From Bacteroidaceae bacterium (GTDB taxonomy: Bacteria > Bacteroidota > Bacteroidia > Bacteroidales > Bacteroidaceae), in the NCBI GenBank assembly GCA_024398405.1, contig JAKSJE010000005.1:1-48159 (forward strand): a stretch of 48,159 nt of DNA. The letters run 5' to 3'. The stretch's first letter is position 1. Every line of letters starts with the position of its first letter. Positions 1 to 48,159 of the stretch are shown here, piece by piece. The position numbers were made by a program, and so were the translations under genes. The notes below the pieces were generated by a model. The model had not been told where the DNA came from, did no database searches, and worked only from the letters and a program-made list of their open reading frames with translations.

Positions 1-46
1 GGTATATGGCTGTTAGTAACAGGTGGTATATGGCTGTTAGTAACAA
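1..46. repeat. Partial 24-bp tandem repeat at left window edge
   Basis: One full 24-bp unit (10-33) with partial units on both sides. Each unit carries the perfect palindrome CTGTTAGTAACAG followed by a GTGGTATATGG-type spacer. The same unit forms a longer array at the right edge (47964-48159). The array runs off the window, so its true length is unknown. Confidence 0.9.
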
Positions 47-139
47 AAGCATAATCTCATCCGATGTCTTGGGTGGTTTCGTGCGATTGGGCTGACTTCG
101 CTGTCGCATGACGATGAGCCATCCAAGCGCACAGACTTC

Positions 140-199
140 ATGAGCCATTCATTATCACATCATGAGCCATTCATTATCACGCTATGAGCTATTTCCCAC
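140..199. repeat. 22-bp direct repeat, two copies plus a decayed third
   Basis: ATGAGCCATTCATTATCAC starts at 140 and again at 162 with a period of 22 bp. A degenerate third unit starts at 184 (ATGAGCTATTTCCCAC), and a related ATGAGCCAT occurs near 114. No gene is visible in 47-227. The function is unknown. Confidence 0.7.
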
Positions 200-227
200 A
201 CGAAATCTTGTAGAACCATTCAGGGTA

Positions 228-427
228 TTAGGGGTGTTCTATAAATTCCACGCAAATGAAAGATTGACATGAGCTTTGTGTGTTATTGCTATTTTGATGC
301 TTTTGGCTTTTTCTTCAGCAGGTTGCTGTCCTTCATTCAGTCACGATGCCCGCATCGTTCCTTCCGCACAGCAACCTGCTAAGAAAAATCTCAAAATCAC
401 CTAAGATGTAATTAGGTGGGTTCTATA
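228..427. repeat. ~200-bp structured repeat element, copy 1
   Basis: This segment aligns end to end with 25961-26161. The left end (231-248) matches 16 of 18 bases of that copy's terminal repeat. The core is a long hairpin: 308-315 pairs with 381-388, and 317-329 pairs perfectly with 368-380 (13 bp), leaving one bulged C at 316. A small apical stem ACGATG/CATCGT (343-348 / 353-358) closes on the loop CCCG. At the right end the outermost bases (415-427, GGTGGGTTCTATA) are inverted in place relative to copy 2. The element abuts the stop codon of the minus-strand gene ending at 428. It encodes no transposase. Confidence 0.8.
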
Positions 428-2470
428 CTATTTATTGGTTATTCTAAGAACTCTGTTCGCGTTATCTATTTCTATCTTGCCTAAGCGACCTAATACGGAT
501 TGTCCAAGTAGTAACGGTGCCTTTTGATTTTGGGTAACGGACGCTTTTACGTTGGTGAGTCGTAAGCCTCCGAAGTCAACACTCCGGAGATTTATTATCG
601 TGCCGACGTTGACATTGCCGACGGCATCGCTGAAGTAAGCATTTCCGATGACATCTGTTTTGTTGATATATCCATTCTTCATCATGAATGTCGCCTCGAC
701 CTGTGACAATGAGACATCGCTTGCTCCTGTATCAAAGATGAAATACAGTGGGAGGTCGTTTATGGTGCATTTCACATTACACAGGTTGCTGCTGCCGTCT
801 TTTGTATATGGCACCTCATATACCGATACGTTCCTTGGGTCTTTGTTTCCCTCGTGTTTGACGGGATTCTCAGAATCGGCCTTGGATTTATATGTTTCGA
901 TTAACTCTACGAACCTTGGCGACTCTCTGATGTTATCCATATCATGGTCACCTGCGATATGCGCAAAACGTCGATACCCTTTCGCGAGGCAAGTCTCGAG
1001 ATGATTCAGCGCCTCATCTTGCCTGTTCATTTTTGAATACAGACAGGCTGCTTCGTAATATACCCTGGCTTTGGTAGTGTCTCTCGCAATCAGGGTGTCC
1101 ATGACCTCTATCGCTTTCTCATTATCACCAAGTGCCTGGTACGCATACATGGAGACCTGATAGTCATCTGGAGTCGCTTCCAACTCTATGACCTTTTCAT
1201 AGTCAGCCCTGGCAAGTTCCTTCTTTCCTTGTTTTTCATACATATTCGCTCTTGATATGTATGAATGAACATCTTCTGGGTCTAAGACGAGTGCCAACGT
1301 GAAATCCTCTATCGCACCGTCTATATCATCAATGGCCTTCTTGAACCACCCACGTCTGTAATAACCCGAAACATTATCCGGGAACATAGCCAGAATGCTA
1401 TCCCATTCCAGTATAGCCTCATTTATTTTCCCCACATCGTAAAGGGCGTCGGCTCTCATACAAAGCAATACTTGTTTGCCAGGTTCCATATCCAACGCCT
1501 TCTCGATGGCAGCCAGCCTGAGTTCATATTGTCCATTGTCGCCATAACAATAGGCTAATTGCTCCAATGTTCTAACTGAGAGATTCCTCTTGTTTGCTTC
1601 CTCGTAGAATTTTATAGCCTGAGGGTACATCGCCCTCTGTTCATGGATAATGCCCAGATAGTAAAGCCATCTGTCAGAGTTGGGCTCTTTGGATGATTTT
1701 ATCTGGAACTTGGCTTTAAGACTCGCAAACGCCGCGTCGTCAAGACCCTGCATCAGATAAAACGCTTTTGCGTTTTCGTCGATGTCAAGGGCTTTCACTA
1801 TATCATCCGTAGCTTTATCCCAGTCCTGTTTACCAAGGTAGCTTTCAGCACGAAAAGCGAATGCTGAAGAATAATCAGAATAGAGCTTAGCCACATGATC
1901 AAACTGCACGATTGCCTCGTCCCACAATTTCCGGGCATTCTTATTTCTGCCAATACCCATGTATCCCACGACCCCTCCTTGGTCTAAGGAGATTATTTTT
2001 CTGTAGTCAGCGTCCGCCAGATCATATTTTTTCTGTTCATAGTATATCTGAGCGCGTTTCTCATAAGCGTCCTCATTATCAGGCATTATCTTTATTGCGG
2101 AAGCATAATCATCCAACGCCTTCACAGTATCTTCCAGTTCTGAATAGACACGAGCACGAGTAGAATATGCGAGGTACAGGTATTCAGTATCTTTCTTTGG
2201 AAGATATTTTATAGACAAGTCGGCTGAGGTTAACATACGTCCGTACTCTTCTCGCTGTAGTCTAACCAGTGCAATCCAGAAGAAGGCGTATCCATTCTTA
2301 GGATTTTCTTCTATTTCCTTGTTAAGATACTCTAACGCTTCTTCTGCGTTGTCGTTTTGAATGGCCTCCACTCCTCTTCGGTAATTGTATGATGAAGGGC
2401 GGCTATTCTTCTCCTGGGCAAGCGCCATCAGTGAAGACATGGAAATCAGTATTATAAACAAATGTCTCAT
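428..2470 (-). CDS. Secreted TPR protein with C-terminal retropepsin-like aspartic protease
   Basis: The 680-aa product starts with a signal peptide (residues 1-19, ending ALAQ). Residues about 30-500 are consecutive tetratricopeptide repeats, recognisable from spaced A/Y/G positions such as YYRRGWFKKAIDDIDGAIED. Residues about 550-680 form a single-lobe clan AA aspartic protease: the catalytic motif D580-TGAS lies in the hydrophobic context YFIFDTGASDVSLS, and the second conserved element is LLLGQSVLGRLGKIEID. Such domains normally dimerise to build the active site. The mature protein is predicted to be periplasmic or surface-exposed. It is the last gene of a four-gene operon, 22 bp after its upstream neighbour. 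Its substrate is not apparent; processing of a partner encoded in the same operon is only a guess. Confidence 0.85.
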   Translation of the reverse strand: MRHLFIILISMSSLMALAQEKNSRPSSYNYRRGVEAIQNDNAEEALEYLNKEIEENPKNGYAFFWIALVRLQREEYGRMLTSADLSIKYLPKKDTEYLYLAYSTRARVYSELEDTVKALDDYASAIKIMPDNEDAYEKRAQIYYEQKKYDLADADYRKIISLDQGGVVGYMGIGRNKNARKLWDEAIVQFDHVAKLYSDYSSAFAFRAESYLGKQDWDKATDDIVKALDIDENAKAFYLMQGLDDAAFASLKAKFQIKSSKEPNSDRWLYYLGIIHEQRAMYPQAIKFYEEANKRNLSVRTLEQLAYCYGDNGQYELRLAAIEKALDMEPGKQVLLCMRADALYDVGKINEAILEWDSILAMFPDNVSGYYRRGWFKKAIDDIDGAIEDFTLALVLDPEDVHSYISRANMYEKQGKKELARADYEKVIELEATPDDYQVSMYAYQALGDNEKAIEVMDTLIARDTTKARVYYEAACLYSKMNRQDEALNHLETCLAKGYRRFAHIAGDHDMDNIRESPRFVELIETYKSKADSENPVKHEGNKDPRNVSVYEVPYTKDGSSNLCNVKCTINDLPLYFIFDTGASDVSLSQVEATFMMKNGYINKTDVIGNAYFSDAVGNVNVGTIINLRSVDFGGLRLTNVKASVTQNQKAPLLLGQSVLGRLGKIEIDNANRVLRITNK

Positions 2471-2492
2471 AACAATTTTGTAAAGGTCCGCA

Positions 2493-3065
2493 CTATTTGC
2501 AGAGGAAGTACATGAAATCCGTCTCCACTATCAGCCAGCGAAGATTCTCCGTGATTTCCCTAAGAGTCTTCGACTTCGGATATAGCCTGTCTTCTATTGC
2601 CTTACTGACCGCGATGCTGTTGGCGGAAAAAGGGTTGCGCATATACGAGTCAACCCTCTCCTGATACATCGGAGCAAGGCTTGCGGTCAACATGGTAAGC
2701 GTATCTGTCAAAATGAACAGGAATGGTCCTAACTGCACCTCGAAGGTCTTTCCGGACGCCATCCCGTTTTCATTGATCGAGAATCTGTACGTCTTAGGCA
2801 GTCCTTTCGATTTGAGATAGAATTTGTTCATCAGATAGCATGCGTTCATGAGATGGCGGCACTTGTCATCTTGTGAATGTTCATCTGGATTATGCCAGAG
2901 GTCACCTATGCAAACCCGCACGGCATATTTGGTGTATGCGACGAGTATGGTGGCATCCTCGGAAAGTCTGGTTGTCCTCCTCAACGCACGGACGAACCAC
3001 AGCACTAAGATGCAAAAAACGATGATTCCAGCCAGCAACATATATGTATGCGAAAATTGTGACAT
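2493..3065 (-). CDS. Membrane-anchored protein of unknown function
   Basis: The 190-aa product has one strong transmembrane segment near the N terminus (about residues 9-28, LLAGIIVFCILVLWFVRAL) followed by basic RALRRTTR, which favours a cytoplasmic C-terminal part. The rest is mixed alpha/beta with no catalytic motif I recognise, although a second hydrophobic stretch (FLFILTDTLTMLTASLA, about 115-131) could touch the membrane. It lies between the small membrane protein (36 bp upstream) and the TPR-protease gene (22 bp downstream), which supports co-transcription. No family is assigned. Confidence 0.7.
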   Translation of the reverse strand: MSQFSHTYMLLAGIIVFCILVLWFVRALRRTTRLSEDATILVAYTKYAVRVCIGDLWHNPDEHSQDDKCRHLMNACYLMNKFYLKSKGLPKTYRFSINENGMASGKTFEVQLGPFLFILTDTLTMLTASLAPMYQERVDSYMRNPFSANSIAVSKAIEDRLYPKSKTLREITENLRWLIVETDFMYFLCK

Positions 3066-3101
3066 GATATACCTTTTTATTTATTAATAAGGGTACTCTT
3101 A

Positions 3102-3443
3102 TCACATGTCAAGATCAAATACGGCTACCAGTAACACCAAGCCATCGAATGCGGCTGTTATCCACCACCAGACGGTGTATGCGGTAGTGTGCAGGGTGGC
3201 GAAACAGAGCACATCAGCATCAAAGAGGCCTCTAATGAAGTTAGGCACAACGAATAGCCCATGCCAGATGCCACTGTACCAGACGTATTCCGTTCCAGGG
3301 TCGATGTTGCATATCCATTGGGCGACAAACATCCCTACTATCGTGACCAACAATGTTGAGCAAAGACGAATGAGCAAAAAGCCAAGACAGCCGGTGCATC
3401 CTACGAAAAGGTCGGAAAAGAAATGGTTATCAGAACTATCCAT
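3102..3443 (-). CDS. Small polytopic membrane protein, unknown function
   Basis: The 113-aa product is rich in W, F, L and V and probably has three membrane segments (about residues 16-42, 55-75 and 85-110), with the motif YSGIWHGLFVVPNFIRGLF between the first and third. There are no charged catalytic clusters. It begins 3 bp after the stop of the 422-aa gene, so the two are almost certainly translated from one transcript. I do not recognise the family. A channel, a scaffold or a membrane partner for the neighbouring anchored proteins are all possible. Confidence 0.7.
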   Translation of the reverse strand: MDSSDNHFFSDLFVGCTGCLGFLLIRLCSTLLVTIVGMFVAQWICNIDPGTEYVWYSGIWHGLFVVPNFIRGLFDADVLCFATLHTTAYTVWWWITAAFDGLVLLVAVFDLDM

Positions 3444-3446
3444 ATT

Positions 3447-4715
3447 TCATTGATTTGATATTGTTGTTTGACATTGTTCTTCCTTCGTGCGTTCCGCGTC
3501 TTTGTTTTCCCATATAATCATGTCCGTGGGAAGCGCCACATGCTTCCGCGCTCCCCATTTGCCGGTGATATAGTAGTTTTCGGCAATCCTGTCGTTCATC
3601 ATGAGCAGGAAAGCCTCCTTTATTCTTGAGCATTTCTCGTTTATAAGATTGCTCGTAGGATCGACGACGTTGGCGATTGACTTATGCAGTTCGACTTCCT
3701 CGCCGGCGGCAAGCCGGCCATCGATGTCATTGGCTCCTTTCCTAACTGATTCGTAGATAATCTCAAGTTCCTTGGAGTGATCCGTCAGCTCCTTGAAATA
3801 CAGACCCTCCGGGTGTCGCAGGAAAAGCAGGAAGACAGCTCTGTTCAACGGTTCCATCACCACCTCCTTGTTTTCATAATCAGGCATGAATATCCTCAAG
3901 TCATGGGTTATGACCAACCGGCTCAGCCTGGGAGTCTCCATGATGTATTCCATGATCAGAGCCTCGTTCACACCTGACAGGCGTATTTCGTCAAGTTTCT
4001 CCCTGACTTCCCGCAGGAGAACCTCAGTGTGAGAATAGAACAAGCTGTCAGGTGTATTGTTCTTAATCGTCTTGCATAATCCCATCCAGTCATCGCATTC
4101 GCCCAGTTCACTGAATATGTCGTCAAGGACACCCTCCGGGTCTTCCAGTGCCTCCTTGCCGTCGAAGGAGATATAGTCATATATATTCTCAAGTACTCCA
4201 AGACATTTCCTTGTGCAGTTGAACCATGCCAGACCGGTCTTGCATTTCATCCTGCCCTCAGGGTAAAGCATGTAGTCATACAGGAAACCACTTGTGAACC
4301 GCGGCTGCTCGAACCTCTCTATGGATTCCGCCAGCCCACTGTCCGCACCCTCAGGATGGAGACTCATGATGGTAGCCTTGCAGATCTCATCTGAGGCATG
4401 CATGTCAGGCATATAGACGAACCTGAACCCTTTCTCCTCGCAACGTGCTTCTATCTGTTTCCTATATCGCCGGATAAACTCATTGGCTGCTTCATCATAC
4501 TGCGCCTCAACATAGATCACCTCATCCTTGCGTGGGATGAAAGGCAGTTCCGTCAGTCTTACCCCGCGATGCTCCATGTCATGACTCGGACACCATCCCT
4601 GTCCGGGGCTGTCAGTGGCGATGGCGGTTTCCTTATGCGCCTTACCACGCAACACCTTTATGACTATCACACTAATGATGGCGGCTACTATGATTGCTAC
4701 GACTGTCATACTCAT
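3447..4715 (-). CDS. N-terminally anchored protein of unknown function, first gene of operon
   Basis: The 422-aa product begins with one transmembrane helix (about residues 3-20, MTVVAIIVAAIISVIVIKV) and then a large soluble domain. An alternative start is Met3. The C-terminal ~130 residues contain RAVFLLFLRHPEGLYFKEL and, further on, NEKCSRIKEAF and NYYITGKWG. This pattern seems familiar from uncharacterised Bacteroidales proteins, but I cannot name a family. A consensus promoter 70 bp upstream (4785-4815) makes this the operon leader, followed by three co-directional genes at 3, 36 and 22 bp spacing. No enzymatic motif is evident. Confidence 0.75.
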   Translation of the reverse strand: MSMTVVAIIVAAIISVIVIKVLRGKAHKETAIATDSPGQGWCPSHDMEHRGVRLTELPFIPRKDEVIYVEAQYDEAANEFIRRYRKQIEARCEEKGFRFVYMPDMHASDEICKATIMSLHPEGADSGLAESIERFEQPRFTSGFLYDYMLYPEGRMKCKTGLAWFNCTRKCLGVLENIYDYISFDGKEALEDPEGVLDDIFSELGECDDWMGLCKTIKNNTPDSLFYSHTEVLLREVREKLDEIRLSGVNEALIMEYIMETPRLSRLVITHDLRIFMPDYENKEVVMEPLNRAVFLLFLRHPEGLYFKELTDHSKELEIIYESVRKGANDIDGRLAAGEEVELHKSIANVVDPTSNLINEKCSRIKEAFLLMMNDRIAENYYITGKWGARKHVALPTDMIIWENKDAERTKEEQCQTTISNQ

Positions 4716-4784
4716 TTTCTAAAGACGATTACAGACTCAGCCAGTCGGACAGACTTGCTACACGTCCTGACCAGTTTTCGGTTG

Positions 4785-4815
4785 CAAAATTAGGAATAAA
4801 ATCCGTAGTCAGCAA
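4785..4815 (-). promoter_or_regulatory. Bacteroidetes-type promoter for the protease operon
   Basis: Read on the minus strand: TTG at 4813-4815, a 20-bp spacer, then TAATTTTG at 4785-4792. This fits the Bacteroidetes -33/-7 consensus. It lies about 70 bp upstream of the start codon at 4715. Confidence 0.6.
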
Positions 4816-4941
4816 ATCACAAGCCTTGTGGTATTGTGATTTTTCATGATTCACCTGTCTGGAACCACGGTTTGATGACACCTCAGGCTATGGGTCTGCT
4901 CCGTACTGACATTGGATAGCGCATCTCAGGTATTTATAGAA

Positions 4942-4993
4942 ACACACAAGCAGGACGTTCGGGATGTGTATCCCAATCGTCCTGCTTGTGTGT
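4942..4993 (-). terminator. Nested hairpin downstream of the GH10-CE1 gene
   Basis: A perfect 16-bp stem (4942-4957 with 4978-4993) encloses a second small hairpin GGGAT-gtgt-ATCCC (4961-4974). It starts about 50 bp past the minus-strand stop codon at 5045. In that direction it is followed by TTTCTATAAATA, so it is a plausible but imperfect intrinsic terminator. It may also protect the 3' end of the mRNA. Confidence 0.6.
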
Positions 4994-5044
4994 AGGTGTC
5001 CTTTCATGCTTGAGCAGGCGGAACACCTATTCAGTCTCTGTCTG

Positions 5045-7249
<2,205 letters not shown>

Positions 7250-7270
7250 TTATTAGGTTAATAAAAAGAT

Positions 7271-7310
7271 TCACCGTGCAAAGTTAGCAAAAAAACTCGC
7301 CGCACGGTGA
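7271..7310 (-). promoter_or_regulatory. Promoter -7 element inside a 9-bp inverted repeat
   Basis: On the minus strand TAACTTTG (7279-7286) is a good -7 element about 42 bp upstream of the xylanase start; no clear -33 is seen. It lies inside the inverted repeat TCACCGTGC (7271-7279) / GCACGGTGA (7302-7310). Downstream on the minus strand comes ATCTTTTTATT, so the repeat could instead be a terminator for the HTCS gene, or an operator or attenuator. A TGTTACG motif (minus strand, 7328-7334) lies just upstream. Confidence 0.5.
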
Positions 7311-7360
7311 TTTATTTATAGTATGGGCGTAACACATGCTATAGATGATGATACATACTG

Positions 7361-10300
7361 CTATTCCAGAAGTTTTTTCAGGGTCTCGTCGTCGAGATTG
7401 TCTGCATATTTGGTCACGAACTCCTTAGGAGTCATGCCGAAATAGTCATGGAAACTGCTCGTGAAGAAGGAATGGGATGAGAATCCCAGCTTATACACTA
7501 CCTCGCTCACGTTGACATTGTTGTGGATGAGGAGATAAGCAGCCTGCTTGAGTTTGAAGGACTTTATGAACTGACGAGGCGACACACCGTACTTCTCCTT
7601 CATCTTGCGGTTGAGGTGCACCCTGCTGATTCCGACATGGTCGGCAAGTTTCTCGACTCCAAAGTCACTTTCGTCAAGATGTTTCATCAGCTGTTCGTTA
7701 ATCCGCAAGAACAACTTGTCGTCAGCTGAGTCCATGCTGATGGACTCAAAATCATTGCTCATGTCCTTCCTGTTGATACGTTGGCGCAGGTTCTCGCGCA
7801 CACTTATCACCTGTCCGATTGCCCCACGGAGCAGTATGAGGTTGAAAGGCTTGCTGAGGAAGTGATCGACTCGCAAGTTGAGACTGCGTATCTGTGATTC
7901 CTCACCGTTCTCACTCGTCAGCATGATGACAGGGATGTAGTCGGTCTCCGGATTTGTCTTGACTCGTTTGCACAGCTCAAGCCCGTCGCCATCCGACATA
8001 CGGATGTCGGTGACGATGACGTCAGGACGTTGTTTGAGAACCACCTGCCAGGCACTGTTGCCACTGAAAGCCACTATCGTGTTGTAGTAACGTCCCAATT
8101 CCTTTGAAATATACTCGCACAGTTCCCTGTCATCATCAACCACAAGCACAGTCTGATGGTTCTTCTCCGCTTCTTCTTGGGCATTTTCCGTCACTCCGTC
8201 CACGGACTCATTGACCTCATCGGCTATGATGCCGTCATTGACTGCTGTCAGTTGTCCCTCTGCGGCATTTAGGTCGTCCGCGCTAATGACTTCCAGGTCG
8301 TCGGCTTTCGTTTCGCATACGTCATCCTCTGGCACATACAGGTCGCCTTCGTCAAGGTGAGAGTTGCCAAGTGGCACATGTAAGACGAACTCGACACCAT
8401 CAGGCTCTACGTTATGGACGGAGATGTCACCATGATGCATGGTGATGAGTTCATGAGCGAGATTCAATCCGATGCCGCTTCCTTCATAGCGTTTTCCATC
8501 GGCTTCGGCTTTCATGCTGTTGGATCCCTGAAAGAAACGTTCGAAGATATTCGGGATGTCCTTGCTATCAATATGGGAGCCACTGTTATAGACCCTGACC
8601 TCAAGTTTCTTTCCGCATTCGTAAGACACGACGGTAGTCCTGACGATGATTTTCCCTCCGTTCGGCGTGAACTTGAAGGCATTGGAAAGCAGATTGACCA
8701 GAATCTTCTCGAACTGGATGGTGTCAATCCAGACATTGATTATATTCTCCGTGTTCTCGACTATGAACGATACGTTCTTCAGTACGGAGTTAGCCTTGAA
8801 CGTAGTGAATATGCCGTCAGCGTACTTGATGAAATCCACTTCCTGACAATGCAGCCTCATCTGTCCGCTGTCGATATGGCGTATATCGGTTATCTGCTTC
8901 ACGATGTTCAGCAGCCTGTCGCAATTGCGTCTCATCACATTGCACAGATTGCGTATGACAGGGTCCGAGTAAGAGGATGACAACTGGTTCAGTGGCGAGA
9001 CAATCATCGTCAGCGGAGTGCGTAGCTCATGGGTGATGCTGGTGAACATCCTCAGACGTGCTTCCTTCATCTGTTCGTTGGCGATGGCCTGCCTTATGAC
9101 TTCACGCTGACGTAGGCGTGATTTATAAGCTTCATAGAAGTGATAGGCAACGAACAGCAGTACGGACACATAGACAAGCCAAGCCCAGAACGAAGCGTAC
9201 CACGGTGCGGATATGAGCACGTCAACAGATGTCTCCTGGAAGGAATCGGGATCAGATTCGTCGAATGCTTTTACGTGAAGGGTGTAGTGTCCGGACGGAA
9301 CGCTAAGGCAGGAGATCTCAGGATGACCCTTGCAGGTGTGCCATTCACTCTCAAGTCCTTCCAAGATGTACTGATACCTAATCCGGTCTGGGTCTGAGAA
9401 ATTGGGCACTGAGAAATACAGCGTGAAAGAGTTCTTGTCATGCGGCAGACGTATCTCTTCAGGTATTGCAGACAAGACCTCGTCCCCCACCTGCATCTGC
9501 GTGAAGACAATAGACTTGTCCATAGTGACATGCTGCTTCACAAGCGACGGGGTGAAGCAGATGATTCCGTTGTCGCCTCCGAACAGTATGTCATCAGGTA
9601 CCGGATGAACAGAACATCCGCGGTGGAACTCTCCCAGATAGAAACCTCCTATTGAGTTGTAAGTGGTGCGCTTGAACGTTTTCTTGTCAATCGACTCAAT
9701 ACCATCGGAGACAGACACCCAGCAGTCTGCCGCAGTCTGCTCGATGGCCATAATACGCTTGCCGTCTATCAGGGTCTTGCGTTGCCCGCTTTTGAGGTTG
9801 TAGGTTAGCAAAGCCTCATTGGTGCCAATCAAGATGTCATCACCGATTTTGTCAATACACTGCACGGCACTGGAATTAAGGCTGTCATATCTTATTTCAT
9901 CGTGGCTTCCGGTGACAGGACTCATATAGAACAGGCCGTTAGTGGTACCGACATAGAGTGTCCGGCCTTTGTCGTTGTCGATGAAGAGAGCGGTTATCCA
10001 AGGATTAGGGACAATCTCCGTTCCGATATGTTGCAGTTTTTCGGTCTGGATGTCATAGGTATAGACACCCATGCCGTTCAGGCCGATGACGAGATTGTTG
10101 GAGACTGAATCGTACGCGAGAGCCATCACCATGCCATCGCTGAGCGGTGACAACGCCTCGGGGGTCACGAACTCACCATTATGATAGCATTGCACGCCAC
10201 CGCCATATGAGCCAACCCATATATTCTGGTTCCTGTCAACTACCACGCTCTGTACAAGCAAAGATTTCAGACCGGCATTCACAGGCTGAGCTGTCGCAAG

Positions 10301-11506
10301 GTGAAGACCGTCAGTGCGGAACACACCGCAGCCGTCGGTCGCTATCCAGTAATTAAGGTGCTTATCAACTTTGATTGATGTTATGCTCGTAGCGTTCAGT
10401 CCGTCATTGTCAGGAGATATGGCATGATAACGGAACGTGTCGGAGTGTGATGGCATCACCATAAGTCCTTTCTGCAGAAGTCCTATCAGCAGATTACCAT
10501 CACTGTCCATCTCCATGCACTTCACCTTACCGAATTCCAGACTGAACATCGTAGCCGGCATATCATACTTGACGAGGGAGAATCCGTTGGATTGTCCTGA
10601 GAGTTCCCAAATGCCACGGCTATCAGTTCCGACAATGACTTTGTGTTCCTTGTTCTCAATCAGGCAGCTGACAGGAGCGCCCAAGGCTGATGATTCCTCT
10701 ATGTAGCCAATCGACCCGCTTCTTCCGCCGTCTCTGTCGTTATAGACGAAGAGTCCTGATCTCGCACCGAAGAATAACGTTCCCTTGCTTTCGCACACAC
10801 TTTCGAATATAGCAAATGAGTACTTCTGCTGAGTGTCAGGTTCGATGTCGATATGTATCTGTTTCATGGTGCTCATGTCGAAGGCGCGAATCTTGTTCTG
10901 CATGTCACTAATCCAAAGCCTGTTCTTGGAGTCAACGTAAGACATGAAGACGAATTCCGCATTGAGTACAGAACTGATCTTTGCCGTCTCGCCTTCATCG
11001 ACCGTAAGTGACCTGACGTTAAGCACGAACACACCGGCTCCCTCGGTAAAGACCAGTTTGCAGTCAGTCTTGGGATAGTTCTCAACACCTCCAATGGAAT
11101 AGCCTTTGTTACTCTTCTCCGCATCGTTAAGGTAGATACGTGTGAACACATCAGATGAAAGATCGTAGCAGAACAGCCCGCTAATCGTGCTGACCAGATA
11201 TTTCATCGGCGCAATTTCGTCAACACCATAAATGATGTCACTGATATTCCCACCGTTCTTCTTGTCTTTCAAGGAAATGTCATAGAACCCATAGCCGTCA
11301 AACACCTCCAGGGTAGAGGAGCCGGAAATCCAAGCAACACCACGTCCGTCAATGTCAATGCCACGAATGTCACTTGTCGTCAGACCATGTTGGGTGGTGT
11401 ACAGTCGTGGAATCTGCGCACATATATAATAAGGTGTAGCCAACAGAACGAAAATCAGAAGTGATCTCAACTGTCGGAAATGTAACATATGGTTGCCTCT
11501 TTTCAT
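7361..11506 (-). CDS. Hybrid two-component system regulator (XynR-like)
   Basis: The product is about 1381 aa in one chain. In order: signal sequence (ending YYICAQ); two beta-propellers of Reg_prop repeats (about 30-680); a Y_Y_Y domain (about 690-760); a transmembrane segment (about 770-790); HisKA with phospho-acceptor H826 in SITHELRTPL; HATPase; a receiver domain with phospho-acceptor D1167 in IVTDIRMSDG; and a C-terminal AraC-type HTH (about 1285-1375). Such sensors bind oligosaccharides in the periplasm and activate polysaccharide genes; the closest concept is XynR of P. bryantii. The open frame extends to 11539, but that ATG overlaps the promoter -7 element, so I chose Met at 11506; Met at 11488 is the alternative. 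It is divergent from the giant secreted proteins. Confidence 0.92.
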   Translation of the reverse strand: MKRGNHMLHFRQLRSLLIFVLLATPYYICAQIPRLYTTQHGLTTSDIRGIDIDGRGVAWISGSSTLEVFDGYGFYDISLKDKKNGGNISDIIYGVDEIAPMKYLVSTISGLFCYDLSSDVFTRIYLNDAEKSNKGYSIGGVENYPKTDCKLVFTEGAGVFVLNVRSLTVDEGETAKISSVLNAEFVFMSYVDSKNRLWISDMQNKIRAFDMSTMKQIHIDIEPDTQQKYSFAIFESVCESKGTLFFGARSGLFVYNDRDGGRSGSIGYIEESSALGAPVSCLIENKEHKVIVGTDSRGIWELSGQSNGFSLVKYDMPATMFSLEFGKVKCMEMDSDGNLLIGLLQKGLMVMPSHSDTFRYHAISPDNDGLNATSITSIKVDKHLNYWIATDGCGVFRTDGLHLATAQPVNAGLKSLLVQSVVVDRNQNIWVGSYGGGVQCYHNGEFVTPEALSPLSDGMVMALAYDSVSNNLVIGLNGMGVYTYDIQTEKLQHIGTEIVPNPWITALFIDNDKGRTLYVGTTNGLFYMSPVTGSHDEIRYDSLNSSAVQCIDKIGDDILIGTNEALLTYNLKSGQRKTLIDGKRIMAIEQTAADCWVSVSDGIESIDKKTFKRTTYNSIGGFYLGEFHRGCSVHPVPDDILFGGDNGIICFTPSLVKQHVTMDKSIVFTQMQVGDEVLSAIPEEIRLPHDKNSFTLYFSVPNFSDPDRIRYQYILEGLESEWHTCKGHPEISCLSVPSGHYTLHVKAFDESDPDSFQETSVDVLISAPWYASFWAWLVYVSVLLFVAYHFYEAYKSRLRQREVIRQAIANEQMKEARLRMFTSITHELRTPLTMIVSPLNQLSSSYSDPVIRNLCNVMRRNCDRLLNIVKQITDIRHIDSGQMRLHCQEVDFIKYADGIFTTFKANSVLKNVSFIVENTENIINVWIDTIQFEKILVNLLSNAFKFTPNGGKIIVRTTVVSYECGKKLEVRVYNSGSHIDSKDIPNIFERFFQGSNSMKAEADGKRYEGSGIGLNLAHELITMHHGDISVHNVEPDGVEFVLHVPLGNSHLDEGDLYVPEDDVCETKADDLEVISADDLNAAEGQLTAVNDGIIADEVNESVDGVTENAQEEAEKNHQTVLVVDDDRELCEYISKELGRYYNTIVAFSGNSAWQVVLKQRPDVIVTDIRMSDGDGLELCKRVKTNPETDYIPVIMLTSENGEESQIRSLNLRVDHFLSKPFNLILLRGAIGQVISVRENLRQRINRKDMSNDFESISMDSADDKLFLRINEQLMKHLDESDFGVEKLADHVGISRVHLNRKMKEKYGVSPRQFIKSFKLKQAAYLLIHNNVNVSEVVYKLGFSSHSFFTSSFHDYFGMTPKEFVTKYADNLDDETLKKLLE

Positions 11507-11756
11507 TCTATGTAACGTTATTCGTCCGCGAAGGTACATTCTTTTTTTGACTTTTCAAGAGATTCATAAGTTTTTTTTGCGAAAAATGTTACACTGCTGA
11601 CATTTATTTGAGACGTTACATTTGATATCCACCTAAGTACCAACGAAAAACGTTTGTCTTTACTACATATCACCTAATGCGTTCAATAACGACAGATAGC
11701 ACCATTTGTGCAACCGATATAGCATAAAAATACCATTTCTGAACTATATGTTACAT
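11480..11756. promoter_or_regulatory. Cluster of five AYGTTACAY motifs, candidate HTCS operator
   Basis: ATGTTACAT or ACGTTACAT occurs at 11480-11488 (minus), 11510-11518 (minus), 11613-11621 (plus) and 11748-11756 (plus). ATGTTACA occurs at 11586-11593 (plus). The sites surround both divergent promoters and point away from each other. Related TGTTACG sites occur twice before the enzyme operon (19534 and 19555) and once before the GH10-CE1 gene. Binding by the HTCS is an inference. Confidence 0.45.
11529..11558 (-). promoter_or_regulatory. HTCS gene promoter
   Basis: On the minus strand: TTG at 11556-11558, a 19-bp spacer, then TACCTTCG at 11529-11536. The -7 element covers the codons right after the first in-frame ATG (11537-11539), so transcription would begin downstream of that ATG. 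This decides for a later start codon. Confidence 0.65.
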
Positions 11757-11782
11757 CTATGACAAAATTTGTTTCGCAATTA

Positions 11783-11814
11783 TTGTGCGCTTTACCCATA
11801 AATTGCTAACTTTG
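11783..11814 (+). promoter_or_regulatory. Promoter of the first giant secreted protein
   Basis: TTG at 11783-11785, a 21-bp spacer, then TAACTTTG at 11807-11814, about 52 bp before the ATG at 11866. An ATG at 11785 is in frame but lies upstream of the -7 element, so it cannot be the start. Confidence 0.7.
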
Positions 11815-11865
11815 CGCCCAGATTTTTTTTATCCTTATTTATTAACAACTTTAAAACAAAAGTCT

Positions 11866-14800
11866 ATGAAAAAGTATTTTACTTTGATTGCTGCGTTAGG
11901 CCTCTCCGTGATGGCTTATGCGCAGGAACCGACTATGCCGGACTTTTCCGGTGTAGAGCCTGGGACTGATGTCTCTTCGCTCATCAACTGGGGCGACTAC
12001 GACGGAAAGTGGAGTGCAGGCAGCTACCTGAAGGACGGCGCCGTGACTCAGACTCCTTACGAGTCTCCTTGGTGGAAGGGCGACCAGCCGAACGAGTGCG
12101 CTGTCGACGGTGACCTCGACACCTATCCTATGCTGGGTTTCTACAACGACGGTGCTGCTGGTGATCATCTGATCAACATGTATCAGGTATTCCAGCTCCC
12201 TGCAGGTCTCTACACTTTCACTTTCAACGCAGTCTATCGTGAAGGTACACCTATCGACACATGGGCAAGTTACGTAGCAAAGAACCCTAAGAAGAACGCT
12301 CATTTCTACGTGACCACTCTCGAGACCAACGATCCAGAAGGTGCAGTCATCCGCGACTTCGACAAGGTCGTTCAGTCTCTGCCTTACTCTATCGTTACCG
12401 AATGCCTTTACGAAAGCGCTGATCAGGGCGCATCCTGGAAGACCGACGGCAGCTATGCGTTCATCGACGAGAACGGTGACACCACAAAGGTCGTTTTCTA
12501 CCCTAACTGTGACGAAGGTGCGGCTCTCCACTTCCTTGCCGGCAACTACGCTCACGAACTGAAGTTCATCCTCCTCAAGCCTGGCTATGTACGTCTCGGT
12601 ATCCGCAAGACAGCCAACATCTCTCAGGACTGGCTCGGATGGAGCAACATGAAGATTATCTATGAAGGTCCGGCAGACGAATCAGCAGAACTTGCGATGG
12701 CACAGTCTGACTATCAGGATGCAAGGGCAAAAGTGGAGGAACTCGAAAGTCGTGTGGATGCAGGTGGCTTCACAGCACTCGTAAGCATCATGGAAGACTA
12801 CCTCCTCGAGCTTGAGCCAGACGAGAACAACCTCGAAGAACTCGTTGCGGCAACAAAGGACCTCGACGAGAAGTATGAGGTATTCAGCAAGGCATTCGAG
12901 GCAGCTAACAACCTCGGCGACCTTGTCGCATCTTCAAATGACATGTACCTCTCTACTGACTTCGCAGGCAAAGAAGCATTCGGCCTTGCAATCGAAGCAG
13001 CTGCCGCAATCGCTTACGCAGAGTCAATCGAAAGTGCGGACGACTACACCAAGGCATTCGCTTCACTCTCAGCAGCACGCGCTACATACCTCAACAGCCA
13101 GGAAGTAGGCTCTATGGGTGAGAAGGACTTCACATCACTCATCAAACACCCTTGGTTCGTAAATCCTGAGAACACTCCTATCCTCATCGACAACCGTCGT
13201 GGCGACGGCACGAGGGTATGGGTCATCACTGAAAACGGTGAGCCATCAGAGGCATGGAACGAGCAGAAAGTTGCTTCTGGATGTACTGCAGTCAACAACG
13301 TGATTAACCCAGGTGCAGGTCGTCAGAACATTGTCTCCAAGGTTACCCTCTCAGCTGATGTCGAAGCGACCAACCAGTGGTACAAGGTCACTGCCTACAG
13401 TGACGGTTGGTCACCAGGCCTCAGCCTCAACTATCATGGTGGTCTGATTGGTCCTTCCGATGGTTGGAACTCAATCGCCAAGGGTACTATCGAGGTACAG
13501 CAGCATATCGTAGGTCTTCCAGAAGGTTACTACAGCCTCAAGGGTCTCATGAGAGGTAATCAGGGCGGCCAGACTTGGAACGGTGAAGCTCACAACATCT
13601 TCGCGAAGAACTCTGCCGGAGAAACCGTGAAGTCTCCTGTAGGCAACAAGGACTCCTACTATTCTCCACAGTATGGCTGGAATGAATGGAATGGCAACGT
13701 ATGGCAGGAGCACAAGACCTCCATCATCTCCGTTCCTGACGGTGAGCTCGTGATTGGTGCCCAGTCATCTATGGTCATGATCTCAACTGGTTTCCGTCTC
13801 TTCTTCTACGGTACAGAACCTCCATTCGACGCAATGATTGAGGAAGACATCGCAAACGTACAGGAACAGCTCGAAACCAAGGCACTCTGGCTTGGTGACA
13901 AGGCGTTCGTTCAGAGCAAGCTCGACGCAATCGCAGGTCTCCGTCCATTGTCCTCAACAGCCGCATACGAACAGGCAATGGCTTATGCCAAGGAAGCAAC
14001 CGACTACATTCGCACTGCCGACGGTGTGATCTCCAAGTTCTCCGCAATCGACGACTACACCTCACTCCAGCTCAACTATGAGGAGACTGCTGACCAGTAT
14101 CTCATCCTCAACCCGGCTCTCAACTACGTGACTGCTCTCGAAGCAGGTGAGAACTCTACTTACAAGGATGCAGAGGAAGCAGGTAAGGTTTACAAAGCAT
14201 ACGCATCATATCTGAAGATGTATGACGCAGCAGCTGCTCTTCAGTCTGATGTTTACGCTCCAATCCTTGCAAAGCAGTCAGCTGACCTCAAGGCCAACTA
14301 CTCTAACGAGGAGACTCTCAAGGCATACGAGGAAGAACTCTCAGTTATCTATTCTCAGGAAGTTATCAAGGCTCTCGGTGGTGACAAGGCTACAGAGCAG
14401 AACCCAATCAACGTGACAGTCCTCCTCAACAACCCTAACTTCGACGGAACAGGTGGTTGGTCAGGCACAACTCCTTCACAGAACGAATACGGTGCAGGTC
14501 GTCACGTCGCTGAAATCTGGAACCAGGCTACATTCAACATGTACCAGACTGTAAAGGGTCTTCCAGCAGGTGCTTACAAGCTTACGGTCAATGCTCTCTA
14601 CCGTGACGGTAACGGTTCTTCAGACCTCCAGAAGTGCTATGACACATGGATGGCTTGCGGTCAGGACAAGAGCAAGTGGGAGAACCAGAATGCTCTCCTT
14701 TACATGAGGACAAGCTATGCACAGTCTTCTGAAGCTGTCACTTCAGTTTGTGACACTGAGGAAACTGCTCTCTCATTCCCTGGTGGCTTCAAGATCACAG

Positions 14801-15309
14801 ACGCAGGTTACACAGTTGGAAACAACGGTACATTCCTTCTCTTCGAGGAACTCACAGATGAGGATAAGGCTACAGTAGTAGGTGAAGACGGTACCATCTT
14901 CTACGATGCTGACAAGACTTACAAACCAGAAGGTGGTAACTTCCAGTATCCATTCGATGGTCGCGTTTACGACGCAGACAGCACAGCACTCTACTTCCCT
15001 GAGTCAATGACAGGTGCAATCCTCCGATTCAACAAGGGTGAGTACGCACTTGAGACTTCTCTCGTAGTCGCCAACGACGGTGACAACATGGATCTCGGTA
15101 TCCAGAAGCTCAAGGGCTTCAACGGTGACTGGGTAATCTTCTCTAACTTCCAGCTCTTCTACCTCGGTAAGGCTACTCCGACTTCTATCTCAGGTATCGC
15201 ATCTGTAGAAGACAACGCCACTAAGGTTTACAACCTCGCAGGCCAGGCTGTCGGCAACGGCTTCAAGGGTATCGTAATCAAGAACGGCGTGAAGGTTCTC
15301 AACAAATAA
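11866..15309 (+). CDS. Giant secreted protein with triplicated beta-sandwich modules and C-terminal tag
   Basis: The 1147-aa product starts with signal peptide MKKYFTLIAALGLSVMAYAQ. Three related modules, each marked by (Y)Q-x-LPxGxY followed by a strand and often YRdG, centre near residues 112, 552 and 900. They resemble galactose-binding-like (carbohydrate-binding) sandwiches. Between them are helical spacers rich in A, E, K and Y (about 275-425 and 655-870). The C terminus is YNLAGQAVG plus GIVIKNGVKVLNK, a module shared with four other proteins in the window. No catalytic motif is seen. Codon choice (GGT, CTC, AAC, GAA) is strongly skewed, suggesting high expression. It is a paralogue of the next gene and divergent from the HTCS. 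A role in surface xylan binding is inferred from context only. Confidence 0.85.
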   Translation: MKKYFTLIAALGLSVMAYAQEPTMPDFSGVEPGTDVSSLINWGDYDGKWSAGSYLKDGAVTQTPYESPWWKGDQPNECAVDGDLDTYPMLGFYNDGAAGDHLINMYQVFQLPAGLYTFTFNAVYREGTPIDTWASYVAKNPKKNAHFYVTTLETNDPEGAVIRDFDKVVQSLPYSIVTECLYESADQGASWKTDGSYAFIDENGDTTKVVFYPNCDEGAALHFLAGNYAHELKFILLKPGYVRLGIRKTANISQDWLGWSNMKIIYEGPADESAELAMAQSDYQDARAKVEELESRVDAGGFTALVSIMEDYLLELEPDENNLEELVAATKDLDEKYEVFSKAFEAANNLGDLVASSNDMYLSTDFAGKEAFGLAIEAAAAIAYAESIESADDYTKAFASLSAARATYLNSQEVGSMGEKDFTSLIKHPWFVNPENTPILIDNRRGDGTRVWVITENGEPSEAWNEQKVASGCTAVNNVINPGAGRQNIVSKVTLSADVEATNQWYKVTAYSDGWSPGLSLNYHGGLIGPSDGWNSIAKGTIEVQQHIVGLPEGYYSLKGLMRGNQGGQTWNGEAHNIFAKNSAGETVKSPVGNKDSYYSPQYGWNEWNGNVWQEHKTSIISVPDGELVIGAQSSMVMISTGFRLFFYGTEPPFDAMIEEDIANVQEQLETKALWLGDKAFVQSKLDAIAGLRPLSSTAAYEQAMAYAKEATDYIRTADGVISKFSAIDDYTSLQLNYEETADQYLILNPALNYVTALEAGENSTYKDAEEAGKVYKAYASYLKMYDAAAALQSDVYAPILAKQSADLKANYSNEETLKAYEEELSVIYSQEVIKALGGDKATEQNPINVTVLLNNPNFDGTGGWSGTTPSQNEYGAGRHVAEIWNQATFNMYQTVKGLPAGAYKLTVNALYRDGNGSSDLQKCYDTWMACGQDKSKWENQNALLYMRTSYAQSSEAVTSVCDTEETALSFPGGFKITDAGYTVGNNGTFLLFEELTDEDKATVVGEDGTIFYDADKTYKPEGGNFQYPFDGRVYDADSTALYFPESMTGAILRFNKGEYALETSLVVANDGDNMDLGIQKLKGFNGDWVIFSNFQLFYLGKATPTSISGIASVEDNATKVYNLAGQAVGNGFKGIVIKNGVKVLNK

Positions 15310-15352
15310 GAAACACCGAACACGACTCTCCGCCAAGGAGGGAATCAATAGT

Positions 15353-15388
15353 AAGACCGCCCGGCAATCATGCCGGGCGGTCTTTTTT
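15353..15388 (+). terminator. Strong intrinsic terminator
   Basis: A perfect 13-bp GC-rich stem (15353-15365 with 15372-15384), a six-base loop AATCAT, and a T-run overlapping the stem end (15383-15388). It lies 44 bp after the stop codon and isolates the first giant gene from the second. Confidence 0.93.
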
Positions 15389-15464
15389 CACACATTCGAG
15401 TGGCTGACTACGGATTTTTACACTATTTGTATCATAAATTACAATCCGATTATACAAAAAGAGG

Positions 15465-15472
15465 TAATTTCG
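15465..15472 (+). promoter_or_regulatory. Probable -7 promoter element of the second giant protein
   Basis: TAATTTCG lies 48 bp upstream of the ATG at 15521, similar to the spacing for the first paralogue. No convincing -33 element is seen, so this is weaker than its neighbour. Confidence 0.45.
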
Positions 15473-15520
15473 CGATTGTTTATCATTTACATCGCTTTAA
15501 TCACTTAATCACAAACCAAC

Positions 15521-18500
15521 ATGAAAAAACTATTTACTTTCGTTTGTGCACTATGCCTCACAGCGACGGCGTTGGCACAAAGTTCCTGGAAAGAAGGCCA
15601 GGAAATCACAAGTGAGTTGAGTTGGGGGAACCTCAGTTTCCAAGCCGACCCGGTGACCGACTGGATTTACACGGGCGAGGGAGGGAGTGTCACACTGACG
15701 GGAGGACTCTCGGAAGTCTATGACGGAGCCAACTGCGACCTCTACCAGATTATCTACATGCCGGCAGGTATGTACGAAGTGACCTGCCAGGGTTACTACC
15801 GCTGGGGAACCTCATGGGATGAGGACCCTAACCAGTACGGCAAAGACGCATGGGAGAACAACGCGTTCCTCCGTGTGTCAACAGGCAAGTACGACATCGA
15901 AAGCGAGGAATTCACTGAAGACCGCAGTTTCCAGAACCCGCTGATGCCACGCCTCTTCGAAGAGTGCTACACACGTCTTTTCGAAGATACCGACACCACT
16001 CACAACGAGGCAGGTGAAGTAGTCTATAACGCAGGCTGGAACATGAGCGACGGACAATACAGCCAGAACGGCCTCGGAGGCCGCTGGGCACCTTGCTCCA
16101 TCCCGGGCTCACTCGTATGGTTCCAGCAGGGCAAGTACAGTCCGTACAACGACGGTCAGGGTGTGAAATACAACACCGTGAAGTTCTTCCTGCTTGAAGA
16201 CGGATACGTCAAAGTGGGCGTACAGAAACTGAAGGCAAAGAGCGCCGACTCATTCATGGCAACCAACTTCCGGATGTACTATCAGGGTGAGGCAGGTGAG
16301 GCAGCACAGCTCGCGCTTGCGCTCGAGGACCTCGACGAGATCATGAACAAGGCGGTAGCATTCTCAGAGACCATCCGCGACGCCGGCTACGGCTCACTCG
16401 CCACCTTCCTCTTCGACGCCACACTCGAGCTCGACTATGACCAGGACGACCTCGAAAGTGTCCAGAACGCAGTGGCACAGATGAAAGCGACCTACGCCGC
16501 CTACGAAGGCTATCTCGCCAAGGCCAACCAGCTGACCGCCCTCATCAAGGCAGTGGGCGACATACTCGCATCGACAGACTACAAGAACAAGGCAGACCTC
16601 CAGGCAGCATACGACAAGGCCGTGGCTGTGGCTGAGGACGGCAACGGAGAGGAGGAGATGATGCTTGACGGTCCTGAGGACTATGGCAAGGCCTATGAGG
16701 AACTCAGCAAGGCGCGTACCGCATACATCATGGGACAAGACCCTGTTGACGGAGCCATCAACCTCTCCACACTCATCACCACACCATTCTTCGTCGATAC
16801 GAAGTACACTCCACAGTGGAACGCCTCGGCAAATGCCTACCAGTTCCCGCTTCAGGAACTCGAAGACACATGGGCCAACATCCAGGAGCAAGGCTATAGC
16901 GAGGCCCTGGGCGAACACCCGGACTGGATACCGGTAGCAAACGACTTCAAGCTCTATCAGGGCGAGGAACCGGACAACCAGTGGATTATGAAGTCAACCA
17001 CATGGCACGGCGGCGGAGCCATCGGCATCACGATGCAGCACGGCTATCCCGCACTCGGTGGCTGGACAGCAGAGCCAAGCGGCAATCCGGAGCTCCTCTA
17101 CCAGCACATCACAGACCTGCCAAACGGATTCTACAGCATGAGCGCACTGATGTGCAACGCAGGCGCAGACCTCTCCGACCTACAGTACGCCTACATCGAA
17201 TCCACCAACGGCACAGAAATCAAGAAACTCTCAGTCAAGGGCAATCCTTGGTGGGGCGGAAACAAAGAGCAGTGGCGCGCCACCGTATGGGAGAAACTCC
17301 AGACAGGCATGATAGAGGTCAGCGACGGACGTGTCACCATCGGTACGGCATCCGACGCCTTCTACGCCTCAACCGGCTTCCAGCTCTACTACTACGGAGA
17401 GACACCTGACTTCGACCAGATGATCAAGCCACAGCTCGACGCGGCATACGCGGCCATCGAGAACCAGCTCACATGGGGCGGCGACATCAAGGCAGCGACA
17501 GCCATGCTGGCGGAAATCCAGATGCCTATCGTAAGCTACGAGGCATACACGGCAGCACAGGCAAAGGTGACAGAGGCCATGGCTTACATCAAAAACGCCT
17601 ACAACACCATCAACGCGTTCACCGCACTCGACAGCTACATCGCCATGCAGCTCAACTACGAGGAGGGAACTGACAACTACCTCATCCTCGATCCTGCAAT
17701 CAACTACGTCCTCAACCTCGGCGAAGGCGAGAACGACACCTACAAGGACGCCATCGCGGCTAATGCGGTATTAGCCTCATACAGAGACTACATGACCATA
17801 CGCGAGAAGGCAGCGACCTATGACTCAGAAGAGATCAACGGCCTGCTCAGCAGCCAGGCATCCGTACTCAAGGCCAAGTATTCCTCAGTCGAGGAACTTG
17901 AGGCCTACATGGGCGCACTCCAGACACCAATCAACAGAGCCATCTTCGCAGAGCTCGGAGCAGATAAGGCAAGCGAGAGCAATCCTGTCGAAGTGTCAGC
18001 TCTCATCGTCAATCCCGCATTCACACAGGGACCTAACACCGGCTGGACCGGCGAACTCCTCGAAGGCGGAAGCGTCGGTGCCTCATGCAACGAATACGGC
18101 CGTGACATGGCGGAGATCTGGAACCAGGGTCCGTTCGACTTCTATCAGGTAATCCGCTCACTCCCTGCCGGCGCATACGAAGTCAAGGTGAGAGGACTCT
18201 ACCGCGACGGTGGCGATCCAGGAAGCGCCACAGGCGGTCCATACTACAACTGGTGGTACATGGCTGCATGCGAGATGGAGTTCTGGGATAACAAGAACGC
18301 GGTGCTCTACGCTGACAACGGTCAGGCAGTGAGGACCGACTATATCAAGTCAATCTGCGACGGCCAGTTCTACGAGCCTTCATTCATGGGCTTCTACTCA
18401 ATTCCTGACGCAGGATACACAGTGGGAAACAACGGTCAGGTGCTCTTCTTCGATGAGCTTACCGACGAGGACCGTCAGGGAATGATCGACCCGGAGACCG

Positions 18501-18907
18501 GCGAGATATTCTATGACAACAACATCGACCTCAACAACCCAGCATATCCATACGACTCCAAGGTGGTTGACGGTGACGAGACATACTGGTACCCAACATC
18601 CATGGCAGGTGTCTATCACCGCATGAAGATGAATCCGGAAGTATGGTGGAACTCAGTCCAGATCATGGTCGAGGACGGAGGCAACCTCCGCATCGGTATC
18701 CGCAAGGACAAGGCAATCGGCGGCGACTGGATTATCTGCGACCAATTCCAGCTGTTCTACCTCGGCACGAAGGTACCGACCGACATCCAGACCCTCCCAG
18801 CCACAGCAGACAAGGAAGGCATTATCTACAACCTCGCCGGCCAGGCAGTTGGCAAGGGCTACAAGGGTGTCGTCATCAAGGACGGCAAGAAGTACCTCAA
18901 CAAATAG
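15521..18907 (+). CDS. Second giant secreted protein, tandem paralogue, with C-terminal tag
   Basis: The 1128-aa product has signal peptide MKKLFTFVCALCLTATALAQ. It repeats the architecture of the preceding gene: YQ...MPAGMY near residue 80, LPNGFY near 533 and LPAGAY near 881, with helical linkers between. Several stretches align directly with the paralogue, such as LNYEEGTDNYLILDPAINYV against LNYEETADQYLILNPALNYV. The C terminus YNLAGQAVG / GVVIKDGKKYLNK is nearly identical. Codon choice differs: this gene favours GGC, GCC and GAG where the paralogue favours GGT, GCA and GAA, so the duplication is not recent or expression pressure differs. It is transcribed alone between a terminator and a promoter. 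The function is unknown; surface glycan binding is the leading idea. Confidence 0.85.
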   Translation: MKKLFTFVCALCLTATALAQSSWKEGQEITSELSWGNLSFQADPVTDWIYTGEGGSVTLTGGLSEVYDGANCDLYQIIYMPAGMYEVTCQGYYRWGTSWDEDPNQYGKDAWENNAFLRVSTGKYDIESEEFTEDRSFQNPLMPRLFEECYTRLFEDTDTTHNEAGEVVYNAGWNMSDGQYSQNGLGGRWAPCSIPGSLVWFQQGKYSPYNDGQGVKYNTVKFFLLEDGYVKVGVQKLKAKSADSFMATNFRMYYQGEAGEAAQLALALEDLDEIMNKAVAFSETIRDAGYGSLATFLFDATLELDYDQDDLESVQNAVAQMKATYAAYEGYLAKANQLTALIKAVGDILASTDYKNKADLQAAYDKAVAVAEDGNGEEEMMLDGPEDYGKAYEELSKARTAYIMGQDPVDGAINLSTLITTPFFVDTKYTPQWNASANAYQFPLQELEDTWANIQEQGYSEALGEHPDWIPVANDFKLYQGEEPDNQWIMKSTTWHGGGAIGITMQHGYPALGGWTAEPSGNPELLYQHITDLPNGFYSMSALMCNAGADLSDLQYAYIESTNGTEIKKLSVKGNPWWGGNKEQWRATVWEKLQTGMIEVSDGRVTIGTASDAFYASTGFQLYYYGETPDFDQMIKPQLDAAYAAIENQLTWGGDIKAATAMLAEIQMPIVSYEAYTAAQAKVTEAMAYIKNAYNTINAFTALDSYIAMQLNYEEGTDNYLILDPAINYVLNLGEGENDTYKDAIAANAVLASYRDYMTIREKAATYDSEEINGLLSSQASVLKAKYSSVEELEAYMGALQTPINRAIFAELGADKASESNPVEVSALIVNPAFTQGPNTGWTGELLEGGSVGASCNEYGRDMAEIWNQGPFDFYQVIRSLPAGAYEVKVRGLYRDGGDPGSATGGPYYNWWYMAACEMEFWDNKNAVLYADNGQAVRTDYIKSICDGQFYEPSFMGFYSIPDAGYTVGNNGQVLFFDELTDEDRQGMIDPETGEIFYDNNIDLNNPAYPYDSKVVDGDETYWYPTSMAGVYHRMKMNPEVWWNSVQIMVEDGGNLRIGIRKDKAIGGDWIICDQFQLFYLGTKVPTDIQTLPATADKEGIIYNLAGQAVGKGYKGVVIKDGKKYLNK

Positions 18908-18956
18908 CAGACACGTCACATAATCCTCCCACGGAGGAACGCGACACATTGATTAG

Positions 18957-18991
18957 AAAGCGTGTACCCAACATCGGTACACGCTTTTTTT
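18957..18991 (+). terminator. Intrinsic terminator
   Basis: A 12-bp stem AAAGCGTGTACC (18957-18968) / GGTACACGCTTT (18976-18987) with a seven-base loop and a run of seven T to 18991. It lies 49 bp after the stop of the second giant gene. Confidence 0.93.
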
Positions 18992-19088
18992 CATGGTCCG
19001 CCAACGCTCAGAAGTCCATGAGACAAGACTCATATAGCCGGAAGATCACACAGGCTGACTGTGATGACTACCGTCTTATACTATGAAT

Positions 19089-19199
19089 GGTTAGTAATGT
19101 TGACGTGGAAAGATTAGTAATGTTTATTGGTGAAGATTAGTAATGTTGATGCGGAAAGGTTAGTAATGTTATATAGTGAAGGTTAGTAACGTTACGCAG
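19089..19199. repeat. Degenerate 23-bp tandem repeat
   Basis: Four full units and a partial fifth start at 19089, 19112, 19135, 19158 and 19181, each beginning G(G/A)TTAGTAAYGTT. The period of 23 bp and the TTAGTAAY core are shared with the arrays at both window ends, but the spacers differ. It lies in a 712-bp gene-free stretch (18908-19619). Confidence 0.85.
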
Positions 19200-19299
19200 T
19201 TGCTGTGCGCAGGCTGAGGAGCAGGAGGCAGGAGCCACCAGGGCAGGAAGGCGCAAGCGGCATCGGAATCAAAAGCAAACTGCATAGGAGCCATGAGCG

Positions 19300-19480
19300 A
19301 TGGGGAGGGAAAGAGAGCGAGATGGGTCAGCGCACGCAGCGCTGACAACAATGCGGACAGAGGACGAGGGGAAGGACGAGAGGAGCAAGGGGGAGGACGA
19401 GAGGAGCAAGGGGAAGGGAGAAGAGCGAGGGGAAGGAAGGATGAGCGAGGGGGAGGGAAGAGGGAGCGAGGGGAGGGGGA
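19300..19480 (+). repeat. Purine-rich minisatellite with G-quadruplex pattern
   Basis: A G/A-rich plus strand. A 19-base unit GGACGAGAGGAGCAAGGGG occurs at 19374 and 19395 (period 21). Five G-runs of three or more in 19449-19479, with loops of 1 to 5 bases, fit the canonical quadruplex pattern. An 8-bp hairpin GTCAGCGC/GCGCTGAC lies at 19326-19346. The open frames across it are compositional artefacts. Confidence 0.7.
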
Positions 19481-19533
19481 AATTGATGTCTTGGGGTGGA
19501 TGGAAGAGGGTTGGTGGGGTCGGTGGGATAATT

Positions 19534-19599
19534 TGTTACGTACTCTACACTTTTTGTTACGTGCATTTCAATGTATGTAGAGAAGTTGCAGTAACTTTG
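19534..19599 (+). promoter_or_regulatory. Enzyme operon promoter with two TGTTACG sites
   Basis: TAACTTTG at 19592-19599 lies 20 bp before the ATG at 19620. No good -33 is seen, which suits an activator-dependent promoter. TGTTACG occurs at 19534-19540 and 19555-19561, exactly 21 bp apart (two helical turns). CTCTACA...TGTAGAG forms an inverted repeat just upstream of the -7 element. Confidence 0.6.
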
Positions 19600-19619
19600 C
19601 AATACTAAATATTAACGGA

Positions 19620-21641
19620 ATGAAAAGACTCCTTACCTTTGTCGCCATGACCGTGGCCGTGCTGTCTGCGCAGGCTTACAAGAAGGTCAGCCTCGACATC
19701 AATGTCAATGGCACGCAGCGCAACATGATTGTCTATACACCTAACACCTCGACGGAGAATCTCCCTCTGATGCTCGTGACGCATGGGATGAACCAGGACC
19801 CGGAGTATCAGTTCGGTGCTGACAAGATGTATGAGCTCATCGACACAGCCAAGTTCGTCATCTCCTACCTGAGGGGCATCGACAAGAGCTGGGACATGGG
19901 TGACGGTGGCAAGGACAAGAACTTCGTGTTGAAGGCCATCGACGAGATGTCCGCCCGCTATGGCATCGACACGAACCGGGTTTACTGGTCCGGGTTCTCC
20001 ATGGGCTCGATGTTCATGTACGCTGTGATGGGTTCCATGACAGACAAGATAGCCGCGTTCGCCCCATGCAGCGGAATGATGGGAGACCCGTCGGGGAGCA
20101 TCAGGAAGAAGGTGAACATCATCCACTGTCATGCCTACGGCGACGATGTAGTGGTGTATGACCAGTTCAACATCAGGGCCAACGTGACCAGGATAGCCAA
20201 CAACCTGGGTTACACCAACTACACGAAGCGCACGAACTACCGCACCAAGAACGGCACGTCGTGGTTCAGCGGCGACCGTGAGCAGTGGAAGAACGAGGAA
20301 GGCAACGAGATAGTGCTCTACTCCTTCAACGTTGACTTCCACAACCCGATAGCAGAGAACAGCTATGAGATCTGGAATTTCTGCAAGCGTTACTCTCTCG
20401 ACCCGGGCGTTCCGACCGTGAAACTCGAGAGTCCGGCGTCCGAGCAAACGTTCACGTCGGTCGATACGATTGACATCAAGGCCGTGGCCAAGGACGCCGA
20501 CGGCTACATAGCCAACATCTATCTCTACATAGACGGCAAGCTGACGCAAACACAAACATTCGCTGGAAGGAGCGAGGACCTCACCTATACACTCGAATAT
20601 AGGTGGGTCCGCCCTTCCGTCTCCACCCATACCGTCAAGGTGATAGCCGAGGACGACGAGGGCAAGAAGAAGGAGCTGTCGAAGAGCGTCACCATCGGCA
20701 AGCCGGCCCCGATGGTGCTGGTCGGTGCAGACCCGGAGGACAAGTCGTTCGACCTGCCGGCTACGATGAGCGCGTTCCGCTTCACCTTCGACTGGAGGGT
20801 GCGTCTGAGCAAGGTCAACTCTTACATGACCTGCGGCGAGGACACAGTGACTCTGACCGCCACCGCGGACCTCCCGGCCGAGGTCAGCGAGGACCTGAGC
20901 CGCGACCTCGTGCTGAAGGCGCCGGACGGCCACCGTTTCAAGGACGGCGAGTGGAAGCTCTTCCTGAAGAACGTCACCGACGAGCGAGGCGTGAGAGCCC
21001 AGAGCATGTTGTTCAAATACACCTTCGGAATCACCGAGGTCGATCCTGAGATGCCCAATCCCAAGAGCGAGGCAGAGAAGTGCAAGGTGGGGTTCCACCG
21101 CGCCTACAAGCGAGGGAGCGCGCTCATAGACCAGACGGAGGACGAGCGGTATGTCGTGGCCGACATGCTGCGCGAGCCACTGAAGAGCCTTCTGGACGAG
21201 TACAAGGACTTCGCCTCGACCTCGCCCAGCAAGTACCAGACTGCCATCGACACGCTGACTCACGCTACCGACACACTGGAGACGAGGGTCCACAACCTCG
21301 ACAGCCTGTTCGTGGTGGCCGACTCCGCGTACTACCTCCTCGACCTTTACAAGGACGACCCGACCGTGTCGGCAAGCGACATCTACTCGAAGCTCAAGAA
21401 AGCCACCGATACTTACATGAAGCCAGACAAACTGAAGACGTATGCGGGTATCATGAAGAGCATCAGTACGATACTCAGTTACATAAAGCGGTTCAACAGC
21501 ACCGTGGCTGTCGAGAGCCTGCGGGCCACCGGCACACAGGGTGGTACGGAATCCGTAATCTACGACCTCTCGGGTAAAGCAGCGGACGCCGACTACCACG
21601 GCATCATAATAATCAACGGAAAGAAATACCTGAGACGATGA
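19620..21641 (+). CDS. Secreted CE1/LpqC-like esterase with Ig-like domains and C-terminal tag
   Basis: The 673-aa product has a signal peptide (1-18, ending AQA). Residues about 22-260 are an alpha/beta hydrolase of the PHB depolymerase/feruloyl esterase type, with nucleophile S127 in WSGFSMGS and candidate D175 and H241 (HAYGDD, DFHNP). Residues about 265-355 and 358-480 look like two Ig-like beta domains (SPASEQTFTSVDTIDI; ADPEDKSFDLPATM). A helical region follows, then the terminal module YDLSGKAAD / GIIIINGKKYLRR. The likely role is ester removal (feruloyl or acetyl) from xylan. It is the first gene of the nine-gene run, and its stop overlaps the next start (ATGA). GC content is high, which creates a long antisense open frame. 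Confidence 0.8.
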   Translation: MKRLLTFVAMTVAVLSAQAYKKVSLDINVNGTQRNMIVYTPNTSTENLPLMLVTHGMNQDPEYQFGADKMYELIDTAKFVISYLRGIDKSWDMGDGGKDKNFVLKAIDEMSARYGIDTNRVYWSGFSMGSMFMYAVMGSMTDKIAAFAPCSGMMGDPSGSIRKKVNIIHCHAYGDDVVVYDQFNIRANVTRIANNLGYTNYTKRTNYRTKNGTSWFSGDREQWKNEEGNEIVLYSFNVDFHNPIAENSYEIWNFCKRYSLDPGVPTVKLESPASEQTFTSVDTIDIKAVAKDADGYIANIYLYIDGKLTQTQTFAGRSEDLTYTLEYRWVRPSVSTHTVKVIAEDDEGKKKELSKSVTIGKPAPMVLVGADPEDKSFDLPATMSAFRFTFDWRVRLSKVNSYMTCGEDTVTLTATADLPAEVSEDLSRDLVLKAPDGHRFKDGEWKLFLKNVTDERGVRAQSMLFKYTFGITEVDPEMPNPKSEAEKCKVGFHRAYKRGSALIDQTEDERYVVADMLREPLKSLLDEYKDFASTSPSKYQTAIDTLTHATDTLETRVHNLDSLFVVADSAYYLLDLYKDDPTVSASDIYSKLKKATDTYMKPDKLKTYAGIMKSISTILSYIKRFNSTVAVESLRATGTQGGTESVIYDLSGKAADADYHGIIIINGKKYLRR

Positions 21642-23362
21642 GAAGGCTATTGTTCGCGGCTTTTTGCTGCATGCTCTGCACCATAGGCATGAGGAGCTCA
21701 GAGACGTTCACGTTGCAGTCACCCAACAAGTCGCTGACGGTCGTCATCGACGGTGAGAGCGTGAGAGTGGTCTATGACGGCGCGGTGAGTGTCATGGAAC
21801 TGCGTGATTTGGTCACCGGGTCATTCAAGTCCGGTAAGCCTCGCGCGGTCAGGACGAGGTACGACATGCTGACCGGCAAACGTTCGCACTGCGAGAACAG
21901 AGCCAACGAGGTCACGTTGGTGTGCCGCCATGGCGACGGCGGAAAGCACACGGTGGTCATCCGCGCCTACGATGACGGCATCGCCTTCCGCACATCCGGC
22001 GCGGACGTGACGAAGGTGAAGGTGAACTGCGTGAACAAGTGGCTGATGAGATACAACGACGCCTACGAGGACTTCTTCCCCATCAACCCCGAGGAGTCGG
22101 CAGGCCGTCGCTGGGGTTTCCCGAGCCTGTTCGAGATCAAGGACAGACAGGTCTTCATGCTCATGAGCGAGGGCGGCATAGAGAAGGGGAGCAGCGGTTG
22201 CAGTCTCTACAGCGAGGACGAGAAGAACCTCTTCAGCATCCGCCACGACGCCGACGAGAATCCCATGTCGGCATGGCGAGTGGCAATGATAGGTACGCTG
22301 TCCGACGTGGTGGAGTCAACGCTCATCACCGATGTCAGTCCCTCCTGCCGCGTGAAGGACACGAGCTGGATAAAGCCCGGAGTGGTCTCCTGGGTCTATT
22401 GGGCCTACAACCACGGCTCAAATGACTACAACATAATAAAGATGTATGTTGACATGGCGCGCGACCTCCGTCTGCCGTATGTACTCATCGACGCGGAATG
22501 GGACCAGATGAAAGACGGCAAGACGATGGAAGACGCCGTGAGGTACGCCCTCTCCCAGGGAGTCAGGCCACTGATATGGTACAACTCCTCCGTGGGCTGG
22601 GTCAATGGAGCTCCGACACCGAAATACCGTCTTAACAAGCCCGAGGACCGTGAGAAAGAGTTCGCATACCTGGACAGTCTGGGTGTGGCAGGCGTGAAGG
22701 TCGATTTCTTCGCGGGCGACATCCAGTCAACGATCGACTACCACATCGACCTCATGGAGTGCGCCGCCCGCCATCACCTGCTCATCAACTTCCACGGCGC
22801 GACCATACCGCGCGGCTGGCAGCGCACCTACCCCAACCTCATGACGACGGAGGCAGTGTATGGAGCCGAGTGGTACAACAACCTGCCCGTGCTGACGAAG
22901 AAGGCAGCCTGCCACAACGCCACCCTTCCCTTCACGCGCGGAGTCATCGGCTCCATGGACTACACTCCATGCACATTCACCGACTCACAGCATCCCCACA
23001 TCACCACCGACGGTCATGAGCTGGCGCTCACCGTGCTGTATGAGTCCGGACTCCTGCATCTCGCCGACCGTCCTTCGTCATACCTCTCGCAGCCACAGCA
23101 CATCAAGGACTTCCTCTCGACCCTGCCATCCACATGGGACGACACACGTCTCGTCAGCGGCTATCCCGGCGAGAGCGTAGTCATGGCAAGGCGGAAAGGC
23201 GACACATGGTACGTGGCCGGAATCAACGGAAAGGACGAACCGCAGGAACTCACGCTGAAGTGCGACCTGTTCCCTACGCTCCAGCCAGTCGGCGTGAAGG
23301 CGCGTGGCGGGTTCGTCGCCACGTTCAGCGACAACGTATTCAGGTTCGTGATACAGGATTAG
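21638..23362 (+). CDS. GH97 glycoside hydrolase, retaining type
   Basis: The 574-aa product has a signal peptide and a GH97 N-terminal beta domain (about 25-240), then a TIM barrel. The barrel includes VSWVYWAYNHGSNDYNIIK, DAEWDQM, VKVDFFAGD with the candidate nucleophile D356, and MTTEAVYGAEW with the candidate acid/base E405. An Asp at the first position is the signature of the retaining GH97 subgroup (alpha-galactosidases and beta-L-arabinopyranosidases) rather than inverting SusB-type alpha-glucosidases. In a xylan locus, removal of alpha-galactose or arabinopyranose caps from side chains is plausible. It has no C-terminal tag, so it is probably periplasmic. It overlaps the preceding gene by 4 bp. 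Confidence 0.88.
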   Translation: MRRLLFAAFCCMLCTIGMRSSETFTLQSPNKSLTVVIDGESVRVVYDGAVSVMELRDLVTGSFKSGKPRAVRTRYDMLTGKRSHCENRANEVTLVCRHGDGGKHTVVIRAYDDGIAFRTSGADVTKVKVNCVNKWLMRYNDAYEDFFPINPEESAGRRWGFPSLFEIKDRQVFMLMSEGGIEKGSSGCSLYSEDEKNLFSIRHDADENPMSAWRVAMIGTLSDVVESTLITDVSPSCRVKDTSWIKPGVVSWVYWAYNHGSNDYNIIKMYVDMARDLRLPYVLIDAEWDQMKDGKTMEDAVRYALSQGVRPLIWYNSSVGWVNGAPTPKYRLNKPEDREKEFAYLDSLGVAGVKVDFFAGDIQSTIDYHIDLMECAARHHLLINFHGATIPRGWQRTYPNLMTTEAVYGAEWYNNLPVLTKKAACHNATLPFTRGVIGSMDYTPCTFTDSQHPHITTDGHELALTVLYESGLLHLADRPSSYLSQPQHIKDFLSTLPSTWDDTRLVSGYPGESVVMARRKGDTWYVAGINGKDEPQELTLKCDLFPTLQPVGVKARGGFVATFSDNVFRFVIQD

Positions 23363-23393
23363 CATCATACAACAACCACCATAACGCAATCAG

Positions 23394-25964
23394 ATGAAAA
23401 AAAGACTATTGATGGCATTAGCCATGTTCGCAAGCATTGCAGCGCAGGCTCAGAATCCGATTATCCGAGACCAGTTCTCCGCCGACCCATCAGCACTGGT
23501 AGTGGGAGACAGAGTCTATGTATTCCCGTCACACGACATCCCAGCCCCCGACGACTACGGGCGCAAGGACTGGTTCTGCATGGCAGACTACCATGTGTTC
23601 TCATCCTCAGACCTGATGGACTGGACCGACCACGGCAAGATAGTCGATCAGAAGAACGTGGAATGGGTGAACTCGGCTACATATTCCATGTGGGCACCCG
23701 ACTGCAAGGAGCACAACGGTAAATACTACTTCTATTTCCCCGCTATGCAGAAGGTGAGGGAAGGTCAGCGGTTCGGTGGCTACCGCATAGGAGTCGCCAC
23801 AGCCAACCGTCCCGAGGGACCTTACCGCGTGATGCGCGAGCCCATCGAAGGTCCTAACGGCATCGACCCTTGCATCTTCAAGGACGATGACGGCACGGGC
23901 TACCTTGTATGGCCGTCGCGCGGGTTCACCATCGGCAAGCTGAACGATGACTGGACAAGCCTCTCCGGCGAACGCCATCAGGTGGAGAACACGCCGACGA
24001 AGGGACTCATCGAAGGACCATACCTCTTCAAGGCCAACGGCTACTACTACATGACCTTCCCTTGGGCACGCAACAACACCGAGGTACTCGCCTACTGCAT
24101 GTCGAAGAACGTGTTCGGCCCTTATGAGTTCAAGGGAGTCTTCTTCGAGGAGCATGCCAACGGCTGCTGGACCAACCACCACTCCATCATCAACTTCAAG
24201 GGCCAGTGGTATGTGTTCTACCACTGCAACCACTATTCGCCATCGATGGACAAGCGCCGCTCCGTCTGCGTTGACTCACTCTTCTTCAACGAGGACGGTA
24301 CCATCCGTATGGTCAAGCCGACCCTGCGCGGAGTCGGTGTGGCAAAGGCATACAAGCAACTCGAGATCGACCGCTACAGCACCATCGGCGGCGGGGCGTT
24401 CATCGACTATCACGACACCCTGGACTGCTTCAAGGGCTGGAAGACCGTGTTCCCGAAGAAAGGCGCATCCGTCACCTTCAATTCCGTTGACTTCCAGGAC
24501 GGAGTAGGCACAGTCAAGCTCATGGCTCGCGCGCCAAAGGGCGGTGTGCTGACCATCGGCGCACCTGCCGAGATGGTGTCGGTGAAGGTGCCTTCCACCA
24601 GTGACTGGAAACTCGTCACGGCTAAAGTCAAGACCCCGGCACAAGGCATCCAGAACCTGACGGTGACACTGAAAAGCGGAAGCGACGTGGAAGTCGATTG
24701 GGTGACGTTCGACGAGGCGCCCTACGCCAAGAGCGGCATGGAGACAGGCGAATACCGCAACTACTTCCTCGAGATGGGCTACAGCCAGAAGCAGATTGAC
24801 GAGAAGCTGCAGTCAGTGTTCGACGACGTATTCTACGGACCTCACAAGTGCTACTTCGAGGTCGGTGACTCCATGGGCTACATCTCCGACGTCAAGAACA
24901 ATGACGTGAGAACCGAGGGAATGTCATACGGGATGATGATAGCAGTGCAGTTCAACAAGAAAGACATCTTCGACCGCCTTTGGCGCTGGAGCAAGAAGTA
25001 CATGCAGATGACCGAAGGAGCCAACAAAGGCTACTTCGCATGGAGTTGCCGGCCAGACGGTCGTCGGAACTCCAACGGTCCAGCCTCTGACGGTGAGCTC
25101 TATTTCATCACCTCCCTCATCTTCGCAGCCAACCAGTGGGGCAACGACACAGGCATCAACTACCTTGAGGAAGCCCAGTACATCGTCAACCAGTCGATGT
25201 CGAAAGCCGGCATGGACCGCGGCGGTACCCTCATAGACCTCGGCACCAAACTGATCACCTTCGTGCCGGGCAGCAACTACACCGACCCGTCATACCATCT
25301 GCCCGCATTCTACGAGGTATGGGCAAAATGGCTCTACGACGGCAGGTCGAACTTCTGGAGGCAGTGCGCCGAGGCAAGCCGTGAGTACCTGCACAAGAGC
25401 ATCAACCCCAAGACAGGCCTGAACCCCGACACGAACAACTACGACGGCTCTCTGATGGCAGGCTGGCGCGGCGGTCAGCAAGGCACGTTCCGCTACGACT
25501 CCTGGCGCGTGCCTATGAACATAGCCCTCGACTACTCCTGGTCGTGCGCGGACAAGGACTGGCAGCAGAACTACGGCAACACAATACAGAACTTCCTCTA
25601 CAGTCAGGGAGTCAAGACATTCGTTGACCAGTACAACGTTGACGGTTCAATACCGACCGACACCCTCCGCGCCGGCAACTTCCCGAAGGCACTGCGCCAC
25701 TCCATGGGCCTGGTCGCCACCAGTGCGGCAGTGTCGCTCTGCGCCACGCACTCGAAGAGCAAGGAATTCGTCCGCCAGCTCTGGGACACACCCCACGAGC
25801 CACTGCCCGACGGCTTCTTCGATGAATACTATGACGGACTGCTCCGCCTCTTCGCCTTCATGCACCTGAGCGGGAACTACCGCGTAATCGAGAACAAGTT
25901 CAAAGCCCCTGTCCAGGAACGTCCGATGGGAATGGGCGGCGGAATGGGATTCTGGGGATTTTAG
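23394..25964 (+). CDS. GH43-CBM6-GH8 fusion enzyme
   Basis: The 856-aa product has signal peptide 1-20 (AAQAQ). Residues about 21-325 are a GH43 five-blade propeller with base D31 (SADPSALV), GIDPCIF and acid in LIEGPYLF. Residues about 335-445 resemble a CBM6-type sandwich (CFKGWKTVF; VEVDWVTFDE). Residues about 450-830 are GH8, with general acid E508 in DVRTEGMSYGMM and the GPASDGELYF region. GH8 members in xylan loci are often reducing-end exo-oligoxylanases; GH43 would supply beta-xylosidase or arabinofuranosidase activity. The C terminus is Gly/Met-rich (MGMGGGMGFWGF) without the shared tag. Its TAG stop codon forms the first bases of the structured repeat element. Confidence 0.88.
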   Translation: MKKRLLMALAMFASIAAQAQNPIIRDQFSADPSALVVGDRVYVFPSHDIPAPDDYGRKDWFCMADYHVFSSSDLMDWTDHGKIVDQKNVEWVNSATYSMWAPDCKEHNGKYYFYFPAMQKVREGQRFGGYRIGVATANRPEGPYRVMREPIEGPNGIDPCIFKDDDGTGYLVWPSRGFTIGKLNDDWTSLSGERHQVENTPTKGLIEGPYLFKANGYYYMTFPWARNNTEVLAYCMSKNVFGPYEFKGVFFEEHANGCWTNHHSIINFKGQWYVFYHCNHYSPSMDKRRSVCVDSLFFNEDGTIRMVKPTLRGVGVAKAYKQLEIDRYSTIGGGAFIDYHDTLDCFKGWKTVFPKKGASVTFNSVDFQDGVGTVKLMARAPKGGVLTIGAPAEMVSVKVPSTSDWKLVTAKVKTPAQGIQNLTVTLKSGSDVEVDWVTFDEAPYAKSGMETGEYRNYFLEMGYSQKQIDEKLQSVFDDVFYGPHKCYFEVGDSMGYISDVKNNDVRTEGMSYGMMIAVQFNKKDIFDRLWRWSKKYMQMTEGANKGYFAWSCRPDGRRNSNGPASDGELYFITSLIFAANQWGNDTGINYLEEAQYIVNQSMSKAGMDRGGTLIDLGTKLITFVPGSNYTDPSYHLPAFYEVWAKWLYDGRSNFWRQCAEASREYLHKSINPKTGLNPDTNNYDGSLMAGWRGGQQGTFRYDSWRVPMNIALDYSWSCADKDWQQNYGNTIQNFLYSQGVKTFVDQYNVDGSIPTDTLRAGNFPKALRHSMGLVATSAAVSLCATHSKSKEFVRQLWDTPHEPLPDGFFDEYYDGLLRLFAFMHLSGNYRVIENKFKAPVQERPMGMGGGMGFWGF

Positions 25965-26161
25965 GTGGGTTCTATAAATTCACCGAATAATACAAATTTA
26001 TCAAACATGGGTGACATAATTCTTTTCAGCGCTTTTGGCTTTGTTCCGGCATCTTGCTGTTTGTCAGTCAGTCATTATGCCCGCATAATTCCTTCCTTCC
26101 GCACAGCAATCTGCTCGGAACAAACCTCAAAATCGCAAGAAATGAATTTATAGAACCCACC
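25964..26161. repeat. ~198-bp structured repeat element, copy 2, with perfect terminal inverted repeats
   Basis: Perfect 18-bp inverted termini: GGTGGGTTCTATAAATTC (25964-25981) and its complement (26144-26161). The core folds as 26040-26048 with 26116-26124 (9 bp), 26054-26060 with 26103-26109 (7 bp), and apical ATTATG-CCCG-CATAAT (26074-26089). All three helices match copy 1 (228-427) in position but differ in sequence with compensating changes. It fills most of the gap between the GH43-GH8 and GH10 genes and holds no credible ORF. It is MITE-like in size; a conserved structured RNA is the alternative. Confidence 0.85.
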
Positions 26162-26176
26162 TTTAATCACTCCGCT

Positions 26177-27430
26177 ATGAGAAAGACATTATCAGTATCA
26201 TTACTCGTGTCCGCCTGTCTGAGCATGAGCGCCCAGACCACCTACGATCCGAAGACAGACGAGCTCCATCTGCGCGACTACGCGGAGATGATGGGCAAGT
26301 ACATCGGTGTCTGCGTACCTGTGGGCAGCATGAACATAGCCAACGACAACGACAAATACGCCCAGAAAATCTATACTGAGTTCAATGCAGTCGTTGCCGA
26401 GAACGAAATGAAGATGGACGCCCTCCAGCCGAACCAGGGGCAGTTCAACTACGGCAACGGAGACAAACTGGTGGCCTTCGCCAAGCGACACAACATGAAA
26501 GTCCGCGGCCATACCCTCTGCTGGCATTCACAGGTGCCTAAATGGATATCGGAGGACGGCTACCAGAACAACAAGAACTACACACGCGCCAACCTGCTCA
26601 GCATCCTGAAGCGCCACATCACCTCGGTGATGCGCCACTACAAGGGTAAAGTGGCAGAGTGGGACGTGGTCAACGAGACCCTCGATGACAACCAGTGGGG
26701 CGTGAGCCTCTCGAACGGCAAATACAACCTCCGCCAGTCAATCTGGGTGAAAGTCATCGGTGAGGACTTCCTGGACTCCGCCTTCACATGGGCTCACAGG
26801 ATAGACCCCGACGCGAAGCTGTACCTCAATGACTATGGCGCCGACTTCTACGGCGGAAGCAAGGCCACTGCCATGTATAACCTCGTGAAACGCATGAAGG
26901 ATGACGGAGTGCCAATCGACGGAGTCGGCCTGCAGTGCCACCTCAGCTCTGGCGACGCCGTGGAGGGCATAGCCAAGAACGCACGGTTCTACAAGCAGAA
27001 GCTCGGCATCGACTGCATCATCACCGAACTGGAACTGAAAGCCGGAGCCAGCACCTCAGCCAACCTGAGCAAGCAGGCGGAAGCCTACAGGAAGATACTC
27101 GAAGGCTTCCTCACGAATCCCAACGCACCGACCATGATGCTATGGGGAATCGATGACAACCACACATGGATCGAAGGCGACCAGAACCCCCTCATCTTCG
27201 ACAAGAACCTACAGCCGAAACCGGCCTACTACAGTCTGCTGGAGGCATTCCATAACGGATACGTCACAGACATCCACCAGCCGTGGGCTGAGTACTCAGC
27301 ATCCGCTGCCGTCGATGACGCCGTCTATGATATATCAGGACGCAAGGTGGCTGACAGCCTCGAGGAGTTCAGCGCCGATGGCAATTCAGGCATATTCATT
27401 CATAATCATAAAAAATTTATCCAAAGATGA
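26177..27430 (+). CDS. GH10 endo-beta-1,4-xylanase with C-terminal tag
   Basis: The 417-aa product starts with signal peptide MRKTLSVSLLVSACLSMSAQ. Residues about 33-380 are one GH10 domain with VRGHTLCWHSQ, acid/base E167 in WDVVNETLDD and nucleophile E284 in IITELELK. The end carries the shared module YDISGRKV followed, after a short insert, by GIFIHNHKKFIQR. The open frame extends upstream to 26054 but would run through the repeat element; the ATG at 26177 gives a proper signal peptide. It would cleave internal xylan bonds, probably at the surface if the tag directs export. Its stop overlaps the next start (ATGA). Confidence 0.93.
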   Translation: MRKTLSVSLLVSACLSMSAQTTYDPKTDELHLRDYAEMMGKYIGVCVPVGSMNIANDNDKYAQKIYTEFNAVVAENEMKMDALQPNQGQFNYGNGDKLVAFAKRHNMKVRGHTLCWHSQVPKWISEDGYQNNKNYTRANLLSILKRHITSVMRHYKGKVAEWDVVNETLDDNQWGVSLSNGKYNLRQSIWVKVIGEDFLDSAFTWAHRIDPDAKLYLNDYGADFYGGSKATAMYNLVKRMKDDGVPIDGVGLQCHLSSGDAVEGIAKNARFYKQKLGIDCIITELELKAGASTSANLSKQAEAYRKILEGFLTNPNAPTMMLWGIDDNHTWIEGDQNPLIFDKNLQPKPAYYSLLEAFHNGYVTDIHQPWAEYSASAAVDDAVYDISGRKVADSLEEFSADGNSGIFIHNHKKFIQR

Positions 27431-28101
27431 AAAAGACATTAGTACTGGCTCTGAGCCTCGGACTCTGCTCCCTCGGCTCAACCGCGAACGCGCAGGATTC
27501 AAAGTACTTCGCTCCCGCTACGGAGAAAGCCATGGCTCCTGACGATGAAGGGTTCATACGCCGCTGGCTGCTGCTGGAACCATTCAACAAACCGAACCGC
27601 TCAAACACACCGTTCGTGGATTCGTACATCCGCGACGCCTTCGCCACGAACGTACCCAACCCAAGTCCTGTGACCACCCTCCCTTCCGACGGTCAGAAGG
27701 TGAAGATAGGAGACCAGGAACTGACCTGGCACGCACTTGACAGCAAACTCTTCAATGCCAAGCTGTATCGCTTCGCCACGGAACGCGAACTCACGAAGTA
27801 TGGTGTGGTGTTCTGGGCCACTACGGTCATCAACTGCACAGAGGACATCCCGAACGTACGCATGGCCGTAGGCTCGAACTCAGCCTCTATGTGGTGGCTC
27901 GACGGCAAAGAGGCAGTCATCCTCTCAGGTGACCGCCGCATGGTGCAAGACGACTGTCTGTCTCCTCGTCTCACACTCAGGAAAGGTCGCAACGTAGTGA
28001 CAGGCGCCGTCATCAACGGTCCCGGCATGAGCGACTTCTGTGTACGTTTCATCAATGAGGACGGCTCTCCGGTCAAGAACCTCACCATCAGTGTAAAATA
28101 A
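27427..28101 (+). CDS. Small secreted beta-rich protein, possible accessory domain
   Basis: The 224-aa product has signal peptide MKKTLVLALSLGLCSLGSTANAQ. The mature part contains GFIRRWLLLEPF, LTWHALDSKLFN, VGSNSASMWWLDGKEA and GAVINGPGMSDFCVRF, a pattern reminiscent of PA14-like or galactose-binding sandwiches attached to esterases and glycosidases in Bacteroidales. Here it stands alone. No catalytic triad is visible. It lies between GH10 (4-bp overlap) and a GH43 gene (33 bp), so a xylan-binding or enzyme-partner role is inferred. The signal peptide closely resembles that of the following gene (both have LGLC...NAQ). Confidence 0.75.
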   Translation: MKKTLVLALSLGLCSLGSTANAQDSKYFAPATEKAMAPDDEGFIRRWLLLEPFNKPNRSNTPFVDSYIRDAFATNVPNPSPVTTLPSDGQKVKIGDQELTWHALDSKLFNAKLYRFATERELTKYGVVFWATTVINCTEDIPNVRMAVGSNSASMWWLDGKEAVILSGDRRMVQDDCLSPRLTLRKGRNVVTGAVINGPGMSDFCVRFINEDGSPVKNLTISVK

Positions 28102-28134
28102 CCGATAACAATCAATTGATAATATAGGATTGCA

Positions 28135-33376
<5,242 letters not shown>

Positions 33377-33384
<8 letters not shown>

Positions 33385-35575
33385 AACGCTTCTATTGTTT
33401 TGCGCACTCGGACTGTGGTCAGTCCACAGTCTCAGCCAGAAAATCAAGGTGACACCCCTTGCGGAAAACGCCGTGAGAATACAGTATGAGAAGCCTGCAG
33501 TGTCCAAGCTTACGGAGATGGTGTACGTAGATGCCGCTCCTTATTCGGGAAAGATGGACATCAAGGTCGCAGTCAACGACAAAGACAACACCGTGTCTGT
33601 CAAGAACGGCAAGGGAAAGACCGTGTTCCGCACGACCTCCATCTCACTGACACCTTCCACCGTACAGGATGAGCCATGTAAGATAGCAGAGATGTCATTT
33701 GTATCACCTCTCAGACGAAAAGAACATCAGTACGGTCTCGGTCAGTTCCAGGACGGATACTCCGATGTCAGAGGCCTGACCCGCCGCCTGACACAGGTCA
33801 ACACCCAGATATCCATCCCGATGCTTATGTCGAGCAATGGCTATGCCATACTGTGGAACAACTATGGCATGACGGAATTCAACCCATGCAGCAACTCCGC
33901 CAGATTGGAGTCTGTCAATGAAGGGGCACAGACCACGGAAGTGGTGAACGCCACATCAACCACAGGAAACCGACGCGAAGTACGCAGGAGCAACACATTC
34001 GGTATTGACATACAGATTGACGAGGATGGTGAATACACCCTTCTTCTTGATGTCGGTCAGCAGATGGCCAGAAAACACTGGCTGTCCATCGATGACAGCA
34101 TCTTAATCGACGTCAGCAACACCTGGCTTCCACCTACCACGTCTCTTATCACACAACTCTCCAAAGGCACCCACAAAGTCCGTGTGAGAGGATCGTGGGG
34201 AGACAAACCGGTACTGTACTGGGAGAAGGTTGACGGAGTAACCACATTCCGTTCGCCCGTAGCCGAGTGCGTGGACTTCACCGTCTTCGTGGGCAATGCC
34301 GATGAGATAGTCAACACCTATCGCATCCTCACCGGCAAGGCTCCTCAAATGCCACGGTATGCTCTCGGCTATATCCACTGCCGCGAGAGATACCACAGCC
34401 AGGAGGAGATCATCGCCACGGCACGGCGTTTCCAGAAAGAGAACATACCACTTGACGTGATTGTCCAGGACTGGCAGTGGTGGGGAAAATACGGATGGAA
34501 CGCCATGCGGTTCGACGAGGACTTCTACCCCAGCCCCGCACTCATGATGGACACGCTCCATGCCATGAACGTCAGGCTCATGCTTTCGGTATGGTCGAAG
34601 ATCGACAAGAACTCCGACGTGGGCAAGGAAGCGTCTGCCAATGATTATTACATCAAGGGAACTGACTGGATTGACTTCTTCAATCCTGAGGCAGCGGCAT
34701 TCTACTGGAAGAACTTCCGCGAACGTCTTCTTCCTTCCGGGATTGACTGTTGGTGGCAGGATGCGACTGAGCCTGAAAACGATGACCTCTTGGGACGGAA
34801 GGTGGCTGACGGGCGGCTTTCCGGCGAATGGGTGAGGAACATCTATCCTCTTATGGTCAATAAGACCGTGTATGAGGGTATCGTGGACGCCAAAGGCCAT
34901 GACCATCAGTCTTTCATACTGACACGCAGCGGTTTCACCGGAATACAGCGATACGGCACTGCCATGTGGTCAGGCGATGTCGGGAATGACTGGGAGACTC
35001 TTCGCAGGCAGATATGCGGAGGACTTGGTCTGATGTCAACGGGCATTCCTTGGTGGACATACGACGCCGGTGGTTTCTTCCGCCCGGGCAGTCAATACAC
35101 CGACGAGGACTACCAGAAGCGTATGGTACGCTGGATTCAGGCTTCGGTGTTCCTACCGCTCATGAGGGTCCACGGATACATGAGTAACACTGAACCATGG
35201 AACTACTCCCAACAGACCTACCGCCTCTTCACCGAAGCCATCCGGCTCCGCCATAAGCTTCTGCCATACATAACGAAAGAGTCAGGGCTCGTCGCCTCCG
35301 ACAACTACACGCTCATGCGCCCGTTATACTTTGATTTCCCTGATGACGACGAAGCACTCATACAAGACACTGAGTTTATGTTCGGACATAACTACCTTGT
35401 GTGTCCTGTGACGGTTCCGTCCAATGAAATGAGGGTATATCTTCCTAAGTCTGACCACACATGGTATGATTGCTGGACCGGCACGTCCTATAAGGGCGGA
35501 CAATACGTCACCATGCCATTGACACTCGAACACATTCCTGTCTTCACGAACGACAAGACTATGTGTCTCTTATGA
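33377..35575 (+). CDS. GH31 alpha-glycosidase, probably alpha-xylosidase type
   Basis: The 732-aa product has a signal peptide (about 1-20). The N-terminal beta domain contains a PA14-like insert (about 215-300). The GH31 barrel has VQDWQWWGKYGWN, nucleophile D462 in WWQDATEPE and acid/base D534 in MWSGDVGND. The context (YRILTGKAPQMPRYALGY) is typical of alpha-xylosidases and related enzymes. In this locus it may remove alpha-linked side-chain sugars; activity on xyloglucan oligomers is also possible. It is the last gene of the enzyme run. No terminator hairpin follows in the 88 bp before dut. Confidence 0.88.
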
Positions 35576-35592
35576 CATGACCAGCAAAAAAA

Positions 35593-35624
35593 TTTGGCAA
35601 AGTTGACGGAATATGCTATATTTG
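35593..35624 (+). promoter_or_regulatory. dut operon promoter
   Basis: TTTG at 35593-35596, a 20-bp spacer, then TATATTTG at 35617-35624, 39 bp before the dut ATG. This is the best consensus Bacteroidetes promoter in the window. Confidence 0.75.
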
Positions 35625-35663
35625 CAGATTGAATTGACGTAAGCCACAATCAATATCGCAAAT

Positions 35664-36098
35664 ATGACAGTAAACATCATCAACAAGTCGCATCATGACT
35701 TGCCTCAATATGCAACTGCACTGTCAGCCGGCATGGATCTCCGTGCCAATCTTGACAGTGCAGTTTCTTTGGCACCCATGGAACGTAAGCTCATACCTAC
35801 AGGACTGTTCATCAGCCTCCCAGCGGGCTATGAGGCGCAAGTACGCCCGCGGAGCGGACTCGCCCTAAAGAAAGGAGTCACGGTCCTCAATGCTCCGGGC
35901 ACCATCGATGCCGACTACAGGGGCGAGATAGGTGTCATACTCATCAACTTGTCAGACGAGACTTTCATCATCAATGATGGTGAGAGGATTGCGCAGATGG
36001 TGATTTCCCATCACGAGACAGTTCTTTGGAACCAAGTCAGCACCCTTGACGATACCAATCGCGGTATTGGTGGTTTCGGACACAGCGGCATCAAATAA
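35664..36098 (+). CDS. dut: dUTP diphosphatase
   Basis: The 144-aa protein is a trimeric all-beta dUTPase, which hydrolyses dUTP to dUMP and pyrophosphate, limiting uracil in DNA and feeding thymidylate synthesis. All five motifs are present: [39 protein letters not shown] and the C-terminal [10 protein letters not shown]. The length is typical. It is the first gene of a run with the TPR protein, the DUF4292-like lipoprotein and the EnvC-like gene. Confidence 0.97.
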
Positions 36099-36105
36099 CT
36101 CAGAG

Positions 36106-37875
36106 ATGTCAACAGTATCGCTCAGACCTGCACTGGAGTCATTCAGGATGTACATACTGATGATAATGGTTCTTCCTTTCTACGGAAGCGCTTCTGCTAT
36201 CTATGGTCAGGAGAGCATCCCTGACACGCTCAGGCTGAAAGCCGACGAGTTCTTCCTTGAAGCCCACAGACAACAGCTGCTCGGCAATCAGGATGACTCG
36301 TTCGAGTTGCTGACTCATAGTCTTCAGCTCAACCCATACAGTCCGCCGACAATGTACGAACTGGCGTTCTGCTACCTCAAGCTGCATGAAGACAGTCTTG
36401 CCGTTGACATGATGAAGCGGGCAATCGAGTATGCACCCGACAATTATTGGTATCATGACGCACTGGTCAAACTCTACGTGCAGTCGAACCACATTGATGA
36501 GGCCATCGGGATTCTTGAGAGGATGTCAACCAGATATCCCGGCAAGACCGACGTGCTCGCCATGCTTGAAAGCCTGTACAGCAGCAAGCAGGACTGGAAG
36601 AACGTCATAGCCACTCTCGACAAGATTGAGAAGATTGACGGGAAAAGCGAACAACTCAGTTTAGAGAAATTCCGGACTTATTTCCAGATGAAAGACGAGA
36701 AGAGCGCCTTCAGGGAGATGGCTGCCCTCGCTGATGAATATCCCAATGACCTTAGATACCGCGTGCTGATAGGCGACTTGCTGATGGAAGACGGAAAGAC
36801 AGACGAAGCACTCGACATATATAATAAGGTGGCGATGGAGGATCCTGAGAACATCAACCTGATGCTGTCCTATGCCGAATACTACCAAGTCACAGGTCAG
36901 GATTCACTCTACCAGACACTGCTTGAGAAAATCATCACATCGCCCAAGATTGATTCAGAGAGACGTTTCGACATCATGAACAGCATCGTCGTACAGAACG
37001 TCCAGACAGCAGGCGATACCACTGAACTGATGAGATTATTCAGGAATGTAATGTCCGCTCCCCAGCTTGATGCCAACATCTGCGAGCTCTGCCTCCGCTA
37101 CATGGTCACGAGCAAAGCACCTGTACCAGAGATACGGTCAACGGCAAACAGGTTAATCGCCATCGACCCGGAGCATTCCGCCGCCCGCTCGCTCCTGCTG
37201 CAACATGCGATTGAAGACAACGACGCTGACGAAATCATCAGGGTGTGCACTCCAACCGTCGAGTACGGCATCGACGACCCTGTGTTCTACTACTACCTCG
37301 GTGTCGCACAGTTCCAGAAGAAAGACTACCCTAAATCCGTAGAGGTACTAAAGTCGCTACTCTCACGTTTCAAGGACACGAATATCCTCGAAATCACGAC
37401 CACTTCCTATAACATCATAGGTGACGCTTATCATGAGATGGGTGATGACAAGCAGGCTTTCCTATATTATGATACGTGTCTGGTCTATCGTCCTGAAAAT
37501 CCGATGGTGCTCAATAACTACGCCTATTATCTCTCGTTGCTGAAAAAGGATTTGGACAAAGCCAAGAGGATGAGTGCCTTATCCCTGCAAAAAGACAGTG
37601 CGAACTATACGTATATCGACACATACGCCTGGATTCTTTTTCAGCAGAAGAAATATGAACAGGCACGTGAATATATCGACAATGCCATCAGCATCATGCT
37701 CAATGACTCGGTTGACTCATCCGACGCCAACATCCTCGAGCATGCGGGCGATATCTACAGCAAATGCGGACTCACTGAACAGGCTGTGGAGTTCTGGCAG
37801 AAGGCACTCTCTTCGCAGGCTGAGAACAAGGATTTAATCGAAAAGAAAATCAGAAGACGAAAATACATTGAATGA
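36106..37875 (+). CDS. Exported TPR-repeat protein
   Basis: The product is about 590 aa, almost entirely tetratricopeptide helices (for example NPYSPPTMYELAFCYLKLHE and VFYYYLGVAQFQKKDYPKSV). The open frame begins at 36046 inside dut; I prefer the ATG at 36106, eight bases after the dut stop, giving a leader that ends YGSASAIYGQ. The ATG at 36148 is the alternative and gives a shorter, cleaner signal peptide. Its neighbours, a lipoprotein and an envelope amidase-activator type protein, suggest a scaffolding role in the envelope. It overlaps the next gene by 4 bp (ATGA). Confidence 0.88.
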   Translation: MSTVSLRPALESFRMYILMIMVLPFYGSASAIYGQESIPDTLRLKADEFFLEAHRQQLLGNQDDSFELLTHSLQLNPYSPPTMYELAFCYLKLHEDSLAVDMMKRAIEYAPDNYWYHDALVKLYVQSNHIDEAIGILERMSTRYPGKTDVLAMLESLYSSKQDWKNVIATLDKIEKIDGKSEQLSLEKFRTYFQMKDEKSAFREMAALADEYPNDLRYRVLIGDLLMEDGKTDEALDIYNKVAMEDPENINLMLSYAEYYQVTGQDSLYQTLLEKIITSPKIDSERRFDIMNSIVVQNVQTAGDTTELMRLFRNVMSAPQLDANICELCLRYMVTSKAPVPEIRSTANRLIAIDPEHSAARSLLLQHAIEDNDADEIIRVCTPTVEYGIDDPVFYYYLGVAQFQKKDYPKSVEVLKSLLSRFKDTNILEITTTSYNIIGDAYHEMGDDKQAFLYYDTCLVYRPENPMVLNNYAYYLSLLKKDLDKAKRMSALSLQKDSANYTYIDTYAWILFQQKKYEQAREYIDNAISIMLNDSVDSSDANILEHAGDIYSKCGLTEQAVEFWQKALSSQAENKDLIEKKIRRRKYIE

Positions 37876-38717
37876 ACAAGAAAATCATCATAGCCATAAT
37901 GCTTGTCGCCTTGCTGTCCTCTTGCGGGAAACACAGGAAAGGTGATTCCAGTCAGCCTTCATCCCATGCCGACTCATCCTATGTGATGGACGAGAAGGCC
38001 TCGTCAGAGCATTTCGACAAAGTCCAGGCCTATGCCACGACGGCAGACAATCTCGTCGCCAAGGTTCGTGCCACCATCACATTAGGTGATGACAAGTTGT
38101 CAACCAATGGCACCATCAAGATGAGAAAGGGAAAGGGAATCCAGATATCACTCGTTGACCCAGTACTCGGAATACTGGAATTCGGCAAACTGGTCTTTAC
38201 TGAGTCTGAAGTGATAGTCATCGTGAGAGTCAAAAAGCAATACGGTCGCGTACCGTATTCGCAGGTTTCTTTCCTGCATAGGGCAAACATCACTTTCAAC
38301 AGTCTTCAGGCTCTGTTCTGGCATGAACTCTTCCAGCCTGGTGTCGCCATGCCAGACCCAAAGGCATTCGTTTTTGCACCCGACAAAGATAACGTCAACG
38401 TCATGCTTGCCGATGACATGCTTTCCTACCTCTTCATCACAGATGCTTCCGGACTGATAACCAAGACTGAAATCACCGGCACACAAGACAAACGTTACAG
38501 ACTATGGTTCGATTATGCCGATTTCTCTGACTTCAGCAGGAAGCGATTCCCAAAAGACATGCGTCTCTCTTTCACCGACGGGTCAAGAACCACGTCTATC
38601 AGACTTGAGCTCAATTCGCTGAAGAACAATCCCGACTGGGAACTTTCCACCACGATACCCGACGGCTATGAGAAGATCGACTTCGAGAAAATATTCAATA
38701 ACCTGATGATGAAATAA
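37872..38717 (+). CDS. DUF4292-like lipoprotein
   Basis: The 281-aa product has a type II signal with lipobox LLSSC (Cys18), so it is a lipoprotein. The body is beta-rich with alternating hydrophobic strands (TLGDDKLSTNGTIKMRKGKGIQISL ends the first region), reminiscent of LolA/LolB-like lipoprotein carriers, and fits the DUF4292 family recalled from this gene neighbourhood in Bacteroidales. Its stop overlaps the next start by one base (TAATG). A role in envelope biogenesis is inferred. Confidence 0.8.
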   Translation: MNKKIIIAIMLVALLSSCGKHRKGDSSQPSSHADSSYVMDEKASSEHFDKVQAYATTADNLVAKVRATITLGDDKLSTNGTIKMRKGKGIQISLVDPVLGILEFGKLVFTESEVIVIVRVKKQYGRVPYSQVSFLHRANITFNSLQALFWHELFQPGVAMPDPKAFVFAPDKDNVNVMLADDMLSYLFITDASGLITKTEITGTQDKRYRLWFDYADFSDFSRKRFPKDMRLSFTDGSRTTSIRLELNSLKNNPDWELSTTIPDGYEKIDFEKIFNNLMMK

Positions 38718-40354
38718 TGACCCTACGCATCAGCATACCTGCATTCCGTCTGGTCTTTGCCGGACTGTTGTTCCTCCTGCCAGTCCTTTCGGCCGACGTG
38801 GGCTCCGTATCCCTACAGGCACAGACGAGAAAGAAAACCACTACCACAAAGACCACCACATCCACTCGCAACAAGACCACCACCAAACAGAAGCAGGTCA
38901 GCGAGAAGGACAAAATCAAGCAGCAGCAAAACGCCACCAAACGCCAACGCGAGCAATCACAACGACAGGAAAAGAACATCTCACGCTCCATACAGGCCAA
39001 TCTTGACAGTGTGGTCATCATCAGCGGCTCGATAAAGGAAACTCAGTTCTACATTGACTCCATCAACCGCTCCATACAGTCCGTTATGTTCCAGATCAAT
39101 ACCCTGAGCAACGAAATCAGCCGTATCAAAGCCGAACTTGCCATACGGAAGGACAAGTATGCAAAGGCCATGCGCTTCATGCAGAAGAACCGGAATGCCC
39201 AGAACAACCTGATGTTTCTGTTCTCCTCACATAACTTCACTCAGTTGATACGCCGTCTTCGCTATCTGCGTGAGTATTCCACCTACCAGATGATACAGGG
39301 CAAGATGATTCAGCGGCGGCAGCAGCAGATGCAAGGCAAACAGAACGAACTGCTCAACCTCAAGACACAGATGGTGCTCAACCGCATAGCGGTACGACGC
39401 AAACAAGCGACGCTTCTCGAACTGAAGGAGAACTGCCAGAAGAAGGTGGAATACCTCAACAGGAATCTTTCTCGCGTCCAGAAGCAGATTGAGACATACA
39501 AAGCCAAGGAGGCGGATCTTGACCGCCAGTTAGAAGCTGCAATCCAGCGTGAGGTCGAAGCCGCAAGGAAGGCTGCCGCCGAGAAGAAAGCACGTGAGGA
39601 GGCCGCACGAAAGGCTGCCGAGGCTGCACGAATCGAGAAGGAACGCCAGATTGCGGAGGCAAAGGCTGCCAAGGCACGCGCAGAGGCCGCTAAGAATGCC
39701 GCCGCCGAGAGAATCGCCGCTGCCGAGAGACTACGTAAGGAAAGCACTGATGAAACGATAAGGAAAGAAGCGAAGAAAGAGATATCCTCCGCTAAGGACG
39801 AGATAAAGAAAGCCGATGCCGACATCAAGAAGGCCGACAAGGAAATCAAGAAAGTTGATAAGGAAATGGTAGAGGTCAGGAAGACCGAAAAAGCGGAACT
39901 GGAAAAAATCGAGGCATGGAAAGCAAATGACAGTGACTTCCAGCTCTCTTCAAGCTTCACCGCAAATAAGGGAAGGCTGCCTATGCCTATTACCGGCAGT
40001 TATGTCATCTTGCGCCATTACGGACGATATAATGTCGAAGGACTGAAAAACGTCACGCTCGACAACAAGGGCATCGACGTGAAAGGCAAGGACGGAGCAA
40101 TGGCCAGAGCCATATTCAATGGGGAAGTGTCATCGATTTTCCAGTATGGAACGAACTACTACGTCATGCTGCGGCACGGAAGCTACATATCAGTCTATAG
40201 CGGACTTTCGTCAGTCTCTGTCACCAAAGGCATGAAGGTAACAACAGGTCAGAGCCTCGGGAAGGTCGGTCGCAACTCCAACGGAGATACCGTATTGCAT
40301 TTCCAGCTTCACAAAGAGAGCACGCGGCTGAATCCTGAGCAATGGATCCGCTGA
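38717..40354 (+). CDS. EnvC-like coiled-coil protein with degenerate M23 domain
   Basis: The 545-aa product has an N-terminal signal, a Lys/Thr/Gln-rich stretch (about 35-75), a long coiled coil (about 85-400, including an A/E/K/R-rich zone with AAEKKAREEAARKAAEAAR) and a C-terminal LytM/M23 fold (about 420-545). The zinc ligands are not conserved: NKGIDVKG lacks the His of HxxxD, and VLHFQLH lacks the first His of HLH. It therefore probably activates an amidase rather than cutting murein itself, as EnvC and NlpD do. It is the last gene of the dut run, 30 bp before prfB. Confidence 0.87.
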   Translation: MTLRISIPAFRLVFAGLLFLLPVLSADVGSVSLQAQTRKKTTTTKTTTSTRNKTTTKQKQVSEKDKIKQQQNATKRQREQSQRQEKNISRSIQANLDSVVIISGSIKETQFYIDSINRSIQSVMFQINTLSNEISRIKAELAIRKDKYAKAMRFMQKNRNAQNNLMFLFSSHNFTQLIRRLRYLREYSTYQMIQGKMIQRRQQQMQGKQNELLNLKTQMVLNRIAVRRKQATLLELKENCQKKVEYLNRNLSRVQKQIETYKAKEADLDRQLEAAIQREVEAARKAAAEKKAREEAARKAAEAARIEKERQIAEAKAAKARAEAAKNAAAERIAAAERLRKESTDETIRKEAKKEISSAKDEIKKADADIKKADKEIKKVDKEMVEVRKTEKAELEKIEAWKANDSDFQLSSSFTANKGRLPMPITGSYVILRHYGRYNVEGLKNVTLDNKGIDVKGKDGAMARAIFNGEVSSIFQYGTNYYVMLRHGSYISVYSGLSSVSVTKGMKVTTGQSLGKVGRNSNGDTVLHFQLHKESTRLNPEQWIR

Positions 40355-40384
40355 CACCCCCTGTAACGAAACAACAATTACAAT

Positions 40385-41497
40385 ATGATTACATCAGACC
40401 AACTCAAAGATATGAAGGAACGAGTCGCTGCACTCAACCGCTATCTTGACATCGACTCCAAAATCGTGGAACTCGAAGAAGAACAACTCCGCACTCAGGC
40501 TCCCGGATTCTGGGATGACCCTAAGACAGCGGAAGCGCAGATGAAGAAAGTCAAGGACTTGCAGAAATGGATAACCGGGTACCGGGAAGCCAAGTCTGCA
40601 TACGATGAACTCGAACTTGCGTTCGACTTCTACAAAGATGAGCTCGTCACCGAAGAGGAAGTTGACAATGACTATTCAGCAGCACTTGCCGTGATTGAGG
40701 ACCTCGAACTGCGCAACATGCTCCGCGAGGAGGCTGACGGCATGTCATGCGTACTCAAGATCAATTCCGGTGCAGGCGGCACAGAAAGCCAGGACTGGGC
40801 ACAGATGCTCATGCGTATGTACCAGCGCTGGGCCGAGGCTCACAGATACAAGATAACGATAAGCAACTATCAGGATGGCGACGAAGCAGGTATCAAGACC
40901 GTCACCATGGAATTCGAAGGTGACTCCGCGTATGGTTATCTCAAGGGTGAGAATGGGGTTCACCGTCTCGTAAGGGTATCTCCTTACAATGCCCAGGGAA
41001 AGCGGATGACGTCGTTCGCATCCGTGTTCGTCTCCCCACTCGTCGATGACTCGATTGAGGTCGTCATCGACAAGAGCCGCATGTCGTGGGATCTCTTCCG
41101 TTCCGGCGGAGCAGGTGGACAGAACGTCAACAAGGTCGAGACTGGTGTGCGTCTGCGTTATATGTACCAAGACCCCGACACAGGAGAGGAAGAAGAAATC
41201 CTCATCGAGAATACCGAGTCGCGCAAGCAACTCGAAAACCGCGAGAACGCACTCCGCCTCCTCCGATCACAACTCTATGACCGCGCTCTCCAGAAGCGTA
41301 TGGCGGAGCAACAGAAGATTGAGGCTGGGAAAAAGAAGATAGAATGGGGCTCGCAGATAAGAAGCTATGTGTTCGATGACCGTCGCGTAAAGGACCATCG
41401 CACCAATTACCAGACATCCGACGTGGGTGGAGTCATGGATGGCGACCTTGATGGTTTCATCAAGGCATATCTCATGGAATTCCACACAAACTCCTGA
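40385..41497 (+). CDS. prfB: Peptide chain release factor 2
   Basis: The 370-aa RF2 recognises UAA/UGA stop codons and triggers peptide release. The GGQ motif lies in RSGGAGGQNVNKVETGVRL, and the usual C-terminal WGSQIRSYVFDDRRVKDHRT block is present. The reading frame is continuous: at the place where E. coli has the CTT TGA C frameshift site, this gene reads TAT CTT GAC ATC with no extra base, so the autoregulatory frameshift is absent. It is 5 bp upstream of the CYTH gene, suggesting co-transcription. Confidence 0.97.
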   Translation: MITSDQLKDMKERVAALNRYLDIDSKIVELEEEQLRTQAPGFWDDPKTAEAQMKKVKDLQKWITGYREAKSAYDELELAFDFYKDELVTEEEVDNDYSAALAVIEDLELRNMLREEADGMSCVLKINSGAGGTESQDWAQMLMRMYQRWAEAHRYKITISNYQDGDEAGIKTVTMEFEGDSAYGYLKGENGVHRLVRVSPYNAQGKRMTSFASVFVSPLVDDSIEVVIDKSRMSWDLFRSGGAGGQNVNKVETGVRLRYMYQDPDTGEEEEILIENTESRKQLENRENALRLLRSQLYDRALQKRMAEQQKIEAGKKKIEWGSQIRSYVFDDRRVKDHRTNYQTSDVGGVMDGDLDGFIKAYLMEFHTNS

Positions 41498-41502
41498 CAA
41501 CT

Positions 41503-41976
41503 ATGGAATTTATCGAGATAGAGCGCAAGTTCCTCGTGACAGGCGAATTCCGCGACAAAGCCGTCAGATGCCACCATATCGAGCAAGGCTACATAGCCTG
41601 TGCCAACGGCAGGACGGTGCGCGTACGCATACGCGATGATCAAGGGTTCCTCACCATCAAAGGACCATCCGACAGGACCGGGATGTCACGTTTTGAGTTC
41701 GAGAAAGAAATCACACTCGAAGAAGCAGTCAGTCTAATGTCAGTCTGCCTGCCAGGACGCATCGTCAAGGATCGTTATCTGGTTCCCGACGGACCACATA
41801 CAGTGGAAGTTGACGTGTTCCACGCCGAGAACGAAGGACTCATACTGGCTGAGATCGAACTTCGCAGCGAAACGGAAGAATATATACGCCCAGACTTTCT
41901 CGGGCAAGAGGTCACTGGCGACCACCGGTACAGCAACGCATACCTGAGCACTAACCCTTACGCATATTGGCAGTAA
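41503..41976 (+). CDS. CYTH-domain (triphosphate tunnel metalloenzyme) protein
   Basis: The 157-aa product starts MEFIEIERKFLV with the ExExK signature of the CYTH family. Further tunnel residues are RVRIRDDQGFLTIKG, EFEKEI, KDRYLV, VEVDVF and AEIEL. Such proteins hydrolyse or bind triphosphates such as tripolyphosphate, or make cAMP; the substrate here cannot be told from sequence. Its 3' end overlaps the convergent VanZ gene by 26 bp. Confidence 0.92.
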   Translation: MEFIEIERKFLVTGEFRDKAVRCHHIEQGYIACANGRTVRVRIRDDQGFLTIKGPSDRTGMSRFEFEKEITLEEAVSLMSVCLPGRIVKDRYLVPDGPHTVEVDVFHAENEGLILAEIELRSETEEYIRPDFLGQEVTGDHRYSNAYLSTNPYAYWQ

Positions 41977-42340
41977 TCAACCCGGCGACGGTGCCGGCAA
42001 CGGCTCCGGTTGCATCCGCCAGGAAGTCCATAAACTCACAACTTCTGTTGACAAAAGGCTGGACCAATTCCAGTATGCCTCCTATCAGCGACGGAATCAG
42101 GATGCCGCATACCATGAGGCGGCACAAAGACCCGACTTTCCTTTGCGCCACATTCTTGCCCCTCAGAAGCATCATGTCATCAGCCCAGACGGCAAAAGCC
42201 ATGGCGGCATACATGACAACATGAGCCCACTTGTCCACGAACGGAACGAAACCAATTGGCTTCATATCAGGTACGGGAATCAGTGACAGAACAGTCACCA
42301 CAATCACCATGCAAATCGTATAGAAATAGCGCATGAACAT
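41951..42340 (-). CDS. VanZ-like membrane protein
   Basis: The product is about 129 aa with several membrane segments and the VanZ hallmarks DKWAHVVMYAAMAF and LVQPFVNRSCEFMDFLADATGAVAG. The frame is open to 42418, but a promoter at 42375-42406 lies inside that extension, so Met at 42340 (or 42334) is the start. The family is loosely linked to glycopeptide tolerance and envelope functions; the role here is unknown. It is convergent with the CYTH gene and divergent from the symporter. Confidence 0.87.
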   Translation of the reverse strand: MFMRYFYTICMVIVVTVLSLIPVPDMKPIGFVPFVDKWAHVVMYAAMAFAVWADDMMLLRGKNVAQRKVGSLCRLMVCGILIPSLIGGILELVQPFVNRSCEFMDFLADATGAVAGTVAGLITANMRKG

Positions 42341-42374
42341 AACATCTTGCTGTCGATACTGTAAAAAAACAATG

Positions 42375-42406
42375 CAAAGATACGAATAATCCGGAAAATG
42401 TAACAA
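42375..42406 (-). promoter_or_regulatory. VanZ-like gene promoter
   Basis: On the minus strand: TTG at 42404-42406, a 21-bp spacer, TATCTTTG at 42375-42382. It lies 35 bp upstream of Met at 42340 and excludes the longer start at 42418. Confidence 0.65.
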
Positions 42407-42420
42407 TAGTTTCTCCAAAA

Positions 42421-42440
42421 ATCACTACCTTTGCAGTGAT
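42421..42440 (+). promoter_or_regulatory. Symporter promoter -7 within an inverted repeat
   Basis: TACCTTTG at 42426-42433 sits between ATCACT (42421-42426) and AGTGAT (42435-42440). The ATG follows at 42529, leaving a ~90-base leader. No clear -33 is visible. The repeat could be an operator. Confidence 0.45.
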
Positions 42441-42528
42441 AACGTGACAATCAGTCTCGCAAATCAATCTGTAAGGGTGTTCCATTAGTTCCCCGAAAAA
42501 TGTAGAAATCAAATCAGAAGATATTCCC

Positions 42529-43896
42529 ATGTCATCAAGAGAAGGATTCAAAAGCGAACTCGGTGCTTTATTGGCGGCAGCAGGCTCTGCCGTAGGCCTC
42601 GGCAACATATGGAGATTCCCGATAGAATGCGGTCAGAACGGAGGCGCCGCATACATCTTGGTTTATATCCTATGTATAATACTACTCGGACTCCCAGTGA
42701 TGATGTCTGAATTCATATTAGGCAAAACTGCCAAATGCAATTCTGCCATGGTGTTCTCGAAATTCACTTCTCAGCCACTCTGGAAGTATTTAGGCCTGAT
42801 TTTCATAATTACCGCATTGGTCATAAGCAGTTACTACGCAGTAGTGGCAGGCTGGACTTTGGAATATCTGTACATGAGCATCACCGACCAGTTCTCTGGC
42901 AAGAGCAGCAGCGACTTCCAACCGTTGTTCGATAACTTCACATCCAATCCCTATCGTTCACTCGTATGTACGTTGGCCATATTCATCATCACACATTTCA
43001 TCGTATCACGTGGAGTGCGCCAAGGCATAGAGAAATACTCTAAGGTGCTCATGCCCGCACTTTTTATGGCAATCATCGTCCTGGTCATCTGTTCGGTCAG
43101 TCTCGAAGGAGCCTCCGAAGGCATCAACTTCCTGTTGCATCCTGACTTCACGAAAATCGACAGCCACATCACCATCGACGCACTTGGCCAGGCATTCTAT
43201 TCTCTCTCACTGGGAATGGGCTGCCTCATCACCTATGCCTCCTACTTCAACAAGGACACCAACCTCACGAAGACCGGCATCAATGTATGCATCATCGACA
43301 CGGTGGTAGCGGTCATGGCTGGATTCATCATCTTCCCCGCCATGTTCAATGCCGGTCATGGCATTAGCCCGGAAGACGTAGGTCCCTCACTGATCTTCAT
43401 CACACTCCCTAATATATTCCAGGAATGCTTCTCCTCCGTCCCTATAATCGGATACCTGTTCGCGGTACTGTTCTTCTTCCTGCTCCTGGTATCAGCCATC
43501 ACCTCATTGATATCGCTCCATGAAGTGATCACCTCGTTCATCACTGAGAAATACTCCGCATCCCGCAGGAGGGCAGCAATTATCGTAACATCAAGCTACA
43601 TCTCGCTCGGCATACTTTGCGCCTTGTCGTTCGGATTGCTGAAAGACTTCACCATTGCCGACATGAACATCTTTTCCCTTTTCGACTTTCTGTCAAGCAA
43701 CGTGCTACTTCCGTTCGGAGGACTTGCGACAAGTGTCTTCGTGGGATGGGTCATTGACAAGAAGTTCCAGTACCACTATCTCACTTACACCAGCAAGGCA
43801 AGAACATGGTTCTTCTTCTTCATACGGTTCATGATTCGCTATGTGGTGCCGTTTGGCGTCGGATTCATCCTGATCCATCAGTTCGGGTTTCTCTGA
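42529..43896 (+). CDS. Sodium:neurotransmitter symporter family transporter
   Basis: The 455-aa integral membrane protein is of the NSS/SNF (LeuT-like) family. The first helix carries LAAAGSAVGLGNIWRFP, the conserved sodium and substrate site, followed by GGAAYILVYILCIILLGLPVMMSEF. About 11-12 hydrophobic segments are visible. It most likely imports an amino acid or similar compound with sodium; the substrate is not predictable. The next gene starts 13 bp downstream. Confidence 0.95.
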   Translation: MSSREGFKSELGALLAAAGSAVGLGNIWRFPIECGQNGGAAYILVYILCIILLGLPVMMSEFILGKTAKCNSAMVFSKFTSQPLWKYLGLIFIITALVISSYYAVVAGWTLEYLYMSITDQFSGKSSSDFQPLFDNFTSNPYRSLVCTLAIFIITHFIVSRGVRQGIEKYSKVLMPALFMAIIVLVICSVSLEGASEGINFLLHPDFTKIDSHITIDALGQAFYSLSLGMGCLITYASYFNKDTNLTKTGINVCIIDTVVAVMAGFIIFPAMFNAGHGISPEDVGPSLIFITLPNIFQECFSSVPIIGYLFAVLFFFLLLVSAITSLISLHEVITSFITEKYSASRRRAAIIVTSSYISLGILCALSFGLLKDFTIADMNIFSLFDFLSSNVLLPFGGLATSVFVGWVIDKKFQYHYLTYTSKARTWFFFFIRFMIRYVVPFGVGFILIHQFGFL

Positions 43897-43909
43897 GACA
43901 ACTCCATAA

Positions 43910-44809
43910 ATGCGGCATCCGTTCAATCTCACACGCAGCGACCGCCGGGCAGTACTCGTCCTGATGGCCATCGCCTTCGTCTGCCTGTCCGGCATAGTCC
44001 TTTTCGGCACACAGCAGTCACCCGGAGCCACACCCCTCGCCACCGACTCCGCCCACGTCTCGCCATCGTCACCCGTCACCCCACATTCCGCTGCCAGCTA
44101 CGAACGGCAGCCGTTCGACCCCAACACAGTCGATTCAGCCACGCTGGTCCGCATGGGCATCTCACCTCGGCGTGTACACACATTCATGCGCTATCGTTCG
44201 GCAGGAGCGCGGTTCTCACGCCCCGAGGACATCATGCGCTGCTACAGTTTCTCCGACCAAGACATCGACCTGCTACTTCCGCTCGTACGCATCGCTCCAC
44301 GGTATCGTGACTCAGACAACTTCACACGTACTAAATACCCACTTCCGTCATCGTCATCCACCCCTACAGCCTCTCCATCCACCACTCACGCCATTACTCA
44401 TGGCAACAAGTTCACCACTCTGACCGAAGTCGATATCAACACAGCCGACACCGCACTGCTGCGCCGCATACCAGGCATAGGCGAGGCCATCGCATCCATG
44501 ATCATCAACCTACGCGAGAAGTTCGGCGGTTTCACGTCACTCTCTCAACTCTCCCAGATACACCAGATCTCACCCGAACTCTACCAGTGGTTCACTCTTG
44601 CCGACACTGTGCCATATCGCAGAATACCAATCAACGAAGCCAGTTTCAAGACCCTTGTCACCCACCCATACGTCACTAAGGACCAAGCCAACGCCATCCT
44701 GCACTACATACGCATCTATGGTCCCATAAAGGACATCGCCACCCTCCGCGCCACCGCCATCTTCACCCCAGACCAACTAACCAGTCTTGAACCATATCTG
44801 CAATTCTGA
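43910..44809 (+). CDS. Membrane-anchored helix-hairpin-helix protein (ComEA-like)
   Basis: The 299-aa product has one N-terminal transmembrane helix (about 15-36, AVLVLMAIAFVCLSGIVLFG), a Ser/Pro/Thr-rich region, and three HhH-type segments. The strongest is VDINTADTALLRRIPGIGEAI, typical of ComEA DNA-binding domains; others are FDPNTVDSATLVRMGI and INEASFKTLVTHPYV. It probably binds DNA at the outer face of the inner membrane, perhaps in DNA uptake. It follows the symporter by 13 bp and may share its transcript. Confidence 0.88.
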   Translation: MRHPFNLTRSDRRAVLVLMAIAFVCLSGIVLFGTQQSPGATPLATDSAHVSPSSPVTPHSAASYERQPFDPNTVDSATLVRMGISPRRVHTFMRYRSAGARFSRPEDIMRCYSFSDQDIDLLLPLVRIAPRYRDSDNFTRTKYPLPSSSSTPTASPSTTHAITHGNKFTTLTEVDINTADTALLRRIPGIGEAIASMIINLREKFGGFTSLSQLSQIHQISPELYQWFTLADTVPYRRIPINEASFKTLVTHPYVTKDQANAILHYIRIYGPIKDIATLRATAIFTPDQLTSLEPYLQF

Positions 44810-45128
44810 GCAAAGCCCTCAATAATCCTACAGAGACAACTCATCTATGGTTCGGCCGGAATCGTCCAATAGCGTTCTCATGAAACCCGATATGGTTCTG
44901 AACAACTATTTGCCGATTTGAGGGCGCGACAGGGTTCATCATGATTGAGAAACGGCTCAGATGACGCAAAGCAGGCTTATCAGCACATGACAAACCAATA
45001 GCCGATTTGGGCTTATGGAACCCATCTGATATGCAAACTCATAGACCGCATGTGCATATATTCAGGGATTGCCATCAGATAGTCAGCACAAATCCAATAA
45101 TTTGGCAGCCAGTGTCGTAAAGTTTTCG
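44810..45128. other. Gene-free stretch
   Basis: 319 bp between the ComEA-like gene and the queuosine transporter promoter. I see no terminator with a T-run, no RNA gene and no credible ORF. A weak internal similarity (GCCGATTTG near 44911 and near 45001) is not enough to call a repeat. Confidence 0.6.
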
Positions 45129-45136
45129 TACCTTCG
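45129..45136 (+). promoter_or_regulatory. Queuosine transporter promoter -7 element
   Basis: TACCTTCG, 84 bp before the ATG at 45213. A TTTG lies upstream near 45102 but the ~24-bp spacing is longer than usual. Transcription from here would include the hairpin (45145-45168) and the riboswitch. Confidence 0.5.
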
Positions 45137-45144
45137 CGAAGAAT

Positions 45145-45208
45145 CGCGAAGATGGAAACCATCTTGCGGTCGAAAACCAGAGTGCTTGGTAACCTCTTTA
45201 AAAACAAG
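45145..45208 (+). promoter_or_regulatory. preQ1 class I-type riboswitch with upstream hairpin
   Basis: A hairpin (AAGATGG 45149-45155 / CCATCTT 45159-45165, extended by CGC/GCG) precedes a compact H-type pseudoknot. P1 is AGAG (45179-45182) with CTCT (45194-45197). The loop contains GTAAC, the same bases that surround the ligand-recognising C15 in the T. tengcongensis aptamer. P2 is CTTG (45185-45188) with CAAG (45205-45208), and an A-rich TTTAAAAA tail lies between. The pseudoknot ends four bases before the ATG, so ligand binding could block translation initiation. Confidence 0.75.
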
Positions 45209-45212
45209 AAGA

Positions 45213-45902
45213 ATGAAAGTAGAAAACCACTCCGTGAGTGTGCTGTATATGCTATTCAGCTTACTCTTTTGCGCTTGCTGCATTGCGGCGAATGTGTTCG
45301 AGACAAAACAAATCGCATTCTTTGGACATGGCCAAACAGCGGGCGTTATCGTTTTCCCTATATCATACATCATAAATGACGTGGTGTGCGAGGTATGGGG
45401 CTTCAAGAAAGCGCGTCTGCTCATCTGGGCCGGCTTCATCATGAACTTCTTCTTCGTGGCCGCAGGAGCGCTTTGCGACTGGCTTCCCGGTGCTGACTAT
45501 TGGGATAACGACGAAGGCTTCCACGCTATTTTCGGACTTGCGCCACGCATCGCCTGCGCATCGTTCATAGCCTTCATTAGCGGAAGCTTCGTGAATGCAT
45601 ACGTGATGTCGAAGATGAAGATTCATGACGGGCAAAAGCGTTTTTCCATGCGTGCTATATTGAGCACTGTATTCGGAGAGACCACAGACTCCATCATCTT
45701 CTTCCCGTTGGCTTTCGGAGGCATCATTCCCACCGACGAATTGCCTTGGCTTATGCTCTATCAGATAATGCTCAAGACAGCATATGAGATAATCATTCTG
45801 CCTATTACCATACGCGTCGTCGCATGGGCCAAGAAGCATGAGCAGGTGGATGCTTATGATAACAATATCTCATACAGTATCTGGAAACTCTTTGATTTGT
45901 AA
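45213..45902 (+). CDS. yhhQ: Queuosine precursor transporter (YhhQ/VUT family)
   Basis: The 229-aa product has about six membrane segments and the family blocks FPISYIINDVVCEVWGFKKAR, split here as FPISYIINDVV and CEVWGFKKAR, then SGSFVNAYVMSKMK and FGETTDSIIFFPLAF. It imports preQ0/preQ1 or related bases for queuosine tRNA modification. The frame is open from 45069, but the ATG at 45213 directly follows the riboswitch and starts the conserved region, so the longer form is rejected. Confidence 0.93.
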   Translation: MKVENHSVSVLYMLFSLLFCACCIAANVFETKQIAFFGHGQTAGVIVFPISYIINDVVCEVWGFKKARLLIWAGFIMNFFFVAAGALCDWLPGADYWDNDEGFHAIFGLAPRIACASFIAFISGSFVNAYVMSKMKIHDGQKRFSMRAILSTVFGETTDSIIFFPLAFGGIIPTDELPWLMLYQIMLKTAYEIIILPITIRVVAWAKKHEQVDAYDNNISYSIWKLFDL

Positions 45903-46119
45903 GCCGGCAATCCATGATCTGTCATCAGTGCCATGATGACCGACTCGGAATCACATGAACACCGGTTCGTCTATGACGTTACCCTCCGGCCAGACGACAG
46001 TGTGGTCACTTTCCAGCCACATTCGGCATACTGCTTGATGATGAGCCTGCCATTGGTGAAGCCCACCATGGCAGCATCAAAAAAACGACGTGAATAGTGG
46101 AGTTCTCAAATTTTATTCG
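45903..46119. other. Gene-free stretch, possible decayed coding remnant on minus strand
   Basis: 217 bp without an intact gene. On the minus strand, from about 46078 down, a codon-like stretch reads MVGFTNGRLIIKQYAECG and then meets a stop; a shift of frame would extend it slightly (PEGNVIDEPVFM). It may be a remnant or chance. Confidence 0.25.
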
Positions 46120-46127
46120 TATTTTTG
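46120..46127 (+). promoter_or_regulatory. Probable -7 element of the metallophosphoesterase gene
   Basis: TATTTTTG, 80 bp before the ATG at 46208. It lies downstream of an in-frame GTG (46097), which argues against that longer start. No -33 is clear. Confidence 0.45.
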
Positions 46128-46207
46128 CCAAGTCAATAGGCTTTTGCCTGATTCCGATTTGTGAAACCAACAGAGAACCGTCATTAAATCCTTACAAAAC
46201 AAACATT

Positions 46208-47698
46208 ATGAGACCGAACAGAATCACAGCACTTCTCAATGCCATGCTCATGGCAATCTTGGTGTCGTTCCTCGCCGCGTGCGACAAAGACGACAATTCC
46301 ACTCAACCTGACGACAAGGATGAAGCCCTTAAACTCATGGTCTTCTCCGACTTCCATTTCATGCATCCTGATCTCCTTATCAACGACGGCAAGGCATTCG
46401 AGGAATACAACGCAGAGGAATGCAAGCTGCTCATCGAGAGCAAGTACCTCCTCGATGCGGCGATAGCACGAATAAAGGCAGAGCGTCCCGCGGTCGTGAT
46501 CGTATGCGGCGACATGACCAAGGACGGAGAGCAGATCGGCCATGAGTACGTCGCCGAGGTCTTCGGGAGACTCGAGAAAGAGACAGGCGCGAAGGTGCTC
46601 GTGGTGCCAGGCAACCACGACATCAGCAACCCCAAATCCTTCTACTACGACGGCGACAAGGTCCTTCGCGCCAAGAGCATCTCAGAGACAGAGTTCGCCC
46701 GTATCTATGCCGCGTGTGGCTATGAGAAAGCCGTGGAGCGCCGCGGGACATCTCTTGACTACATGGCATACCCGGCAGAGAACATCGCCTTCATAGGAGT
46801 TGACTCAAACGAGAAGAACACAAGCGAAAAACTGATGGTCAGCGGTGGCCTCACTGAGGAACAAGTGGAATGGATAACGAAGATGGCGCGCAAGGCACAT
46901 GCCGACGGACGGTACGTGCTCATGTCGATGCACCACAACCTCGTCGATTTCTACGACAACGCCCAAATGATACGTGGCGATGACATCGCCAACGCGAAAT
47001 ACGAGTATGACAACGCCGAGCTCATCGACGACTTATGCGCCGCGGGCATCGACATCGTGTTCAGCGGCCATTCACACATGCATTCCATCACAAGCGCCAC
47101 GCGCAGCTCACACACCATCTACAGCGTCGTCACCAGTTCACTCGTGAACCTGCCACTCGCCTACCGCAGCGTGACCATAGACCATGACGGCAAACTCACC
47201 ATCGCGTCGGACAACCTGCAGAACTGCAAGATTCCGGGAGTGGCAGACCTGAAGGCAGAAGGCGACAAGCACTGGCGCAATTTGTCGGCATACTACATGA
47301 AGACGGCAGCCGACAAGGCATGGGGTGCGGCAGAGGGCATTCTCAAGTACTCACTCGGCTTCGAGGACAGAGACGAACTTGAGGCATTCCTCAAAGAACG
47401 GTTCGAGGGAGTGTTCTATACTTTCCTCACGCGTACGAGTGAGGGCAACGAGCACCTGTACACACCGCAGGAGAATTACGAAGCGGCGGACAAGTCCATT
47501 GAGGGACTTCTGGAATTCTTCGACGAGAAAGGCATCACCGAGTCACTCGACACAGTCCTCAACCTGATATTCGGCACGAGCCTTGACGAAGTCCACTCGA
47601 CGTTCAGCGCGTTCTTCCACAGCGCGTACTTCAACAACCTCGGCAACGACCCGGTAATGCCCGATGACGCACTGGAGATACAGCTGACCAACCAGTAG
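46208..47698 (+). CDS. Lipoprotein calcineurin-like metallophosphoesterase
   Basis: The 496-aa product has a lipoprotein signal ending SFLAAC (Cys23), then an Asp-rich tether. The metallophosphatase motifs are in order: FSDFHF (D-x-H), VCGDMTKDG (GD), VPGNHDI (GNHD), MSMHHN (H) and FSGHSHMH (GHxH). The C-terminal ~180 residues are helical and not assigned. The substrate could be a nucleotide, a phosphodiester or a phospholipid head group. It has its own promoter and no close neighbours. No terminator is visible after it. Confidence 0.9.
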   Translation: MRPNRITALLNAMLMAILVSFLAACDKDDNSTQPDDKDEALKLMVFSDFHFMHPDLLINDGKAFEEYNAEECKLLIESKYLLDAAIARIKAERPAVVIVCGDMTKDGEQIGHEYVAEVFGRLEKETGAKVLVVPGNHDISNPKSFYYDGDKVLRAKSISETEFARIYAACGYEKAVERRGTSLDYMAYPAENIAFIGVDSNEKNTSEKLMVSGGLTEEQVEWITKMARKAHADGRYVLMSMHHNLVDFYDNAQMIRGDDIANAKYEYDNAELIDDLCAAGIDIVFSGHSHMHSITSATRSSHTIYSVVTSSLVNLPLAYRSVTIDHDGKLTIASDNLQNCKIPGVADLKAEGDKHWRNLSAYYMKTAADKAWGAAEGILKYSLGFEDRDELEAFLKERFEGVFYTFLTRTSEGNEHLYTPQENYEAADKSIEGLLEFFDEKGITESLDTVLNLIFGTSLDEVHSTFSAFFHSAYFNNLGNDPVMPDDALEIQLTNQ

Positions 47699-47963
47699 GG
47701 AAGCATCCGGGCAGTCCGGCGAAGGGAATGACCTGACATCTCGCGTGTCGCTGATGGGCCAATGACAGATTTGGACGTGACTTACTGTCTTATGGACTCG
47801 AGAACCCACCATAAATAATTACCTTAGCAGCATCATTTTCAGACAAACAATCTCGGACGGGTCGCCAGAACTTGACACACCGCACGACTTTTGGCGAGAC
47901 TACGCACGAGACATCGCAATGGTGCGCACGACATTTTCCACGATTACGGACAAAACTATATTT
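47699..47963. other. Gene-free stretch before the terminal repeat array
   Basis: 265 bp without a credible gene. AGAACCCACC near 47802 matches the outer ten bases of the structured element terminus, but no other part of that element is present. GCACGA occurs three times between 47882 and 47931. No terminator is seen. Confidence 0.5.
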
Positions 47964-48159
47964 CTGTTAGTAACAGGTGGTATATATCTGTTACTAACAG
48001 GTGGTATATATCTGTTACTAACAGGTGGTATATACCTGTTACTAACAGGAGGTATGCGCTGTTACTAACAGGTGGTATATACCTGTTACTAACAGGAGGT
48101 ATGTGCTGTTACTAACAGGAGGTATGCGCTGTTACTAACAGGAGGTATGCGCTGTTACT
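47964..48159. repeat. 23/24-bp tandem repeat array with palindromic core
   Basis: Eight full units and a partial ninth, each starting CTGTTACTAACAG (the first is CTGTTAGTAACAG). The 24-bp units carry GTGGTATATA(T/C); the 23-bp units carry GAGGTATGYG. The 13-base core is a perfect palindrome around one base. The array runs off the window edge, and the left edge (1-46) shows the same unit. Confidence 0.93.

Follow-up and report, generated by a model that had tools for sequence, protein, structure and literature searches.

A Bacteroidales MITE family with IS5-type ends around a conserved, covarying hairpin core

The window analyzed here, a stretch of 48,159 nucleotides from a Bacteroidaceae bacterium (assembly GCA_024398405.1, contig JAKSJE010000005.1), contains at positions 25964-26161 a complete element of 198 bp that is a non-autonomous transposon (MITE): It combines perfect 18-bp ends, a target duplication, IS5-type ends and a high copy number. 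It belongs to a large family whose hosts are bacteria of the gut and the rumen. In our joint reading, which we regard as probable, this is a family of IS5-type MITEs in which a core selected for its fold outlives the ends around it, and in which this core, acting as RNA, aids the persistence of the copies.

The element sits between two glycosyl hydrolase genes on one strand, an upstream gene of families 43 and 8 (23394-25964, plus strand) and a downstream gene of family 10 (26177-27430, plus strand). The G of the upstream gene's TAG stop is at the same time the first base of the element, so that the insertion occurred at the stop codon. The left terminal inverted repeat of 18 bp (25964-25981, plus strand, GGTGGGTTCTATAAATTC) has its exact partner in the right one (26144-26161, minus strand, GAATTTATAGAACCCACC), and the whole is flanked by a 4-bp target duplication, TTTA (25960-25963 and 26162-26165), which was absent from an earlier, sequence-only reading of this DNA. 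The element is assigned to the minus strand, its folding strand as marked by G.A mismatches. The conserved hairpin core occupies 26022-26141 on this strand and scores 122.5 bits against our covariance model R1, which counts this copy among its 39 sequences. The core carries an apical 6-bp stem with a CGGG loop (26074-26089, ATTATG CGGG CATAAT on the minus strand), followed on either side by the two halves of a tandem G.A motif, GAAGGA on the 5' side (26090-26095, minus strand) and GACTGA on the 3' side (26068-26073, minus strand). An uninserted counterpart of the site had no match among the fetched loci. REP/RAYT elements are short tagged palindromes with neither inverted ends nor target duplications; the inverted ends and the 4-bp duplications rule out this identity for the window element.

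A second copy lies at 231-427 (minus strand), and its core (290-405, minus strand) reaches 77.9 bits against R1 as a copy outside the model's 39 sequences. The conserved words and stem differences that the sequence-only reading had described for the two copies are confirmed in the sequence, and one covariance model matches both cores. Its claim of perfect 18-bp inverted ends holds for 25964-26161 but fails for the copy that it had placed near 228: This copy begins at 231, has another left end type (GGGGTGTTCTATAAATTC; the left end reads GGGGTGTTC...) and a damaged right end, in place of which a left-end fragment, GGTGGGTTCTATA (415-427, plus strand), runs in the left end's direction and is not its inverted partner. 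Perfect ends are thus confined to 25964-26161. At 42474-42491 the window also has an isolated, degenerate end of this second type (AGGGTGTTCCATTAGTTC), intergenic and without a core match.

The 18-bp end has 216 matches with up to 3 mismatches in the source genome, which spans 1.7 Mb and is 60% complete, compared with 0 for the reversed control; a first scoring of 40 out of 163 preliminary candidates gave 69 matches, among them short ones to the end alone. From the loci in hand we drew 132 end pairs spaced 50-420 bp apart, of which 91 are core-bearing, lie at distinct sites and have both flanks; this selection excluded pairs whose core scored below 11, that had another loop, that lacked a flank or that repeated a site, as well as two nested duplicates. 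Identical 4-nt flanks border 59 of the 91 elements, whereas 2000 shuffles averaged 15.7 and never exceeded 27. The target duplications are 97% A+T, the commonest being TTAA (25) and then TTTA (12). Contigs of the source genome often start within an element copy (e.g. C1:34-51, C3:34-51, C62:68-85), and thus the repeat seems to break the assembly. A distant blastn search of a plasmid collection at E 1e-5 returned no match.

Three insertion sequences have related ends, GGTGRGTTCTA and GGGGANTTCTA: one from the same order (L089), one from a Bacteroidales MAG (L191) and one from Flavobacterium franklandianum (L161). They measure 1286-1293 bp, are flanked by 4-bp duplications of TTAA or TAAA, and match the IS5-family transposase model NF033581 with 276.3, 280.6 and 277.1 bits, respectively (cut-off 140). 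We infer that the MITE is moved by an IS5-type enzyme. The ends, the target duplications and the copy number uphold the MITE-like character that had been proposed from the ends in the window, as do the IS5-family insertion sequences of other species, whose ends are related. As to a transposase with the same ends, IS5-family elements with related ends do exist elsewhere, but the source genome, 60% complete and searched with the L089 transposase as one query, gave no match. The source genome has one DDE_Tnp_1 gene (98.3 bits), and the 2.7 kb examined around it contain no element end at up to 3 mismatches. In two further genomes, G045 and G615, a search for insertion sequences bounded by the ends found there gave, by eye, MITE-sized pairs and lone ends only among the matches listed (reversed controls 2 and 1). 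Lone ends in L121-L123 and L124 were rejected as parts of autonomous transposons for want of a partner end at a suitable place; the segment L143 4555-5589 has the right size for an insertion sequence, but its ORF is unlike a transposase and lies between element fragments. In an Ignavibacteria MAG, like ends enclose a very different palindrome, TCATTCTGAGCGAAGCGAAGAATC (L135:2248-2368, L194:323-456, L209:5529-5652), which indicates that, beyond Bacteroidales, ends of this kind are associated with a different cargo.

Model R1, built from 39 diverse copies, finds the core in 164 of 399 genomes and 19 of 25 genera of the window's family (completeness filter 85), in 26 of 393 genomes from 15 families of the order, the source genome included, and in 2 of 395 genomes of a phylum draw, both of them from the window's family and none from outside it. 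These counts were obtained with stricter filters and nine candidates scored per genome, and they count genomes, not copies. Named contigs with core matches belong to Bacteroidaceae, Prevotellaceae, Paludibacteraceae, Muribaculaceae, Porphyromonadaceae and Alistipes, among others. The window's end type, allowing at most 1 mismatch, was found in 48 of 399 genomes of another family draw, many with a single match (reversed control 3); the core looks commoner than this end type, with draws and thresholds that differ between the two counts.

Elements of other genera with like ends differ in most of their letters and share, with few gaps, a common core around the hairpin tip. Alignment A1 started from 80 selected copies; a limit of 93% identity reduced these to 40, and removal of a misanchored sequence left 39, including the window copy. 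RNAalifold predicts 31 pairs on A1, of which 30 have two-sided changes; 90.2% of the cells pair, against 38-44% with slid partners, and the covariation score is reached by none of 500 shuffles. When compared with 200 alignments simulated on a maximum-likelihood tree, 18 of the 31 pairs fall below E 0.05 when E is computed for 31 tests, and 7 still do so over all 6786 column pairs, where the null is a home-made version of R-scape's test and the tree was built from the same short alignment. Seven of the 10 best-scoring column pairs overall belong to the predicted structure. The 26 loci outside the model behave alike, with 90.3% of cells pairing versus 45-52% for slid partners in an alignment fitted to the model. 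The view that the paired substitutions reflect selection on structure, put forward in the sequence-only reading, is supported by the 18 significant pairs, and covariation exceeded the phylogenetic background against which that reading had set its claim.

The folding strand follows the pattern GA-NN-GA, six stem bases, CGRG, six stem bases, GA-YY-GA, in which two tandem G.A motifs sit below a CGGG or CGAG tip. Counted from the tip, rung 7 is A.G in 30 of the 39 sequences, rung 8 is G.A in 25, rung 11 is A.G in 32 and rung 12 is G.A in 28; the rungs 9 and 10 enclosed by them are Watson-Crick in 34 and 27 of 39. It is because the opposite strand gives C.T mismatches that the tandem G.A motif marks the folding strand. 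In the 26 loci outside the model the motif is weaker (17, 16, 13 and 8 of 26 at rungs 7, 8, 11 and 12). On the folding strand, G.T occurs in 65 cells and A.C in 20, spread over 25 of the 31 pairs, a tally of sequences and not of events. By pair, G.T is favored in 11 cases and A.C in 5, with 9 ties; since this split is mixed and the pair-calling program favors G.U, the excess of G.T is moderate evidence only.

Around this core the ends change. Many of the 26 loci outside the model have other ends, namely GAAACTGTTTTGAATTT, GAGCCTGTTTAAATTTTA and relatives with 3-bp TAA or TTA flanks, GAAGTSATTTAAACTTTTT or GTAACTGTTAGGAAATATC; because the end search favored identical flanks, individual assignments are soft, and some loci, e.g. 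L257 and L261, yielded no convincing ends. Elements of the window's end type vary between genomes in their outermost bases, which are alike at both ends of one element. In a midpoint-rooted tree of 65 cores, this end type splits among several supported groups. Two loci of one genus, L254 and L255, are grouped with support 100, and their cores align closely while both ends differ, which amounts to an end swap within one genus.

Forms that lack the core occur as well. An 84-bp form without it is present at two unrelated sites of one MAG, with ATAA flanks at both, and reads as a deletion derivative; other core-less forms of 62-76 bp also have identical flanks. Because such forms are found at several duplicated sites, the core is probably dispensable for transposition. 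Several amplified subfamilies of the source genome keep the lower stem and have a tip replaced or extended by GC-rich modules, most of them with duplications, so that the tip can go without loss of mobility and is not strictly required. Five loci of the source genome (L026, L030, L074, L075 and L085; 228-303 bp) illustrate such a replacement or extension of the tip by other hairpin modules, GC-rich in four of the five (e.g. CGCTCCGCTTGCCCTGGGCTATGAG), with identical 4-nt flanks in four of the five.

That the fold is kept despite changes of letters and ends suggests that it does something useful. The core is recognizable across the order, it covaries, it keeps odd mismatches and it outlives its ends: Selection on the fold would best explain these properties together. 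A more far-reaching proposition is that the superfamily is defined by its structured, RNA-like core and not by ends or transposase, that ends have been swapped between transposase systems across Bacteroidales over very long time, and that the fold itself pays; we put this forward tentatively, with the odds somewhat against it.

Concerning the surroundings, 77 core-bearing copies with flanks lie between co-directional genes in 37 cases, divergent genes in 19 and convergent genes in 9, with 12 uncallable; none of the 77 lies inside a called ORF, in a count that an ORF cut by the insertion escapes. Among the 37 co-directional cases the folding strand shares the direction of the genes in 15 and has the opposite one in 22. 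As both orientations occur, there is no support for a cis effect tied to one strand, and the near-equal numbers point to a role that is independent of one transcription direction. A promoter box at a fixed position was not found.

Since the fold is seemingly unneeded for movement, we think that it aids persistence, most likely as RNA; action of the core as RNA has indirect support only. In the mechanism that we propose, the core would fold as RNA on the G.A strand whenever a neighboring promoter transcribes the element by read-through, and the folded core would help copies persist. One possible route is that it makes an intergenic insertion tolerable, the mixed transcript being stabilized or insulated; alternatively, the core may bind a host protein.

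The strongest competitor of the RNA reading is a role at the DNA level, in which the core would act as a folded single strand or a cruciform, e.g. during replication, transfer or transposon excision. Long imperfect palindromes may extrude and tandem G.A pairs are stable in DNA too; the unbiased gene orientation and the absence of a promoter box at a fixed place also speak for a DNA fold. Core-less derivatives with target duplications at several sites speak against it, however, and so does the frequency of G.T at single rungs (rung 6 in 16 of 39, rung 21 in 14 of 39), which fits RNA better. We regard a DNA fold as unlikely. Less credit still, and to us a distinctly poor chance, goes to the idea that the fold is unselected and arises from arm-to-arm correction of quasi-palindromes by replication template switching. 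Such correction is known and the elements are long imperfect palindromes. The source genome, too, gives no sign of selection on single copies: Six singleton changes were counted among its 26 copies, three of them at paired positions, where one keeps and two break the pair, which is too few to tell. Correction should, however, make mismatches vanish, yet each of the four G.A rungs persists in 25 to 32 of the 39 sequences next to rungs that change, and the same mismatches recur, more weakly, in the 26 loci outside the model; G.T also exceeds A.C on one strand. Neutral arm-to-arm correction leaves these retained mismatches unaccounted for. A short peptide encoded across the element, which the plus strand of the window copy would allow in being open over much of its length, is hardly credible, because none of the reading frames through the core stays open in every one of the 39 sequences (best 23 of 39) and covariation tracks the hairpin.

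A MITE with a selected, RNA-like fold thus stays our preferred reading, and its kind, a folding MITE with IS5-type ends, is already known. ERIC/IRU and NEMIS/Correia are mobile intergenic palindromes that fold when transcribed; they belong to other bacteria and have other sequences, and they are not known to have a tandem G.A motif with a CGRG loop. In Porphyromonas gingivalis, one report describes MITE464 and MITEPgRS along with ISPg4, which have IS5-family ends that are similar while the remainder of the elements is not (PMC4596501). Like these, the present elements are short and non-autonomous, occur in several copies and have IS5-family ends, and the ISPg4 end GAGACTGTTGCA resembles the GARNCTGTTT ends seen here in other families; unlike in the P. 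gingivalis MITEs as described there, one homologous, covarying core is found across the order inside unlike ends (PMC4596501). PINSR of Prevotella intermedia is described as an intergenic sequence of 188 bp with 177 and 184 copies in two strains, reported without terminal inverted repeats and with one copy downstream of tnaA (PMC4755523). It is similar to our element in length, intergenic position, high copy number and related hosts, and differs in its lack of inverted ends (PMC4755523). Of 30 tnaA loci, among which P. intermedia may not be represented, 29 are without a core match and one, L329, has two flanking copies. These two (L329:1320-1440 and L329:3256-3376), from the same family, have identical cores in one orientation on either side of the tryptophanase gene, and together they could move or delete tnaA.

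The structured RNA families of Rfam 15 include Bacteroidales families, to which the present element is similar in being structured and covarying (PMC2864571). Searches of Rfam gave 0 matches for the window, 0 for the element at E up to 2 and 0 for six relatives' loci at E up to 0.5; four weak hits were far under their gathering scores. A word search of PMC2267715 found no passage on Bacteroides, Porphyromonas or Prevotella. In searches of the open-access literature we noticed no description of MITEs from Bacteroidales whose fold is conserved.

The usual view of bacterial MITEs is that they are transient remnants of insertion sequences, recognized by their ends. Here, it is the interior that appears to be old and under selection, with a presence in 164 of the 399 genomes sampled from the family, and the ends appear replaceable. 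If the fold is functional, a large number of the intergenic hairpins of Prevotella-like bacteria and their relatives would belong to one uncharacterized regulatory or selfish system, whose role is open to direct testing in culturable Bacteroidales. At the minimum, the covariance model lets annotators mark these elements, at which the contigs of the source genome tend to break.
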